Origin: an uncultured SAR86 cluster bacterium
GTDB lineage: Bacteria > Pseudomonadota > Gammaproteobacteria > Magnimaribacterales > D2472
Assembly (NCBI GenBank): GCA_902511575.1
Contig: CABXFU010000006.1
Coordinates: forward strand, 1-64,000
Length of the DNA: 64,000 nucleotides
Direction: 5' to 3'
Shown: positions 1 through 64,000 of the stretch, piece after piece
How the letters are laid out: every line of letters starts with the position of its first letter
Numbering within the stretch: the first letter of the stretch is position 1
Program-made: the position numbers and the translations under genes
Notes under the pieces: generated by a model
What the model was told of the DNA's origin: nothing
The model's input: only the letters and a program-made list of their open reading frames with translations
Database searches by the model: none

Positions 1-88
1 ATATTAAAATCTAATGCTTGCCCAATCTAATTTTTTAATTTTAATGCATTTAAACAACCTGAAAGGGCATTCATAATTTAAATTTTAA

Positions 89-1288
89 ATGCATTCCGAT
101 ACCCAATTCTTTGATTCCAAGAATCTATCCCGACCGTTAGTTATTATTCCATTTGGATTAATTTTTATTGTTAATTTAATAATTACTCAGGTTAATGGCT
201 TTGGCTATGCTGGTGAATTAGCAATTTTTTCTGCAGCCTCATCATTCTTAGCTATTTTGTTTTCAATGCAATGGGATATAGAAATTCTTATAAGAGATAA
301 AGATAAAATGCTAGTTTCTATCTATTCAGGAATAATAGTAGCCACTTTCTTTTTTACAGTTTCAATTGGCTTATATTTTCTTTTAAATTTTCTGAGTTTT
401 AATTTTTATTTATTTTTAACTAGCTCAGCAACTTTGCTTGCAATAAATGAGATTTTATTAAGTGGTTTAGTGAAACTTAAAAAATATAAAATATGGATTC
501 TAGTAAGATCACTTACTCCGATAATGCTGTTCTTTTTTGCTATAAATCAATTTTCAATAGAGCTTACATGGCTATTTGCTCAATTAGTTCCGTTAATTGC
601 ACTAGTTCTTTTTTATTTTGGCAGTTTCAAGTCGAATTTAATCAATGGTTTCTCAATTAGCTTAAAAAATCTATTTTCTCGTTCATGCAAACTTCTATCT
701 CTCACTGCTTCATCTTTGATAAGTAATAGTATTTTATTATTTTGCTTAATCGGGATAAGTTTCAGCCTTGATAACTATGAAGCTGGATTGTGGGTCAATG
801 CCTATAGAATTTTTTCTGCCCCTGTTGTCTTATCTTCCAGCATTATTCTCCCTTTTGTTTTATCTAAGATTGGAGATATTGCCTATATCTCTAAATTCAA
901 AATTTTTTATAAATACTTGCTTGGAATGACATTGTTGTTAATTTTTATTAGCCCATTTGTATATTTTTTTGGCTCTACAACTTTTAAAACATTAACTAAT
1001 TCTAGCTCCATAATAGAAGGCTATCTTTGCATAACTATTTGTTGGATAGGCGCCATGCATTGTTTAATCCAAAATATGCGAAGCTTTTTCCATTCGATAG
1101 ATAAAGCGGAGACCTTTTTAGTTATTTTAATTCTCTTTATTTTTTTAATTGGAGCTATATTTTTTAGTGTATCTTCTATATCTTTAGTTCAAATCTCAGA
1201 AAGAATTTTTTACAGCACATTTTTTATATTCATTTTAATTATTTTGAATTTACTAAACGCAAACTATATCAAGATAGAAAAAAACTAA
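89..1288 (+). CDS. Polytopic membrane protein, possibly a polysaccharide flippase (Wzx-like)
   Basis: This 399-residue protein is almost entirely hydrophobic, with about ten to twelve predicted membrane segments separated by short charged loops. Size and layout suit the MATE/Wzx-type flippases that move lipid-linked sugar repeats across the inner membrane, but I see no diagnostic motif. The start has no clear ribosome binding site, so the N-terminus is uncertain. The gene is very AT-rich and stands alone before a gap and a tRNA pair, which suits an accessory surface-polysaccharide gene. The function is inferred from topology only; another multi-pass transporter is possible. Confidence 0.5.
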   Translation: MHSDTQFFDSKNLSRPLVIIPFGLIFIVNLIITQVNGFGYAGELAIFSAASSFLAILFSMQWDIEILIRDKDKMLVSIYSGIIVATFFFTVSIGLYFLLNFLSFNFYLFLTSSATLLAINEILLSGLVKLKKYKIWILVRSLTPIMLFFFAINQFSIELTWLFAQLVPLIALVLFYFGSFKSNLINGFSISLKNLFSRSCKLLSLTASSLISNSILLFCLIGISFSLDNYEAGLWVNAYRIFSAPVVLSSSIILPFVLSKIGDIAYISKFKIFYKYLLGMTLLLIFISPFVYFFGSTTFKTLTNSSSIIEGYLCITICWIGAMHCLIQNMRSFFHSIDKAETFLVILILFIFLIGAIFFSVSSISLVQISERIFYSTFFIFILIILNLLNANYIKIEKN

Positions 1289-1631
1289 TTTGTCAGGATA
1301 TATTTTTTTTAAAACTTAATTTAACCCCTGCAGCAGCTTCCTTCAAAAATACCTTAAGATTGTGAATAAGAAATTAACGAAATCTTTTAAGATATTTAAT
1401 ATCTAGAAAAAAATATTTTAAAGGACAAATTAATCCTGAGAATAACTAGGGCAGATATTAAATTATGCTGTGCCTATAATTAAAAACTAAAAAGGACTTT
1501 AATATCCCTTTTTTTATACCTTTCATTTATAATCACTTTTCGTTTTTGATGACGAGCCATGAAAACAATAATTTTGACTTAAATTTGCGTGGAAACTGTG
1601 TGGAAAAAATGGCTAACCTTCGAAAACGCAT
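1289..1631. other. Intergenic gap before tRNA-Pro with a doubled GTGGAAA heptamer
   Basis: No convincing gene is seen in these 343 bases. The stretch is AT-rich. Near its end, at 1589-1595 and 1600-1606, the heptamer GTGGAAA occurs twice with an 11-base period, about 25 bases before tRNA-Pro. Similar doubled short motifs with an 11-base period occur beside the tRNA-Ala element at 40.26 kb. The pair may be a leftover recombinase-binding site, but nothing else here supports an element. Confidence 0.4.
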
Positions 1632-1708
1632 CGGGGTATAGCGCAGTCTGGTAGCGCACTCGCTTTGGGAGCGAGTGGTCGTAAGTTCGAATCTTACTAC
1701 CCCGACCA
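1632..1708 (+). tRNA. tRNA-Pro (UGG anticodon)
   Basis: The 77-base sequence folds as a full cloverleaf. The acceptor stem CGGGGTA pairs with TACCCCG, CCA is encoded, and the T arm carries GTTCGAAT. The anticodon stem CTCGC/GCGAG encloses the loop TTTGGGA, giving anticodon TGG. It lies two bases upstream of tRNA-Arg, so the two are probably co-transcribed. Confidence 0.96.
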
Positions 1709-1710
1709 GT

Positions 1711-1787
1711 GCGCCTGTAGCTCAGTTGGATAGAGCAACGGTTTTCTAAACCGTGGGTCAGGAGTTCGAATCTCTTCAGGCGCGCCA
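1711..1787 (+). tRNA. tRNA-Arg (UCU anticodon)
   Basis: Acceptor GCGCCTG pairs with CAGGCGC, followed by G and an encoded CCA. The anticodon stem ACGGT/ACCGT encloses TTTCTAA, giving anticodon TCT, which reads AGA and AGG. AGA is the dominant arginine codon in most genes of this window, so this is an important tRNA here. It follows tRNA-Pro by two bases. Confidence 0.96.
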
Positions 1788-1963
1788 TTTTAATGCTCCT
1801 TTACTCATCTTCTAGCAGTTATTTTTTAAAGCTAAATATAGCGACCGAACATATAGTAAAATATGAACAAAGTTATGATGAATGTGTAAATTCTATTTTT
1901 AGTTTTCTTTTTCATAAATTAATGAAGAAAATTATTAAAGTAAATATATATTGAATTAGGTAG

Positions 1964-2905
1964 ATGAATAAAAATTTTTTTACAGTTGCAGCTTTTTATG
2001 CTTTTGCAGATTTATCAAATGTAAGAGAAATGCAAAGAATATTTACTCACTTCTTAAAAAAAGAGGATATCAAGGGCACAGTTCTTTTGGCTCATGAAGG
2101 AATTAACGGAACTATCTCTGGGACCAAGGCTGCCATCGATCAATTTAAAAACTTTCTTAAATCACATAATCTCCATGAATCGCAAAACTTTAAAACCTCC
2201 ACGAGCACAGTAGATCCATTTCCTCGTCTAAAGGTTAAATTAAAAGATGAAATAGTGAGCATTGGCAATGAATTAGCTGATCCGACAAAAATTGTTGGCG
2301 AATATGTTCAGCCAGAAGATTGGAATAGTTTGATTTCTCAGGAAGATGTTTTAGTTTTAGATACAAGAAATACTTATGAATTTTCAATTGGTACTTTTGA
2401 AAAATCTATACAACCAGAGACCACAAATTTTAGAGAATTTCCAGATTGGCTTGAAAGCCTTGAATCATCTGGTATTGATAAAAATAATAAAGTGGCCATG
2501 TTTTGCACAGGTGGTATTCGTTGCGAGAAAGCATCTTCTTTGATGAAGGCAAAAGGGTTTAAAAATATCTATCATCTTCAAGGCGGCATTTTAAATTATA
2601 TTGAAAAAGTAGATGAAGAAGAATCATTGTGGCAAGGAGAATGTTTTGTCTTTGACGATCGAGTAGCGCTAAATCACAATTTAGAAGTTGGCTCTTATGA
2701 TATGTGTCATGGTTGTAGGATGCCTATTACAGAGGCAGACAAGCTTGATGATGAGTATGTAAGGGGGGTGAGTTGTCCAAATTGTTTTAATACAAAAACA
2801 CCTGACCAAAAAAAACGTTATGCAGATAGGCAAAAACAGGTTGATTTAGCAAAGCTTAGGAATGAAAAACATATCGGAGCTACTTTCCAATCAAATAAAA
2901 AATGA
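1964..2905 (+). CDS. trhO: tRNA uridine(34) hydroxylase TrhO (YceA family)
   Basis: The 313-residue protein matches TrhO, which hydroxylates uridine 34 of certain tRNAs on the way to 5-carboxymethoxy- or methoxyuridine. It has the N-terminal alpha/beta domain (about residues 1-100), a rhodanese domain (about 120-215) with the active-site loop CTGGIRC starting at Cys181, and a cysteine-rich tail (CHGC and CPNC pairs) typical of the family. A purine-rich TAGGTAG lies just before the ATG. Its stop overlaps the start of the next gene by four bases (ATGA), so the two are translationally coupled. Length is close to the E. coli enzyme. Confidence 0.93.
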   Translation: MNKNFFTVAAFYAFADLSNVREMQRIFTHFLKKEDIKGTVLLAHEGINGTISGTKAAIDQFKNFLKSHNLHESQNFKTSTSTVDPFPRLKVKLKDEIVSIGNELADPTKIVGEYVQPEDWNSLISQEDVLVLDTRNTYEFSIGTFEKSIQPETTNFREFPDWLESLESSGIDKNNKVAMFCTGGIRCEKASSLMKAKGFKNIYHLQGGILNYIEKVDEEESLWQGECFVFDDRVALNHNLEVGSYDMCHGCRMPITEADKLDDEYVRGVSCPNCFNTKTPDQKKRYADRQKQVDLAKLRNEKHIGATFQSNKK

Positions 2906-3537
2906 CTCCAATACTCTACAGTTTTAGAAGATGCCCATATGCTATGCGAGCACGAATGGCATTAATTTTGGCTTCAAAAAAATGCGAATTAAGAGAAATT
3001 TTACTTAAAGACAAACCTGATGAAATGCTAAAAGTTTCTTCCAAGGGTACTGTTCCTGTTTTGCAATTTACCAATAAAGTTTTAGACGAAAGTCTAGACA
3101 TCATTTCTTGGGCCATGGAATCTCCAGCTTCCAATGTCCATATTTACAGCGAAGCAGAAGAATCATTAGCTTTAGAGCTTGTTCAGTTATTTGATTCAAA
3201 ATTTAAATATCATCTTGATCGTTACAAGTACTCATCTCGATATGGCGTCGATCCAAGGGATCACCAACAAGAGTGCAGAGTTATTCTAGAAAATCTAGAG
3301 GCCAAGATTAAACCTAATCCATGGATTTTTGGCAATGCAGTTAGTCTTTTGGATATCTCTATTCTTCCTTTCATCCGACAATGCAAAATAGCTAATCCTG
3401 ATTGGTTTTTTGCTCAAGACTTCGTGAAGGTAATTGACCTGTTAAATTATTTTGAAAACGGGAATTTATTTGCTCAAGCTATGCAAAAGTATGACCTATG
3501 GGATCCTACAAAAAATAATGGAAATATTTTTCCGTAA
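2902..3537 (+). CDS. Glutathione S-transferase-like protein
   Basis: The 211-residue protein starts with a thioredoxin-fold domain. An early CPYAMRAR motif resembles the redox or glutathione site of glutaredoxin-2/GST proteins, and a GTVPVL segment provides the conserved cis-proline used for glutathione binding. The rest is a helical C-terminal domain. It overlaps trhO by four bases and ends four bases before the convergent glutamate dehydrogenase gene. GST-like proteins often act in detoxification or thiol-redox control. No substrate can be assigned, and the link to tRNA modification is positional only. Confidence 0.8.
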   Translation: MTPILYSFRRCPYAMRARMALILASKKCELREILLKDKPDEMLKVSSKGTVPVLQFTNKVLDESLDIISWAMESPASNVHIYSEAEESLALELVQLFDSKFKYHLDRYKYSSRYGVDPRDHQQECRVILENLEAKIKPNPWIFGNAVSLLDISILPFIRQCKIANPDWFFAQDFVKVIDLLNYFENGNLFAQAMQKYDLWDPTKNNGNIFP

Positions 3538-3541
3538 ATTT

Positions 3542-4945
3542 TTACAAGCCAATTGAATCATAACTTGTAGCAATTCTATCTAATGCCACTTTGTATGCGG
3601 CGGTGCGAAGATTGGGAATATCATTTTCAATCATGCTTTGCCTTACTTTTTGATAAGCTTCCCTCATCATGTCGTCAAGGCCAGATCTAACCAAATCTAT
3701 TTCATTGGCACCCTCAATGAACTGTTCCTTAAATTTATCTGGCATCTCTTTTCCTGTCATGGTTTCAATCGCTGAAATAAGGGTATCAAACTGAAAAGCA
3801 TTCCTTCTTTTTTCAAGTCTGCCAAAACGAATATGCCTTAAATTTCTTATCCACTCAAAATAGCTCACCGCAACTCCACCAGCATTAGCCATAATATCTG
3901 GAATAATAGTTACATTGCGCTCATTTAAAAACCCATCTGCTTCAAAGGTAATAGGGCCGTTGGCTGCCTCTACAATCAGTTTGGCTTTTATGTCTTGAGC
4001 GATAGTTTTATCTATAACATTTTCTTTTGCCGCTGGAATAAGAATGTCACATTCCATGGTTAAGAACTCTGATGTGTTGGCTTCAAACTGGCCTTCACTG
4101 CAGCCCTCAAAACTTCCATGCTCAGATTGATGTGATTTTATTTTTTCTATATTTAGGCCATCCGGGTTAAGAATTGCTCCATTGTGTTCCATGACACAAA
4201 CTATTCTGCACCCATCTTCTTCTTGTAAAAACTTTGCAGCATGGTACCCAACATTTCCAAGCCCTTGAAGAACAACTTTTTTATCTTTTAAACCACCTTT
4301 AAATCCCGCTTTTAAATAATCTTCTTCATGTCGAAAGAATTCTCTTATTATGAATTGAACACCTCTACCAGTTGCCTCTGATCGACCAACTAGGCCTCCT
4401 TTCTGCGTTGGCTTTCCAGTTACACATGCTAAGGCATTAATATCGGTAGGGTGAATACGTCTGTACTCATCCGCTATCCAAGCCATCTCTTCTGCGCCCG
4501 TTCCTACATCAGGCGCTGGAACATTTTGGGCAGGATGAATCAAGTCGCGTTTAATAAGTTCTTGAGCAAATCGTCGAGTAATTTTTTCAATCTCAGATTT
4601 AGTCCACTCTTTTGGGTTTATTTTTAGAGCGCCTTTAGAGCCACCATATGGAACTTCAATAATTGCACATTTATAGGTCATAAGAGCTGCAAGAGCCTCT
4701 ACTTCTTCTTGAGAAGCATTGATGTCATATCGAATGCCGCCCTTGGCTGGTTCAAAATGTTCTGAATGGACCGAACGCCACCCAGTAAATGTATGTATTT
4801 CTTTTCTTAACTTTACGCCAAAATTGATTGTATAAGTTGAATTGGAGACCCTGATTCTTGTGGCTAAATCAGGTGAAATTTCTGTATAGCTTAAAGCTTG
4901 ATCAAACAATTTATTGGTGCTGTTTAAAAAATCTTGGTTAACCAA
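3542..4945 (-). CDS. gdhA: Glutamate dehydrogenase (Glu/Leu/Phe/Val dehydrogenase family)
   Basis: This 467-residue enzyme interconverts glutamate and 2-oxoglutarate plus ammonia in the cytoplasm. The N-terminal domain carries the substrate-binding PAKGG (Lys68) and the catalytic GGSKG (Lys104). The NAD(P) domain carries LQGLGNVG, and the family motif ANAGGVAVSYFEW lies near the C-terminus. The length fits the common hexameric class. Whether it prefers NAD or NADP cannot be decided by eye. It is transcribed toward the trhO/GST pair with no visible terminator in the four-base gap, and its promoter region abuts tRNA-His. Confidence 0.92.
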   Translation of the reverse strand: MVNQDFLNSTNKLFDQALSYTEISPDLATRIRVSNSTYTINFGVKLRKEIHTFTGWRSVHSEHFEPAKGGIRYDINASQEEVEALAALMTYKCAIIEVPYGGSKGALKINPKEWTKSEIEKITRRFAQELIKRDLIHPAQNVPAPDVGTGAEEMAWIADEYRRIHPTDINALACVTGKPTQKGGLVGRSEATGRGVQFIIREFFRHEEDYLKAGFKGGLKDKKVVLQGLGNVGYHAAKFLQEEDGCRIVCVMEHNGAILNPDGLNIEKIKSHQSEHGSFEGCSEGQFEANTSEFLTMECDILIPAAKENVIDKTIAQDIKAKLIVEAANGPITFEADGFLNERNVTIIPDIMANAGGVAVSYFEWIRNLRHIRFGRLEKRRNAFQFDTLISAIETMTGKEMPDKFKEQFIEGANEIDLVRSGLDDMMREAYQKVRQSMIENDIPNLRTAAYKVALDRIATSYDSIGL

Positions 4946-5006
4946 AATATCCCCCTTAAAAAAATATTATTATATGCTTTTTACATCTATAATGTTTCGT
5001 TTCTTG

Positions 5007-5083
5007 GCGGGCGTAGCTCAGTTGGTTAGAGCGCTGGATTGTGGCTCCGGAGGCCGTGGGTTCGAACCCCATCGCTCGCCCCA
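5007..5083 (+). tRNA. tRNA-His (GUG anticodon)
   Basis: The cloverleaf has acceptor GCGGGCG paired with CGCTCGC (one G-U), C at position 73 and an encoded CCA. The base before it (5006) is G, which supplies the extra G-1:C73 pair diagnostic of histidine tRNAs. The anticodon loop TTGTGGC gives GTG. The gene lies about 20 bases before tig. Confidence 0.96.
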
Positions 5084-5102
5084 TTAAAATTAGATAAATA
5101 AA

Positions 5103-6404
5103 ATGAGTAGCAAAATAAAAAAACTAAAAGATTTAGAACGCAAGTTGACTGTTTCAGTTCCTGTTGAGGATTACGAAAAAAAATATACTGGTAAGCTTTC
5201 AAAGATCAAATCTACAGCAAAACTTGATGGATTTAGAAAAGGCAATGTCCCTGATGACGTTCTTAAGCAGCGTTACGGAGATTCCATTCACTACGAAGTT
5301 TTAAATGAGCTTATCCAGGAGAGCTACCCCAAAGAACTTCAAGAACAGAACATTAAACCCGCATCCTCTCCTGCAATTAGTATTGAGAATGAAGATGCTG
5401 CGAAGCCTATTTCGTATTCAGCAGTGTTTGAAGTTTTTCCGGAAATTAAACCAAAGCTTTCTCGATGGAAAAGTTTTGAAAAATCTGAAATCACTTTGGA
5501 TGACTCAGATGTTGATCTGGCCATTAATGATATTCTGGAAAGGTATTGCGAGTGGCAAAAAGTTGAAAGAGCAGCTGAAGAAAAGGATCAAGCGGTCATT
5601 GATTTTGAAGGAAAAATTGATGGTGAGGGTTTTGAGGGAAATGAATCCAAAGATTTTAAATTGGTTATCGGTTCAAAATCTATGATTCCAGGATTTGAAG
5701 ATAACTTGGTTGGCAAGAATTCAGGAGAAAGCTTTTCATTCAAAACAAACTTCCCAGAAGATTATTTTAAGAAGGATTTAGCAGGTAAAGAGACTGAATT
5801 TTTTATTACAGTTCATGAGGTGCAAGAGATGCACAAGGCTAAAATTGACAAAGAGCTTTTTGAAAAACTTGCGATGGAAGATGTTTCTGATGAAAAAAGC
5901 TTCCGTGCAGAAATTTCAAAACGAATGGAAGGCGAGATAGCGCAACAAGAAAAATCTCTTACTAAGGAATCTATTTATGAAACGCTTCTTCAGAGTAATG
6001 ATTTTAAAGTTCCGAATGCTACGGTTGCAGAACAGGCAGAGCTCATGAGGAAGGATTCATTAATGCGTATGGGTCAAACTGCTGAAAATGCTCCTGAAGA
6101 TCTTTTTCCGGTCGATGAGTTTAAAGAAAATGCTGAAAAAAGAGTGAGGTTGGATCTCTTGTTTTCAGCCTTGATACAAAAATATGAGCTTGAAGTCAAA
6201 GAAGAGGATTTAAATGCGTTTATCGACGAGGAGGCTGAAAAGTACAAGGATGGCGAACAATTTAGGGCATGGATTCAAAGCCAGCCTCAGCAGCTTGATC
6301 AGTACAGAATGGTAATATTAGAAAATTTGCTCATTGAAAAATTAGATTCTGCCCTAAAATCTAAAGTAAAGGTGATAAAATTTTCAGAACTAGCTAATAA
6401 ATAA
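5103..6404 (+). CDS. tig: Trigger factor, ribosome-associated chaperone
   Basis: The 433-residue protein has the trigger factor architecture. An N-terminal ribosome-binding domain (about 1-115) contains the signature GFRKGNVP, a variant of the usual GFRxGKxP. A central FKBP-type prolyl isomerase domain (about 150-235) follows, and then a long helical chaperone domain to the C-terminus. It binds nascent chains at the ribosome exit tunnel. It is the first gene of the tig-clpP-clpX-lon block found in many proteobacteria, and clpP begins three bases after its stop. Confidence 0.96.
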   Translation: MSSKIKKLKDLERKLTVSVPVEDYEKKYTGKLSKIKSTAKLDGFRKGNVPDDVLKQRYGDSIHYEVLNELIQESYPKELQEQNIKPASSPAISIENEDAAKPISYSAVFEVFPEIKPKLSRWKSFEKSEITLDDSDVDLAINDILERYCEWQKVERAAEEKDQAVIDFEGKIDGEGFEGNESKDFKLVIGSKSMIPGFEDNLVGKNSGESFSFKTNFPEDYFKKDLAGKETEFFITVHEVQEMHKAKIDKELFEKLAMEDVSDEKSFRAEISKRMEGEIAQQEKSLTKESIYETLLQSNDFKVPNATVAEQAELMRKDSLMRMGQTAENAPEDLFPVDEFKENAEKRVRLDLLFSALIQKYELEVKEEDLNAFIDEEAEKYKDGEQFRAWIQSQPQQLDQYRMVILENLLIEKLDSALKSKVKVIKFSELANK

Positions 6405-6407
6405 AAT

Positions 6408-7022
6408 ATGGAAAAAATAAATTCTGGTTTGGTGCCAATGGTTGTAGAGCAGACTCCCCGTGGGGAGCGTGCTTTTGATATATATTCACGACTTTTAAAA
6501 GAAAGAATTATTTTTTTATCCGGCCCTATAGACGATTATATTTCTAACTTAGTAGTTGCTCAGCTTCTATTTTTAGAGTCAGAAAATCCCGAAAAAGATA
6601 TTAGTATTTATATTAATTCTCCTGGGGGTGTTATTTCTTCGGGCTTAGCCATATATGACACTATGCAATTTATTGCTCCTGATGTTTCTACATTGTGTAT
6701 TGGTCAGGCAGCAAGCATGGGGTCGCTTTTGCTTGCTGGTGGAGAAAAAGGTAAAAGATTTGCGTTAACTAATTCTCGAATCATGATTCATCAACCCCTT
6801 GGCGGCTTCCAAGGTCAAGCTTCTGACTTTGAGATCCACGCAAAAGAAATGCTTTTGGTTAAACAAAAGGTTAATGAGATACTTGCTAAGCATACCGGTA
6901 AGACTTTAAAGAAAGTTGAGCAAGACACTGACAGAGATAATTTTTTGAATGCTAAGGAAGCTAAAGCCTATGGCATAATCGATGAAATATTAGAGAGCAG
7001 ACCAACCACCAATGGAAAATAA
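6408..7022 (+). CDS. clpP: ATP-dependent Clp protease proteolytic subunit
   Basis: The 204-residue serine protease subunit forms the double-heptamer chamber that degrades substrates unfolded by ClpX. The nucleophile Ser103 lies in GQAASMGS, the catalytic His128 in MIHQPLGG, and the acidic partner in the region DTDRDNFL. The N-terminal [12 protein letters not shown] segment is typical, with only a short propeptide. The 3' end overlaps clpX by 11 bases, so the two subunits are probably translated together. Confidence 0.97.
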
Positions 7023-8259
7023 AGACAACAATAAACTATCCTGCACTTTTTGTGGCAAAGGCCAAGAAGAGGTTCGCAAGCTTATTGCTGGACCGAGTGT
7101 TTACATCTGTGACGAGTGCGTTGACCTTTGCAATGACATTATAGAAGAGGAGGTCAAAGCTGAGGACGAAGAGGTGCTTGATGTTTTGCCATCTCCTTTA
7201 GAGATATTTAAGCAGCTTGATGATTACGTAATAGGCCAAGAGAAAGCTAAAAAAACTCTATCGGTTGCAGTTTATAATCACTATAAGCGATTGAGATCTA
7301 ATGCAAAGAAAGATGAGATTGAGCTTCAAAAAAGTAATGTTTTATTGCTTGGACCAACTGGCAGCGGTAAAACGCTTTTGGCACAAACTCTAGCAAGAGT
7401 TCTTAATGTTCCATTTACTATTGCGGATGCAACGACCTTAACTGAAGCTGGATATGTTGGCGAGGATGTTGAGAATATTATTCAGAAGCTTCTACAAAAA
7501 TGTGATTATGACCCCGATAAAGCCGCTCTTGGAATTGTGTATATTGATGAAATTGATAAGATTGCGCGCAAATCAGATAATCCCTCCATTACTAGAGATG
7601 TATCTGGTGAGGGCGTTCAGCAAGCCTTACTCAAGTTAATAGAGGGTACAGTTGCCTCAATCCCGCCTCAAGGTGGAAGAAAACATCCGCAACAAGAATT
7701 CATTCAGATTGATACTTCTAATATATTATTCATTTGCGGTGGAGCTTTTTCTGGGATTGATGAAGTAATCAAACATAGAACAGATAAATCTGGAATTGGC
7801 TTTGGTGCGGCTGTTAAAGATACTCAGGCATCTGTTGCTTCCATCGTAGAAACTTTAGAACCAGAAGATCTGGTTAAATTTGGCTTAATTCCAGAATTTG
7901 TTGGTAGATTGCCAGTGATCTCCACTTTGCATGAGTTAGATGAGGAAGCCTTGGTAAGAATTCTGCAAGAACCCAAAAATGCATTAGTTAATCAGTACAA
8001 ATACCTATTTGATATTGATGAGGTTGAATTAGATTTTCGAACCGAAGCTTTGCTTGAGATAGCAAAAAAGGCCCTGCAGAGAAAAACAGGCGCAAGAGGC
8101 TTAAGATCAATTATGGAAGAGCTACTAATGGATACAATGTTTGAGCTTCCTAATATTGATTTAGAAAAAGTAATCGTGGATGAGAACTCTGTCTTGCATT
8201 CAACAGATCCAATCAAGGTCTATAAATCTCCTAAGAAAAAATCCTCTTCTGCTGGTTGA
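7012..8259 (+). CDS. clpX: ATP-dependent Clp protease ATP-binding subunit ClpX
   Basis: The 415-residue AAA+ unfoldase has the N-terminal zinc-binding domain (CTFC and CDEC cysteine pairs within residues 11-40), a Walker A motif GPTGSGKT, a Walker B region VYIDEIDK and the GARGLR sensor-2 motif near the C-terminus. It recognises tagged substrates and feeds them to ClpP. It overlaps clpP by 11 bases, and lon follows after 30 bases. Confidence 0.97.
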
Positions 8260-8289
8260 ATTTAATTAATTCTCCCTCATTATATTTAT

Positions 8290-10701
8290 ATGGCTACTAT
8301 TAAATATGATCTTCCACTTATTCCTCTCAGAGACGTCGTAGTATTTCCGGGCGTAGTCTCAACTCTATTTGTTGGCAGGAATAAATCCATCAATGCGCTG
8401 AATGCCGCCATGGCTGGGGAGAAGAAGATTATTTTAGCTGCACAAAAAGATGGGTCTTTGGATGCACCTTTGTTTGATGATTTGTATAAGGTCGCAACTA
8501 TTGCGAATATCCTGCAATTAATCAAACTGCCAGATGGAACTGTAAAAGTTTTGGTTGAGGGCTCCCACAGAGCTCAAATGAACTCTTTGGAGTCAGATTC
8601 AAAATTCTCTAAAGTTAGAGTAAGTCTTATTACCGAGCCTGCTATCGATTCTAAAGATGGAGAAAATTTAGCAAGGTTCATCAAAGCAAAGTTTCATGAT
8701 TTTATTAAAATTACGAAAAAAATCGCTCCAGAGGTTTTGGCATCAATTGATGCTTTGGATGATTTATCTAGAATTATTGATTCAATAGCTGGCCATTTGC
8801 CGATGGAAATTAAGCAAAAGCAAGAAATCCTTGAAACAGCTGACTTCCAGTTGAGGGCTGAAATTCTAATAGCTTTTATCGAATCTCAATTGGATGTGAT
8901 GGATGTCGATAAAAGAATCCGAAATAGAGTAAAAGGGCAGATGGAAAAATCTCAACGAGAGTATTATTTAAATGAGCAAATCAAGGCTGCCCAAAAAGAG
9001 CTGGGTGATATCAGTGAAGAGGGCGATGAAATCTCGCAGCTAGAAGAAGATATTTCCAAGGCAGGTATGTCCAAAGAAGCATTAAAAAAAGCAAACAATG
9101 AATTTACTAAGTTTAAGCAAATGTCTCCTATGTCAGCAGAGGCATCAGTTGTGCGCTCTTACTTAGATTGGTTAACTGTCATTCCTTGGAAGAAAAGAAG
9201 CAAAGTTAAATCAAACTTAAATTCAGCAACAGAAATTCTCAACGAAGATCACTTTGGCTTAGACGAAGTGAAAGAGAGAATTCTAGAATATTTAGCAGTT
9301 CAACAAAGAGTTAAAAAATTAAAAGCCCCAGTCTTGTGTTTGGTAGGCCCTCCAGGAGTTGGAAAAACTTCTCTTGGAAAATCTATCGCAAGGGCTACGA
9401 ATAGAAAATTTGCCAGAATGTCATTGGGCGGAGTTAGGGACGAGGCTGAAATTAGAGGGCATCGAAGAACCTACATTGGATCTATGCCAGGAAAAATTAT
9501 TCAAAAGCTTTCAAAAGTTGAAGTAAAAAATCCATTATTTCTTTTAGATGAGATCGATAAAATGGGCATGGATCACCGAGGTGATCCTGCTTCAGCTCTA
9601 TTAGAGGTTTTAGATCCAGAGCAAAATAATACATTTTCAGACCATTATCTAGAGGTGGATTTTGATCTCTCCGAGGTAATGTTTGTTTGTACTGCCAACA
9701 GTTTAAACATTCCCGGCCCATTGCTCGATCGCATGGAGATTATTAGGCTGCCTGGTTATATAGAGGATGAAAAACTAAACATAGCAAAACAATATTTAAT
9801 CCCTAAGCAGCTTGAAAGAAATGGGCTAGATGATAAAGAGGTTAAGCTTAGTGATAAATCTATATTGGACATAGTGCGTTACTATACGAGAGAGGCGGGT
9901 GTGAGAGGTCTCGAAAGACAGATTGCAAAGATTTTTAGAAAGTCAGTCAAAGAAAGAGTGTTAACAGATCCTAAAAAAATTAAATCTTCAATAAATATTA
10001 CTCCAAATAATTTAGAAAAATATTGCGGTGTTCCTAAATTTAAATTTGGAGAGGCTGATGTTGAGGACATTGTGGGTAAAGTTGCTGGCTTGGCATGGAC
10101 TGAAGTTGGCGGTGAGTTGTTAACCATTGAATCGTCATACGTACCTGGAAAAGGACAGGTAATTAAAACTGGTTCTTTGGGCGACGTGATGCAGGAATCC
10201 ATTCAAGCCGCTCTAACAGTCGTAAGGTCTAGATCAGAAAAATTAGGCATCCCTGTTAATTTTTATGAAAAATTTGATGTTCATATTCATGTTCCTGATG
10301 GAGCCACTCCCAAAGATGGGCCCAGCGCTGGAGTTGGAATGTGTACAGCTATGATTTCAGTTTTCACAGGAATACCTGTGAGATCGGATACTGCCATGAC
10401 AGGCGAAATTACATTACATGGTCAAGTCACAAAAATCGGTGGCCTGAAAGAAAAGTTATTAGCTGCTAAACGTGGAGGTATAAAGAGAGTTATTATTCCA
10501 GAAGATAATGCTGCCGATTTGAGAGAAATACCATCCCAAATTACACACGCATTAGAGATTCTTCCCGTGAGATGGGTCGATGAAGCCATCACTCAAGCCC
10601 TTACTTCCGAACCAAAACCAATCAAAAAAAGAAGAAGCTCTAAAAGTCTTAGCAAACCAAAATCATCCAGCGCTAGAACAACTTCCAGAAAACCCCATTA
10701 G
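8290..10701 (+). CDS. lon: ATP-dependent protease Lon
   Basis: The 803-residue protein has the three Lon parts: an N-terminal substrate-binding domain (about 1-200, starting PLIPLRDVVVFPG), a AAA+ domain with Walker A GPPGVGKT, and a C-terminal protease domain with catalytic Ser in KDGPSAG and Lys in GGLKEKLLAA. It removes damaged and regulatory proteins in the cytoplasm. The last 35 or so residues form a lysine/serine-rich tail beyond the usual end. It continues the clp operon order and is followed by hup with its own probable promoter. Confidence 0.97.
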   Translation: MATIKYDLPLIPLRDVVVFPGVVSTLFVGRNKSINALNAAMAGEKKIILAAQKDGSLDAPLFDDLYKVATIANILQLIKLPDGTVKVLVEGSHRAQMNSLESDSKFSKVRVSLITEPAIDSKDGENLARFIKAKFHDFIKITKKIAPEVLASIDALDDLSRIIDSIAGHLPMEIKQKQEILETADFQLRAEILIAFIESQLDVMDVDKRIRNRVKGQMEKSQREYYLNEQIKAAQKELGDISEEGDEISQLEEDISKAGMSKEALKKANNEFTKFKQMSPMSAEASVVRSYLDWLTVIPWKKRSKVKSNLNSATEILNEDHFGLDEVKERILEYLAVQQRVKKLKAPVLCLVGPPGVGKTSLGKSIARATNRKFARMSLGGVRDEAEIRGHRRTYIGSMPGKIIQKLSKVEVKNPLFLLDEIDKMGMDHRGDPASALLEVLDPEQNNTFSDHYLEVDFDLSEVMFVCTANSLNIPGPLLDRMEIIRLPGYIEDEKLNIAKQYLIPKQLERNGLDDKEVKLSDKSILDIVRYYTREAGVRGLERQIAKIFRKSVKERVLTDPKKIKSSINITPNNLEKYCGVPKFKFGEADVEDIVGKVAGLAWTEVGGELLTIESSYVPGKGQVIKTGSLGDVMQESIQAALTVVRSRSEKLGIPVNFYEKFDVHIHVPDGATPKDGPSAGVGMCTAMISVFTGIPVRSDTAMTGEITLHGQVTKIGGLKEKLLAAKRGGIKRVIIPEDNAADLREIPSQITHALEILPVRWVDEAITQALTSEPKPIKKRRSSKSLSKPKSSSARTTSRKPH

Positions 10702-10716
10702 AATAGGTTTTAAAGC

Positions 10717-10778
10717 TTGACATTTCTTCTGTGATAGCTTTTCATAGGCTTAGGTACATTAATTAACCAGAGGAGAAT
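10717..10778 (+). promoter_or_regulatory. Probable promoter and strong ribosome binding site of hup
   Basis: A consensus -35 hexamer TTGACA lies at 10717-10722. About 17-18 bases later comes a poor -10 candidate (TTCATA region, near 10741). The start codon at 10782 is preceded by AGAGGAGAA, one of the strongest Shine-Dalgarno sequences in the window, as expected for an abundant nucleoid protein. The -35 and ribosome site are clear; the -10 is uncertain. Confidence 0.45.
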
Positions 10779-10781
10779 TCA

Positions 10782-11060
10782 ATGAATAAATCAGACTTAG
10801 TAGATGCAGTTGCTTCATCAGCAGACGTTACCAAAGCTTCAGCTGGAAGAGCTGTTGATGCGGTTTTAGATTCAATCGGTGATGCGTTAGGTAACGGCGA
10901 TACAGTTTCGCTTGTAGGTTTTGGAACTTTTTCAGTTAGACATAGAGCTGCTAGAGAAGGAAGAAATCCACAAACAGGTGCTTCAATGCATATTGCAGCA
11001 TCAAAAGTTCCAGGCTTTAAAGCTGGTAAAGGATTAAAAGATAAAGTTAAAAACTCTTAA
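10782..11060 (+). CDS. hupB: HU-family DNA-binding protein
   Basis: This 92-residue basic protein begins [11 protein letters not shown] and carries the HU/IHF beta-arm region with GRNPQTG followed by a basic C-terminus ([13 protein letters not shown]). HU bends and compacts DNA as a dimer. Position directly after lon matches the conserved lon-hupB order, which supports HU-beta over IHF. It is bounded by its own probable promoter and an intrinsic terminator, so it can be expressed independently of lon. Confidence 0.95.
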
Positions 11061-11084
11061 TTAACTTTAGATATAAAGGTCTTT

Positions 11085-11114
11085 AAAAAAAGGGTGCATA
11101 AGCACCCTTTTTTT
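11085..11114 (+). terminator. Rho-independent terminator after hup
   Basis: AGGGTGC (11091-11097) pairs with GCACCCT across a four-base loop and is followed by a run of seven T. It separates hup from ppiD. Confidence 0.92.
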
Positions 11115-11152
11115 ATGTATGATTGTTAGCTTTTAAAGAGGATGAAGTTCAA

Positions 11153-13015
11153 ATGTTAGAGTCACTAAGAAACTTTCTGTCAGGTAAACGAGTTATAGTT
11201 ATTACAGCTCTTCTTGCAATACCATTTGTATTTCTAGGCTCACAGTCCTTTGGCACAATCACTGCAACTTTTGGAACTGTGAATGGCGAGCCTGTATCTC
11301 AAATGGATGTGAATCTTGCTACCAATCAAGTCTCTCAAAGGCTCAAGTCTGTTTATGGAGAAGATTTCTCTCTAGATGATTTAGATGAAGAAGTTTCTCT
11401 TGGGTTAATTAAAAATGAAATTATTAATCAAAAAACTCTTCTTTCTCACGTCAGAAAACTTGGTTTGATCGCTTCTGAGAAAACAGCAAAACAAGAAGTT
11501 ATAAACATAGATACTTTTCAAGGCGAAAATGGTTTTGAGCAAATGCTTTTTGAATCTACTATCAGGGCTAACGGTTGGACTCCAGAAGAGTATATTGAGC
11601 TTGTCAGGGAGACCCTATCATTAGATAAACTGGTCTCAGCTATGGGGGTCACTGCTTTTCCAATTGATACTGAAATAGAAGGCTTAGCCTCGATGCTTGA
11701 AACCTCAAGAGACATCAACTTTATCAAAGTAGATAAAAATATACTTGTCAGCCAACAAGAAGCTAGTCTTGAAGAGGGACAACAATTTTATGACAGCAAC
11801 CCTTTTTTATTTCTTTCTAAAGAACAAAGAGACTTCTCATATCTTGTTCTAACTTATGATGCATACAAAGAGCAAGTTCAAGTTCCTGAAGATTATATTG
11901 ACGAAGCCTATGCAGATTACTTAAGCAACGTTGAAGGGCAAATACAAAATCGAATTTCTCATCTAATGATCGAAAAATCTAATTATGGAAGTTCATCCCT
12001 TGCTTATGAAGAAATTAATTCTATATATAAAAGCATTCAATCAAAAGAAGTTTCATTCGAAGATGCAGTATCTAAATCTAGCGAGGATCTAGCCTCAAAA
12101 GATACTGGCGGTGATTTAGGCCTATCATCCGGCGATGCTTTCCCTGAAGAGTTTGAAAGTGCAATACTGTCAATGCAGCTCAACTCCATAAGTTCAATTA
12201 TTGAGCTTGAGGACTCATTGCATATATTAAAATTAACCGAAGTCATTAAACCTCAAATTAAAACTAAATCAGAAATGTCTCGGGAGCTTTTAAATGAACT
12301 TGTGGATGCTGAAGCATTGGCTTTGATGCAAGATGATTTTCTTGCATTAGAATCATTAGTGCTTGAAGGAGTTACTTTAAATACTTTAGCAGATTCAACT
12401 GATGCTGAAGTTCAAGTTACTGGTTTGCAGGATATTGAAAGCATTGAATTAAATGGGTTTGCCAACGTTACCTCGCCACAATTATTCGATTCTTCAGTTT
12501 TACCAAACAAAATCGAAATTTTTGAGGGCGATGAAAGCTATGCTTTTGTGATGATGACCCAGGCACTTCAGCCAGCTGTTCAACCTTTTGCTAATGTTGC
12601 TGACTTAGCCATTCAAGAAGTGCGCAATGAGAAAGCAAACATGATTATCAATGATTTTGTAAAAGATGCAGAAAGTGTGATTGATGGTGAGAACGCATTA
12701 CCCAATCTAAATGCCTTTTCACAAGAAAGCTATAAGGCTGTTAAAAGATTTTCTTCATTACTTCCAGCGGAGATTATTAATTCAACCTTTGAATCACCCA
12801 TAGGCACTTTGGTTGAGAACGAAGCTTTTAATGGAGATCGATATTGGGCAAAGTCCTCAAATGAGTCTGTACCATCAATGGAAGCGCTTTCAGAGTCAGT
12901 TGAGCAATATCAGAGTTTCTATAATGAAAGCTTAACTCAGCAGTTTTCAGGATTTATTGATCGAGCTTTCAAAGAAGGGCAAAGAGTTCGTTTGGAAAAC
13001 CTTACTTCGAATTAA
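11153..13015 (+). CDS. ppiD: Periplasmic folding chaperone PpiD (SurA N-terminal and parvulin domains)
   Basis: I chose the ATG at 11153, preceded by AAAGAGGA, over an in-frame TTG at 11123. The 620-residue product begins with a short cytoplasmic segment and one membrane anchor (about residues 13-31), followed by a SurA_N-type chaperone domain. A PPIC/parvulin-like domain in the middle contains GGDLG. PpiD assists outer-membrane protein folding at the periplasmic face of the Sec translocon. Its place after lon-hup matches E. coli. Its stop overlaps the end of convergent fabI by four bases. Parvulin activity is uncertain, since E. coli PpiD is itself inactive. Confidence 0.88.
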
Positions 13016-13797
13016 TCAGCATACTCTTCTATGGACATGGCGGCTGTATTAAAGCCTCCATCTACATATGTTATTTCACCCGTGACTCCACTAGCAAGAT
13101 CTGAGCATAAAAAAGCTGCAACATTGCCTACCTCTAGAGTTGTAACAGCTCTTCTTAAAGGAGCTCTGTTTGCATAATTAGTCAACATTTTTCTGAAGTT
13201 TTTTACTCCCATTGCTGCCAGGGTTTTAATGGGTCCAGCTGATATTGCATTAACTCTTATACCATCTGGTCCCATAGCAGCGGCAAGAAATCTTGTATTT
13301 GCTTCCAAGCTTGCCTTAGCAAGGCCCATAACATTGTAATTTGGCAGCGATTGCATGGATCCCAAATATGTCAGAGTTAAAAGAGCTGCGTTCTCATTTA
13401 GCATTGGTTTTGCGCCTTTAGCCATAGCAGTAAAACTATACGAACTAATATCATGAGCAATTTGAAAACCCTCTCTTGTGGCAGCATCCACAAAATTTCC
13501 CTCTAATTCATTTGCTGGGGCAAAGCCAATAGAATGAACAAAGCCATCAAATGACTTCCATTTCTTTGAGAGCTCCTGGTACATATTTGAAATGCTCTCA
13601 TCTGAGGCAACATCACATTCAAACAATAAATCAGAGCCAAGTTCTGCGGCAATCTTTTCTACGTTGCCTTTTAATCTCTCACTTTGATAGGTGAAAGCTA
13701 GTTCCGCTCCTTGTGCATGCATTGCTTGAGCAATACCAGCTGCTATGGAGTGTTTATTTGCAAGTCCTGCTATTAAAATCTTTTTATTTTGTAACAT
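13012..13797 (-). CDS. fabI: Enoyl-[acyl-carrier-protein] reductase (NADH) FabI
   Basis: The 261-residue short-chain-dehydrogenase-type enzyme carries out the last reduction of each fatty acid elongation cycle. It has the divergent FabI nucleotide-binding start ([16 protein letters not shown]) and the catalytic pair in YNVMGLAK, with Tyr and Lys seven positions apart as in FabI rather than the four of ordinary SDRs. The length matches E. coli FabI (262). It runs opposite to ppiD and shares an upstream region of about 200 bases with the first TonB receptor. Confidence 0.95.
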
Positions 13798-13908
13798 TAT
13801 ATTATTTTAACCTTATAGCTAATTGGCTATGCATTATATATGAGTTCCTTCATCATTAATAAAGTGAATTATTAACATAGGATATATAAATCATTTTTTA
13901 ACATATGC

Positions 13909-13961
13909 TTGTTTCTTTCCCCGAAACAGGCATATAATCTGTCATTGCACGATATGCGCAA
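13909..13961 (+). promoter_or_regulatory. Probable promoter with imperfect palindrome upstream of the first TonB receptor
   Basis: A perfect -10 TATAAT (13933-13938) is preceded by TTGTTT at 13909-13914, 18 bases away. Immediately downstream, at the expected transcription start, lies TTGCACGATATGCGCAA (13945-13961), an imperfect inverted repeat with outer arms TTG and CAA. A repressor or LysR-type protein could bind there. The promoter is well supported, the operator is speculative. Confidence 0.5.
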
Positions 13962-13997
13962 GTTTTCGTGTGTTATTAAAACTTAGGAGTATTTTAA

Positions 13998-16988
13998 ATG
14001 ATTGATTTAAATAAATATTTATTCAGTGCTTTTGCAATAATCTCTTTATCGGTGCCTTTAGCAATTGCTCAAGATTCTGATGATGATGTTGAAGAAGTCA
14101 TTGTAACTGGATCAAGGATTATTGATCCTAACATTATTAGCTCTTCCCAAATCGCAGTCGTCGATGGGCAAGATATAATAAATGCGGGTGTAACTAGGGT
14201 TGAGGATTATCTTAATGATATGCCTCAAATTTCTCCTGGCCAATCCATCACTAATTCTAATGGTTCTAATGGTACTGCTACTGTTAACCTGAGAAACCTT
14301 GGCTGTTCAAGAACATTGGTTCTAATGAATGGAAGAAGAATGGTTCCAGGAACAACAGGCGGCGGAAACTGTGCCGACCTTAATACAATTCCAACATTAC
14401 TTTTAGACAAAGTTGAAGTTCTAACTGGTGGCGCATCTTCTGTATACGGTTCAGATGCGGTTGCTGGTGTTGTTAACTTTGTTTTAGATGATGAGTTTGT
14501 TGGCTTCAAGGCTGCTTATTCACATGGATTTTATAATCATGAAAATGATAATAGTTCTCTGAGAGAATTAGTTAAAAGTTATGGCTATGCGCAAGCTCCA
14601 AGCGACGTGCAAACTGGAGATACTGGTAAGTTCTCTATTGCATTTGGTGGCGAGATTGATGGTGGCAGAGGTCACGTTACAGCATTTATGGAGCACACTG
14701 ATACTAAACCTATACTCCAAGGTGACTTTGATATTAGTGCTTGTGCCTTAAGTGGTGGTACAACTCGATGCGGTGGTTCATCAACAATTCCTCCAGGAAG
14801 ATGGGCTGACTTTGGTGGTTATGGCTCTGCTGGGTTTGTTAATATAGATCCATCAGTTGAACGTTTAGACCTTAAAGTTTCTGGAAATGATTTCGTTCCA
14901 AGAGATGGTCAAACATACAACTACAACCCAACTAACTTCTTCCAAAGACCTGATGACAGATTAAATGTAGGTTTCTTTGGTAAATATGAAATTACCGATA
15001 ATGCAGAGGTTTATTTAGACTTCACTGCTATGAAATCTGAGTCTAATGCTCAGATAGCATATTCAGGAACATTTGGTAACATCACTCACTTGCCGTGTTA
15101 TAACGGCTTGTTGTCTGCACAGCAATACAAAGTGGCATGTAGTGACTGGACAGGAATGGGTGGTTCTCATGCACCTGATTTTGCAACAGGAGCTGAAGCT
15201 TTATCTTATATAAATAGCTTAGATGCTTCAGTAGCCGCTGGAACAATTATTGATTATAGAGCTCCATTGTATTCATTGAAGAGAAATGTTGAGGGTAATC
15301 CAAGACAAGGAATTCAAATGTACAAAAGCTACAACACAACCATTGGTTTGAGAGGTGATATCAATGATGATTGGTCATACGATTTCTACTATCAAAACTC
15401 AGCAGTTAATTATGCTAACGAATACAGAAATGACCTTTCTGTAACTGCGATTAATCGAGCTGTAAATGTTATTAATGTTGCAGGAGTTCCAACTTGTGTT
15501 GCTAAGCTTCAAGGAATCGATGCGAACTGTGTTCCATACAACCTCTTTCAAGGTGGATTACCTGGTGATCAGGGTATCCAAGGTGTAATCGATGGCGGAC
15601 AAACTGCGCAAGATTATTTAGCTAAATCAACATTTATCAATGGTGATGGAAAGCAAAAAATTCTTTCAGGTTATATTACTGGTGATACAGGATTTACTAT
15701 TCCGGGTGCTCCTGGTTCAGTATCTTTGGTAGCTGGTTTTGAAACTAAAGAGCTAGATACTGACTTTAGACCTGACACTCCTACACTTCAGGGTGATAGA
15801 TCTGGTTCAGGTGGAGCTACATTACCTATTGGTGGTATGTATGACGTAGACGAGTTCTTTTTTGAGTTAGGTATTCCAGTAACGGCTGACCTAAGTGTTG
15901 ATGCAGGATTTAGAACTGCTGAATACTCAACAGGTGCTGAAACTGACTCTAGCAAAATTGGAGCATATTGGACTGTTAACGACAGCGTGTCATTAAGAGC
16001 CTCATTCCAGACTGCGCAGAGACATGCGAATATTTCTGAACTGTATTCAGCTGTTAGCGATGGCCTTGTGGACTTAGACAATGATCCTTGTTCAATTCAG
16101 CAGAATGGTACTCCAGCTACAGCAACTCAAGCTCAGTGTGCTGCAACAGGATTGCCAGCAAATCTTTACAACACTGATCTTAATTCACCAGCTGACCAGT
16201 ACAACGTTAAAGGCGGCGGTAATCCTAAAGTTGCGCCGGAAGAATCAGAGTCATTAACTGTTGGTGCAGTTATTACTCCTGAATCAGTTCCTGGCTTAAC
16301 TTTAACAGTTGATTACTTCGATATCACAGTGGAAGATGGAATTGGTACTGTAAGTGCCAAAACTGCTCTTGATAAATGTGTATCAACTGGAAGTGCGCAG
16401 TATTGTGGACTCATTAATAGAATGCCTGGAACAGGTTCATTGTGGTTATCAGGTGGATATATTTCACAGCAGCTTACAAACATTGGTGAGGAAACAACCA
16501 GTGGTGTTGATGTTATTTTTGATTACTCATTTGAAACTTCATACGGACCAGTTGAAGTCCAAGGTGTTACTACATTCTTAGATACTTATGACATTACAGA
16601 GCTTCCAGGTGCATCACCAATTGCATGTTCTGGAAACTGGGGTGGTTCATGTGGCAAGAATCCTTTACCTGAAACCTCTGGTAAATATAAGGCAACACTA
16701 TCCACTGAATGGGATACTGATGTATCGCTTGGTTTAAGATACCTTGGCGAAACAACAGACCTTAATTCAAATAAAATTGATTTTGATGCTACAACATACA
16801 TAGATGTAACTCTTCAGCATATGCCTACAGAGAATCTAGTTGTAACATTTGGTATCAATAATCTATTTGATGAAGAGCCTGGCTACACATCTGATGCTGG
16901 AACAGCGCCAGGTAATGGTAATACTTTCCCAGGTTACTTTGATGCCTTTGGTCAATATATTTTCTTAAATTTGACACTTCAATACTAA
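13998..16988 (+). CDS. TonB-dependent outer membrane receptor
   Basis: The 996-residue receptor has a signal peptide (about residues 1-24, ending AIAQ), a TonB box EEVIVTG just after it, a plug domain to about residue 165 (NLG-SRTLVLMNGRR, SSVYGSDAVAGVVN) and a large beta barrel ending LNLTLQY with a terminal aromatic residue, as outer membrane barrels do. It imports an unknown substrate using the TonB-ExbB-ExbD energy system. It is followed by a terminator, a second receptor of the same size class and a peptide importer, so peptides or peptide conjugates are a reasonable guess. Conserved cysteines in plug and barrel suggest disulfides. Confidence 0.93.
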   Translation: MIDLNKYLFSAFAIISLSVPLAIAQDSDDDVEEVIVTGSRIIDPNIISSSQIAVVDGQDIINAGVTRVEDYLNDMPQISPGQSITNSNGSNGTATVNLRNLGCSRTLVLMNGRRMVPGTTGGGNCADLNTIPTLLLDKVEVLTGGASSVYGSDAVAGVVNFVLDDEFVGFKAAYSHGFYNHENDNSSLRELVKSYGYAQAPSDVQTGDTGKFSIAFGGEIDGGRGHVTAFMEHTDTKPILQGDFDISACALSGGTTRCGGSSTIPPGRWADFGGYGSAGFVNIDPSVERLDLKVSGNDFVPRDGQTYNYNPTNFFQRPDDRLNVGFFGKYEITDNAEVYLDFTAMKSESNAQIAYSGTFGNITHLPCYNGLLSAQQYKVACSDWTGMGGSHAPDFATGAEALSYINSLDASVAAGTIIDYRAPLYSLKRNVEGNPRQGIQMYKSYNTTIGLRGDINDDWSYDFYYQNSAVNYANEYRNDLSVTAINRAVNVINVAGVPTCVAKLQGIDANCVPYNLFQGGLPGDQGIQGVIDGGQTAQDYLAKSTFINGDGKQKILSGYITGDTGFTIPGAPGSVSLVAGFETKELDTDFRPDTPTLQGDRSGSGGATLPIGGMYDVDEFFFELGIPVTADLSVDAGFRTAEYSTGAETDSSKIGAYWTVNDSVSLRASFQTAQRHANISELYSAVSDGLVDLDNDPCSIQQNGTPATATQAQCAATGLPANLYNTDLNSPADQYNVKGGGNPKVAPEESESLTVGAVITPESVPGLTLTVDYFDITVEDGIGTVSAKTALDKCVSTGSAQYCGLINRMPGTGSLWLSGGYISQQLTNIGEETTSGVDVIFDYSFETSYGPVEVQGVTTFLDTYDITELPGASPIACSGNWGGSCGKNPLPETSGKYKATLSTEWDTDVSLGLRYLGETTDLNSNKIDFDATTYIDVTLQHMPTENLVVTFGINNLFDEEPGYTSDAGTAPGNGNTFPGYFDAFGQYIFLNLTLQY

Positions 16989-17005
16989 GAAAAGGTAAAA
17001 AATTA

Positions 17006-17035
17006 AAAAGGGGTGCAAGAGCACCCCTTTTTTTA
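17006..17035 (+). terminator. Rho-independent terminator after the first TonB receptor
   Basis: AAGGGGTGC pairs with GCACCCCTT around a short AAGA loop and is followed by a T run. It closes the receptor transcript about 20 bases after the stop codon. Confidence 0.92.
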
Positions 17036-17069
17036 TGCAAATTATTCTAATTCAAATTATTCTAAAAAG

Positions 17070-17098
17070 TTGACATATTGTGTCAAAATGGCAACAAT
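17070..17098 (+). promoter_or_regulatory. Probable promoter overlapped by a palindrome, second TonB receptor
   Basis: TTGACA at 17070-17075 is a consensus -35 box, with a weak -10 candidate AACAAT at 17093-17098 after 17 bases. The -35 box is the left half of a perfect inverted repeat TTGACA-TATTG-TGTCAA (17070-17086), so a dimeric protein bound there would cover the promoter. The receptor start at 17131 has TAGGGAG as ribosome site. Confidence 0.45.
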
Positions 17099-17130
17099 TA
17101 CGGGAACTAACAAACTTTTAGGGAGTTTAT

Positions 17131-20091
17131 ATGTCTAAATTAATCAAATTTTCTTTGGTTGCAGTCCTTTCTTTAGGTCTAATGCCAAATACTTCATTCG
17201 CTCAAGAGAGTGAAGATGATGTTGAAGAGGTCATCGTTACTGGTTCTAAGATTAAGAAATCAGTCTTTGATAGCTCAAAGCCTTTAGAAATTATTTCTGA
17301 TGCTGCCATTGAAAGAACAGGCCTTAACAACATTGGTGATATCTTGCAAAGCATTTCATCTAATGATGGTAATGGAATTCGACCAGTTACTACTGCTACA
17401 AACGGTGGTGATGGTTCTAACGAAATATCATTAAGAAATCTTGGAGCCGGGAGAACTCTAGTTCTTGTTGATGGAAGAAGGTGGGTAACAGATGCTTTTG
17501 GTTCTGTTGATATGAACACAATTCCTGCCTCTATCATCCAAAGAGTTGAAATCCTAAAGGATGGAGCCTCTTCAATTTATGGTTCAGATGCAGTTGCAGG
17601 GGTAATTAACATTATTACCAAGAAAGACTATGACGGTTTTGAAATGAGAGCTTTTACGGGTGAATATGATGCTGGTTACGGAAAACAAGATTCCATCAGT
17701 ATGCAATTTGGAAGCACATCAGAAAATTCTTCTAGCATTCTTTCTCTATCATTTGCTGCTCAAGAAGAAATTATGGCAGGTCAAATTCCAAGAGCAAATC
17801 AACCTTACTATGGTTGTTCTAATGTGCCAAATAGTGGTACCGGTCCTCAAAACTCCCCAACTAACTTAGGACCTAGCCCAGAACAAAACTCAGGATATGG
17901 TAACTTTGCTCCAGCAAGCGATAGTTTTGTTTGCGGATCATCATTCCCTGCTTATGGTAGATACTTTACTTTAAATAAATATTTAGAACCTGGTAAATCA
18001 GGTGCTTTACCTGAGCATTTCATTCCATGGTCAAATGCTGGACGTTATAACTATGCTCCAGTTAACCATGTACAAAATCCAATCGATCAATATTCTGTAT
18101 ATGCATATTCTGATTATGATATCTCAGATGACATGACTGCATATGTTCAAATCAATTACACAAAATCAAGACGTGATAATCAGTTAGCGCAGGTTCCAAT
18201 GACTGCATATGGTGGAGCTGGACCTCAGTGGCAGCTAAATAATGGTAGATTTGCTACTGCTGGTGGTTATTTCAATGTCTTGAATGAAGACACATCTTTT
18301 GGTTTTAGATCTATTGCTATTGGTCCTAGGATTTATAGTTATGACTATGACATTTTCGGTATAAGACTCGGATTGGATGGTAATTTTGAGCTTGGTGGAA
18401 ACACATATAACTGGAGTGTTGGTACTCAAATTAATGATGCTCAATACGATAGTAAGTTGTACAACTTTGTTGACCTTGTTCACTTAGGAAAAGCAGTTGG
18501 AGACTCATTTAGAGATCCAGTTAGCGGTGCATTAACTTGCGGAACTCCAGACGCTCCTGTTTCTCAATGTGTTCCATTTAATATATTTGGTGGACCAGAT
18601 CTTGGTCTTTCTGCTGGAAGAATTTCACAAGCTGAATACGACGCAATGGTAGATTATGTTGGATATGATGGAGTGCAAAATGCAGCCTTTGATAGCGACA
18701 ACTACTGGGCTGAAATCTCTGGTCCTTTATTTGAGATGCCTTATGGAACAGCCTTCTTTGCTGCTGGTTATGAAAAAAGAGCATCAGGTTATGTTGATAC
18801 TCCAGATGCACTCATTACTTCCGGTGGTTCTTCTACCAACTACAGAGAGCCTACATCAGGTAAAACTTCTGTTGAAGAATTTTTCGTAGAAATTAATATT
18901 CCTCTTCTTGAAGGTGTAACTGGTGCTCAAGAGTTAGAAGTAACACTTTCTGCAAGAACATCAGATTACACTGCTGGTGGTATGGTTGGATTTACTCCAA
19001 ATAGTAATAATCCAGGAAAACCATCAACCAGTGAGATTGGTATCAGATGGAGACCAATTGATGACGTTCTAGTTAGAGCAACTATGGGTGAAACTTTTAG
19101 AGCTCCTACTGTAGGAAACTTGTATCGAGGTGGTGGTGAGTCATTCCCACAAGCTACAGACCCTTGTAATACAGATCAATTCCCATCACAAACTGCTGGA
19201 ACTCAGGCTAACTGTTTAGCTGCTGGGGTACCTGCAGGTGGTGCTGAGCAACCAACTACTCAAATTAGAGCATTTGTTGGCGGTAACCCATTCTTAGCCC
19301 CTGAAGAAGGTGAAAATGCTACCGTTGGTATCGTATACACTCCTAGCCAAATTGATGGCTTAAGCATGAGTGTTGATTTCTGGGAAATTGAATTAGAAAA
19401 TATCTTTAACTCAATTGGTGTTGGAACAGTTCTAAACAGATGTTATGTTGACTCTACTCAACAAGACGATAACTTCTGTTCATTTGTTACAAGAACAGGT
19501 AACGGTGGTCTTCAGACTGTTAGAACAGCCCAAGTTAACTCCGCTCTTCAAAATGTTTCAGGTGTTGACTTTGTAATTAACTACTCATTTGATGTTGAAA
19601 ATTATGGCTCATTCACTACAGGTTTTGACATGGTTTATTACACTAAAGATGAATTTGCTCAAGCAACCACTTCAACTCCATCCGAGTCATTCGGTTGGTA
19701 TGATGGTGGTGCTGACTTTAGATGGAGAGCTAACGCATCTGTATTGTGGGAGTACAATGACTTCACTACATCTCTCAACTTTAGATTCTTAGATGACAAC
19801 AAAGATGATTGTTGGTTATCTACATATTATGGTTTGAACGATGACTGTTCTAACCCTGATGATGCCAATAATTTTGGAGACTATGGATACAATCAAATGG
19901 AAGTTGAGTATTACACAGACTTGCAAGTTGATTATCAATATAGTGATTCAATCAATGTGTTTATTGGAGCTAGAAACCTATTCGGTGAAGAGCCTCCAAT
20001 AGCATACGATGCATTTGCTCAAAACTTTGACTTTGCTTGGGATTTACCAGGCGGAGCCTTTGTTTATGGTGGATTTAAAATCTCACTATAA
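17131..20091 (+). CDS. TonB-dependent outer membrane receptor
   Basis: The 986-residue receptor has a signal peptide (residues 1-24, ending SFAQ), TonB box EEVIVTG, a plug with NLGAGRTLVLVDGRRW and SSIYGSDAVAGVIN, and a barrel that ends GGFKISL. The plug closely follows the layout of the preceding receptor, so the two are likely paralogues, while barrel loops differ. It has its own promoter candidate and terminator. The oppABC genes follow directly, which suggests that the receptor delivers peptides or similar compounds to the periplasm for that importer. The substrate is not known. Confidence 0.93.
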   Translation: MSKLIKFSLVAVLSLGLMPNTSFAQESEDDVEEVIVTGSKIKKSVFDSSKPLEIISDAAIERTGLNNIGDILQSISSNDGNGIRPVTTATNGGDGSNEISLRNLGAGRTLVLVDGRRWVTDAFGSVDMNTIPASIIQRVEILKDGASSIYGSDAVAGVINIITKKDYDGFEMRAFTGEYDAGYGKQDSISMQFGSTSENSSSILSLSFAAQEEIMAGQIPRANQPYYGCSNVPNSGTGPQNSPTNLGPSPEQNSGYGNFAPASDSFVCGSSFPAYGRYFTLNKYLEPGKSGALPEHFIPWSNAGRYNYAPVNHVQNPIDQYSVYAYSDYDISDDMTAYVQINYTKSRRDNQLAQVPMTAYGGAGPQWQLNNGRFATAGGYFNVLNEDTSFGFRSIAIGPRIYSYDYDIFGIRLGLDGNFELGGNTYNWSVGTQINDAQYDSKLYNFVDLVHLGKAVGDSFRDPVSGALTCGTPDAPVSQCVPFNIFGGPDLGLSAGRISQAEYDAMVDYVGYDGVQNAAFDSDNYWAEISGPLFEMPYGTAFFAAGYEKRASGYVDTPDALITSGGSSTNYREPTSGKTSVEEFFVEINIPLLEGVTGAQELEVTLSARTSDYTAGGMVGFTPNSNNPGKPSTSEIGIRWRPIDDVLVRATMGETFRAPTVGNLYRGGGESFPQATDPCNTDQFPSQTAGTQANCLAAGVPAGGAEQPTTQIRAFVGGNPFLAPEEGENATVGIVYTPSQIDGLSMSVDFWEIELENIFNSIGVGTVLNRCYVDSTQQDDNFCSFVTRTGNGGLQTVRTAQVNSALQNVSGVDFVINYSFDVENYGSFTTGFDMVYYTKDEFAQATTSTPSESFGWYDGGADFRWRANASVLWEYNDFTTSLNFRFLDDNKDDCWLSTYYGLNDDCSNPDDANNFGDYGYNQMEVEYYTDLQVDYQYSDSINVFIGARNLFGEEPPIAYDAFAQNFDFAWDLPGGAFVYGGFKISL

Positions 20092-20109
20092 AAGAGCATA
20101 ATCTAATTA

Positions 20110-20136
20110 AAAGGCCGGTTTACCGGCCTTTTTTTT
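20110..20136 (+). terminator. Rho-independent terminator after the second TonB receptor
   Basis: AAGGCCGG pairs with CCGGCCTT over a TTTA loop, followed by six more T. It separates the receptor from the opp genes, which start 16 bases later. Confidence 0.94.
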
Positions 20137-20151
20137 ATATATAATACCTGC

Positions 20152-21759
20152 ATGAAAACTAAACACTTTTTTATCTTATTAGCATTTGTCATAGCTGGTT
20201 GTAGCAAATCTGTTTCACCAGTTGATTCCTCAATTGAAACAGGAGTATTCCATTTTGGAAATGGATCAGAGCCCCAAGGAATTGATCCCCATATTGTTAC
20301 AGGAGTGCCTGAGCATCATATTTTGATTTCTCTATGTGAAGGTTTAACAATCCCCAATCTAAATAGTGGTGGTAATCTTCCTGGAGCTGCTGAATCATGG
20401 ACAGTAAGTGATGACGGTAAAGAATATATATTTAGTTTAAATAAGAATGGAAAATGGTCTAATGGAGACCCAGTAACTGCTGATGACTTTGTGTGGTCTT
20501 GGATGAGAATATTAACTGCAAGCCTGGGCTCTCAATATCCTGATATGCTTTATTATCTGGAAGGCGCGGAAGAATATCATACCGGTATAATCAGTAATTT
20601 TGATGAGGTTGGTGTAAAAGCAGTTGATAAATATACTTTAAAAGTAAACTTAAAAAATCCCACTCCTTTTTTTATTGGCATGTTAAGTCATTACAGCACT
20701 TGGCCTGTTCACAAAGATACAGTCTTAAAACATGGTGCAATAGATGATAGAAACGGCCAATGGACCAGGCCTGGAAATTTTGTTTGTAATGGACCATTTC
20801 AATTAAAATCTTGGGAGTTAAATAATAAAATTGTTGTAGAAAAGAATCCTAATTATTGGGATTCTGAAAAAGTAAGTCTAAATGAAATGCATTTTTATCC
20901 AGTTTCTAATGTAATGACCGAAGATAGAATGTTTAGAGCTGGGCAGTTGCATGTAACATCTACATTACCATCACAAAAATGCCCAATTTATATTGAAGAA
21001 AATAATCCTGATTTAAGAATTGATCCATACATGGGTCAATATTTCTATCGATTGAATACTGATAACCCATCTTTAAAGGATGTAAGAGTGAGAAAGGCTT
21101 TAGCATTTTCAATTGATAGGAAACTGTTAGTAGAAAAAGTTACCAAATGCGGTCAAATTCCAGCATATTCTTTTACTCCTCCAGGCTCAAATGGATACCA
21201 GCCGGATACTAAAATTCCGTTCGATCCAGAATTAGCAAAACAACTTTTAACTGATGCTGGTTACTCTGAAAGCAATCCTTTTCCCAAACTTGAAATCTTG
21301 TTTAATACCAATGAAGATCATAGAAAATTAGCTCTAGCGATACAGCAAATGTGGCAACAAAATCTAGGAATTGAGGTTGAGCTTGTAAACCAAGATTGGA
21401 AAGTATACTTGAGTAGAGAAATGGTTGGAGATTTTCAGGTTTCGCGAGCAGGATGGATAGGAGATTATGAAGATCCAAATACCTTCCTTGATCTTATGAG
21501 ACCTAATAGAGGAAATAATAAGACGGGCTGGGAAGATGCTAATTATGACTCAATTATTGAAAGAGCAAATTCAATGAATGATCAAACTCAAAGATATGAA
21601 CTATTGAAAGAAGCTGAAAGAATTCTTATCGATAATATGCCAATCATTCCCCTTTATACATATGTTCGATCTTATCAATTATCACCTGATGTTAAAGGTT
21701 ACAATCCACACATCTTAGATAACCATCACCCAAAGTTTATTTATCTAGAAAGAGATTGA
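20152..21759 (+). CDS. oppA: Oligopeptide ABC transporter substrate-binding lipoprotein
   Basis: The 535-residue protein has a lipoprotein signal with lipobox IAGC (Cys17) and the SBP_bac_5 fold: EPQGIDPHI near the start, a TADDFVWSW segment, and the conserved middle region LKDVRVRKALAFSIDR. Such proteins bind oligopeptides, or sometimes nickel or oligosaccharides, in the periplasm. The length agrees with OppA. Two permease genes follow after six bases. It starts directly downstream of a receptor terminator, so it probably has its own promoter in or near that hairpin. Confidence 0.9.
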   Translation: MKTKHFFILLAFVIAGCSKSVSPVDSSIETGVFHFGNGSEPQGIDPHIVTGVPEHHILISLCEGLTIPNLNSGGNLPGAAESWTVSDDGKEYIFSLNKNGKWSNGDPVTADDFVWSWMRILTASLGSQYPDMLYYLEGAEEYHTGIISNFDEVGVKAVDKYTLKVNLKNPTPFFIGMLSHYSTWPVHKDTVLKHGAIDDRNGQWTRPGNFVCNGPFQLKSWELNNKIVVEKNPNYWDSEKVSLNEMHFYPVSNVMTEDRMFRAGQLHVTSTLPSQKCPIYIEENNPDLRIDPYMGQYFYRLNTDNPSLKDVRVRKALAFSIDRKLLVEKVTKCGQIPAYSFTPPGSNGYQPDTKIPFDPELAKQLLTDAGYSESNPFPKLEILFNTNEDHRKLALAIQQMWQQNLGIEVELVNQDWKVYLSREMVGDFQVSRAGWIGDYEDPNTFLDLMRPNRGNNKTGWEDANYDSIIERANSMNDQTQRYELLKEAERILIDNMPIIPLYTYVRSYQLSPDVKGYNPHILDNHHPKFIYLERD

Positions 21760-21765
21760 TATTTC

Positions 21766-22686
21766 ATGATAGCAATTTTTTTTAAAAGAATTCTACTTGC
21801 TATACCGGTATTATTTGCAGTTGCTAGTATCACTTTCTTTTTAATCAAAATTGCACCAGGAGGACCCTTTGATGCTGATAAGGCTGTATCTCCTCAGGTA
21901 TTGAAGAACTTAAATGAAGCTTATAACTTAGATGCATCTAATTGGGAGCAATATGTCGATTACATGACTGGGTTGATTCAAGGTGATTTAGGTCCTTCAT
22001 TTAGATTTCCAGGCAGATCTGTTTCAGAAATGATTGCTACTGGATTACCAGTGACTTTTGAATTAGCTTTTTATGCAATTTTAATTGCTTTAGTTATGGG
22101 CGTATTTTTAGGGGTACTCGCAGCATTAAAAAGAAATACATTTTTAGACTTTATCCCTATGGCAATTGCAATGATAGGTATATGCGTTCCATCATTCCTT
22201 ATGGGGCCTTTATTGGTTTTAATTTTTGGGCTTAATCTAGAATTACTCCCTGTATCTGGCTGGAATCAATTACCTGGAGATAAAATCTTACCATCTCTAA
22301 CATTGGGATTTGCATATGCTGCTTATATAGCTAGATTGAGTAGAGGTGGAATGTTAGAAGTTTTAAATCAGGACTTTATCAGAACAGCTAGAGCCAAGGG
22401 CCTTGCTGAAAGAATAATTGTAATCAAGCATGCTATGCAAGGTGGGCTAATTCCAGTTGTATCATTTTTAGGACCAGCTATTGCTGGTTTACTTGCAGGA
22501 TCTTTTGTTGTTGAAACTATTTTTCAAATTCCAGGGCTGGGAAGATTTTATGTTGAAGCAGCATTTAACCGGGACTATACAATGATCTTAGGAACCACAA
22601 TATTTTTCTCTGCAATGATAGTTTTCTTTAATTTGTTATCTGATCTAGCTGCTTTGTGGATGAACCCAAGATCAAGAGATGTGTAA
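21766..22686 (+). CDS. oppB: Oligopeptide ABC transporter permease OppB
   Basis: The 306-residue inner membrane permease has the N-terminal anchor typical of OppB/DppB (FFKRILLAIPVLFAVASITFF), a GGPFD periplasmic segment and the BPD_transp_1 domain. The coupling motif (RTARAKGLAERIIVIKHA) would contact an ATPase subunit. About six membrane segments are visible. Its stop overlaps the oppC start codon as TAATG. Confidence 0.93.
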   Translation: MIAIFFKRILLAIPVLFAVASITFFLIKIAPGGPFDADKAVSPQVLKNLNEAYNLDASNWEQYVDYMTGLIQGDLGPSFRFPGRSVSEMIATGLPVTFELAFYAILIALVMGVFLGVLAALKRNTFLDFIPMAIAMIGICVPSFLMGPLLVLIFGLNLELLPVSGWNQLPGDKILPSLTLGFAYAAYIARLSRGGMLEVLNQDFIRTARAKGLAERIIVIKHAMQGGLIPVVSFLGPAIAGLLAGSFVVETIFQIPGLGRFYVEAAFNRDYTMILGTTIFFSAMIVFFNLLSDLAALWMNPRSRDV

Positions 22687-23537
22687 TGAAAAATAATTCT
22701 TTGTGGTCAGATGCTATATATAGATTAAGCAGGAATAGAGCTGCTATGTTGGGTGGTTTTATATTAGTAATGCTTGTAATTTGCGCCATACTGGCTCCAT
22801 GGATCGCTCCATACTCTTATTCATTTCAAGATTTAAATTTGGGTGCAAGCCCTCCATCTTCAGAGCATCTTTTAGGAACAGATATTTTGGGAAGAGATTT
22901 ATTAAGTAGAATTTTATACGGTGCACGTATTTCATTGCTAGTTGGATTTGTTGCAACTGGTGTTGCTCTTGTTATTGGAGTTTCCTGGGGGATAGTTGCC
23001 GGATATATTGGAGGAAGAGTTGACTCAATTATGATGAGAATAGTTGATGTTCTATATGGACTCCCGTTTATTATTTTTATTATTCTTTTGATGGTAATTT
23101 TTGGTAGGAACCTTTGGCTCTTATTCGGAGCAATTGGAGCCGTAGAATGGCTCACAATGGCAAGAATAGTAAGAGGTCAAGTAATTGGCCTTAAAAATCA
23201 AGAGTTTGTTTTAGCAGCACAAGCTATGGGGGTTTCAAACTTATCAATGTTTAGGAGACATCTATTGCCTAATATTCTAGGACCAATTGCCGTATACGCA
23301 ACTTTAACGATCCCCCAAGTAATGCTTTTAGAAGGATTTCTAAGTTTTCTTGGGTTAGGCATTCAACCTCCAATGAGTAGCTGGGGAACTCTTATTAAAG
23401 ATGGCGTTGAATCAATGGAGGAATATAGCTGGTTACTAATTTATCCAGGCATAACATTCACAATTACCTTGTTTGCATTAAACTTTTTTGGAGACGGTCT
23501 TAGAGATGCGCTAGACCCAAAAACTTCTGATAATTAA
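22686..23537 (+). CDS. oppC: Oligopeptide ABC transporter permease OppC
   Basis: I chose the ATG at 22686, which shares its A with the oppB stop (TAATG), over an in-frame upstream start at 22656 that would lie inside oppB. The 283-residue product has the OppC_N segment (SRNRAAMLGGFIL), the GTDILGRDLLSR motif that is diagnostic for OppC/DppC, and the coupling helix region with EFVLAAQAMGVS. It pairs with OppB in the membrane. Its 3' end overlaps convergent mltD by four bases. No oppD or oppF follows, so the ATPases must be encoded elsewhere. Confidence 0.93.
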   Translation: MKNNSLWSDAIYRLSRNRAAMLGGFILVMLVICAILAPWIAPYSYSFQDLNLGASPPSSEHLLGTDILGRDLLSRILYGARISLLVGFVATGVALVIGVSWGIVAGYIGGRVDSIMMRIVDVLYGLPFIIFIILLMVIFGRNLWLLFGAIGAVEWLTMARIVRGQVIGLKNQEFVLAAQAMGVSNLSMFRRHLLPNILGPIAVYATLTIPQVMLLEGFLSFLGLGIQPPMSSWGTLIKDGVESMEEYSWLLIYPGITFTITLFALNFFGDGLRDALDPKTSDN

Positions 23538-24985
23538 AAAGCTTTAATAATAATTTTTAATACCTGCCCAGGTTTGATTTCATTATTTGATAATTCATTA
23601 ATACTTCTAATATCTGAGATCTCAATATTAAATATATCCGCTATTCGATAAAGACTATCTCCTTGTTTGACGCTATACAAAATAGTTCTTTTTTTTGAAT
23701 TAATTGTTCGATAAATATTTTTATTTCCAATATTTAATTCTTTCCCAATTGTTAAAGGTGAATTCATCCTTAAACCATTGTTCTTTGCTATTTCTGCAGG
23801 AGAAATTTTATATTGAATTCCAAGATTCCATAAAGTATCACCTTCGCTAATGATATGGGCCTGATAGGGAATAAATGTTTGATTTTGATCGTTGCTCAAA
23901 GGAATTAATAACTCTTGATTTAAACTTAAGACATTAGAAGCTAGATAATTAACTTTTTTCAGGACATTTACCTCTGTTTCAAATTCTTCAGCTATCTTCC
24001 ATAGGCTATCTCCTTTCGAAACCTTGTGTGTGACCCAATTGATTTGATTTGTTTGAATAAACTGATCTTTTTTAAGATTTAATATTTCTTCTAATTCAAC
24101 GGGGATATTAAATATAGTTTTTTTTCCTGGAGGAGAAGCCCATTTTGTATATCCTGCATTCAATTTATAAACAAATTCAGGTTTCAAGCCAGCAAAATTG
24201 CTAAAAGCCAATATTTCAACTTGACCATCAAGCTCTATGCTACCCAAAACTTTTTTATTTGGAAAATTTGGTAGATTAATTCCGTACTTTTCAGCATTAA
24301 TAACTAATTCAAGTATTGCTTTAAATTTTGGCACATACTCCTTCGTTTGTTTTGGAAGTTTAAGATTTTCATAATTAGTGGGTTTTCCAGCTCTTTTATT
24401 GAGTTTGATTTGTTTTTCAAGTCGAGTTGGACCGCCATTATAGGCGGCAAGGGTATAGGTAATCTCCCTATTGAATCTATTATGAAGATAGGCCAAATAC
24501 CTTACAGCAGCTTTTGACGACACTAATGGGTCATGTCTTTGCTCATACCACCATGTATCTTCAAGGTTGTATATTCTTGCTGTTGCAGGCATAAACTGCC
24601 ATATTCCCATTGCACCTGATGCTGAGATTGAGAATGGATCATAGTTACTTTCAATGTAGGGAAGCAGCGCTAATTCAGCTGGCAGTCTGTATTTATCTAA
24701 CTCTTCAAGAACAAAAAATATAAAGTACCTTCCTTTTTCAAGAAGTTTATCGAGCTGAGCTGGGTTAGCAAGGTACGTATTTATGTATCCGAGTGTTTTT
24801 TCATCAAGATTGGCTTGCTCGCTTGAGATGGTATCTTTTATTCGATCCCAAACATTCTCATAAACGAGAATATCCTCAGATGCTTCCAATGGAATAGGCT
24901 CTATATATTGATCAGCTTGAATAATAGAAGGTAATTCGCAGCCTGAGGCTACAAGCAATACAAGAATTAATAAGAATCTATTCAT
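23534..24985 (-). CDS. mltD: Membrane-bound lytic murein transglycosylase D with LysM repeats
   Basis: The 483-residue lipoprotein (lipobox VASGC, Cys16) cleaves peptidoglycan glycan strands. The SLT catalytic domain has the catalytic glutamate in ESNYDPFSISASGAMGIWQF, followed by AAYNGGPTR. The C-terminal half has three LysM modules, each starting with a variant of HKVSKGDSLWKIA, that bind peptidoglycan. The domain order and size match MltD. It is convergent with oppC and divergent from rnhA. Confidence 0.93.
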   Translation of the reverse strand: MNRFLLILVLLVASGCELPSIIQADQYIEPIPLEASEDILVYENVWDRIKDTISSEQANLDEKTLGYINTYLANPAQLDKLLEKGRYFIFFVLEELDKYRLPAELALLPYIESNYDPFSISASGAMGIWQFMPATARIYNLEDTWWYEQRHDPLVSSKAAVRYLAYLHNRFNREITYTLAAYNGGPTRLEKQIKLNKRAGKPTNYENLKLPKQTKEYVPKFKAILELVINAEKYGINLPNFPNKKVLGSIELDGQVEILAFSNFAGLKPEFVYKLNAGYTKWASPPGKKTIFNIPVELEEILNLKKDQFIQTNQINWVTHKVSKGDSLWKIAEEFETEVNVLKKVNYLASNVLSLNQELLIPLSNDQNQTFIPYQAHIISEGDTLWNLGIQYKISPAEIAKNNGLRMNSPLTIGKELNIGNKNIYRTINSKKRTILYSVKQGDSLYRIADIFNIEISDIRSINELSNNEIKPGQVLKIIIKAF

Positions 24986-25135
24986 GACTTTAAATTTTAT
25001 AATCTTTGGATAAATTGGGATTCTCTGTGTGTAAGCAAAAGATTATCTTCATTAGTTACAATTAACCAAATATAATTATCAGTATAAGCTTTTATAGATT
25101 GATTAGTCATAACTATTAATGTCATATTTTAACTC

Positions 25136-25570
25136 ATGAAACAGGTAATTATTTATACAGACGGAGCCTGCAGAGGTAACCCAGGCCCAGGGGGGTGGGG
25201 AGCCTTAATTAAATTTGATAGCGTAGAAAAAGAAATTTATGGAGGTCAAGCTAATACAACAAACAATCAAATGGAGCTTGCAGCTGCAATTGAGGGCTTA
25301 GCTACGTTAAAAGAATCTTGCAGTGTAGAGCTGTTTACTGATTCAAAGTATGTAATGGATGGTATAACTAAATGGATCCAAAACTGGAAAAAAAATAATT
25401 GGAGAACTGCTGCAAAAAAAGATGTGAAAAATAAAGAATTGTGGCAAAAATTAGATCAGTTAATTTCCCAGCATCAAGTACAATGGCATTGGGTTAAGGG
25501 CCACTCTGGTGATGTTGGCAATGAAGCAGCAGACTTATTGGCGAATAAAGGAATAGATTCTATCTTATGA
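25136..25570 (+). CDS. rnhA: Ribonuclease HI
   Basis: The 144-residue enzyme cuts RNA in RNA:DNA hybrids. It begins [19 protein letters not shown], has the second acidic residue in [13 protein letters not shown], the third in [12 protein letters not shown], and [18 protein letters not shown] near the end, so all four catalytic acids and the conserved His are present. Its last four bases overlap dnaQ (ATGA). The rnhA-dnaQ order is common in proteobacteria. Confidence 0.96.
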
Positions 25571-26265
25571 CAAAGAAACTCATCGTTCTCGATACTGAGA
25601 CAACCGGATTGGAGGTTGAGCAAGGCCACAGGATTGTTGAAGTTGGTGCCGTTGCTCTTGCAGATAGAAAAAGAACAGATTTACATTTTCATTCATATCT
25701 TAACCCCCAAAGATCTATTGATGAGGAGGCGGAGAAAGTTCATGGCCTTTCAATGGAGCGACTTTCGAACGAACCAGAGTTCTCAGAGATTGCAGAGAGT
25801 TTTTTAGAGTTTGTAGAAGGAAGCATATTGGTCATTCATAATGCTGCTTTTGATTTGGGTTTCCTTAATGCTGAGTTAAAGAGAGTCTCCTCTAAGTATC
25901 CAGCTCTTGAGGAAATATGTGATGTTGAAGACACCTTGTTGATGGCAAGAAGTAAATTCCCTGGTCAGCGAAACTCATTAGACGCCCTTGCAAATAGATT
26001 TGAGATAAGTGGTTACGACAGAAGCTTTCATGGTGCTTTATTAGATGCAAATATTCTTGCAGATGTATATATTCATTTAACTGGTGGTCAAAGCAAGTTT
26101 GAATTTATGACATCAAATATAAATTCTAACCCTGAAACTGATATGAGCTCACTTAATATTGATTTAAAGAAATTTCCTATTCCTAAAATTATCGTCTCCA
26201 AAGAAGAGATGTTGGCCAACGACAAAAGAATGAGTGCAATTAATTCAAAAAGGGATTCATCATGA
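25567..26265 (+). CDS. dnaQ: DNA polymerase III epsilon subunit (3'-5' proofreading exonuclease)
   Basis: The 232-residue protein is a DEDDh exonuclease: Exo I in [10 protein letters not shown], Exo II in [12 protein letters not shown], and Exo III with the catalytic His in [15 protein letters not shown]. It proofreads for the replicative polymerase. The tail after residue 180 should hold the segment that binds the alpha subunit. It overlaps rnhA upstream and gltX downstream by four bases each. Confidence 0.95.
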
Positions 26266-27659
26266 CCAAAGTTACCAGATTTGCACCCAGTCCAACGGGA
26301 GCCTTGCACATAGGCGGAGTTCGAACTGCATTATTTAACTATGTGTATGCCAAGCAAAATAAAGGAAAGTTCTTAATCAGAGTTGAGGACACAGATGCTG
26401 AAAGATCAACGAAGGAGTATGAAGATAATATTCTCAAAGGATTATCTGATATTGGCATTGATCCAGATGAGCCTCCTGTCAGGCAATCTGAAAGATCTGA
26501 GCTGTATAGGTCGGCTGCAGAAAAAATAATAGAATCCGGCAATGCCTATTGGTGTGATTGTTCTAAAGAAGCTCTCGAAGAAATGCGCAAAGAGCAGGAG
26601 TCAGCTGGTAAAAAACCTATGTATGACGGAAGAAGTAGAAATCTTGGACTGAAGCGTTCTGAAAATACAGTCCTAAGATTAAAAACACCAAAAGATGGCA
26701 ACTTAGTTTTTCATGATTTGGTAAGAGGCGAAGTGGTTTTCCAGAACTCTGAATTAGATGATTTGATTCTTCTTAGAAGCGATGGCTCTCCAACATATCA
26801 TTTATGTAATGTCGTTGATGATTTTAATCAAGGAATTACAACTGTAGTAAGGGGTGAAGATCATTTAAGTAACACGCCTAGACAAATACACATTCAACAA
26901 TCTTTAGGGTATCCACCTCTTGAGTACGCACACTTACCAATGGTTCTAGGCCAAGATAAAAAAAGATTATCTAAAAGAAATGCTGTAACAAGTTTGCAGG
27001 ATTATTTTGATCAAGGATATCTTGAATCGTCTATGATCAATATGCTTGCAAGATTGGGTTGGTCAAAAGGGGACAAAGAAATTTTTTATTTAGATGATTT
27101 AATTGTTGACTTTAGAATTCAGGAAGTTCAAAAAGCTGGCGCTGTCTTTGACCCAATAAAGCTAGACTGGATTAATAATCATCACTTAGCTGCACTATCT
27201 TTTGATGATTTTAAGGAAAGATTGACCCCATTTCTTAATAGCCTTGAAATTGATTTAACTCAAAAGCAAAACAGTAATAAAATTATTGAAGCCATGAGGA
27301 GCTCTAAACCAACACTTCTTGGAGTTGCCAAAGATCTTATACCCTATTTTTTTGAAATAGATTCATATGATGAAAAAGCAGCAAACAAATTTTTAAGCGG
27401 ATCAGAGCCTGTTTTGGAATATGTGCAAAGAAAATTAAATAAATTAGAAGCTTGGAATGAAGAATCTATAGATCATGCATTGCAAGAGGCTCAAACTGCA
27501 TTAAGCTTGCCAACTCCAAAGCTTAATCAACCAATAAGAATTGCAATGACGGGATCGACTCAATCTCCTTCCCTGAGCTTAACGCTTTCATTGTTTGATT
27601 TGGTCGAGGTGAACAACAGAATTGATGCAGCGCTAAAATATTTGGCTCATTCTACCTAG
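26262..27659 (+). CDS. gltX: Glutamyl-tRNA synthetase
   Basis: The 465-residue class I synthetase charges tRNA-Glu. It has the HIGH-type motif in FAPSPTGALHIGG, the KMSKS-type motif in KKRLSKRN, and the HLCNVVDD segment of the catalytic core. A helical anticodon-binding domain follows after about residue 320. Length matches the usual GltX. The start overlaps the dnaQ stop by four bases, an unusual coupling of replication and translation genes. Its stop overlaps the next, convergent gene by four bases. Confidence 0.95.
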   Translation: MTKVTRFAPSPTGALHIGGVRTALFNYVYAKQNKGKFLIRVEDTDAERSTKEYEDNILKGLSDIGIDPDEPPVRQSERSELYRSAAEKIIESGNAYWCDCSKEALEEMRKEQESAGKKPMYDGRSRNLGLKRSENTVLRLKTPKDGNLVFHDLVRGEVVFQNSELDDLILLRSDGSPTYHLCNVVDDFNQGITTVVRGEDHLSNTPRQIHIQQSLGYPPLEYAHLPMVLGQDKKRLSKRNAVTSLQDYFDQGYLESSMINMLARLGWSKGDKEIFYLDDLIVDFRIQEVQKAGAVFDPIKLDWINNHHLAALSFDDFKERLTPFLNSLEIDLTQKQNSNKIIEAMRSSKPTLLGVAKDLIPYFFEIDSYDEKAANKFLSGSEPVLEYVQRKLNKLEAWNEESIDHALQEAQTALSLPTPKLNQPIRIAMTGSTQSPSLSLTLSLFDLVEVNNRIDAALKYLAHST

Positions 27660-28210
27660 AAAACACATGAGGCAATTATTGCCTGAGGATGCTCTTTAGT
27701 TAAATGCTCCAAGGTATCTAAAGATGCTTCTTTAGTGATCCCATACTCAGCAATGCCAAAGATTTGATTAGGGTCAATAACTAGATTGTCTGAGATTTTT
27801 TTTATGCCGTCATAACAATCTAATAGCTTTAAGTTTTCCATGTCATTGGCAGAATAAAAAATCTTTTTATTAAATTCCATTTCAGTTAATTGATCTGACT
27901 GGGTTAAAACAAAATAGTTTTTTGGAACATTCATAAATTTCACTTCATCATTTCGCAATATATCGCCAGCATCAGAGGACATTTGTTTTCCAATAACGTC
28001 TAACGATTCCATTGATTGGTATTTAAAAATACTTATTGATCCTAGCGATTTATAAAGTGGATTCAGCCCTGAGTTAACATAATTTCGCTCATAACCCTCA
28101 AAAGACAGAAGTGAGGAGGCAAGGGGAGCATGTTGGCTTTCATAGTAATCCCTAAAATCATCATCAGACAACCCTTCCATCTTATGAATAAATGCTAAAG
28201 CTTTAATCAA
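27656..28210 (-). CDS. EthD-domain (dimeric alpha/beta barrel) protein
   Basis: The 184-residue protein has the EthD/stress-barrel pattern in its first 100 residues, including DFRDYYESQHAPLASSL, where the conserved Tyr, His and Pro are present. Proteins of this fold are small dimeric barrels acting as accessory enzymes or binding proteins for hydrophobic compounds. It is the last gene of a four-gene minus-strand operon and overlaps ggt by eight bases. A second barrel-like half may follow (residues 100-184). No reaction can be assigned. Confidence 0.65.
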   Translation of the reverse strand: MIKALAFIHKMEGLSDDDFRDYYESQHAPLASSLLSFEGYERNYVNSGLNPLYKSLGSISIFKYQSMESLDVIGKQMSSDAGDILRNDEVKFMNVPKNYFVLTQSDQLTEMEFNKKIFYSANDMENLKLLDCYDGIKKISDNLVIDPNQIFGIAEYGITKEASLDTLEHLTKEHPQAIIASCVF

Positions 28211-29915
28211 TTTGAATTGCTACCCCTGCATTGGGCCTTCTTAAATCAGCAAAACCCTCTTTGCCTTTTGAAGAGATTAAAATGCTTTGTGTTGAACCCA
28301 TAGTTTTTGATTCTTCGAGCTCATGACCATATGATTCAAGTATTTGTAACGTATCTTTGCTAAACCCTTTTTCTAAACGTAAATTTTTATAAGGCCAATC
28401 TTTATGAAGTCTTGGGAGCATGGTGGCTTCCCCAAGATTTAAATCAAAGTCTATGACCCCAGTCACAACTCTCAATACAGCAGCTGGTATCAAAGCACCC
28501 CCAGGAGATCCTGTGATGAGTTTTAACTCATTTTTTTCATTAAAGATAATAATTGGAGTCATAGTACTCATAGGTCTTTTGCCTGGCTCAAATCTATTGC
28601 CTATGCTTGCTGAGCGATCTATGACTTCAGGGTTTCCATGCTGATAAGCAAAGTTATTCATTTGATTATCAAGAAGAATGCCAGTACCTGGAATAGTTAC
28701 CCCAGAGCCAAATGAGTAACCTAATGTATATGTATTAGAAACAACATTGCCATGTTTATCAATGATTGAGTAATGAGTTGTATTTTCACCCTCTTGAAAT
28801 AATGAATCAGGATTCAATGATTCCGGTGGGGTGGCTTCCTGAAAATTGATTGACTTGGCTAATGATTTTGCTCTTTCCTTTGAAATTATTTTTTTTATCG
28901 GGACACCATAAAACTGAGGATCTCCCATGTATCTTGATCTATCCATATGTCCACGTTGCAATGCTTCTGCGAATAGATGAAGAAAGCTTGCTGAGTTTGG
29001 TCCGACTTTAGCAGTATCAAAGTTTTCTAGAATATTTAATCCTTCAAGCAATACTGCAGCACCTCCGGCTGGAGGAGGGTGGGCAAGGACTTTGTGATTC
29101 CTGTAAGTTGTTTGAATGGGTTCTGCAAACCTAGGTTTATATTCTTTTAGGTCTTTAGCAGAAATGTACCCACCATTTTGTTTCATGGCTTCAACTATTT
29201 TCTTGGCAATAGATCCAGTATAAAAAGCCTCCTCACCATTTCTAGCTATTTCTCGAAAAGTCCAGGCTAAATCAGGCCGCTTCATTACCAAATGTTCTTT
29301 TATCGGATCACCATTTTGATAATAGATATTTTCAGATTCTGAATCGAGGTTTATTTGATCAGCACTACCAATAGCTTGATTGAGATCATAACTAACTTGT
29401 ATTCCTTTTTGCGCTTGTTTTATAACGGGCTGCAATATTGTCTTTAATGATAATTTCCCATAGCGATCATGTGTCTGTAATAACCCAGCCACAGTTCCAG
29501 GAACCCCAGATGCTTTATAACCATATCTCCTTTGATCATAATTATTCTTTAAAAATAAAAAGTCATTATTTGAAATATTTTTGGGTGCAGCACTTCTAAA
29601 ATCTACTGCTATTGTTTTATTTTCATCCTTTAAATAAACCAACATAAAGCCTCCACCCCCTAAATTACCTGCTCTAGGAAGTGTTGTTGCCAAAGAAAAC
29701 CCAACTGCAACTGCTGCATCAATTGCATTACCACCCATATTTAAAATTTCTATTCCAATATCTGAAGAAGCTTGATTCTGTGAAACGACCATTCCAGAAC
29801 TTCCAATGGTAGGATGAAAGGGAGAGGGATAATCAATATATCTAACTTGCCCCCAAGCATTAAAGGAAACAAATAGAAGATAAAATAAAATATTTCTAAC
29901 AGTCATGAATTTCAA
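28203..29915 (-). CDS. ggt: Gamma-glutamyltransferase (periplasmic)
   Basis: The 570-residue precursor has a signal peptide (ending near NAWGQ) and the gamma-glutamyltranspeptidase fold. The self-cleavage site and nucleophilic threonine lie in ENTTHYSIIDKHGN, dividing a large (about 385) and small subunit. TLGYSFGSG and TGSPGGALIPAAV complete the active site region. It hydrolyses glutathione and other gamma-glutamyl compounds in the periplasm. It overlaps the upstream symporter by four bases, suggesting that released products are imported by that transporter. Confidence 0.93.
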   Translation of the reverse strand: MKFMTVRNILFYLLFVSFNAWGQVRYIDYPSPFHPTIGSSGMVVSQNQASSDIGIEILNMGGNAIDAAVAVGFSLATTLPRAGNLGGGGFMLVYLKDENKTIAVDFRSAAPKNISNNDFLFLKNNYDQRRYGYKASGVPGTVAGLLQTHDRYGKLSLKTILQPVIKQAQKGIQVSYDLNQAIGSADQINLDSESENIYYQNGDPIKEHLVMKRPDLAWTFREIARNGEEAFYTGSIAKKIVEAMKQNGGYISAKDLKEYKPRFAEPIQTTYRNHKVLAHPPPAGGAAVLLEGLNILENFDTAKVGPNSASFLHLFAEALQRGHMDRSRYMGDPQFYGVPIKKIISKERAKSLAKSINFQEATPPESLNPDSLFQEGENTTHYSIIDKHGNVVSNTYTLGYSFGSGVTIPGTGILLDNQMNNFAYQHGNPEVIDRSASIGNRFEPGKRPMSTMTPIIIFNEKNELKLITGSPGGALIPAAVLRVVTGVIDFDLNLGEATMLPRLHKDWPYKNLRLEKGFSKDTLQILESYGHELEESKTMGSTQSILISSKGKEGFADLRRPNAGVAIQID

Positions 29916-31348
29916 AATATTATTGGAGCTAAATAGAAGGCAAATATGGTGACTAAAAAGACCCCAATAATATTTAATGCAAATCCTGCTCTCATCATAT
30001 CTGGTATGGTTAATTTTCCTGAACCAAAAACAATTGCATTAGGTGGTGTCGCTACAGGCAACATAAATGCACAACTTGCAGCTAATACAACAGGGATTGT
30101 CAAGGCTACTGGAGCTATACCAAGAGCAACTGCAACTGCTCCAACTACTGGTAAAAATGTTGAGGTGGTTGCAACGTTAGATGTTATTTCTGTTAAGAAT
30201 ATAATTAAAGTTGCAACTGCTAGTATCAGAACAATGGGTGGGACATTTCCTAGAATGGTTAAGCCTTGGCCAATCCAGCTCCCAAGACCTGATGAACCAA
30301 TAGATGCAGCTAAAGATAATCCACCTCCAAACAAGACAAGTAATCCCCACGGCAGTTTATTAGCTTGTTCCCAAGTTAGTAAATCTGTTTTTGCATTCTC
30401 AGAGGGAATAAAGAAAAAACTCAATGCTGCAAATATAGCAATCCCTGCATCCGTAAGGCCAGACAAAGGAACAAAGTTATCAAGCAATGTTCTGAACATC
30501 CAAGCACTCGCTGCCATAGAAAAAATGATTAAAACTTTTTTTTCATCTCTGCCTAGAGGACCTAAATCAGTCAGCATGTTTTGAAGCTGTAATTTTGTTT
30601 CTACACTAGCTATAAAATGAACGGGATACACTATTTTTGTAATTGCATACCAGGATGCGCCTAGCATAAGAATAGCTAAAGGTACCCCTAATTTCATCCA
30701 ATCCACAAAAGAAATTTCAATGCCATAGGTTTCTTGTATAAAACCTACAAATATTATATTTGGAGCTGTACCTACCAAAGTTGACATCCCTCCAATTGAA
30801 GCAGCATATGCAATGCCAAGCAAAAGCGATGTTTCAAAGTTTTTTCTTTCTTTTGCTGAGAAATTTGGAATAGTTTCAGCAACACTTGAGCATACCGCCA
30901 AACCAATTGGTAAAAGCATCAAAGTCGTTGATGTATTCATCACCCACATGCTTATAGAGGCAGAAACAAGCATAAAGCCACCAACTAATTTTGCTCCACT
31001 ATTTCCAATCGCTATTAACATTTTTAATGCCAATCGTTTATGCAATCCGGATGATTCAATACCCAGAGCTAAAATAAAGCCACCCATGAATAAATAAATA
31101 TTTGGATTCGCATAGGGTAGAGCAGCTGTCTTAAAATCAGTTACATGAAGCATTGGGAACAAAGCTAACGGCAATAACGCAGTAACGGCCACTGGAACTG
31201 CCTCAGTTGCCCACCAAATCGCCATCAACAGAGTAACAGCAGCCACAGCCCAACCTATTGGCGAGAGAGAATCTGGATTAGGTGTTAGAAGAATAAAAAA
31301 GAAGGCTGCTAAACCTAGCCAAAAACCCCTTTTTTTATAAGCCTGCAT
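29912..31348 (-). CDS. Sodium:dicarboxylate/anion symporter of the DASS (SLC13) family
   Basis: The 478-residue inner membrane protein has about eleven membrane segments and the two DASS hallmark regions: MNTSTTLMLLPIG in the first repeat and TEITSNVATTSTFLPV in the second, where the SNT-like residues bind sodium and substrate. LPVATPPNAIVFG near the end is also typical. Family members import succinate, malate, citrate, sulfate or glutamate-like anions. It overlaps the gene upstream by one base and ggt downstream by four, so anionic products of Ggt are plausible substrates (inference). Confidence 0.9.
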   Translation of the reverse strand: MQAYKKRGFWLGLAAFFFILLTPNPDSLSPIGWAVAAVTLLMAIWWATEAVPVAVTALLPLALFPMLHVTDFKTAALPYANPNIYLFMGGFILALGIESSGLHKRLALKMLIAIGNSGAKLVGGFMLVSASISMWVMNTSTTLMLLPIGLAVCSSVAETIPNFSAKERKNFETSLLLGIAYAASIGGMSTLVGTAPNIIFVGFIQETYGIEISFVDWMKLGVPLAILMLGASWYAITKIVYPVHFIASVETKLQLQNMLTDLGPLGRDEKKVLIIFSMAASAWMFRTLLDNFVPLSGLTDAGIAIFAALSFFFIPSENAKTDLLTWEQANKLPWGLLVLFGGGLSLAASIGSSGLGSWIGQGLTILGNVPPIVLILAVATLIIFLTEITSNVATTSTFLPVVGAVAVALGIAPVALTIPVVLAASCAFMLPVATPPNAIVFGSGKLTIPDMMRAGFALNIIGVFLVTIFAFYLAPIIF

Positions 31349-32214
31349 TATTTCAACCTCGCATAAAACATTTCAGCAGCATAGGGAACCATTTGCTCTG
31401 TATTGCTGTGGCCTTTAGTGGTTGGAACTTCAACCATTCCCCATTTAAAAAATTGATTCACTTCTTTTGATTTAGCTACTGCAGATTTAAAGAAATTTCT
31501 TCCTCTGGCAAGTCGATGCTCTCCCTGTAAGCTAATAATGTCCCAATGATCTGCTACATAAGGTGTATTTGGTTTAGTTGAGGTATCTGCTCTTCCAAGC
31601 ATTAATAGAAAATACTTACTAAAAGCTTGTTTTAGCTTTGCATCATCTATATTTGAATTAGTTAGACCAAAAGGCCACTCTTGATCTGACATTGACAGAT
31701 ACCACCCTAAATTCGCTGCAATTGCCAAGGTGTAAGACGCTTCTGGATAATGAAGCACAAACCGATGAACAAAATGTGCTCCAGCACCATGACCATATAT
31801 ACCCCAATTCTCTGATTTAATTTTAAATTTCTTCAATGCATTGTTGGCAAGAGGTTCAATAGCCATAAACGAATGTAAATCTTGCTCAATAGGATCTAGA
31901 TTTTTAGTTTTGATATTTCCATAATTAAAACCCCACACTTCTGGAAAACTCTCTTCACTAAATTCAGGAACAATCACCAAAAGATTTAACTCCTGAGATG
32001 CTTTCACCCATTGATCTCTATACTCTTCAGCGTTTCTTTTCCTTCCATGCATAACAACCACAAGCCTTGTCTCTGCATTTATTTTATTAGGCTTGGCTAC
32101 GAAGGTAGGCAAAGAAGCGCCTGCCCAGTCCTCGAACTCGTAATCGGTCAAGTCAGCACTCGCATTCCATGCAATAGAAGCAAACAAAAAAGTAAAAATA
32201 AATTTATACATCAA
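31348..32214 (-). CDS. Exported alpha/beta-hydrolase-fold protein with altered nucleophile motif
   Basis: The 288-residue protein has a signal peptide ending in NASA (residues 1-20). The fold is suggested by LVVVMHGRKRNAEEYRD (oxyanion-hole His-Gly), a VPEF strand and the elbow region IYGHGAGAHFVHRF. In esterase and PHB-depolymerase-like relatives the elbow is G-H-S-A-G; here residue 143 is Gly, encoded by GGT. A conserved His near the C-terminus (KGHSN) could be the triad base. It may be an inactive homologue, or a binding protein. It heads the DASS-ggt-EthD operon just after a terminator. Confidence 0.65.
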   Translation of the reverse strand: MMYKFIFTFLFASIAWNASADLTDYEFEDWAGASLPTFVAKPNKINAETRLVVVMHGRKRNAEEYRDQWVKASQELNLLVIVPEFSEESFPEVWGFNYGNIKTKNLDPIEQDLHSFMAIEPLANNALKKFKIKSENWGIYGHGAGAHFVHRFVLHYPEASYTLAIAANLGWYLSMSDQEWPFGLTNSNIDDAKLKQAFSKYFLLMLGRADTSTKPNTPYVADHWDIISLQGEHRLARGRNFFKSAVAKSKEVNQFFKWGMVEVPTTKGHSNTEQMVPYAAEMFYARLK

Positions 32215-32220
32215 TCTTTA

Positions 32221-32248
32221 TAAAAAAAAGGGAGCCAAAGCTCCCTTC
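32221..32248 (-). terminator. Rho-independent terminator of the third TonB receptor
   Basis: Read on the minus strand, GGGAGC pairs with GCTCCC over a TTTG loop, then eight T follow. It lies directly after the receptor stop and a few bases before the hydrolase start. Confidence 0.88.
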
Positions 32249-32264
32249 AATTTTAGCTTAAATA

Positions 32265-35237
32265 TTAGAATGTAACTCTTAAATCTAAGTAATAATTTCG
32301 ACCCCAGTCCGAATGAGCATCTGCATAGTATCCATAGTATCTATCAGCAGTTGGAGCTCTTTCATCCTCTAAGTTTTTCACAGCAAATCTAAGTCTTGCT
32401 TTGTGATCACCAAGATCAAAGTTATATGAAACGGTTGCATCCATAGTTGTCATTTCCGGAACTAGATATGGAACTCCATTTTTCAATCCAAGTGAAGTTT
32501 GAACAAAGGAACCTTTTTTTAGTCCAGTTAAACTTGCGCCCCAAGGACCTTTATCCCAAGAAACTCTTATAGTGTGCTTGTTATCATAAATCCCATCTTT
32601 TTCTAATAAATCACCAAAACCTTTCAAGGGAATTGATTCTGGAATTTCACCACTGTCCTTCTTAGCTTGCAAAGCAGCAAATTCACCACTTGCTTTTTGC
32701 TCAAATTTATCAAGGAAAGTCCCAATATATCTAAGATCAAAATCACCAAAATCAGTTTGAATATCGTAATAGATTCCTAAATCCATTCCTTCAATAGTTC
32801 TAAGTGCCATATTGGTATAGTTATTTGTAACATACTTAATGTCTCCAAATGGGCAAACACCTGCAGCAGCAAAACCTGCGGCATCGCCTGCATCAGGGGC
32901 TTCTCTTACTACGAGTGGATCGCCTGCAAAGGTATCACAGTTATTTAAGCCATTCGCAAATCGCAATAACATATCATTAACAGTTTGATTCTCTCTACCA
33001 AACAAACCAATAGTTTTATCTTTTTCAATTGTCCAAGCATCAACAGTTACAATCAAACCATCCATTGGAGTTAAAACGACACCAAATGATGTATTGTCTG
33101 ACTCTTCAGCTTCAAGCCCCGTAGCACCTGTTGCGACTCTTTGAATTGTGTATCTTGAGTCAGAGTCAATAACATTCTCAACACTTTGAACCTCATTTAC
33201 TCTAAAAGCAGCACGGTCATATCTTGTTCCAGATCTCGCTACAATTTTTTCATTAATTTGGATGATATTTGGAGCCCTAAATGCTGTTGAGAATGAGCCT
33301 CTGAGGGTCATCCATGGAGCAATCTCCCAACCAATAGCAAGTTTTCCAACAGTAGTATCCCCAAAGTCAGAAAAGTCTTCATTTCTAACAGCTAATTGAG
33401 CATTAATTGACTCTGTTAACGGAATCTGAAGTTCAGCAAATAAAGATGTTACATCTCTTGAACCAGATACGTCTGGAGTAGGGGATGAATTAACCACATC
33501 AGATACTAATGGGTAAGTATCTCCTTCATAATCTGTATAAGTTATGGTTCCATCTAATCTAGGATCTCTATCATCTATAACTTCTTCTTCGCGGTATTCA
33601 AAGCCAACCAAGAGACCGACATCACCAGCAGGCAAGGTCATGAAAGACGAGTTAGACATTTTAAAATCAAACATATCAAGAGTACTTTCATTCTTCCTGT
33701 ACACACTTATTAACGCTCTTTCAATATTTGAATTTACCCCAGCACTAAATGGGTTATAGGCAGCTGGTGTTGAATCATATAAAGCAGCTTTTAAAAGGTT
33801 ATTGGACATTCTGTTACTAGTAACATCTCTATGCCTTGCAATTGAGTTTACATAGGCTGTTTCCCAATCCCAGTCTCCTGCAGAACCTCTAAAGCCTTGA
33901 AGGAATCGATAGGTTTCTTTTTTAACATTAACAAGCCTTTGTCTTTCTTCATAACGATAATTATCAATATAAAGATTTTTACCTGCAAATATTGCAGTAG
34001 GAACTCCATCAACATTAACCTTCAGTTGGTTTAGGTAATAGTTATCAGGACCGACTCTATGTTTAGATGATGAAAATGCATATGAAGCATGGGCAGTTCT
34101 GTCACTATCAGAACTGTAAGCTCCAATCTCAGTAAAGGATTCAACTCCATTACCCATGTCATGGTTAATAAAGATAACCATATTATTTCTTATAAGCTCT
34201 GACCTAACATCAGTTGGACCCCAGAAGTTACTTCTAAGAGCTCCATTACCATCTTGGGCAATACAAGTTCCAAAACCAGTATCAAAAAGAGGATGGCCCC
34301 TGTTAGTACATTTTGAATCTCCAAGAGGGAAAATTTCAAATTCACCATTTGAGTCTGTCCAGACATGGTTATAGCTTTCTCCAGCATGTTCGCTTGAACT
34401 GACCATATCAAATTGTCCATAAAGTGAATTTGAACTTAAATTTCTAAATGAAGTGCTAGTTTTCCATGGTGAATCATCAGCAACAAATGGTCTATGATCT
34501 CCCGCACCCCATCTTGGATCTTCTTGAGCATTAATATTGCCTCGATCATAATGATCAAAGAACACGCTTACATTGGTTGCACCATCATTAAAGAATGAAC
34601 CCCATTTCACATTGAAGGTATTATCTTCAGTTTCAAAGTGATCATAAGCAGAAACTTTAGCTCTAACCATCAAACCCTCGTAATCTTTTTGAAGGACGTT
34701 ATTCACAACACCTGCAACAGCATCTGCACCATAAATAGCTGATGCACCATCACGCAAGATTTCAAGTCTCTCCATTCCATAGGTTGGAATAAGGTTTGAG
34801 TTAACAGAAACAGTTGGGACAAAGTCTCCACCAATTAATTCTGTTTGGTACGTTCCACTGTTTACAAGTCTTCTGCCATTGAGAAGGGTAAGAGTATTAC
34901 CAACACCCATATTTCTTAAGTTATAAGCACCAACATCTCCACGAGATGCATTCACGCCTCCAGAAGCGTCTTCTGCTTCATTAAAATAGTTCAAGCCTTG
35001 CTCAGCTATATTTTCAAGAAGCTCATCACCGCCATCTACTCCTAAAGCTTCTATATCTTTTCCTGAAAAGACAGATACTGGCAAAGCCCCGGTTATTTTT
35101 GCACCTTTGATTTGCGAGCCAACCACCACAACCTCTTCAACATCACTTAATTTTGATGCGTCTTCTTGAGAAAAGACAGTGATTGATAAAGGTAGTAAAA
35201 ATAAGCTTAAGGCATATTTAAGATTTGTTAGTTTCAT
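32265..35237 (-). CDS. TonB-dependent outer membrane receptor
   Basis: The 990-residue receptor has a signal peptide (residues 1-23, ending TVFS), a TonB box EEVVVVGS, a plug containing NMGVGNTLTLLNGRRL and SAIYGADAVAGVVN, and a barrel ending LDLRVTF with a terminal Phe. It belongs to the same large class as the two receptors at 14-20 kb. A LysR-type regulator is transcribed divergently from a 150-base shared region with a palindrome, suggesting substrate-dependent control. The downstream operon (hydrolase-like protein, anion symporter, Ggt) may handle what it imports. The substrate is unknown. Confidence 0.92.
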   Translation of the reverse strand: MKLTNLKYALSLFLLPLSITVFSQEDASKLSDVEEVVVVGSQIKGAKITGALPVSVFSGKDIEALGVDGGDELLENIAEQGLNYFNEAEDASGGVNASRGDVGAYNLRNMGVGNTLTLLNGRRLVNSGTYQTELIGGDFVPTVSVNSNLIPTYGMERLEILRDGASAIYGADAVAGVVNNVLQKDYEGLMVRAKVSAYDHFETEDNTFNVKWGSFFNDGATNVSVFFDHYDRGNINAQEDPRWGAGDHRPFVADDSPWKTSTSFRNLSSNSLYGQFDMVSSSEHAGESYNHVWTDSNGEFEIFPLGDSKCTNRGHPLFDTGFGTCIAQDGNGALRSNFWGPTDVRSELIRNNMVIFINHDMGNGVESFTEIGAYSSDSDRTAHASYAFSSSKHRVGPDNYYLNQLKVNVDGVPTAIFAGKNLYIDNYRYEERQRLVNVKKETYRFLQGFRGSAGDWDWETAYVNSIARHRDVTSNRMSNNLLKAALYDSTPAAYNPFSAGVNSNIERALISVYRKNESTLDMFDFKMSNSSFMTLPAGDVGLLVGFEYREEEVIDDRDPRLDGTITYTDYEGDTYPLVSDVVNSSPTPDVSGSRDVTSLFAELQIPLTESINAQLAVRNEDFSDFGDTTVGKLAIGWEIAPWMTLRGSFSTAFRAPNIIQINEKIVARSGTRYDRAAFRVNEVQSVENVIDSDSRYTIQRVATGATGLEAEESDNTSFGVVLTPMDGLIVTVDAWTIEKDKTIGLFGRENQTVNDMLLRFANGLNNCDTFAGDPLVVREAPDAGDAAGFAAAGVCPFGDIKYVTNNYTNMALRTIEGMDLGIYYDIQTDFGDFDLRYIGTFLDKFEQKASGEFAALQAKKDSGEIPESIPLKGFGDLLEKDGIYDNKHTIRVSWDKGPWGASLTGLKKGSFVQTSLGLKNGVPYLVPEMTTMDATVSYNFDLGDHKARLRFAVKNLEDERAPTADRYYGYYADAHSDWGRNYYLDLRVTF

Positions 35238-35338
35238 ATTTTCCCCAAATAAATATTTAACGAAGAATAATAGTAACAGTTGATCTGAGAATTTAATGAT
35301 TTATTGTCAATTTTATTGCTAAAAATTACTGCCTTATC

Positions 35339-35355
35339 TATAACTTATAGTTATA
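35339..35355. promoter_or_regulatory. Candidate LysR operator between TonB receptor and lysR
   Basis: A 17-base inverted repeat TATAACT-TAT-AGTTATA lies 32 bases before the lysR start in the shared region. It contains the T-N11-A pattern of LysR-family boxes (TAACTTATAGTTA). A further half-site, ATAACTT, follows at 35360-35366. Such sites commonly control both the regulator and its divergent target. Confidence 0.55.
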
Positions 35356-35387
35356 ATTAGATAACTTAAAATAATTTTTAATTTTTT

Positions 35388-36293
35388 ATGATCAGTTCAA
35401 GGCACATTGAAGTTTTTTACCATGTTTATAATGAGGGGTCCCTAACCCGAGCTGCGAAAGTTTTAAATGTTTCTCAACCACTTGTCAGCAAGACTCTAGC
35501 TTATGCGGAACACAAACTAAAATTAAAGTTATTTGTAAGACATGCGAGACGATTATCACCAACTCCAGAAGCAGATATTTTGTTCAAGCATGCTGCTGAA
35601 GTTAACCAGCGAATTTCTAAGTTTAATAATATTGCAGAAAATCTAATATCTGATCCATCATCAAGAATTAATATTGGGTGCACGCCTTCACTTGGACTTG
35701 GTTTGCTGCCTAACCTATTAAATAGGTATCTAAAAACTCATCCTGGCACTAAATTTAATATTGTAAATTTACAAAGCTTGGATCTTGAGGATCAATTAAA
35801 AGAGTTAACCTTTGATATGGTTATTTGTTTTAACCCAAATGATAACGATCTTTTTAAGAAGACTGTATTACATTCAGGAAAGCTTGTTCTAATAGCCTCA
35901 AAAGAGAACCCTCCAAAAGAAAGTATTTTTAAATTATCAAGAATTCAGAATCAGCCTTTTATAAAGATTAAAAATTTGAAAACAAATGAAGCTCAAAATA
36001 ATCTTGACGATGTCTTAAAGAAAAAATCCATAGGGGTAAATTGGATTGCAGAGACTGAAACCATACAAGTGGCAAAAGCGATGGTTGAAAAAGGTTCTGG
36101 TTATGCAATTATCGATGATTTTAGTGCATCAGTATATGACGATAACATTTCAATACACGAGATTGAACCGGCGATTGGTTATCAAATATGCATGATAAGT
36201 AACAAAGAGAAACCTCTATCAGTAAGCGCTCAGTCTTTTATCGATTTTCTTGAGAAGCCCTCAAGCGAATTGGAGCAAATAATTAAAAATTAA
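35388..36293 (+). CDS. LysR-family transcriptional regulator
   Basis: The 301-residue protein starts with the LysR winged helix-turn-helix (residues 1-60: HIEVFYHVYNEGSLTRAAKVLNVSQPLVSKTL) and continues with a LysR substrate-binding domain (about 90-290), beginning with the strand INIGCTPSLGLGLLP. It probably senses a small molecule linked to the divergent TonB receptor gene or to the neighbouring M20 amidohydrolase. Its stop overlaps the convergent amidohydrolase by four bases. Confidence 0.92.
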   Translation: MISSRHIEVFYHVYNEGSLTRAAKVLNVSQPLVSKTLAYAEHKLKLKLFVRHARRLSPTPEADILFKHAAEVNQRISKFNNIAENLISDPSSRINIGCTPSLGLGLLPNLLNRYLKTHPGTKFNIVNLQSLDLEDQLKELTFDMVICFNPNDNDLFKKTVLHSGKLVLIASKENPPKESIFKLSRIQNQPFIKIKNLKTNEAQNNLDDVLKKKSIGVNWIAETETIQVAKAMVEKGSGYAIIDDFSASVYDDNISIHEIEPAIGYQICMISNKEKPLSVSAQSFIDFLEKPSSELEQIIKN

Positions 36294-37726
36294 TTGCGAT
36301 AATCCAAAGGGGGCTTTCTATCTCCTAGCAAAGGGTAATATTCAAAGTCAGATCCCACTCTCTCTAGATATTCTTCATTAGCTGATTTAATAATTTCTGG
36401 ATTTTTGAATAAATCTTGAGCTGTGTCTGCAAGCACTTGAGCCGCTAGCTTCGTTCCTTTTAATCCAATTGATGTTCCCCCCGCAGCAACACCTTGCCAA
36501 GAATGACCAGCCGTCCCTGGAACCCAAGTAGCAGTTCTCAGTCCGGCCTGTGGCACAACCCAGCTTACGTCTCCAACATCTGTTGAGCCATATGTGTGAC
36601 TGGATTTAAACGGAGTAATTTTTTCCTGATCACCAATCTTGCTGCCAGGAGAAACCATGGTCTCGTATATAGCTTTTGCATATTCATTTTCTTGTTTTGA
36701 ATATTTAATTCCACCACGTGCAAGTAGATTCTTATGCATAACTTTCTGAAGAGTGTTATTGGGAAGCTTTGAATAATTTCCATGCATTACTTCATACGTC
36801 ATGGATGTCTCTGTTCCCATAGCAGCTCCCTCAGCTGCCTTCACAACCCAATTAAAAATTTCTTGTACTTTCTCTCTTCGAGGATTTCGAACATAGTAAT
36901 ACACCTCTGCTAGATCTGGTATCACATTTGGTGCCAACCCACCTTTTGTAATAACGTAATGGATTCGTGATTCTTGAGGAATATGTTCTCTCATCATATT
37001 TACCATCATATTCATTGCCTCAACACCATCCAAAGCTGATCTGCCTTTATGTGGAGAGCCTGCTGCATGCGCAGAAATGCCTTGAAACTTAAATTTTGCA
37101 GATTTATTTGAATTGGAGGATTCTGCATTCGCTGCATTGGAACTACTTGGATGCCAATGAAGTACTGCATCAACATCATCAAATAATCCAGCTCTTACCA
37201 TATAGACCTTTCCTGAACCGCCTTCTTCTGCAGGTGTTCCATAAAACCTAATAGTTCCTAGTGTTTTAGTTCTTACCAACCATTCTTTTATTGCCACTGC
37301 AGCCCACGCTGACGCCGCTCCAAATAAATGATGTCCACACGCATGCCCTGCATCAACATCATTCTTAATTTCTTTAAAGGGTGAGGCTGTTTGCATTAAA
37401 CCTGGTAGAGCATCATATTCACCTAGAATTCCAATCACAGGACCTCCGTTTGAGTATTCTGCAATAAATGCTGTTGGAATTTCTGCAACACCTGACTGAA
37501 TTGAAAACCCATTAGATTGTAATTCATTCTTTAAAAGTTCTGAGCTTTTGTATTCCTGATACCCAACCTCAGCCCAATCCCAGATTTTCATTGCAGCAGT
37601 TTCAAAAGTATCTTGATGTTTATTAATACTTAGATTGAGACTCGAATCAGCTTGTATTTGCAAAGAGGCAATTAGCCAAATGCTACAAACTGTTTGTTTG
37701 AAAAATTTATTTTTAGACCTATGCAT
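36290..37726 (-). CDS. Exported M20-family amidohydrolase (AbgB-like)
   Basis: The 478-residue metallohydrolase carries the M20 motifs [21 protein letters not shown] (metal-binding His) and [12 protein letters not shown] (catalytic Glu pair), followed by the dimerisation domain with [16 protein letters not shown]. This matches the AbgB/amidohydrolase subgroup that cleaves p-aminobenzoyl-glutamate or N-acyl amino acids. The N-terminus ([20 protein letters not shown]) looks like a signal peptide, so it is probably periplasmic, unlike cytoplasmic AbgB. The start lies 55 bases inside the 3' end of the upstream thiolase-like gene. No later Met or TTG keeps the signal peptide, so the overlap appears genuine. 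Confidence 0.88.
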
Positions 37727-39129
37727 TCTACTTCCTCTACTTGCTTAATAATTTTTTGATCATTCGATGTTAATACTAATCGATGACCTTGTGAATCTTC
37801 TGCATAAAAAACAGCTTTAATTGGATTTAATTTTTCGTAAAGAGTAGTGCAACCAATTACTGTTGCATTCCCCTTTTTTAAATCTGACATAGGTACAGGA
37901 ACTTCTAGTTTTTTTGCCTCTGCCGTTACATCCATTGATTGAAAATCCATTGCTGGGTTTTTACCCCATATTGCTAAAGCTTGTTTAGTCATCATGCCTG
38001 AAACCCCAGTAATCAATCCTATTTCAGAGTTGTTCTCTCTAATTTTCATTAGGGCTTGAGCTGTGGCATGTAACATATAATTATTTAAGGGTCCTCCAGC
38101 AAATGGCATTCCGCCAGTGATCGTTTTATCAATATTTTCTGGCATGTTTAAGGCCTTAGCAAATAATTGAACGGCAACAGGAAAGCAGCTGTAGAGCTCA
38201 TAAAAAGTAGGCTTGATATTATTTTTAGCGGCTGTTTCTAATAAATATTTTGTAGCAAGTTTCAATCCGACTGGGCTTGTAAGATCGGGTCTTTGGATAA
38301 CTCCAATCATATGGTTTGTTTCACTTGATACGAGGGGATAAACTCTTTTTTCAAGTGGAATCTTTAACTTATCTGCAATTTCATCGCTAGTTAAGATTAA
38401 TGCTGATGCTTGGTTAACATTCCAGCTGGTGTTGTGTAGCTTATTGTATGGATAGGCAATCCTTTGATTTTTACTTGAAGGAGTTTTAATTTCCTTGGCT
38501 GTAAAAATTTTTTGATTCCATGCATGAGGATTTTTTGACGCAATTTCAGAAAATCTTTCATAGTAGCTCCCAAGAAAGTTTTCGTGCTCCTTCAGGTTGC
38601 ATTGATTCTTGTATCGCATTGCACTCTCAATAATTGCATAGTAGCCAACTGCCATCATTCCCAATGCATCAAGCTCTTCGGTGACATACAAATCTTCTTT
38701 TGCTTTAACATAATGATCTGGATTTTCAGTTAACGCCATCTCCTCATATGGCAGGCCTTCTTTTAGGGCTTGGATCATTTTAAATCTTGCCTCACCTCCA
38801 ACAATCAAGCTTGCTCTAATTTCACCATCAATAATTTTTTTGCAAGCAGAATTAACAAGGTTTTGCTGCAGAACTCCAATTTTTGTTACGCTTGTTTCTG
38901 CCTCAGCAAAACCATGTTTTTCAGCAATCCATTTTCCAGGATCTCGATAAGCCCAAAAACCTTTAGGAATTTGTATTTCGTCAATATAATTTTTAATTTC
39001 TGGCACGTCAGTATCCTCGATAGCATCTAACGTAGCTTGCTCCATTAAAATCAAAGCTTCATCGAGTTGCTCAAACGAACCTTTTTGTTGCAAAGAGCCT
39101 ATGCCCACAAGAACCGGTCTATTTTTCAT
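37672..39129 (-). CDS. Thiolase-like protein with C-terminal extra domain (TLP1-like)
   Basis: The 485-residue protein has the thiolase fold in two halves. It has [24 protein letters not shown] in the first (quoted in part: IVGGEA) and a [20 protein letters not shown] segment (GGMPFAGGP) in the second. The final 75 residues form a small beta domain like that of mycobacterial thiolase-like protein 1. The standard nucleophilic Cys near position 90 is not apparent. Such proteins bind acyl-CoA, and some related Cys-less proteins act as retro-aldolases on steroid side chains. It is followed, with a 55-base overlap, by the M20 amidohydrolase and preceded by the TauD-like dioxygenase. Confidence 0.75.
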
Positions 39130-39145
39130 TAGTAGCTTTTACAGA

Positions 39146-39991
39146 TTACTCTGTTTGATCTCCCGCAATTGTAATTCTGTGAAGCAACCTTTCATGGCCA
39201 TCGTATCCACCTTCCGCCATGTGCATAACGGTTCTGTTATCCCACATGATTAACATATTTGGTTCCCACTTGTGGCGATATAAATATTTTTCTTGCGCCA
39301 TGTGAATGAAGAGTTCAAATAATAGGCTATCAGAATCCTCTTTTTTTAAGCCTTCAATCTCAATTGTATAAACGGGATTAATAAAAAGAGTTTTGCGTCC
39401 AGTTTCTTTGTGAGTTCTCACTAAGGGGTGTGACATTGTTTTGTTAGCTTCATCAGAGGTATGAATCTTCATCGTTCTTTTTTTACCTTCAGTTGCATAG
39501 ACCCCATTCTTTGCATACGGCACTTTTGCGCTATGAATACAGCGCATATTTTTTATTTTTTCTTTCATTTCATTCGTTAGGTCATCGTATGCGTCTGCAG
39601 TGTTGGCAAAAAGAGTATCGCCACCTTTTGGCGGAATAATTTCTGAGTAGAGCATTGTTGCAGAAGGTGGAGAGCTCTGAAATGACCAATCTGAATGCCA
39701 AGCCCCACCAAAGTGCGCTGCTTCTTCATCTGGCTTTCTATGAAGCTTCACAATATGCGGATGTTCCCTCAGAGGAATTAAAAAAGGCTCTTCTCCATAT
39801 GGACCAAAACATTGACTAAAGTTTTCGTATTGCTCAAGGGATAATTTTTGCCCAGGGAAGATTGCCACCCCATATGTTACCCACTGATACCGAATACTCT
39901 GAATATCTTCATCGCACAGTGCCTTGCTAATATTAAGACCTTCAAGTCGGACGCCTAGGTTTGACGGTGAGGAGGGTGCAGTAATTTCCAT
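39146..39991 (-). CDS. TauD/TfdA-family Fe(II)/2-oxoglutarate dioxygenase
   Basis: The 281-residue enzyme matches the taurine/2,4-D dioxygenase family. The iron ligands are in AWHSDWSF (His-X-Asp), with the distal His in the region LLHRITIAGD. The 2-oxoglutarate-binding Arg lies close to the distal His. It uses oxygen and 2-oxoglutarate to oxidise an organic substrate, often releasing sulfite or cleaving an ether; the actual substrate is not evident. The gene is 16 bases upstream of the thiolase-like gene, so the two are probably co-transcribed. Confidence 0.88.
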   Translation of the reverse strand: MEITAPSSPSNLGVRLEGLNISKALCDEDIQSIRYQWVTYGVAIFPGQKLSLEQYENFSQCFGPYGEEPFLIPLREHPHIVKLHRKPDEEAAHFGGAWHSDWSFQSSPPSATMLYSEIIPPKGGDTLFANTADAYDDLTNEMKEKIKNMRCIHSAKVPYAKNGVYATEGKKRTMKIHTSDEANKTMSHPLVRTHKETGRKTLFINPVYTIEIEGLKKEDSDSLLFELFIHMAQEKYLYRHKWEPNMLIMWDNRTVMHMAEGGYDGHERLLHRITIAGDQTE

Positions 39992-40051
39992 GACTTAAAT
40001 ATATCAAATAATTCACTCTGCAGATATTGGTGATATATAATCCATGTTTTT

Positions 40052-40127
40052 GGGGCTATAGCTCAGCTGGGAGAGCGCTTGCGTGGCACGCAAGAGGTCG
40101 GCGGTTCGATCCCGCCTAGCTCCACCA
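40052..40127 (+). tRNA. tRNA-Ala (GGC anticodon), integration target
   Basis: The 76-base gene folds as a complete cloverleaf: acceptor GGGGCTA pairs with TAGCTCC, CCA is encoded, and the anticodon stem CTTGC/GCAAG encloses GTGGCAC, giving GGC. Its 3' 45 bases (40083-40127) are repeated exactly at 41998-42042, marking it as the attachment site of the element downstream. The full gene is retained, so tRNA function is preserved. Confidence 0.97.
40083..40127 (+). repeat. attL: 45-base direct repeat (3' end of tRNA-Ala)
   Basis: The anticodon loop through the CCA end of tRNA-Ala is identical to 41998-42042. Such repeats arise when a tyrosine recombinase inserts an element into a tRNA 3' end and the element supplies a copy of that end. 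Confidence 0.93.
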
Positions 40128-40258
40128 TACATTGCTTTACCTACAACCTTTCAAGCCAGTTTTTTAACAGATTCTACTCATATCTTTTTTATGAGCAGAA
40201 TATTTTTATATTCACAGATTGGCTTAGGTAAAGGGTTAAATAAGGGTGAAAAAGTCAA

Positions 40259-40282
40259 AATGTAGACAGAATGTAGACAGAT
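40259..40282 (+). repeat. 24-base direct repeat, left copy (possible integrase arm site)
   Basis: The sequence is identical to 41894-41917. Inside it AATGTAGACAG occurs twice in tandem, with an 11-base period of about one helical turn. It lies 131 bases inside the left att end. Confidence 0.85.
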
Positions 40283-40350
40283 GCCAGAACGAAATTTATT
40301 GAATCTTCGTATTCTTCAATTAAGATAAAAGTAATTAGGGGCGTTCCTAA

Positions 40351-40638
40351 ATGGGAGAATTTATGTTGAATGGAAAAAAACAATCAAGAGATTTTTTATC
40401 TTTAGAGAACTCTAGGAAAAATCTTATTTCTAATACCCAATTGCTATCTAAGATCATTATAGTTCTTAACGCTTTTATCGCATCAATTCTGTGCGGGTTA
40501 ATAGTTGGAGGAGAACGCAGTTTTAGTTTTGAGGCTGGGTTCTTTGGTCTCTTGGTAGGTGGTTACTTATCCTATTTAACATGCAGTATTGTTGTTGGAC
40601 TGATCGGGGTATTAACCTCAAGGGACTTTCCTAAATAG
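40351..40638 (+). CDS. Small two-helix membrane protein, element cargo, function unknown
   Basis: The 95-residue protein has a charged N-terminal 30 residues and two hydrophobic stretches: about 34-54 and 63-87, the latter rich in glycine (GFFGLLVGG). It probably forms a hairpin in the inner membrane. AGGGG nine bases before the ATG supports this start; a second ATG at 40363 with GGGAGA in front is possible. It is followed after 26 bases by the larger cargo gene, so they form an operon. I do not recognise the family. Holin-like, toxin-like and partner-subunit roles are all open. Confidence 0.6.
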   Translation: MGEFMLNGKKQSRDFLSLENSRKNLISNTQLLSKIIIVLNAFIASILCGLIVGGERSFSFEAGFFGLLVGGYLSYLTCSIVVGLIGVLTSRDFPK

Positions 40639-40664
40639 TTACACTGTAGGGAGAGGATTTTGAT

Positions 40665-41771
40665 ATGGCATTTACTGATCAAATAAAAACTAGTTTTGAA
40701 AGCAAAGTCTTTAATGATGAGCCCGACTCATTTATCTATATTAATCGCACCTATGCATCCAAGAATGAACCTCAACCAGATAGTGAAGATCTAAAACTAA
40801 TAAAACTGTTTGATAGCCCAGATGAATCTCAGCTAACAGGTAATCATGCATTTTCTGGCCCATATGGCCACGAAAAATGTAATTTAGATATTTATGAAAA
40901 AATATATTTTTACAGACCTTTGTTTGATAGAAGTGAATATGAAAAAAGCACACAAGAAATTGCTAAAGAGACTGGTGCAGATAAATTTTTTAAGGAATGG
41001 AATGCCAAATATAAAAAAATAAATAGAAGCATCACAACCGATGAAGAGAATTGGATTGAGCGAAGAGATGAGCAAAGAGAATTAGCAAGAGAAGAGCTTG
41101 AAAAGAAATATGAATCAGAGTTGCAAGAGTATTATAAAATTCTAGATCCATATAATAAATCCTTAAAAGGATCTTTTTTAATTAATGATGAGTTAAGAGC
41201 ACCTATCACTGCAGAAAATCTAGACAAATACATCACACCAAATAAAACAAGCCTTACTCTTATTTCCGAGAGCCTGATTGCAGAATGGTATTCTTTGGAT
41301 GATTCCTTCGCGTTAAAAGCGGATACTCCTCAGAAAAAAATAACTGCAATTAAAAAAAGACGGGCAGATATCATAAAATTTTTACCCGAAGGCAAAAGTA
41401 TTGATGAACTGCTTGATCAAGAGCTCTTGGAAAATCACAAAGTTACAAGAAAAACAATAAATGATAAAAAAATTAAAAAAGCTCAAGAAGAAGCTCAAGA
41501 AGATAAAGAGCACAGAATTGCTTCTGGCGAAGCTACCTTTGCTGAGGTCGTAAGCCAGCTATTGATTACTCCTCAATTCTATCTTTTGTTGATAGGAGCT
41601 GGTTTATTTTTTTATTACTTCTACCAATTAGAGAATTGGGAACCAAAAGAAACAATTAATTGCGGCAATCCACAGTCAAGCTATGAAGAAAATGTCTGCG
41701 ACCGAGCATATGAAAGAACTTTTGAAGAAAAATGGGGAAGAAAGCCTGGGAAGCTTCCCAAAATTCCATAA
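40665..41771 (+). CDS. Charged protein with C-terminal membrane anchor, element cargo, function unknown
   Basis: The 368-residue protein starts with a good ribosome site (GGAGAGG). About 300 residues are hydrophilic and charged, with likely coiled-coil or long helices around 115-155 and 250-285. A single hydrophobic segment follows (about 301-321, FYLLLIGAGLFFYYFY) and a 45-residue tail. The tail has INCGNPQSSYEENVCDRAY, with spacing like the start of LprI-type lysozyme-inhibitor domains (Cys...S..E..VC). If the tail faces the periplasm, the large N-terminal part is cytoplasmic. No enzyme motif was recognised. It is co-transcribed with the small membrane protein upstream, and a joint membrane complex is a fair hypothesis. 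Confidence 0.65.
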   Translation: MAFTDQIKTSFESKVFNDEPDSFIYINRTYASKNEPQPDSEDLKLIKLFDSPDESQLTGNHAFSGPYGHEKCNLDIYEKIYFYRPLFDRSEYEKSTQEIAKETGADKFFKEWNAKYKKINRSITTDEENWIERRDEQRELAREELEKKYESELQEYYKILDPYNKSLKGSFLINDELRAPITAENLDKYITPNKTSLTLISESLIAEWYSLDDSFALKADTPQKKITAIKKRRADIIKFLPEGKSIDELLDQELLENHKVTRKTINDKKIKKAQEEAQEDKEHRIASGEATFAEVVSQLLITPQFYLLLIGAGLFFYYFYQLENWEPKETINCGNPQSSYEENVCDRAYERTFEEKWGRKPGKLPKIP

Positions 41772-41893
41772 AGTATTTTTATAACTGATTGGAAAAATGA
41801 TAAAAATAACGAGCTTAGAGAGCGAAGATCACACTTAAAAAACTATCGAAAAGCATGTTAAAAGATGCAAGACGAACTTTTTAGGCTTTCAGA

Positions 41894-41917
41894 AATGTAG
41901 ACAGAATGTAGACAGAT
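41894..41917 (+). repeat. 24-base direct repeat, right copy (possible integrase arm site)
   Basis: It is identical and in the same orientation to 40259-40282, and lies 80 bases before the right att copy. Direct repeats of doubled short motifs near both ends are what arm-type recombinase sites look like. Confidence 0.85.
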
Positions 41918-41997
41918 TAATTCTCTTCATTGTCTCGCATCGTTGAAACACACTGATAGAGGGAGAATGAGGCAAGTGCCAAGATAAGATGGCTTAT

Positions 41998-42042
41998 GTG
42001 GCACGCAAGAGGTCGGCGGTTCGATCCCGCCTAGCTCCACCA
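41998..42042 (+). repeat. attR: duplicated 3' fragment of tRNA-Ala
   Basis: It exactly matches bases 40083-40127. The flanks differ on both sides (the tRNA has GC, this copy AT, just before), so this is a tRNA fragment without a 5' half and cannot act as a tRNA. Confidence 0.93.
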
Positions 42043-42086
42043 ATCTGTTTTTAGGAATACGTTTATTGCTCATAAGCCTATTCGAC

Positions 42087-42830
42087 TTAATTAGCCATTG
42101 CCGCTTCGTTATAGGCAGATATTAGTATTTTCCAATCGGCCAGTTGCCAATAAATATTACGTAATCTTTTTTCTTTTTCAAACGATCGCTTTAAACGCAC
42201 CATGTTTGAGTTTTTCCAATTACTGCCTTGTCTAATTCCGCATTTATCAAAATCAATTAACCAAACCTCGTTTTCTATATCGAGCATAATGTTGTGGATA
42301 TTTAAATCGTGGTGATAAATCTGATGATGATGAAATTTGGCAATGGTTTGCCCAATTTTTTTCCATACATCAGCGGTTAAGCTGTTTGCTAGTAAAATAT
42401 GATGTAAGTCTTTAGCGCTGGAAATTTTTTTTGAAATGATATCGGCTTGGTAATATAAGCCTGTCTTCTTTAACATCGCTGCGATCGGAGTTGGACAATT
42501 TAAATCCATATTTTTCATGTGCTGTAGTAGCTTAAATTCTTGCCATACTCGTGATTTTTCAATACCTGTATACATATATTGATCACTTAGCACTTTTCCA
42601 ATCAAGCCACCGCGACGATAGTGCCGTAACACATATTCATTTTTGTTATGTTGAAAAAAGTAGGTGGTGCCACGGCCGGTTGCCTGTCCTGTTATGGCAT
42701 TTTGTGTCTTCCAATATTGACCTGTAAACATTTTTGGGACAAGTGCAGGGAAATGGCCTGCATCAAACAACATGATGTGGGACTTAACTGCTTTTTGTTG
42801 TATGTATGCCATGCAACAATTTTGATCCAA
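42087..42830 (-). CDS. kdkA: 3-deoxy-D-manno-octulosonic acid kinase
   Basis: The 247-residue protein is a WaaP/KdkA-type small-molecule kinase with a protein-kinase-like fold. It has a glycine-containing loop GRGTTYFF, a lysine-substitute region VLRHYRRGG and the catalytic loop YHHDLNIHNIMLD followed by LIDFDKC, where Asp binds magnesium. KdkA phosphorylates Kdo at the 4-position in the LPS inner core of bacteria that carry a single Kdo. The start could be Met7 instead of Met1. Arginine codons include CGT, CGC and CGG, whereas AGA dominates elsewhere, suggesting transfer from another source. It lies just outside the tRNA-Ala repeat. Confidence 0.85.
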   Translation of the reverse strand: MDQNCCMAYIQQKAVKSHIMLFDAGHFPALVPKMFTGQYWKTQNAITGQATGRGTTYFFQHNKNEYVLRHYRRGGLIGKVLSDQYMYTGIEKSRVWQEFKLLQHMKNMDLNCPTPIAAMLKKTGLYYQADIISKKISSAKDLHHILLANSLTADVWKKIGQTIAKFHHHQIYHHDLNIHNIMLDIENEVWLIDFDKCGIRQGSNWKNSNMVRLKRSFEKEKRLRNIYWQLADWKILISAYNEAAMAN

Positions 42831-42855
42831 ATAAGACTTTTAGTAAAATAAATAT

Positions 42856-42876
42856 CCCTTGATTTATCTTCAAGGG
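42856..42876 (-). terminator. Hairpin between glycosyltransferase and kdkA
   Basis: CCCTTGA pairs with TCAAGGG over a seven-base loop. On the minus strand it follows the glycosyltransferase stop and is trailed only by an AT-rich stretch (ATATTTATTTTA), so termination would be weak. Confidence 0.4.
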
Positions 42877-42879
42877 CAT

Positions 42880-43803
42880 CTATTTTTGGCTTAAACGGAT
42901 ATTACTACGCACTTTAGAGAATTGAGAATTTTCAGTATAACGTCCTTTTGTAACATGACGAATATGAAAAACACCATCAATATGCTTAGGCTCACCATCA
43001 GTGCCAAGTAGCCAGCGAAAGGCGGTGTCTTCATAGGTTTTACGCCAACGGTCAGATTCAGTTTGAAATATTGACAGTTTTTCACAATAACCGATAGCAC
43101 GAGCAACGTCACCATGAACAATTTGAAATGCGCCGCGTGCTTTATCACGGGATTTATCACGCTCGTATAAACTGAAATTTTCTGTTTCTATATCGATAAC
43201 TTGTGGTTGGGCATCATTTGACAATAATGGGTCATCATCTTTTAACATCTCAGTGATTTTTTCTTCTTTTGGAAAAAACAATGAACCTTTCTCGCCTTGT
43301 AAACTATCGGCGAGTGAGTCTAAGCAGTTCTCATAAAAGATAATGTCGCAATCTGTAAACCATATCCAGTCAGCTTCTGTTGACCGCGCAGCCATATTTC
43401 GGCCTATGCCACGTCTAAAGAGCTTTCCTTTGGAAAGTGGGTGGAAATTCCAAGAGATATTTGGCATGGTTATTTGACTAAAGAAGTCCAATGTAGCCTT
43501 TGTTTTAGTGTCTTCTTCAGCATAAAAAACGGTCACAGTTAAATTTAGTTTTGTTGGTGGATAGTTTACAAACGAACTTAATTGATAGGTTAACATGTTG
43601 GCATAACCCCAACAGTGACTAACAATTTCTAAATCAAACTTTCCCTTTACTGCCTTGCGATCTACTTCAGCAGGTATTTTATCGCGAAACAATGACTGTG
43701 GTAAAATACGACCAAACACTAAACGATAAGCTTGTATAGCAAAGCTATTAAAGCCATTTGGTGAAAATGTTTTTGTTTCTATCATGATAAATAAGTAAGC
43801 CAA
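42880..43803 (-). CDS. Family 2-type glycosyltransferase
   Basis: The 307-residue protein has a GT-A fold: a nucleotide-binding start near residue 55 (LEIVSHCWGYANML), a segment RGIGRNMAARSTEADWIWFTDCDIIF where DCD is the DXD-type metal and sugar-nucleotide site, and a C-terminal acceptor region. No membrane segments are obvious. The kdkA gene lies downstream on the same strand, separated by a hairpin, so an LPS-core role is likely. The first six residues may not be translated, since a second Met lies at position 7. Arginine codon use (CGC, CGT, CGA) is atypical for the window. Confidence 0.78.
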   Translation of the reverse strand: MAYLFIMIETKTFSPNGFNSFAIQAYRLVFGRILPQSLFRDKIPAEVDRKAVKGKFDLEIVSHCWGYANMLTYQLSSFVNYPPTKLNLTVTVFYAEEDTKTKATLDFFSQITMPNISWNFHPLSKGKLFRRGIGRNMAARSTEADWIWFTDCDIIFYENCLDSLADSLQGEKGSLFFPKEEKITEMLKDDDPLLSNDAQPQVIDIETENFSLYERDKSRDKARGAFQIVHGDVARAIGYCEKLSIFQTESDRWRKTYEDTAFRWLLGTDGEPKHIDGVFHIRHVTKGRYTENSQFSKVRSNIRLSQK

Positions 43804-43937
43804 AAAAAGGAATCTGTTCTAAAAAAAGGATACCATATTGCTTAACATTACTGCCAATCGAACTGAGCATAGCGAGGACAATCGTGCCATGTTATCGGGA
43901 TATTGAGTATGAGGGGTAGCAATAACTCCACAAATAA

Positions 43938-44087
43938 ATGAATCTTGCTGCGAAGGTGCTCAAAGCTGAGTTAGATCCCAAGCCTAGTAGATTGTTTAAT
44001 ATTAAACGGCAGTGCCAAACCTTAGAGAGTATCTACCAAGAACTCTGTAAAACCGGTCTAGGGTTAAGTAACTATTCTATTTTTTAA
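43938..44087 (+). CDS. Small open reading frame of 49 codons, probably a remnant
   Basis: An ATG-started frame encodes MNLAAKVLKAELDPK... with basic and polar composition, ending at the stop of the convergent oxidase gene. It lacks a clear ribosome binding site, has no membrane segment and I do not recognise it. Its location in the 280-base gap at the edge of the atypical LPS genes makes a decayed island gene more likely than an active one. Confidence 0.25.
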   Translation: MNLAAKVLKAELDPKPSRLFNIKRQCQTLESIYQELCKTGLGLSNYSIF

Positions 44088-44686
44088 AAATTATTCGCGT
44101 AACTATGATTTGTCTCGCTATGGTGCTGTTCATCTGCGCGAACACATTTGATAAGATCGGATAATCTTGCATCAGCACCTAATTGATAGTACTTAATTGC
44201 AAGATGAGGGGCAGGGATGTTTTCTACTTTTCCAGATTCAACCATCTTTAAATATTCTGAATAACTGCTAACTGCTTCATCCTCAAAATAACCAATCATC
44301 CTATGGGCAGTTCTGGTAAAGAATATATACATGAATAGATAAAATAAACCAAAAAGTAATTGAGAAAAAAGCACAACAAATCTCTCAATAAGATTTGGTT
44401 TTGCAATTTCAATAAAAAACATTAAGTGCATTCGTTCATTTTCAGCCTCCGAGAGCATTTCTCTGATTTGCTCTCCGTATCCAGCTTTCATCTTCCTTAA
44501 ACTCTTAAAATGCATCCAAACTCCGGCAACCATTCCCGGAACTCCAGCAACTGTTTCCAGAACCACTGCTCTATGTCCATATCTCTTTAAAAAGAAGCTG
44601 TCAGCTATGAATCTAAAAAATTTAGTCATAGAGTAGGCAAAGTTATCAGAAACTCTTTCAGCGCTTGTTTTAATAATTGAGTTCAT
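44084..44686 (-). CDS. aox: Alternative (ubiquinol) oxidase, short bacterial form
   Basis: The 200-residue protein contains all four signature blocks of the di-iron alternative oxidase: LETVA (Glu44), NERMHL (Glu84, His87), FEDEA (Glu135) and RADEQHH (Glu186, His189). Every expected iron ligand is present. Two hydrophobic helices (about 41-57 and 103-123) would associate with the inner membrane surface. AOX passes electrons from ubiquinol to oxygen without pumping protons. The enzyme is shorter than typical plant and protist forms because the N-terminal extension is absent. It is divergent from alanine dehydrogenase. Confidence 0.93.
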   Translation of the reverse strand: MNSIIKTSAERVSDNFAYSMTKFFRFIADSFFLKRYGHRAVVLETVAGVPGMVAGVWMHFKSLRKMKAGYGEQIREMLSEAENERMHLMFFIEIAKPNLIERFVVLFSQLLFGLFYLFMYIFFTRTAHRMIGYFEDEAVSSYSEYLKMVESGKVENIPAPHLAIKYYQLGADARLSDLIKCVRADEQHHSETNHSYANNF

Positions 44687-44843
44687 AATATATTTTATTT
44701 ATAATACATTATACATATAATTTATGTTTATTTAAAAGTTAATTTAATAAAAGTTGTGTATTCAAAATAAAAGATAACTAATGGTTATACAAACATAGTT
44801 TTTAATTAGTCAGATAGATTAAATTTTATGTTAGATTAGCATC

Positions 44844-45923
44844 ATGAAAATTGGTGTTCCCTCCGAAGTTAAAAATAACGAACACAGAGTTGGTCTGACT
44901 CCAGAATCGGTTAACATTCTTACCGATCTTGGCCATGAATTATTTGTTCAATCTAATGCAGGTTATGAAATTGGTTTTACAGATGATCTATATAAATTAG
45001 CTGGAGCCAAAATAGTTAACTCAGCCTCAGAAGTTTTTAATTCTTCTAAATTAATTATTAAAGTGAAAGAACCGACTGAGGGTGAATGTAGATTTTTGCA
45101 TGAGAATCATACTTTGTTTACCTATCTTCATTTAGCAGGAGATCCATCACAGGCAAAAAAGCTGCTAGCCACCAATGTAACAGGCATTGCATATGAGACA
45201 GTCACTGCTGAAGATAATTCGTTACCATTATTAGCTCCGATGAGTGCAATAGCAGGTCAATTGAGTGTTGTTGTTGGTTCATATCACCTACTTAAACCAA
45301 ATCATGGACGAGGAACTTTGCTTAGCAATCTTGATCCAAGAATAGTTACAGTTATTGGTGCAGGTGTTGCAGGCAAAGAGGCAATATCTAAGGCAAGGGA
45401 TAACAATGCCCAGGTCATAGTAATTGATCTTCACCAATCAAAGCTAGATGAACTGAAATTAGCTTTTGGCGAAGAGGGTATGAAGTATATAATTTCAACT
45501 CCAGAGTCTATTAGAGAGGCTGTATCTCAATCTGATTTGGTGATTGGCTCCGTATATGTCGTAGGCAAAGAAGCCCCAAAGGTTGTTTCAAAAGATATGC
45601 TAAAAGACATGATAGACGGAAGTGTATTGGTAGATATATCAATTGATCAGGGAGGATGTTTTGAATCTAGCAAACCAACCAATCATGATGAACCAACATT
45701 TAAGGAAAGTGGAGTGCTGCATTACTGTGTAACTAACATGCCTGGGGCAGTTCCTTTGACTGCAACAAAGGCCTTAAATAAAGCAACTCTTCCATTCATT
45801 ATGGAATTAGCAAATAAAGGAATATCAGCAGCTTTAAATGAAAACAAACATCTAAAGAATGGCCTAAATATCATGGGCGGAAAAATAGTTCATCCAGCAA
45901 TAGCAGAAGCCCTAAACAATTAA
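44844..45923 (+). CDS. ald: Alanine dehydrogenase
   Basis: The 359-residue NAD-dependent enzyme converts alanine to pyruvate and ammonia and back. It begins MKIGVPSEVKNNEHRVGLTPE, typical of the AlaDH/PNT family. A substrate-binding lysine is in KVKEPTEGE, a catalytic His in YLHLAGDP, and the dinucleotide motif VIGAGVAGKEA lies near residue 168. The C-terminal segment GVLHYCVTNMPGAVP is characteristic of alanine dehydrogenase rather than transhydrogenase. It ends two bases before a convergent flavoenzyme gene. Confidence 0.94.
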   Translation: MKIGVPSEVKNNEHRVGLTPESVNILTDLGHELFVQSNAGYEIGFTDDLYKLAGAKIVNSASEVFNSSKLIIKVKEPTEGECRFLHENHTLFTYLHLAGDPSQAKKLLATNVTGIAYETVTAEDNSLPLLAPMSAIAGQLSVVVGSYHLLKPNHGRGTLLSNLDPRIVTVIGAGVAGKEAISKARDNNAQVIVIDLHQSKLDELKLAFGEEGMKYIISTPESIREAVSQSDLVIGSVYVVGKEAPKVVSKDMLKDMIDGSVLVDISIDQGGCFESSKPTNHDEPTFKESGVLHYCVTNMPGAVPLTATKALNKATLPFIMELANKGISAALNENKHLKNGLNIMGGKIVHPAIAEALNN

Positions 45924-45925
45924 TT

Positions 45926-48058
45926 TTAGAGATTAATTACTGCCTTTCTTGCATCGGCTATGGCTCCGTGGATATAACCAACAGATGAACAGTCCCCTAT
46001 TGAGGTAAGAGGAAGATTCAGTTTATTCAGCTCATCCGCAAGCTCTAAATTGGCACTGGCTCCAATGGCAATAATTACTTGATCAGCACGGAGCGATTTT
46101 TCAGTTTCCTCATGATCAAAAATTACCTTTTGATCACATATTTCTTTAATCATTACATTGGTCAAAAGATCCACACCGTGTTCTTTTAACATATGCACAA
46201 CCCTGGATCGCCTGACGATACTTAAGTTAGGACCTAGCGAACCGCTTGGCTCCAAAACCTTTACAGTTCTACCTCTTTCAATAAGAAATTCAGCTAACTC
46301 CAAACCAACTAAATCTCCTCCAATCACAATAATATTGCTTGAAAGGGGCATCCAAATTTTGCTTAAAAATCTAAGCGCAGAGATATTCCTTAGAAGCTGA
46401 GAAGTTCTTCCAACTTTCAAAATTAATTGTTGAAAGAGTGAAAGTTTCTTTACGGCATGAGTATCTGAACCAAAAAGCAAACCTCTTAATTGCTCCCCAT
46501 CAAAAACATTTCTACCATTTTTTCCTTTTATAGATGGAGCATCTCTATTTGCACCAACTGCAACAATTACATGATCAGGATTGAAAGCTTGAACAGAGTC
46601 AGTCGTTGCTAAAGTCCTTAATTTTATTTTTACACCCAGTTCATCTAGTGAATTCTTTAGGTAAGTTATCAGACGCCCATTTGGTTCATAGGCTAATGCA
46701 GCAACTCTGACAGTTCCTCCAATGTCTTTATCTTTTTCCCACACTTCAACATGATGACCTCGCAAAGCAAGCAATCTTGCCGATTCCATACCGCTGGGCC
46801 CAGCACCAATTACCAAAATTTTCTTTTTATCAGCAGTCGAATGAATGATATTTTCATTTCGATGCTCATTGCCAAGCTGGGAATTTACGGCACACATCAT
46901 TGGTTTATTGATAAAAATTTGACTTACACAGATATAACAATAAATACATGGTCGAATAAGATGCTCTTGACCAGAGATAATTTTATTTGGCAGGCCAGGA
47001 TCAGCTAGAACTTTTCTTCCCATAGCCAAAAAATCATATTCATGATTTTTTAAACCTTTTTCTGCTATATCAAGCTCAATTCTGCCCACGGCGATAATGG
47101 GAATAGTTAATTCTTTTTTAGCCATTTTGACGAAATTTAAAAATCCACCAGGCTCATGCACAAGAGGAGCTTCGGTGAATGCTATGCCTTTACTGGTATT
47201 GCCATAGGCGCTCACATCAATTGCATCAGCGCCTGCTTCTTGGGCCATGAATGCTGTAATTAAAAAATCAGCAGGAGTTATACCATTTTCTATACGGTAT
47301 TCATTGGCATCAAGTCTGACTAGCACTGGTAAGTTTGGAATTTGTTTTTTTATTTCAGAAATAATCTCTACTAGTAGTCTTGCCCTTTTTTGAACAGTTC
47401 CTCCATATTCATCAGTTCTTTTATTTACCGCTGGAGAAAGGAAGCTTGAAATTAGATAACCATGGCCAGCATGAATTTCTATTGCATCAAAATTTGACTT
47501 TTTAGCCCGTTTTGCTGCCTCAACAAAATGCTGAACCTCTTGTTGAATTTCATCAAATGAAAGCTCATGATACCGAGGGCCTTTTCCGTCTGGCCCACCA
47601 GCTTTAATAAAGTTCATAATTTCATCATGAGTTAGTAGGCCAAACATATCGCTAGGTTCAGATTTTGGAATTGAGGGCACTGGAATGATTCTTCCAGCAA
47701 CAACATCTTCTTGGGCTATTTTACCGCTATGATTAAGTTGAGCAGCTATTTTTGAGCCCTGCTGATGAATACGTTGGGTTAAGGATTGTAGAGTTGGTAT
47801 AAATTCATCTTTAGAAAAACCTATCATGTTTGGCATGGATGCTCCTGCAGGCCATGTGATGGCTGAAGTCTCTAGAATAATTAACCCTATTCCGCCCCGC
47901 GCCCTTTCTTCGTAATAAGATATTAATTGTTCACTGGCGTGACCATCTTCAGAAGCAAAATTTGAGCCCATTGCAGCCATAATCATTCTATTTTTAAGTT
48001 CTAAATTTCCAATAGAAGCTGGTGAAGCTAGATAAGGGTATTTAATTTGCTTATTCAT
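45926..48058 (-). CDS. FadH-like flavin/iron-sulfur oxidoreductase (2,4-dienoyl-CoA reductase family)
   Basis: The 710-residue protein has an N-terminal Old Yellow Enzyme-type FMN barrel (residues 1-370; FLSPAVNKRTDEYGG) and a 4Fe-4S cluster motif with clustered cysteines (PCIYCYIC and a fourth Cys 12 residues later). The C-terminal half binds FAD and NAD(P) through VIGAGPSGMES and VIGGDLVGLE. This arrangement fits 2,4-dienoyl-CoA reductase, trimethylamine dehydrogenase and related enone reductases. Long internal loops make a precise substrate call unsafe. It faces the SnoaL-like gene across a 73-base divergent region. Confidence 0.85.
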   Translation of the reverse strand: MNKQIKYPYLASPASIGNLELKNRMIMAAMGSNFASEDGHASEQLISYYEERARGGIGLIILETSAITWPAGASMPNMIGFSKDEFIPTLQSLTQRIHQQGSKIAAQLNHSGKIAQEDVVAGRIIPVPSIPKSEPSDMFGLLTHDEIMNFIKAGGPDGKGPRYHELSFDEIQQEVQHFVEAAKRAKKSNFDAIEIHAGHGYLISSFLSPAVNKRTDEYGGTVQKRARLLVEIISEIKKQIPNLPVLVRLDANEYRIENGITPADFLITAFMAQEAGADAIDVSAYGNTSKGIAFTEAPLVHEPGGFLNFVKMAKKELTIPIIAVGRIELDIAEKGLKNHEYDFLAMGRKVLADPGLPNKIISGQEHLIRPCIYCYICVSQIFINKPMMCAVNSQLGNEHRNENIIHSTADKKKILVIGAGPSGMESARLLALRGHHVEVWEKDKDIGGTVRVAALAYEPNGRLITYLKNSLDELGVKIKLRTLATTDSVQAFNPDHVIVAVGANRDAPSIKGKNGRNVFDGEQLRGLLFGSDTHAVKKLSLFQQLILKVGRTSQLLRNISALRFLSKIWMPLSSNIIVIGGDLVGLELAEFLIERGRTVKVLEPSGSLGPNLSIVRRSRVVHMLKEHGVDLLTNVMIKEICDQKVIFDHEETEKSLRADQVIIAIGASANLELADELNKLNLPLTSIGDCSSVGYIHGAIADARKAVINL

Positions 48059-48131
48059 TTAATTGATTTTCATAAAGAAAAATTTTCATTTATATTAAAT
48101 TAAAGACTTTAACTTAATAAAGGTAATTAGT

Positions 48132-48674
48132 ATGAGTGATTTAGATAGGAAAATTCAAGAAATCCTTGATAAGGAATCTATTAGAGATTTAGTTCATTTG
48201 TATTGCAGAGCTGCTGACAGGCATGATCATCAATTAATGCGAGAGCTTTATCATGAAGATGCATATGATGATCATGGCTCTTTTTTTAAGGGCAAGGCTA
48301 TGGAGTTTATTGATATGCTGCCAGAGATACAAAAATCCATGGATATTTTGCATCACAATGTCACCACTCATAATATAAAATTGATGGGAGAAAAGGCTGA
48401 AGGGGAAACTTATATCATTGCTTTTCACCAAGTCCTCTCAGAAACAGGAAATTTTGATGTGCTTATTGGAGGCAGGTATTTTGATGAGTATGAAAAAAGA
48501 AATGATGTATGGAAATTTTCTAGCAGGGCAGTTGATGCTGATTGGGCTTATATAAATGATCCATCAAAAGTTAACTTAAAGCATCCTATGATTGAGGGTG
48601 CAAACATTGGAACATCAAATGATAAAGACCCATCATATGATTACTTGCAACATTTTAAGCGCGGCAAGAGATAA
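48132..48674 (+). CDS. SnoaL-like (NTF2-fold) protein
   Basis: The 180-residue protein matches the SnoaL_4 type in its first 130 residues: ILDKESIRDLVHLYCRAADRHDHQLMRELY, followed by a DDHG acidic-histidine pair that in relatives lines the catalytic pocket. Family members include ring-dehydratases, steroid isomerases and the small subunits of ring-hydroxylating enzymes. The C-terminus is an unusual polar tail. It is adjacent to FadH-like and Rieske genes, which suits aromatic or isoprenoid metabolism, but no reaction is proven. It abuts convergent tdk. Confidence 0.72.
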   Translation: MSDLDRKIQEILDKESIRDLVHLYCRAADRHDHQLMRELYHEDAYDDHGSFFKGKAMEFIDMLPEIQKSMDILHHNVTTHNIKLMGEKAEGETYIIAFHQVLSETGNFDVLIGGRYFDEYEKRNDVWKFSSRAVDADWAYINDPSKVNLKHPMIEGANIGTSNDKDPSYDYLQHFKRGKR

Positions 48675-49256
48675 CTATATTAATTGTGTTAATTCTCTAA
48701 AGTGTTTTCTGCAAAATACTTTATAGGAATCGTTACCACCAATTTTAATTTGATCCCCATCTTTTACGACTTTCCCTTTTTCATCCAAGCGAACAACCAT
48801 TATGGCTTTTCTACCACAATCGCAAACCGTTTTTAATTCAATTAAATTATCTGCTAGAGCTAGTAATTCTGAGCTCCCTTCAAAAAGCTTGCCTTGAAAA
48901 TCGGTACGGATTCCATAACACATTGCAGGAATATTTAATTCATCACTGATTTTGCAGACCTGTCTAACTTGTTTTTTTGTTAAAAATTGAACCTCATCAA
49001 TTAAAATACAACTAATAGTTTTCTTTAATTGTTCTTGAGATACAAAATTAAAGAAATTGAAATCTAGATCAACTGAATGTGCATCTGCGGTTAGTCCAAT
49101 CCTCGAATGTATCTTTCCATCATTACTATCGGCATCAATTTTAGGAAGGAACAGTAGCGTTTCCATGCCTCGTTCATGATAGTTGTAGTTAGATTGAAGC
49201 AAGGCAGTTGATTTGCCAGCATTCATTGTGGAATAAAAAAAATGTACTTTAGCCAA
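48675..49256 (-). CDS. tdk: Thymidine kinase
   Basis: The 193-residue type II thymidine kinase salvages thymidine with ATP. It has a P-loop STMNAGKST, a lid and base-binding region with GIRTDFQGKLFEGS, and the zinc-binding cysteines (CDCG with a later CRKH). The length is slightly below E. coli Tdk (205). It ends one base after the SnoaL-like stop and begins three bases downstream of the Rieske gene, so it may be read from the same transcript. Confidence 0.95.
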   Translation of the reverse strand: MAKVHFFYSTMNAGKSTALLQSNYNYHERGMETLLFLPKIDADSNDGKIHSRIGLTADAHSVDLDFNFFNFVSQEQLKKTISCILIDEVQFLTKKQVRQVCKISDELNIPAMCYGIRTDFQGKLFEGSSELLALADNLIELKTVCDCGRKAIMVVRLDEKGKVVKDGDQIKIGGNDSYKVFCRKHFRELTQLI

Positions 49257-49259
49257 AGA

Positions 49260-50261
49260 TCAGTTTTGTATAGGTTCTGAGTAAAATTGACTGACCCATT
49301 TACGAAATTTGTTAATTGGTCCATCTCCATCGCAGAGGATTGGATCAGCAACATAGCTTTTGTTATCCCAAATAGGCATATCATCTAAAACACCATTTGC
49401 AATCCCATCAATAATTGCCATGCCAAGCTCATCCTCAATATCTTTTGAGACTCGCATTGACCAACGTAAAATGGAGTTAGAGTTATCAACTGGACATGAT
49501 GCGTTGACCATTATGAATTCTCCTCCGCTAGGCGGTAGATTGACCATCCTTAACCCAACCGTTCCTAGGCCCCATGACTCTCTTGTGAAAGTAGTGGTGA
49601 ACATTCCATGATCTTTCACTTTAAATTCTTCTGAAACACTGTCATTGCTAGGATCCATTAATGTTTCTGCAATTGTCTTTTTATATATTCCCTCAGTGAT
49701 TGCTTCAGTTTCAGGCAAGCTGGGTGAGCCATGCACTTTTGGGAAGTGGGCTTGATCAACATCATTTTCAGCTATTTCTTGCAAGACAGTATTGATATTG
49801 TAATCGTAGTAATAAACTTTTCCCCATTTCTTATCATCACCATTAAAACCCTCTATCGCTGGAACTTCCCAGGTAGGTTCTTCTTTGTGTAGATGATGCC
49901 AAGCCCAAATGAATCCATTGACCTCAACCACTGGGTAATTAAAAATTCTAGTCTCTTTGGCTTTGGGAGGAAAATTTTTGGCGTACGGAATTTCTGCGCA
50001 TGTGCCATCTGCATTCCATCTCCATGCGTGAAAGGGGCATTCAATGGTTTCGCCTCTTACACATCCTCCTTCGCCTAAATGTGCGCCTAAGTGAGGACAA
50101 TATGCATCTAATACGGTTGCAGTTCCACTCTCAGTCCTAAAAGCAACAACTTCTTTTTCACAAAATTTTAAAGATTGCACTTCTCCAGTTTTCAACTCAT
50201 GACTTCTGGTAATGCAAAACCATCCGTTTGGCATTGGAAATGGAAATTCTTGTTTTGGCAT
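49260..50261 (-). CDS. Rieske-type oxygenase (KshA/VanA-like)
   Basis: The 333-residue protein has an N-terminal Rieske [2Fe-2S] domain with the ligand pairs CPHLGAHLG and CPFHAWRW, and a C-terminal catalytic domain with the mononuclear-iron motif ENDVDQAHFPKVHG (Asp, His, His). This HFPKVHG form is typical of the group that includes 3-ketosteroid 9-alpha-hydroxylase oxygenase, cholesterol 7-desaturase and related demethylases. A reductase partner is not encoded nearby. It is divergent from the acetoacetate-decarboxylase-like, SDR and P450 genes. Confidence 0.88.
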   Translation of the reverse strand: MPKQEFPFPMPNGWFCITRSHELKTGEVQSLKFCEKEVVAFRTESGTATVLDAYCPHLGAHLGEGGCVRGETIECPFHAWRWNADGTCAEIPYAKNFPPKAKETRIFNYPVVEVNGFIWAWHHLHKEEPTWEVPAIEGFNGDDKKWGKVYYYDYNINTVLQEIAENDVDQAHFPKVHGSPSLPETEAITEGIYKKTIAETLMDPSNDSVSEEFKVKDHGMFTTTFTRESWGLGTVGLRMVNLPPSGGEFIMVNASCPVDNSNSILRWSMRVSKDIEDELGMAIIDGIANGVLDDMPIWDNKSYVADPILCDGDGPINKFRKWVSQFYSEPIQN

Positions 50262-50472
50262 TTTTACTTCCTTGCTTAATAAATAAAATTATTACAACAA
50301 ATTATATTGGCTTATAGTTATTTTTGAAAATACATTTTTATCATGATTTCACTATTAATTATTTGAATCAACACATTTTTTCATAAATGCATCATTTTTA
50401 ATTACGAGTTATATTATTGTTAAATATATTTTAGAAAATGTATGATTAAACAAACGTTGGGAGAGAAAAATT

Positions 50473-51240
50473 ATGACACAACTTAGATTTGTTAAAACAC
50501 CTGAGCAGCTAATTGAGGCCGCAGAAAACAATTTAGAATTTTTTGATGCAAATATGCAAGCAATTAAGGCTTGGTATAAAACAGAACCTGGGCTTATTGA
50601 ACAATTAATTCCAGCGCCATTAGAGCCGCACGCTGATCCAATGGTGAGAGTAGTTATCTCACGAGTCTTTGTCGACTTAAATGGGGGCATGGATTTTGGG
50701 GCTGCTACCTTCGGAGTTAACTGCATGTATAAAGGTAAAGAGGGTATTTATGAAATTACTATGCCAATGGAAACCGAAGGAGTCGTAGTTGGTGGCAGAG
50801 AGACATATGGCGAGCCAAAGAAAATAGCAGATGTAACTGCATCAAAAGATGGCGATGATTGTGTTGCAACTGTTACAAGACATGGAATTACGTATTTAGA
50901 ATTAAAAGGAAAAGCTACCGATTCTTTAAAAACATCTTCTTTTACTGATGATGTTTATTGCTTTAAAGTCTTTCCTTCATGTGAGCAAAACAAAGCAGTT
51001 GATCAAAATCCTTTGCTGGTAAAAATTAATATGCATAGAACCCAATCTGTTCATACAAAACTTGATGGGGAAATTATTCTTAGAGAATCACCTGTAGATC
51101 CAGTGATTGATTTACCAGTCAAAGAAATGATTTCTCTCGTTTGGGAGGAAGGAACCTCTTCTTCGAATGCATCTGTCATGGAAGAAGTAGATGCTATGTC
51201 ATATGTTCCATTTATGCATTCTAGATACGATTCTGCCTAA
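50473..51240 (+). CDS. Acetoacetate decarboxylase-family protein
   Basis: The 255-residue protein has the ADC fold. The motif VGGRETYGEPKKIADV aligns with the acetoacetate decarboxylase active site, in which the Lys forms a Schiff base with the substrate keto group. Many family members are not decarboxylases, but aldolase-dehydratases or hydratases. A GGGAGAG ribosome site precedes the ATG. It starts an operon with the SDR nine bases after its stop and the P450 next. A 210-base upstream region separates it from the Rieske gene. Confidence 0.83.
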   Translation: MTQLRFVKTPEQLIEAAENNLEFFDANMQAIKAWYKTEPGLIEQLIPAPLEPHADPMVRVVISRVFVDLNGGMDFGAATFGVNCMYKGKEGIYEITMPMETEGVVVGGRETYGEPKKIADVTASKDGDDCVATVTRHGITYLELKGKATDSLKTSSFTDDVYCFKVFPSCEQNKAVDQNPLLVKINMHRTQSVHTKLDGEIILRESPVDPVIDLPVKEMISLVWEEGTSSSNASVMEEVDAMSYVPFMHSRYDSA

Positions 51241-51249
51241 GGATTTAAT

Positions 51250-52128
51250 ATGAAAGATTTTAATGGCAAGTTAGCAGTCGTTACTGGCGGTGCATCTGGT
51301 GTAGGTTTTGCCATCGGTGAAGCTTTAGCAAAGCAGGGCGCAAAGGTTATTCTTACAGACATTGAACAAGAAAGCCTTGAAAATTCAACCGCATTGCTTG
51401 CCAATCAATCTTTTGATGTTTTTTGCAAGGTCACAGATGTTTCAAATATTGAGTCTATGCAAGATTTAGCTCATTGGTGTCAAGCTGAACATGGCCCAGT
51501 GCACTTACTTTTTAATAATGCAGGAGTTGCACCTGCAGAACTATTGCCAATTTGGGATACCAAACCAAATGATTGGCAATGGGCGTATGGCGTTAATGTG
51601 ATGGGAGTGCTGCATGGTATTCAAGCATTTGTTCCAGGTATGTTGGCTCATGGAGAAGAATCTAGAGTTATAAATACCTGTTCAGGAAATGGCGCATTTA
51701 TTAATTTACCCTCTACACCTATCTATACATCGTCCAAGGCTTCAGTCTCTAGCATTACTGAGGTCTTGAAACTTCAACTTGAGCAGGCTGATGCGAGTGT
51801 TAAGGTTTCAATTCTTTTTCCAGGACCACATACAGTAAGAACAAAACTATTTTCAGCTGAAAGAAACCGTCCCGAAGAATTAGCTAGAGACCCAAATGCA
51901 CCGGAACATCCTATCTCTTCTGTAGAGGATATGCTTGAAATGATGAGCTCCATGGGCATTGAAATGGAAACTACTGAGCCTGAGGAAGTCGCCTCATTCT
52001 GTCTTTCTCAAATTCAAGAAGGCAAATATTGGATTAATCCTGTTAATGAAAAAAGTGAACAAGCTTTCAAAGATCGAGTTGAATCTATCATTTCTAGAAG
52101 CGATTTGCCTAACCCTAATATTTTTTAA
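51250..52128 (+). CDS. Short-chain dehydrogenase/reductase
   Basis: The 292-residue enzyme is a classical SDR: cofactor motif TGGASGVGFAIG, DIEQ acidic residue after strand 2 favouring NAD, NNAG, and the catalytic triad with Ser in CSGNG and Tyr/Lys in YTSSK. A segment of about 60 residues after the active site differs from typical SDRs. It oxidises or reduces an alcohol/ketone; its operon mates suggest an alcohol produced by P450 or Rieske oxidation. A GGATTTA ribosome site precedes it. Confidence 0.9.
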   Translation: MKDFNGKLAVVTGGASGVGFAIGEALAKQGAKVILTDIEQESLENSTALLANQSFDVFCKVTDVSNIESMQDLAHWCQAEHGPVHLLFNNAGVAPAELLPIWDTKPNDWQWAYGVNVMGVLHGIQAFVPGMLAHGEESRVINTCSGNGAFINLPSTPIYTSSKASVSSITEVLKLQLEQADASVKVSILFPGPHTVRTKLFSAERNRPEELARDPNAPEHPISSVEDMLEMMSSMGIEMETTEPEEVASFCLSQIQEGKYWINPVNEKSEQAFKDRVESIISRSDLPNPNIF

Positions 52129-52139
52129 TTAAATACCTC

Positions 52140-53366
52140 ATGAGTGCTCAAACAGTCGATCATTTCTTTAATCCGTCTTCAAAAGATTTTATTCATGACC
52201 CGGTGCCTACTTTAGAGAAGCTATGCGCCGAGTATCCAATTTCTAGATTTGATGCCTGGCAAGCCTGGTTGGTCACAGGTCATGCAAACATTATTAAATG
52301 TTTATTAGACACAAGGCTCTCAACAGATTTTAATCTTTGGGAATATGCACCCCCAAAAAAACCACTTGAAGAAATGGATGCTTTTGAAAAATTGATGAAT
52401 AATAATTTATTTTTTCTTGATAGGAAAAATCATCTTAGATTAAGAAAATTAGCATTGCCTGCATTCTCTCCAAGAATTATGGAGCAAATGAAAGAAAGAT
52501 TTTCGGTTTTAGTGAAAGAGAGATTTGATGAGATTGGAACGCCTGATTCCTTCAACTTTGCTGCAGAAATTGCAGAAATTGTTCCCACTCATGCAATAGC
52601 AAGTTTAGTTGGAATTCCAAGAGAAAAATTTCCTATTTTTGATTCGTTGGCTTATGGGGTTGTGAGGGGAATAAATCCTATGCTTACCCCTGAAGAAAGA
52701 AAAGATGCTATCAAAGGAGTGCCAGAAGGCTTGGTGCTCTTAAATGAGCTGATTGATGAGAGAAGGGCTAATCCTGGTGATGATTTTTTATCCACTTTAA
52801 TACTCGCGGAAGATCAGGGATCAAAATTATCAAACTTAGAAATGTGTGCATTGGTTGGGGCAGTTCTTGGAGCTGGCTCAGATACAGCGGTTGATCTGCA
52901 CAGTTATCTAATTAAAAATTTATTACAACACCCCGAGGAATTTGAATCACTGAAATCTGATCCGAGTCTTGTTCAGGGCGCCATATCTGAAACTTTAAGA
53001 TATGAATCATCTGGCAAAACAGGTTTGGCAAGATATGCCTCAGAGGATTTAGAGATTAACGGCAATCATGTTAAAAAAGGGCAAATGGTTCAGCTCATCA
53101 CCAGCACGGCGGGCATGGACTCATCAATCTACAATGATCCTCGTAAGTTTAATATTCAAAGAGATCACGACAAAAGTATATCTTTTGGCCAGGGACCACA
53201 TTATTGTATTGGGGTTACATTGGTACGCTCTCAAACTGAGGTCATGTTAAAAGAGTTATTCAAACGATTTCCTAATCTTAGTCTTGGAGACAAAATTGTG
53301 TATGACTACAATCACCATAATGCAAGGCGAATGGATGTGATGACAGTAAACACCAATCTCGATTAA
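52140..53366 (+). CDS. Cytochrome P450
   Basis: The 408-residue soluble bacterial P450 has the I-helix oxygen-binding region GAGSDTAVDL, the K-helix ETLRYES, and the heme loop FGQGPHYCIG with the proximal Cys. It begins without a signal peptide. It hydroxylates an organic substrate with electrons from a ferredoxin, not encoded here. A 12-base gap to the SDR and a following TonB receptor indicate a substrate processing operon. Family number (CYP) cannot be assigned by eye. Confidence 0.93.
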   Translation: MSAQTVDHFFNPSSKDFIHDPVPTLEKLCAEYPISRFDAWQAWLVTGHANIIKCLLDTRLSTDFNLWEYAPPKKPLEEMDAFEKLMNNNLFFLDRKNHLRLRKLALPAFSPRIMEQMKERFSVLVKERFDEIGTPDSFNFAAEIAEIVPTHAIASLVGIPREKFPIFDSLAYGVVRGINPMLTPEERKDAIKGVPEGLVLLNELIDERRANPGDDFLSTLILAEDQGSKLSNLEMCALVGAVLGAGSDTAVDLHSYLIKNLLQHPEEFESLKSDPSLVQGAISETLRYESSGKTGLARYASEDLEINGNHVKKGQMVQLITSTAGMDSSIYNDPRKFNIQRDHDKSISFGQGPHYCIGVTLVRSQTEVMLKELFKRFPNLSLGDKIVYDYNHHNARRMDVMTVNTNLD

Positions 53367-53406
53367 TCGCTTTGATTTAACCGCGGATTCAATTATATAA
53401 AAATCA

Positions 53407-53643
53407 ATGAATGTCTTCGAAGAAAGAGGGATTACGCATTTAGATTTACATGGTGTTAAGCATCTAGATGTAGAGCCAGAGATCATCAATTTTATCTATC
53501 AATATCAGGATTTACTCCCATTAATTATTATTTGTGGCAACAGCAATAAAATGATAGATATTGTTTCTTCAACTCTCAATACTTCAATGATCTCTTACTC
53601 ATCACCAAGATTTGGAATCATCAGGGTCGAGGGTATTGACTGA
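53407..53643 (+). CDS. Small Smr-like DLHG protein
   Basis: The 78-residue protein has LDLHGVKHLDVEPEII near the start and IIICGNSNKMIDIV in the middle, resembling the DLHG and HGKG-like (here CGNS) segments of Smr domains, which in MutS2 and SmrB are nucleases. The second motif is degenerate and the domain is truncated, so nuclease activity is doubtful. No strong ribosome site is seen. It lies between the P450 and TonB genes with 40- and 110-base gaps. It may be a structural or regulatory remnant. Confidence 0.5.
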   Translation: MNVFEERGITHLDLHGVKHLDVEPEIINFIYQYQDLLPLIIICGNSNKMIDIVSSTLNTSMISYSSPRFGIIRVEGID

Positions 53644-53753
53644 ATATGATGACTTTTGCAAGTTTTTATTTGAATGAAATTCATCAAAGATGCAAATTGA
53701 TGCCTTTTTTGTAATAATTAAGAACATTTACTTATTTTTAGTGGGGAAATTTT

Positions 53754-55934
53754 ATGAGTAATTTTAGACTTATTTTTATGGCATTGCCTTTGGCATTTGC
53801 GCTAAATATTAATGCTCAGTCTGTTGGGGTTCTTGAAGAGGTTGTTGTAACAGCCCAAAAGAAAGAAGAAAATCTTCAGGAAACGCCAATAGCAATCACT
53901 GCAATTACTGAGTCTACAATTGATGATTTGGATCTTGCCAACGTAGTAGACTTGGCTGGGATGGCGCCAAATGTTCATATAATTAATACTCCTTCAAATA
54001 ATACAGCTGCCACCATTGCTATGCGTGGCGGAACCACAATCAACCCGGCAATTACATGGGAACCTACGGTTGGGATGTATTTAGATGGTGTGTATTTAGG
54101 GAAAGGGCAAGGCTCAATTTTTGATGTTGTAGATTTAGAAAGAGTCGAAATTCTAAGAGGGCCTCAAGGTACTCTTTACGGCAGAAATACTCTCGGCGGT
54201 GCAATTAACTTAATTAGTAAAAAACCCTCTGGTGAGGGGATGTCAGCAAAAGTTACCATCGGAAACTATGGTTTAAAGCAAAGCCAACTTATAGCTGATT
54301 ATGAGATTGGAGAAAATATTTTTACCAAAGTTGTCCTAAATTCTAAAAAAAGAGGTGGTTATGTAAATAATACCGATTCCCCATATCAAGCAGCCCAGGG
54401 CGTGGTCCCTAATACTGTTGCTGATCATTTTGAATTAGACACAATAGATTCAAAAGGTTACAAATTAACCCTTGCATATGAAGGTGATAAAACTAGCTTC
54501 AACCTCTCTATTGATCAGACTGATCAAGATAATGTTCCTCCATTTGCACAATTAACCAATACTATTCCAAATTGGAGTACTGCATTTGGTGTTGGTGCCT
54601 CAGCTTTAACTGCCGGCTTAAAATTATGGCCTATTGAGATGTTTACCAATAGCTCGCGTCAAGGTATTGCTCATATTAATACTCCAACATATGAACTTTC
54701 AGTTGTTGAGGGAACCAGTTTGACCATTGCTCGTGATATGAGTCTTGGTACATTAAAAGTTATTTGGTCGAAAAGAAAAACTGCCTGGGATGATAGGCTC
54801 GATCTTGATGGTGGACCTTTCCCTATTGCAGATACTGAAAGGCACACCAACTATGATGCTGAGACACTCGAGGTTCAATTAAGTGGTTCTACAGACAACA
54901 TGGAATATGTTTTTGGATATTACAGCCTTAAAGACAAAGCTTTTACAGCTAACCCCCAATCATTCTTTGGTGGTGGTCAAGTTTTTGCTCAAAATTACTC
55001 AGGTAGTGGAGACTCCGAGGCATTTTTTGGTCAGATTACTTGGGCAATTGCTGATAAGTGGGATTTAACCGTTGGTGCTAGAACAACGGAAGAGGATAAA
55101 GTTGGATTTAAAGAGTATGTTGGCATAATTGCTGCTAATGGAAGTGGAAGTTTTGACGACACCACAGGCACATTTATTCTTTCACATGATTACAGTGAAA
55201 ATACTAATCTTTATTTCAAGGTAGCTGATGGGTTTAAAGCTGGCGGATTTAATGCAGAAAGCTCAAATCCATTTGCCGCAGCCACTCCCTATGCGCCTGA
55301 AACAATCTCATCCACTGAGTTTGGTTTAAAGGGTAAATATTTTAATAATAGAATGATGATGAATGTTGCCTATTTTGATAATGAGCATGAGGATATGCAG
55401 ATTTCATATTTTACTGCTAATGCTGCAGCAGCCTCAGAAGTTATCAATAACTCTGCAGACATATCAGGTCTTGAGATTGAAACAACAACCATTCTCAATG
55501 ATTCAACAAGACTCATGGTTAACTTGAGTACTTTGGATTCTGAGTTTACTGGTAATAAGGTTGCAAGTGACGGATTCCTCCTTGAACAAGTGCCATATTC
55601 ACCTGAGACAACTTTATATGTATCTTTAGAAAAAGATTATGGTAACTATCGTATGCGCTTGGATCACAGCAGAATAGGAGAGCATCCAACCTTCCCTTAT
55701 AACTCAAAAGATCCCAGAGCTGCACTTACCAATCTAGCTTCTAGAGGAACTACTGATTTTAGGCTTTTGACTGAGCCAATGGAAAATATGCAGCTAAATT
55801 TTTGGATTAAGAATCTAAATAATGATTATCACAGAATGAGTGCCATTCCATTTGGACCAGCTTTTGGTCAATTAACTTTGAGCTACTTTAATGCTCCAAG
55901 AACAATTGGCATGGATATACACTACAAATTCTAA
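53754..55934 (+). CDS. TonB-dependent receptor (smaller type)
   Basis: The 726-residue receptor has a signal peptide (residues 1-22, ending NAQS), a TonB box EEVVVTAQK, a plug with PQGTLYGRNTLGGAINLISKKP and a barrel ending GMDIHYKF. It is clearly distinct from the three ~990-residue receptors and belongs to the common catecholate/vitamin-type receptor group. Position after the P450 operon suggests it imports the compound oxidised by those enzymes. A strong terminator follows. Confidence 0.93.
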   Translation: MSNFRLIFMALPLAFALNINAQSVGVLEEVVVTAQKKEENLQETPIAITAITESTIDDLDLANVVDLAGMAPNVHIINTPSNNTAATIAMRGGTTINPAITWEPTVGMYLDGVYLGKGQGSIFDVVDLERVEILRGPQGTLYGRNTLGGAINLISKKPSGEGMSAKVTIGNYGLKQSQLIADYEIGENIFTKVVLNSKKRGGYVNNTDSPYQAAQGVVPNTVADHFELDTIDSKGYKLTLAYEGDKTSFNLSIDQTDQDNVPPFAQLTNTIPNWSTAFGVGASALTAGLKLWPIEMFTNSSRQGIAHINTPTYELSVVEGTSLTIARDMSLGTLKVIWSKRKTAWDDRLDLDGGPFPIADTERHTNYDAETLEVQLSGSTDNMEYVFGYYSLKDKAFTANPQSFFGGGQVFAQNYSGSGDSEAFFGQITWAIADKWDLTVGARTTEEDKVGFKEYVGIIAANGSGSFDDTTGTFILSHDYSENTNLYFKVADGFKAGGFNAESSNPFAAATPYAPETISSTEFGLKGKYFNNRMMMNVAYFDNEHEDMQISYFTANAAAASEVINNSADISGLEIETTTILNDSTRLMVNLSTLDSEFTGNKVASDGFLLEQVPYSPETTLYVSLEKDYGNYRMRLDHSRIGEHPTFPYNSKDPRAALTNLASRGTTDFRLLTEPMENMQLNFWIKNLNNDYHRMSAIPFGPAFGQLTLSYFNAPRTIGMDIHYKF

Positions 55935-55950
55935 TATTAGAATATAATGA

Positions 55951-55981
55951 AAGCCTCGGTATTTCCCGAGGCTTTTTTTTG
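55951..55981 (+). terminator. Rho-independent terminator after the TonB receptor
   Basis: AGCCTCGG pairs with CCGAGGCT around a six-base loop and is followed by a run of T. It ends the receptor transcript nine bases before the acyl-CoA dehydrogenase start. Confidence 0.93.
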
Positions 55982-55989
55982 TAAAAATT

Positions 55990-57156
55990 ATGGATAATAA
56001 TTGGGAAGACATTTTAAGGCTTGATGGCCAATTAACCGAAGAAGAAAGGATGATTCGTGACAACGTTCGCGAGTATTGCAATAAATCCTTAATGCCTCGA
56101 ATTTTAGATGCCAACAGGAATGAGACTTTTCATCCTGAAATCTATAAAGAAATGGGTGAGCTTGGTATTCTGGGTGCCTCTATCAAAGGGTATGGGTGTG
56201 CCGGGGTTGGCTATGTCTCATACGGACTAATTACTCGTGAAATAGAGAGAGTGGACTCCAGTTATCGTTCTGCATTTAGCGTTCAATCTTCATTGGCAAT
56301 GTATGCCATTTATAAGTTTGGATCAGAGGAACAGAAAGAAGATTTATTGCCACAGATGGCTGCTGGAAATTTAATTGGATGTTTTGGCCTAACTGAGCCT
56401 GATGCTGGTTCTGATCCTGGCAGTATGGCCTCAAATGCAAAAAAAGTTGAAGCAGGCTATAAATTAAATGGGTCCAAGACATGGATAACAAACGCACCCT
56501 TGGCTGATGTCTTCGTGATATGGGCAAAAGATGAGCAGGGTGTATTAAGAGGTTTCATAGCTAGAAAAGACTTTAAAGGTCTAGATACAAAGGTGCTAGA
56601 AGGCAAGTTTGCACTTAGAGCATCAATTACTGGTCAAATTTTTATGTCTGATGTCTTTATTCCAGATGACCATGTTCTTCCATTAGCACAAAGTTTTAGA
56701 GGCCCATTTTCTTGTTTAAACATGGCGAGATATGGCATTGCATGGGGCGCTATGGGTGCGGCTGAATTTTGTTGGCATGCTGCTCGTCAATATACGCTAG
56801 ATAGAACTCAGTTCGGTACACCTCTTGCTGCAAAACAATTGGTTCAAAAAAAATTAGCGGATATGCAAACAGAAATTACATTAGGCTTGCAAGCAGCCTT
56901 GCGAGTAGGAAGACTAATTGACGATGAGCAAATGATTCCAGAGATGATATCTCTTATTAAGCGAAACAACTGCGGCAAGGCTTTAGAGGTTGCCAGAATG
57001 GCACGAGACATGCATGGTGGTAACGGAGTGATTGATGAATACCATGTCGTCAGACACTCAATGAATTTAGAAGCAGTAAACACCTACGAAGGCACCCATG
57101 ATATACATGCATTAATTCTTGGTAATCTTCAGACAAATATAGCAGCTTTCGAGTAA
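55990..57156 (+). CDS. gcdH: Acyl-CoA dehydrogenase, glutaryl-CoA dehydrogenase type
   Basis: The 388-residue FAD enzyme has the three acyl-CoA dehydrogenase domains. FAD-binding segments are [17 protein letters not shown] and [12 protein letters not shown], and the catalytic Glu lies in the conserved [15 protein letters not shown]. The glutaryl-CoA subgroup is suggested by the [15 protein letters not shown] and [17 protein letters not shown] segments. It converts glutaryl-CoA to crotonyl-CoA with loss of CO2 in lysine/tryptophan or aromatic degradation. It follows the receptor terminator closely and may be independently transcribed. Confidence 0.88.
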
Positions 57157-57161
57157 TGCTT

Positions 57162-57183
57162 AATGTCAAGTAAACTTGACATT
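57162..57183. promoter_or_regulatory. Perfect 22-base palindrome before the DDN-type gene
   Basis: AATGTCAAGT-AA-ACTTGACATT is a perfect inverted repeat. Its right arm contains the -35-like TTGACA, 38 bases before the DDN-type start codon. There is no T run, so it is more likely an operator for a dimeric regulator than a terminator, although an mRNA hairpin is possible. Confidence 0.55.
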
Positions 57184-57213
57184 TAATTTATCTATACATA
57201 CCATTAAAAATCC

Positions 57214-57672
57214 ATGAGCTCTGAAAAATATACTTTAAAACAAGCTAAAACAGCAAAACGAATTATTAAGTACTTTGCTAAATTTCAGGCTGGTATTTTT
57301 TTAATAAGCAAAGGAAAACTGTGGAATAAGTGGCCAGGAGGTTTTCCAATCATGGTTGTAGAAACCAAGGGTGCAAAGTCTAACAAAATAAGAAACATAC
57401 CCCTGATCTATGTGCATCAAGAGGGCATGCCAATATTGGTTGCCTCTTTAGGAGGGATGCCAAAGAACCCTAATTGGTATTACAACGTTAAGGCGCATCC
57501 AACAGTTAAGATCTCAACGATTGAAGGGCATGGGAACTATTTAGCAGAAGAGGTGTCTAAAGAAAAAAAGGATGAGTTATGGCCATTAATTTGTTCATTT
57601 TACCCCGACTATGAAACTTATCAGAGTAACACCGCCCGAGAGATACCTGTATTTTTGTGTAAACCAGCATGA
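57214..57672 (+). CDS. DDN-type (deazaflavin-dependent nitroreductase fold) protein
   Basis: The 152-residue protein resembles the F420H2-dependent quinone/nitroreductase family, a split beta-barrel fold: GGFPIMVVETKGAKSNKIRNIPLIYV, then GGMPKNPNWYYNVKAHP, which in Mycobacterium Ddn binds the deazaflavin. The family is common in actinobacteria; a few proteobacterial members exist, and whether this organism makes F420 is unknown. The stop overlaps the ABC ATPase start by four bases, tying it to the efflux operon. Confidence 0.75.
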   Translation: MSSEKYTLKQAKTAKRIIKYFAKFQAGIFLISKGKLWNKWPGGFPIMVVETKGAKSNKIRNIPLIYVHQEGMPILVASLGGMPKNPNWYYNVKAHPTVKISTIEGHGNYLAEEVSKEKKDELWPLICSFYPDYETYQSNTAREIPVFLCKPA

Positions 57673-58358
57673 ATGTTATAGACGTTAAAAATATTACCAA
57701 ACATTATTTGCTTGGCACGCAAACAGTAGAGGCCCTAAGAGGCGTGAGCTTTGGTATAGAGCAAGGTGAATTTATAGCAATTATGGGTCCCTCAGGATCT
57801 GGTAAATCTACGCTCATGAATATTATTGGATGTCTAGATAGCCCGACAGATGGAACATATCACCTGAACAACCAAGAAGTTAGCACTTTAGAAGGGGATG
57901 AGCTGGCAGGCATACGAAATAAAGAGATAGGTTTTGTTTTTCAAAATTTTCATCTATTGGCACGTAACAGTGCGCTTGATAATGTTATGTTGCCCTTAAA
58001 ATATGCTGGAGTTGATAAGGCAGATCAACTTAAAAGAGGTAAGGATGCTCTCTCTCAAGTTGGGCTTGATTCAAGAATGGATCATCAGCCATCTGAATTG
58101 TCAGGAGGGCAGCAGCAAAGAGTTGCTATAGCTAGAGCGTTAGTGAATAACCCGTCTATTTTATTTGCCGATGAGCCAACTGGAAACTTAGACAGTCAAA
58201 CGGGGCACGATGTCATGCAACTTTTTCATAATCTGCATCAGCAAGGCCAAACAATTATTTTAATTACTCACGAGAATGAGGTAGCTGCAGAAGCCCAAAG
58301 AACAATATTTATTAAGGATGGTTTGATAGAATCAGACATTAGAAAGGAAAAACTATGA
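57669..58358 (+). CDS. ABC transporter ATP-binding protein (MacB/LolD type)
   Basis: The 229-residue ATPase has Walker A GPSGSGKST, Q-loop FVFQNFHLL, signature LSGGQQQR and Walker B ILFADEP. It belongs to the LolD/MacB/FtsE class. Together with the adaptor and FtsX-like permease it forms a MacAB-type transporter in which ATPase and permease are separate proteins. It overlaps its neighbours by four bases on each side. Possible substrates are macrolides, peptides or lipoproteins. Confidence 0.93.
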   Translation: MNVIDVKNITKHYLLGTQTVEALRGVSFGIEQGEFIAIMGPSGSGKSTLMNIIGCLDSPTDGTYHLNNQEVSTLEGDELAGIRNKEIGFVFQNFHLLARNSALDNVMLPLKYAGVDKADQLKRGKDALSQVGLDSRMDHQPSELSGGQQQRVAIARALVNNPSILFADEPTGNLDSQTGHDVMQLFHNLHQQGQTIILITHENEVAAEAQRTIFIKDGLIESDIRKEKL

Positions 58359-59551
58359 ATAGCTCAATCATTAAAACGTTCAGCATCATTTTATCAGCGG
58401 TATTAGTTGTAAGTTGCGGTGGCGGTAAAGAGGAAGAGGAATTTAAATTCTATGCATTAAAAGAAGCGGCATCTCAGCAGCTAGAACTTACTGTTGAGGC
58501 GTCTGGCACTGTTGAGGCCATCTCTTCTATTGAGATTAAATCAAAAGCATCTGGGCAAATTCTTTTTTTAGGAGCTGAAATTGGAGATTATGTAGATGAG
58601 GGTGTAGTTCTTGCAAGAATAGATCAAAGAACGCCAACAAACACTCTTGCTCAAGCTAACGCCGATCTTGAGGTTGCTAAAGTTCGTTTAAGCAATGCCC
58701 AGAATCAATTTGAGCGCTCCAAAAGATTGCATGATGAAGGTAATATTTCTGATAAATCATTTGAGGATGCTCAAGAATCATTCTCCTCAGCAAGAGCTCA
58801 GTTAGTAAGAGCAGAAGTATTTTTAGAAAATGCTCGAATAGCTTTAGATGACACAAGTGTAAGATCGCCGATTGCTGGTACTGTTATCAGCAGACCTGCT
58901 GAAGTAGGGCAAGTGATCACCTCGCCAACCTCTGCTGTGGGTGGCGGGACATTATTAATGGAGATGGCAGATCTTAATAAAGTTCGGGTTAGAGCATTAA
59001 TCGATGAGATAGATATTGGCAAGATTACTATTGGTCAAGAAGTTACATTAAAGGTTTCAGCGTATAGAGACAAAAAATTTGTAGGAGTTGTTTCCAAGAT
59101 CGAACCTATGTCAAAAATTGATCAAAATGTTACGACATTTCCAGTGCTAATAGATATCGAGAATCAAGATAATTTATTACTTATAGGAATGAACACTGAT
59201 GTTGAGATTGAAATTTTAAATGAGGAAGTGGCTTTAGCATTACCAGCAGGTTCTTTGAGAACGCGTAAAGATATACGTTCTGTTGCTCCATTGCTTGGTA
59301 TTAAAGAAGATGAGCTAAATAATTTTTTAACCAAAAGAGTTGAGGGTGAAAATTTTGATGCCTACATAGTTCTTAAAAAAACCAAGAAGGGGGCAATACC
59401 TACTTGGGTAAAAGTTGGAAAAACCGATCTTAATTATGTTGAGGTCAAACAAGGCATAGAGTATGACGAGGTTGTATATGTTTTGCCTAGCGAAGGCCTC
59501 ATTAAATATCAACAAAAATTTTCTGAAAGAGTAAAAGGTAGGTTCGGTTAA
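58355..59551 (+). CDS. Periplasmic efflux adaptor (MacA-like, lipoprotein)
   Basis: The 398-residue protein has a lipobox VVSC (Cys22, from residues 1-22) and the membrane-fusion-protein layout. A first beta segment contains VEASGTVEAISSIEIKSKASG (quoted in part), then come a coiled-coil hairpin (about 95-155), a lipoyl-like return VRSPIAGTVISRP, and a beta-barrel domain. It links the inner membrane transporter to an outer membrane channel such as TolC, which is not encoded here. It sits between ATPase and permease genes. Confidence 0.9.
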   Translation: MNSSIIKTFSIILSAVLVVSCGGGKEEEEFKFYALKEAASQQLELTVEASGTVEAISSIEIKSKASGQILFLGAEIGDYVDEGVVLARIDQRTPTNTLAQANADLEVAKVRLSNAQNQFERSKRLHDEGNISDKSFEDAQESFSSARAQLVRAEVFLENARIALDDTSVRSPIAGTVISRPAEVGQVITSPTSAVGGGTLLMEMADLNKVRVRALIDEIDIGKITIGQEVTLKVSAYRDKKFVGVVSKIEPMSKIDQNVTTFPVLIDIENQDNLLLIGMNTDVEIEILNEEVALALPAGSLRTRKDIRSVAPLLGIKEDELNNFLTKRVEGENFDAYIVLKKTKKGAIPTWVKVGKTDLNYVEVKQGIEYDEVVYVLPSEGLIKYQQKFSERVKGRFG

Positions 59552-59554
59552 CTT

Positions 59555-60760
59555 ATGGTGTTACAAGAATCAATTTCTACCGCAGTAGATTCGATTAGAG
59601 CTAATTTACTAAGGTCCCTTTTAACAACCATTGCGATTGTTATAGGTACAGCTTCAGTGATTGCCATGGTGGGGATTGGGTCAAGCGCTCAAAGAGCAAT
59701 TGACGATTCAATTACTAATTTATCTGCACGAACATTATCTGTATACCCATCGCGTGGCAGGGGTAGTCAAAAAATTAGTGCAGCACCTCTTTCAATCTCT
59801 GATGCGGACGCATTAATCAAAGACAAAGAAATAAACTGGAGAGTATCCCCAGAAATTAGAGGCAGCAAATCCTTAAAATATAAAAATGAAAGCATTAGCA
59901 TTTCTGTTATTGGCGCCAGAGAAAGTTATTTGAGTATTCAAGGCTATGAAATTGACCAAGGTGCCTTTTTTACCGAAAGAGATGATCTGGCCAGAAAAAG
60001 AGTTGCAATCATTGGTTCAAGTGTAGGTACTGAGCTCAAAACATCTTCAAAGGCTTTGGTGGGACAGGATATCGATCTAGGTGGTGTGACTTTCAAGATT
60101 ATAGGTGTTACTAAATCTGAGGGATCCTCAGGTTGGTCTAATCCTGATGAACAAATTTATATACCATTGTTAACAGCATCAGATAGAGTGTTTGGTAGAG
60201 ATAGAGTTGATTCAATTCGCGTTGAAGTACCGAATACTTATTCGCCTGAAGAAGCCATGATTTCTATTGAAAGAGTTCTTCGAAGAGAGCATGACATAGG
60301 TCCAGGGGAAGAAAATAACTTCAGAATCAATGACTGGTCACAGTTCACTGATTTGCAAAAACAGGCCACTGCAATTTTTTCAGCTTTATTAATTGGCATT
60401 GCTGGCATCAGCCTGATGGTTGGTGGCATTGGGGTGATGAATATTATGCTAGTGTCTGTAACCGAAAGAACAAGAGAAATAGGCCTAAGAAAAGCTTTAG
60501 GAGCAACTCAGCAGGCAATACTTTTGCAGTTTATTATTGAGGCTGTAACTCTTTGTATTATCGGTGGCATCATCGGCGTCATTTTTGGCTCCAGTTTATA
60601 TTTCTTAGTAACAGTCTTTCAAGATTGGGTCTTCACCATACCTTTTTCAGCGATATTGGGCTCTGTCATGTTTTCAGCATGTGTTGGGTTATTTTTTGGT
60701 ATTTGGCCTGCAAGGAAAGCAGCTCAATTAGAGCCAGCTGTAGCCCTAAGATACGAATAA
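59555..60760 (+). CDS. FtsX/MacB-type ABC permease
   Basis: The 401-residue permease has one N-terminal membrane segment (about residues 21-41), a MacB_PCD periplasmic domain (about 45-240) and three C-terminal FtsX segments with GGIGVMNIMLVSVTERTREIGLRKALGA, a hallmark of this family. It works with the ATPase and adaptor of the same operon, using mechanotransmission across the inner membrane. A glycosyltransferase starts three bases after its stop. Confidence 0.93.
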   Translation: MVLQESISTAVDSIRANLLRSLLTTIAIVIGTASVIAMVGIGSSAQRAIDDSITNLSARTLSVYPSRGRGSQKISAAPLSISDADALIKDKEINWRVSPEIRGSKSLKYKNESISISVIGARESYLSIQGYEIDQGAFFTERDDLARKRVAIIGSSVGTELKTSSKALVGQDIDLGGVTFKIIGVTKSEGSSGWSNPDEQIYIPLLTASDRVFGRDRVDSIRVEVPNTYSPEEAMISIERVLRREHDIGPGEENNFRINDWSQFTDLQKQATAIFSALLIGIAGISLMVGGIGVMNIMLVSVTERTREIGLRKALGATQQAILLQFIIEAVTLCIIGGIIGVIFGSSLYFLVTVFQDWVFTIPFSAILGSVMFSACVGLFFGIWPARKAAQLEPAVALRYE

Positions 60761-60763
60761 TCC

Positions 60764-61858
60764 ATGAGAATCATTCAACTGCTACCCGAACTCAAAGTCG
60801 GTGGTGTTGAGCGCGGCACAGTAGATCTTTCTGATCATCTTATAAAACTAGGTCATGATTCTGCCGTCATTTCTGCGGGAGGACAACTGGTAGATTTATT
60901 GAATGAACATGGCGCGAAGCATTATGAACTTCCTATAGCAAAGAAAAATATAAGAGCCTTATCGCAGATAAGTAATTTAAAAAAAATTTATTCAGAGTTT
61001 AAGCCCGACATAGTTCACGTCCGATCAAGATTTCCAGCATGGATAAATTACTTTGCCCTAAAAAATTTTCAGGGCAAAAAACCTATTGTCATCTCTACAT
61101 TTCATGGCTTATACAGCAAACCTTTTTACAGTAAATCTATGTCTTATGCAGATGAGATTATTGCTATTTCTAAAACGGTTCAAGACTATGTTCAGGAAAA
61201 CTATTTCGTCAATAAATCTAATCTACATTTGATTTATCGTGGATGTGACCTGCAAGAGTTTAATACCACAGCACCAAGCCAAGAATGGCAAGAAGCATGG
61301 TTTAAGGAGTTTCCACAGACTAAAAATAAAACTATTCTTAATCTTCCTGGCAGAATAACGAGCTGGAAAGGTATTGAGAGCTTTATTGATCTTTTTTCTT
61401 ATATAGATACATCAAGGTTTCATGGCATTATTCCAGGACCCGTTGCTGACAATAAAAGAAACTATTTTAATTCTTTAAACAAGCTGATTAGGCAAAAACA
61501 CCTCTCTGAACATATTACTTTTTGTGGTGCTCGATCAGATATTGCCAATGTCTATAAAATATCAGATGTTGTCATAAACTTATCATCCAAACCCGAACCA
61601 TTTGGCAGAACAATCATTGAAGCAGCTGCCTGTGGGAGTCATGTCATGGGTTGGGATAGGGGTGGTGTTAAGGAATCTATTAATGCTATTAATCCTGTTG
61701 GCTTGGTAAAGTATGGAAAGGTGGATAGGTTTGCAAAAAAAATCGATCAAGTTTTAGCAACTTCACCGCCTGAATCTATACCCGATCAATTTACAAAAGA
61801 GTGCTTAGTCAATGCAACGATAAATGTTTATCAGTTGGCTATAAGCAAAGCCTCATAA
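60764..61858 (+). CDS. GT4-family glycosyltransferase
   Basis: The 364-residue enzyme has the GT-B fold. The N-terminal half begins IIQLLPELKVGGVERGTVDL with a glycine-rich acceptor loop, and the C-terminal half has PEPFGRTIIEAAACGSHVMGWDRGG, where the E-x7-E-like pattern binds the nucleotide sugar. Such enzymes add sugars to LPS or lipid-linked glycans. It is the last gene of the plus-strand run begun by the ABC genes. Its 3' end overlaps the convergent glycosyltransferase by 28 bases. Confidence 0.88.
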   Translation: MRIIQLLPELKVGGVERGTVDLSDHLIKLGHDSAVISAGGQLVDLLNEHGAKHYELPIAKKNIRALSQISNLKKIYSEFKPDIVHVRSRFPAWINYFALKNFQGKKPIVISTFHGLYSKPFYSKSMSYADEIIAISKTVQDYVQENYFVNKSNLHLIYRGCDLQEFNTTAPSQEWQEAWFKEFPQTKNKTILNLPGRITSWKGIESFIDLFSYIDTSRFHGIIPGPVADNKRNYFNSLNKLIRQKHLSEHITFCGARSDIANVYKISDVVINLSSKPEPFGRTIIEAAACGSHVMGWDRGGVKESINAINPVGLVKYGKVDRFAKKIDQVLATSPPESIPDQFTKECLVNATINVYQLAISKAS

Positions 61859-62805
61859 ATTTCTTTTGTTTTCTTGGCAGCACTGGTAATTGAGTAATTT
61901 TCAATTAGAGCTGCCTTTATTCCTTCCATGTTTAATTGAGCTAACAAAGGGACCATTTCTTCCAGTAAAGCTTGTAAGCTTTCTTGATTGCCAGGCTCAG
62001 ACAAGCATTCGCTAGGAATTAAATCAGGAATTATTCCCACTTTAGATCCAAGAACTGGTATTTCATGATTAATGGCCTCCAACACAACCCTTGGGCCTCC
62101 TTCTCTATGGCTGGATACAATCAGCCCACTGGTAGTTTTATATTTTTCCTCAATGGAGCTGTAATCACAATTCGTTACAATTTTAATCCGATCAGACAGA
62201 TTTAAGTCATGGATGAGCTGATGAAGGTTTTTTTCTTCAGGACCGGAGCCAATAATTTCAAGATCTTCCTGAATATTAATCCAGCTTTTGATCAGCTGAT
62301 TAAAGCCTTTAACTGGTTCTAGTCTTCCAATGGCAATTATGGGTCCGGTGCGCGAAGATCCTTCTCCTGCATGCGATGGATTGAACCAATTAGGGATATA
62401 AGTGCCCTTAGGGATATTTTCAACAAGCAACTTATTAACGCCTATCACAGCATCAAGATTGGTGAATGCATTATTATTTTTTTTATGACCATGGATTGTC
62501 GACACGACTTTAATATTGCTAAAAATTTTTACTCCTTTTCCAATGGTGCTGGCTTTGGCGCCATGGCAATGCAAAATAGAGACATTGTTTTGATTGAGAA
62601 ACTTAATTAATTTGTATGTGTTGAGTGGAGAATATCTTGAGCCTATGTCTAATGATTGAGTTTTCATTCGACCCATATGATGGTGGATAGATTTATCGCA
62701 GATAATTACTTGATCCGATACATCAGACATGAATGAGGACAGTTCATATACATGCTGCTCAATCCCCGCAAAGATTTGACTTGATACCAAATGAGCAATT
62801 TTCAT
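61831..62805 (-). CDS. GT4-family glycosyltransferase
   Basis: The 324-residue GT-B enzyme begins MKIAHLVSSQIFAGIEQHVYEL and ends with the sugar-nucleotide site SSHREGGPRVVLEAINHEIPVLGSKVG. It differs clearly from the convergent glycosyltransferase, so the two are not a recent duplication. It overlaps the upstream ELM1-like gene by four bases, so they form an operon. An LPS or capsule role is likely; donor and acceptor are not evident. Confidence 0.88.
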   Translation of the reverse strand: MKIAHLVSSQIFAGIEQHVYELSSFMSDVSDQVIICDKSIHHHMGRMKTQSLDIGSRYSPLNTYKLIKFLNQNNVSILHCHGAKASTIGKGVKIFSNIKVVSTIHGHKKNNNAFTNLDAVIGVNKLLVENIPKGTYIPNWFNPSHAGEGSSRTGPIIAIGRLEPVKGFNQLIKSWINIQEDLEIIGSGPEEKNLHQLIHDLNLSDRIKIVTNCDYSSIEEKYKTTSGLIVSSHREGGPRVVLEAINHEIPVLGSKVGIIPDLIPSECLSEPGNQESLQALLEEMVPLLAQLNMEGIKAALIENYSITSAAKKTKEIYEALLIAN

Positions 62806-63761
62806 TTTTGTTGATTGATAAATTTAAGTATAGAAAACGATATCTTTTCAACTTCTGCCAAAGGTTCAAAATATGGAGAAGGGGATTCAATTTTTGAAAT
62901 ATCTATCCCTCCCTTTTTGTTAAATATGCTGACTACACCAACTCGCTTAGTACTAACCAATTCATTCATCGATTCTCTTATTTTTTTAGCTCCAAAAATC
63001 CGTCTATATTTTGGACTCTCTATTTGTATTAAATAGGTTTGACCCTTTGCAGAAAGCGCCTCAAACACAAGATTTGAACTATCGGGGGTAACAAACTTTA
63101 ATGAAGATCTATTTAGGCTATCTTGAAATGTATCAGACTCAGCTGAATTTAAATCAATGAACTGTACATTAGAATAATTATTCAGCCCACCTATTAATTT
63201 TAGGTTGAGGGCATCAGGTGTTCTGCGAGAATTATAAATTTTAAACTCATGCTTTGAATGCACACTTAAAATATAATGAAGTTGCTTCAGTAAAATTCCT
63301 TCATCAAATTTATAATGCTTGCTTGGGCCTCCAATAGCTATTATTGCCTTATTTTCATCTACAGGATGGTGAGATATTGCTGCTAGAGAGCCTTGAAATG
63401 GAATAACATTTTTAGGAAGACGTCTTCTACGAAAATCATGTTCTGGAGCTACAATCAAATCAAAAGAATTAAGTTTATAGCTAGGACGAAGTACAGCTAT
63501 TGAAAATACATCCTTGGTAGTATTTTTTGTTAAGTATTTCTTTGCCTGAAGAATTTTTGAATAGACATCATGACCTGCGCCTATAAGTATTGATGGCCCA
63601 TCTAATTGATTCTCATTAGCTAACATATCTGAAAAACCTTCATGATTTGGGTACTTGATGGGGGTGATCGAGAGCTCTATCTCTTTTTTAAGCTGATCTA
63701 AAAGAGCCTGGACTTGTTTTAGATGTCCAGTCTTTGAATCTTGAAACCAGTAAACGTTCAT
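62802..63761 (-). CDS. ELM1-family glycosyltransferase-like protein
   Basis: The 319-residue protein belongs to the ELM1 (mitochondrial fission protein-like) family found in many proteobacteria, and which resembles GT-B glycosyltransferases. Features include WFQDSKTGHLKQVQAL, SILIGAGHDVYSKIL, VAPEHDFRRRRLP and AIGGPSKHYKF. In bacteria such genes often lie in LPS or heptose loci, as here with the GT4 gene. Function is inferred; it overlaps that gene by four bases. Confidence 0.82.
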   Translation of the reverse strand: MNVYWFQDSKTGHLKQVQALLDQLKKEIELSITPIKYPNHEGFSDMLANENQLDGPSILIGAGHDVYSKILQAKKYLTKNTTKDVFSIAVLRPSYKLNSFDLIVAPEHDFRRRRLPKNVIPFQGSLAAISHHPVDENKAIIAIGGPSKHYKFDEGILLKQLHYILSVHSKHEFKIYNSRRTPDALNLKLIGGLNNYSNVQFIDLNSAESDTFQDSLNRSSLKFVTPDSSNLVFEALSAKGQTYLIQIESPKYRRIFGAKKIRESMNELVSTKRVGVVSIFNKKGGIDISKIESPSPYFEPLAEVEKISFSILKFINQQK

Positions 63762-63847
63762 TAAATTTTTACTTATAATTTGTTATGTTTAAAATACCCT
63801 GTCTATGAAGTCTTGTGAAGGAAATACATCTATAAAATACTCTTAAA

Positions 63848-64000
63848 ATGAATGTTCAAAACTCTAATCATCAAATTGCCATGGATCTTATTTCTCAATA
63901 TGGTAAAGATGCTGAATCTATAGCCATGTTGAGAGCTGCTGAATACGCAGCCAATCTAAACACTGAGGAGTGGCTTATTTGGGAGGATGTCATCAAAGAG
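63848..64000 (+). CDS. 5' end of a small unidentified gene (truncated by window edge)
   Basis: An open frame starts at an ATG and continues for 51 codons without stop to the edge. It encodes a hydrophilic, helix-rich N-terminus with DLISQYGKDAESIAMLRAAEYA. No clear ribosome site is seen and I do not recognise it. It is divergent from the ELM1-like gene over an 86-base gap. Confidence 0.5.
   Translation, partial: MNVQNSNHQIAMDLISQYGKDAESIAMLRAAEYAANLNTEEWLIWEDVIKE

What the first reader, a model, noticed from the sequence alone, without database searches (positions are those of the whole stretch)
40052..42042. Minimal element inserted in tRNA-Ala with intact att repeats and no integrase
The 3' 45 bases of tRNA-Ala(GGC) recur exactly 1.9 kb downstream. 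Between the copies are only two unrecognised genes and a pair of short repeats. tRNA-targeting tyrosine recombinases produce this signature, and cis-mobilizable elements and small satellites are known to keep att sites while lacking the recombinase. At this size it would be a very small example. The repeat is observed directly; mobilisation in trans is inference.
Basis: partly seen in the sequence, partly recalled or inferred. Interest (0 to 1): 0.78.

Follow-up and report, generated by a model that had tools for sequence, protein, structure and literature searches.

The report
Tiny tRNA-inserted element lacking its integrase
A 1.9-kilobase piece of DNA has inserted itself cleanly into a tRNA gene of a small-genome bacterium, carrying what look like the complete landing and docking sites of a phage-type integrase but no integrase of its own, so it probably moves by borrowing one.

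Summary
tRNA-Ala(GGC) lies at 40052-40127 and its 3' 45 bases recur exactly at 41998-42042. Neither gene between matches a family above cut-off; no relative of the larger one was accepted in the collections searched. The 'pair of short repeats' is the most informative part: each is two ATGTAGACA words in 11-bp register, one set inside each end. Three viral contigs have the same layout (two arm pairs, same orientation, flanking a tRNA-3'-half-like core, integrase alongside). In closely related viral contigs all four arm words change together, along with integrase residues 24-32. So these are very probably integrase arm sites, and the element holds complete-looking attL and attR without an integrase. 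It sits in front of an older, decayed LPS-gene island; in relative G010 that island is flanked by the same 45-bp repeat and also lacks an integrase. Best reading: a minimal cis-mobilizable element moved in trans by a phage-type integrase. Present mobility and the helper are not shown.

The parts
40052..40127 (+). tRNA-Ala(GGC); its 3' part 40083-40127 is the attL core (the intact tRNA is restored by the element)
   Evidence: ARAGORN; repeat; pattern
40083..40089 (+). inferred crossover region GTGGCAC in the anticodon loop (7 bp)
   Evidence: left limit: the 45-bp identity begins here; a different insertion in G020 keeps tRNA bases 1-38 (37 of 38 identical), i.e. ends at the same GTGGCAC; inference
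40258..40282 (+). left arm-site pair AAATGTAGACAGAATGTAGACAGAT (2 x ATGTAGACA, 11-bp register)
   Evidence: compared with viral attP-like sites
40351..40638 (+). ORF of 95 aa, two hydrophobic stretches by eye; no family above cut-off
40665..41771 (+). ORF of 368 aa, one hydrophobic stretch near residues 303-323 followed by a short tail with two Cys (by eye); no family above cut-off and no accepted relative
   Evidence: unaligned fold poor, mean pLDDT 49.7
41893..41917 (+). right arm-site pair, identical to the left one and in the same orientation
41998..42042 (+). attR core: exact copy of the tRNA-Ala 3' 45 bases
42043..44083 (-). older neighbour, not part of the 1.9-kb element: decayed LPS-gene island (Kdo/WaaP-type kinase 42087-42830, glycosyltransferase-like ORF 42880-43803, last codons of a GT4 gene within ORF 43938-44087). 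In G010 it is a 3,306-bp unit with its own 45-bp tRNA-Ala repeat

Best explanation
The interval 40083-42042 is a non-autonomous integrated element. A tyrosine integrase supplied in trans (most likely by a temperate phage or phage-derived island) recombined a circular form of it with the tRNA-Ala(GGC) gene, in the 7-bp anticodon-loop region GTGGCAC; the element's own 45-bp copy restored the tRNA. The element keeps the DNA such an integrase is expected to need: two cores and, inside each end, a pair of TGTAGACA arm sites. On the predicted circle the order is arm pair, 128 bp to the end of the tRNA copy, 133 bp, arm pair. It carries two genes of unknown function as cargo. It inserted in front of an older integrase-less LPS island at the same tRNA. 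Shown here: the exact repeats, the clean empty sites in relatives, no integrase found inside, and a like arm/core layout in attP-like sites of viral contigs. Inferred: function of the arms in this organism, the circular form, the helper, present mobility, and any role of the two genes.
For: Exact 45-bp repeat and 25-bp arm repeat. Empty sites: of the 15 relatives whose full-length tRNA-Ala(GGC) region was fetched (three further stretches were G019 contig-end pieces), 4 have the tRNA joined directly to the sequence after window 42042, 194-197 of 200 bases identical; the other 11 give 43-66 of 200. Arm layout: three viral contigs (L110, L097, L152) with an integrase-like gene have two TGTAGACA pairs in one orientation (one pair with one mismatch in L097 and in L152) flanking a tRNA-3'-half-like core. 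Eight viral records with related integrases have all four arm words identical within each record but of three kinds between records (TGTAGACA, TGTACACA, TGTTAACA), and a ninth uses repeated TGTTTGCA. The TGTAGACA and TGTACACA groups (2 and 4 proteins) are separated by 7 integrase columns, 6 of them at residues 24-32; L171 and L173 differ at 10 sites in residues 1-70 and 2 in the other 312. 19 of 80 viral loci with the arm pair have it within 500 bp of a recombinase-like ORF, against a mean of 6.6 (maximum 16 of 2,000 placements) at random. A like tRNA-Ala anticodon-loop break is seen in viral contig L187, which has tRNA-Ala at one end, a 3' fragment at the other and an integrase. P2-like integrases are reported to bind two arm sites flanking the core, each with two direct repeats (PMC3931495, passages).
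Against: No second copy of the element, no accepted relative of ORF368 (ORF95 was tried only against profile libraries), and no helper carrying both this core and these arms was found: the TGTAGACA pair occurs in 1 of 203 genomes of the order, only at this element, and the 45-bp core in 0 viral contigs (records very near the own genome may be left out of that collection). The TGTAGACA pair is not proof of an integrase site: 56 of the 80 viral loci (a capped list) showed no recombinase-like ORF in the DNA held, and some carry many copies without a tRNA-like core. The 19 near-integrase loci fall into about 10 groups at 60% identity, 8 of the 19 being one near-identical group, so they are not independent. 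Spacing varies: arm pair to CCA end 128 bp here, 132, 89 and 177 in the three viral sites; the other side 133 here, 69, 110 and 82. Of 14 loci with a related integrase, L179-L182 showed no paired arm word in the upstream stretch examined. The LPS island in G010 has no such arm words, so if it moved the same way it used others. The genome is 83% complete, so a resident helper could be missing. Reads joining 42042 to 40128 could not be examined.
Confidence: 0.72

Rival explanations
1. Dead remnant: a normal prophage or island with its own integrase entered tRNA-Ala, and an internal deletion removed all but the ends and two genes. The ends survive but nothing moves it now.
For: The closest published concept (CIME) is defined as a decayed element that kept attL and attR (PMC5704250, passages). 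The neighbouring LPS island is visibly decaying in the window. No second copy of the element was found.
Against: Both cores and both arm pairs are letter-perfect, both ORFs are open, and no integrase or phage family was matched above cut-off in the two proteins. This fits a recent arrival better than long decay, but does not exclude a recent deletion.
Confidence: 0.25
2. The insertion and duplication arose by homologous recombination or tandem duplication around the tRNA, without an integrase.
For: The LPS cassette downstream has spread at 95-99% DNA identity between genera, in most places without a detected tRNA repeat at its ends.
Against: The break lies in the anticodon loop, a usual tyrosine-integrase position (recalled); a like break recurs in G010, G020, G030 and in integrase-bearing viral contig L187. 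Paired arm words inside both ends have no explanation under this model.
Confidence: 0.05
3. Assembly artefact: two separate sequences were joined through the 45-bp repeat.
For: The genome is an incomplete assembly in 25 contigs, and no reads were available.
Against: The contig is 97 kb, the flanks match relatives on both sides, and the arm repeats sit inside both ends. A like repeat structure exists in G010, whose locus lies on a 1.19-Mb contig.
Confidence: 0.04

Closest known systems
CIME (cis-mobilizable element): lost integration and transfer genes, kept attL and attR (PMC5704250, passages read; PMC3146451 reports 15 ssrA islands without integration modules, passages read)
   Same: Flanked by att sites in a tRNA/tmRNA-type gene, no integrase, stacked next to another island at the same site (accretion).
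   Different: 1.9 kb with two unknown genes. CIMEs in the review passages descend from ICEs/IMEs; here the arm sites resemble those beside phage-type integrases, and no conjugation gene was recognised.
P2-like and other temperate-phage attP sites using tRNA genes
   Same: tRNA-3'-half core between two arm sites, each of two direct repeats; the TGTAGACA word itself occurs beside a P2-like integrase (L101: best PDB hit 5c6k 'Integrase', E 5.7e-84, also 1aih 'HP1 integrase'; that 5c6k is the P2 enzyme is recalled) and in viral contigs L110/L172.
   Different: No integrase, no phage genes recognised, and a core specific to tRNA-Ala(GGC) of this group that was not found in viral contigs.
Phage satellites: PICMI, PICI, P4-like, VEIME, tycheposons
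   Same: Small integrated elements, several of marine bacteria, thought to use phages; tRNA sites in tycheposons (PMC10872708, passages).
   Different: [quoted passage not shown] None was recognised here, nor a packaging or replication gene.
MITEs and CALINs (non-autonomous relatives of insertion sequences and integrons)
   Same: DNA that keeps only the recombination sites and relies on an enzyme in trans (PMC11389934, passages).
   Different: The enzyme expected here is a site-specific phage-type tyrosine integrase; the defining sites are a tRNA core and arm words, not transposon ends or attC sites.

Membership tests
CIME / integrase-less genomic island | flanked by attL and attR direct repeats at an integrase target gene | tested here: met
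   45-bp exact repeat of the tRNA-Ala 3' end
CIME / integrase-less genomic island | precise insertion: empty site present in relatives | tested here: met
   G001, G002, G008, G010, 4 of 15 examined
CIME / integrase-less genomic island | no integration or transfer genes inside | tested here: met
   the only ORFs of 90 aa or more in the interval are the two named; no family above cut-off in Pfam or NCBIfam and none at E below 0.01 in PHROGs or PADLOC
CIME / integrase-less genomic island | att sites functional; mobilised by a helper | not testable with these tools
   arm and core anatomy intact; no assay or reads
CIME / integrase-less genomic island | descends from an ICE or IME | tested here: inconclusive
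   no trace of conjugation genes; arms resemble phage attP sites
P2-type attP architecture | core flanked by two arm sites, each of two direct repeats | tested here: met
   2 + 2 ATGTAGACA in one orientation around the core on the predicted circle; definition from PMC3931495 (passages). Binding itself not tested
Phage satellite (PICI/PICMI/P4-like) | encodes its own integrase | tested here: not met
   no PF00589 match in the element; the assembly's two matches lie on other contigs
Phage satellite (PICI/PICMI/P4-like) | packaged in helper virions | not testable with these tools
   ORF368 and the tRNA core not found in IMG/VR, which does not decide it

The most novel reading that the evidence does not exclude
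The element belongs to an unrecognised class of integrase parasites: naked cargo cassettes that carry only a complete attP (core plus paired arm words) and ride phage integrases into tRNA genes, as MITEs ride transposases. The concerted switching of all four arm words together with integrase residues 24-32 in otherwise closely related viral contigs would be one side of an arms race with such parasites. The integrase-less LPS island at the same tRNA, and its G030 copy with a different arm word (GCCACGTA) 127 bp before its tRNA-Ala fragment end, would be further members with other arm codes (against this: G030 shows that pair on one side only, and G010 shows none).
Probability: 0.25. Interest if true: 0.85.

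Novelty: new variant of a known kind. Interest (0 to 1): 0.55.

Why it matters
If the reading holds, gene transfer into tRNA sites of streamlined bacteria does not need an element with its own integrase: about 2 kb with the right att DNA suffices. The arm word makes this testable, because it predicts which integrases can move the element. It may also help explain how cargo such as the LPS cassette spreads between genera whose genomes show few integrases. The viral series with matched arm-word and N-terminal residue changes is a ready-made data set for reading the arm-binding code of tyrosine integrases.

Tried and rejected
Relatives of ORF368: IMG/VR, GTDB contigs, phages and plasmids by tblastn, 59 relatives and 369 class genomes including the own. 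The single weak hit, G368 (E 4.4e-4), lies in a gene that reads as DprA (my recognition; not run through a family search) and was rejected as chance. ORF95 was compared only with profile libraries. Structure of ORF368: mean pLDDT 49.7, pTM 0.24, so no fold search was run; one of two jobs used.

Helper search: PF00589 gives 2 matches in the own genome, 303 and 306 aa, in the size range of XerC/XerD (inference). In 203 genomes of the order, 197 have a match; by my count of the table 25 of 203 have three or more, so extra integrases exist. G009 has a 529-aa integrase with an arm-DNA-binding domain, without the TGTAGACA word near it. G015 has a 106-aa fragment beside a tRNA-Ser. None was tied to this element. 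The 45-bp core and a looser version with 27 fixed bases gave 0 viral contigs; the exact 20-base arm pair gave 0 in GTDB contigs and a 21-base form 0 in IMG/VR. Arm words were sought in the G010 island ends without success. The kinase of the LPS island gave 0 relatives in IMG/VR. A terminase-like look (by eye) of a G030 gene was not supported by Pfam or PHROGs.

Dropped rows: the early-stopping L176 frame was excluded from the reading (its rows appear in that output and mean nothing); L179-L182 showed no paired arm word within 1,000 bp (776 bp for L179) upstream; L184 was left out, L183 of the protein alignment. Gene labels thiolase, tauD, coq7 and ald on are my own by eye. SAR86 as host group, and a marine origin of the viral contigs, are my inference; no call named the genome or the habitats.

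Full report
What is there. The window lies on a 97-kb contig of a 1.39-Mb, 83%-complete assembly in 25 contigs. tRNA-Ala(GGC) is at 40052-40127. Bases 32-76 of it recur exactly at 41998-42042, 1,915 bp further on, and nowhere else in the assembly. Upstream of the 45 bases likeness fades: 7 of the next 11 bases agree. A 25-bp sequence, AAATGTAGACAGAATGTAGACAGAT, is present once inside each end (40258-40282, 41893-41917), in the same orientation; it is the word ATGTAGACA twice at an 11-bp step. No shuffle of 20,000 gave any 8-mer paired this way near both ends. Two ORFs on the + strand, 95 and 368 aa, fill the middle. They match no family above cut-off in Pfam or NCBIfam, and none convincingly in PHROGs or PADLOC.

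It is an insertion. In the 26 genomes of the genus (own included), 20 match the tRNA query. I fetched the region for the 15 relatives with a full-length tRNA of at least 95% identity, plus three contig-end pieces of G019. In G001, G002, G008 and G010 the intact tRNA is followed at once by the sequence that in the window follows 42042: 194-197 of 200 bases, against 49-50 of 200 for the sequence that follows the window's tRNA. The other 11 have other sequences there, 43-66 of 200, so the site is variable. G001 is the nearest at three neighbouring genes (96-98% protein identity at the genes I call thiolase, coq7 and ald; the tauD-like one is only 83%) and lacks the insert. ORF368 was found in none of the 59 relatives searched.

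The short repeats look like integrase arm sites. I searched IMG/VR for TGTAGACA-N3-TGTAGACA and got 80 loci, the cap. With a profile grown from the Xer-like proteins of the genus, 24 of the 80 loci held a recombinase-like ORF, and in 19 of 80 the pair lay within 500 bp of it; random placement gave 6.6 on average and at most 16 in 2,000 trials. The 19 fall into about 10 groups at 60% identity, 8 of them one near-identical group, one member of which, L101, matches P2/HP1-type integrases in the PDB; so the test overstates independence, and 56 of 80 loci show no such ORF. More telling are three contigs, L097, L110 and L152, in which two arm pairs in one orientation flank a tRNA-3'-half-like core, with an integrase on the same stretch. 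On the predicted circle the window element has the same arrangement. The first arm pair lies 128 bp before the CCA end, compared with 132 bp in L171 (the L110 record), 89 in L097 and 177 in L152; the second side is 133 bp against 69, 110 and 82. The layout is shared; the spacing is not fixed.

A natural test of the arms. Relatives of the L110 integrase gave 14 loci. Eight of them have four arm words each, two at an 11-bp step and two more 220 bp on: TGTAGACA in L171 and L172, TGTACACA in L173, L174, L177, L178 and L183, TGTTAACA in L175; L176 has repeated TGTTTGCA; L179-L182 showed no pair in the stretch examined; L184 was not examined. Within each of the eight all four words agree, while the sequence between them stays close: L171 and L173 differ at 4 of 32 arm bases, one per word, and 12 of 207 others. 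The integrases change with the arms: L171 and L173 differ at 10 places in residues 1-70 and at 2 in the remaining 312; the columns separating the TGTAGACA and TGTACACA groups are 24-27, 31, 32 and 95. This is what one expects of an arm-binding domain and its sites. The window element carries the TGTAGACA word.

The site is used by others. In G010 the same 45-bp repeat recurs 3,306 bp behind the first and encloses three genes and no integrase: an LPS-type kinase (the window copy matches Kdo/WaaP, E 5e-49), a glycosyltransferase-like gene (window copy 22.1 bits to PF00535, just under the cut-off of 23.3) and a GT4 glycosyltransferase. In the window the same island follows the 1.9-kb element, 97.1% identical over 2,041 bp to G010, with all but the last codons of the GT4 gene and the far repeat lost, although flanking proteins of the two genomes are only 67-81% identical. 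So two integrase-less units have stacked here. In G020 the tRNA's first 38 bases (37 identical), ending at GTGGCAC, are followed by a 459-bp insert and a full tRNA: another break in the same 7 bp. In G030 the LPS island is followed by a tRNA-Ala 3' fragment with a GCCACGTA-N3-GCCACGTA pair 127 bp before its end, with no such pair on the other side. In viral contig L187 a tRNA-Ala(GGC) is broken at about the same point by a 14-kb element that does carry an integrase.

How it most likely works. Shown: insertion, repeats, arm anatomy, no integrase found inside. Inferred: a phage-type tyrosine integrase, supplied in trans, bound the arm pairs, cut in the anticodon loop, and joined the circle to the tRNA gene. 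I put the reading 'integrated element moved by a borrowed integrase' at about 0.72, and a freshly deleted remnant at 0.25. The helper is unknown. In the order, the TGTAGACA pair occurs only in this element (1 of 203 genomes), and by my count of the table 25 of 203 genomes show more than two PF00589 matches. A visiting phage is therefore likelier than a resident helper, though about 17% of the genome is missing.

Known or new. By definition it fits a cis-mobilizable element (PMC5704250, passages; PMC3146451, passages), so the kind is known. Its size, the intact phage-type arm sites and the lack of any recognised phage or conjugation gene make it a variant. It is not a satellite in the published sense, since those are said to encode their integrase (PMC10803314, passages). 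The searches did not show a description of an element of this size and make-up, nor of the arm switching; only papers with open licences are held, and I read listings and passages, not whole texts. A SAR86 genome paper held no occurrence of integrase, genomic island, tRNA, phage or mobile in its main text (PMC11582366). The host is probably a SAR86-like marine bacterium, from genome size and kinship only; no call named it.

Noticed in passing
L171-L178, L183 (IMG/VR contigs), about 86-621 bp upstream of the integrase: In closely related viral contigs all four integrase arm words switch together (TGTAGACA, TGTACACA, TGTTAACA; TGTTTGCA repeats in L176), with matching changes at integrase residues 24-32: a natural arm-specificity series.
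   Followed up: partly
window 42087-43803; loci L198-L214: The Kdo/WaaP-type kinase is present in 21 of 107 family genomes (own included), 5 of 10 genera, at 91-99% protein identity, twice in G105. The kinase-GT stretch is 95-99% identical in DNA and lies near different tRNA genes: Ala, Gly, Ser, Glu, Arg. No tRNA 3' copy was found in the 12 tRNA-bearing loci tested.
   Followed up: partly
L203 (G030) 9490-9635: The LPS island is followed by a tRNA-Ala 3' fragment (97.8% over 46 bases) with a GCCACGTA pair in 11-bp register upstream of it; no full tRNA in the 13 kb fetched, no such pair on the other side, and the pair occurs once in 107 genomes.
   Followed up: partly
L204 (G103), about 5720-5805 and 7535-7620 of the stretch as oriented: The same cassette is flanked by direct repeats holding two GGGTACA-type words and what looks like a copy of the tRNA-Glu terminator hairpin, seen by eye.
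   Followed up: no
L039 (G020), reverse complement 7662-8234: tRNA-Ala first 38 bases, then a 459-bp insert with a small lipoprotein-like ORF (by eye), then a full tRNA-Ala: an insertion that restores the tRNA's 5' rather than 3' part.
   Followed up: partly
L167 (G009:C7, 7,952-bp contig): 529-aa integrase with an Arm-DNA-bind_3 domain, PHROG 'integrase', on a short contig of small membrane/exported-looking genes (by eye): an unplaced mobile element in the same genus.
   Followed up: partly
L103, L108, L119, L125, L150, L164: Viral contigs with several TGTAGACA words, often in both orientations, and no recombinase-like ORF in the DNA held: the word also occurs in some other repeat structure.
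   Followed up: no
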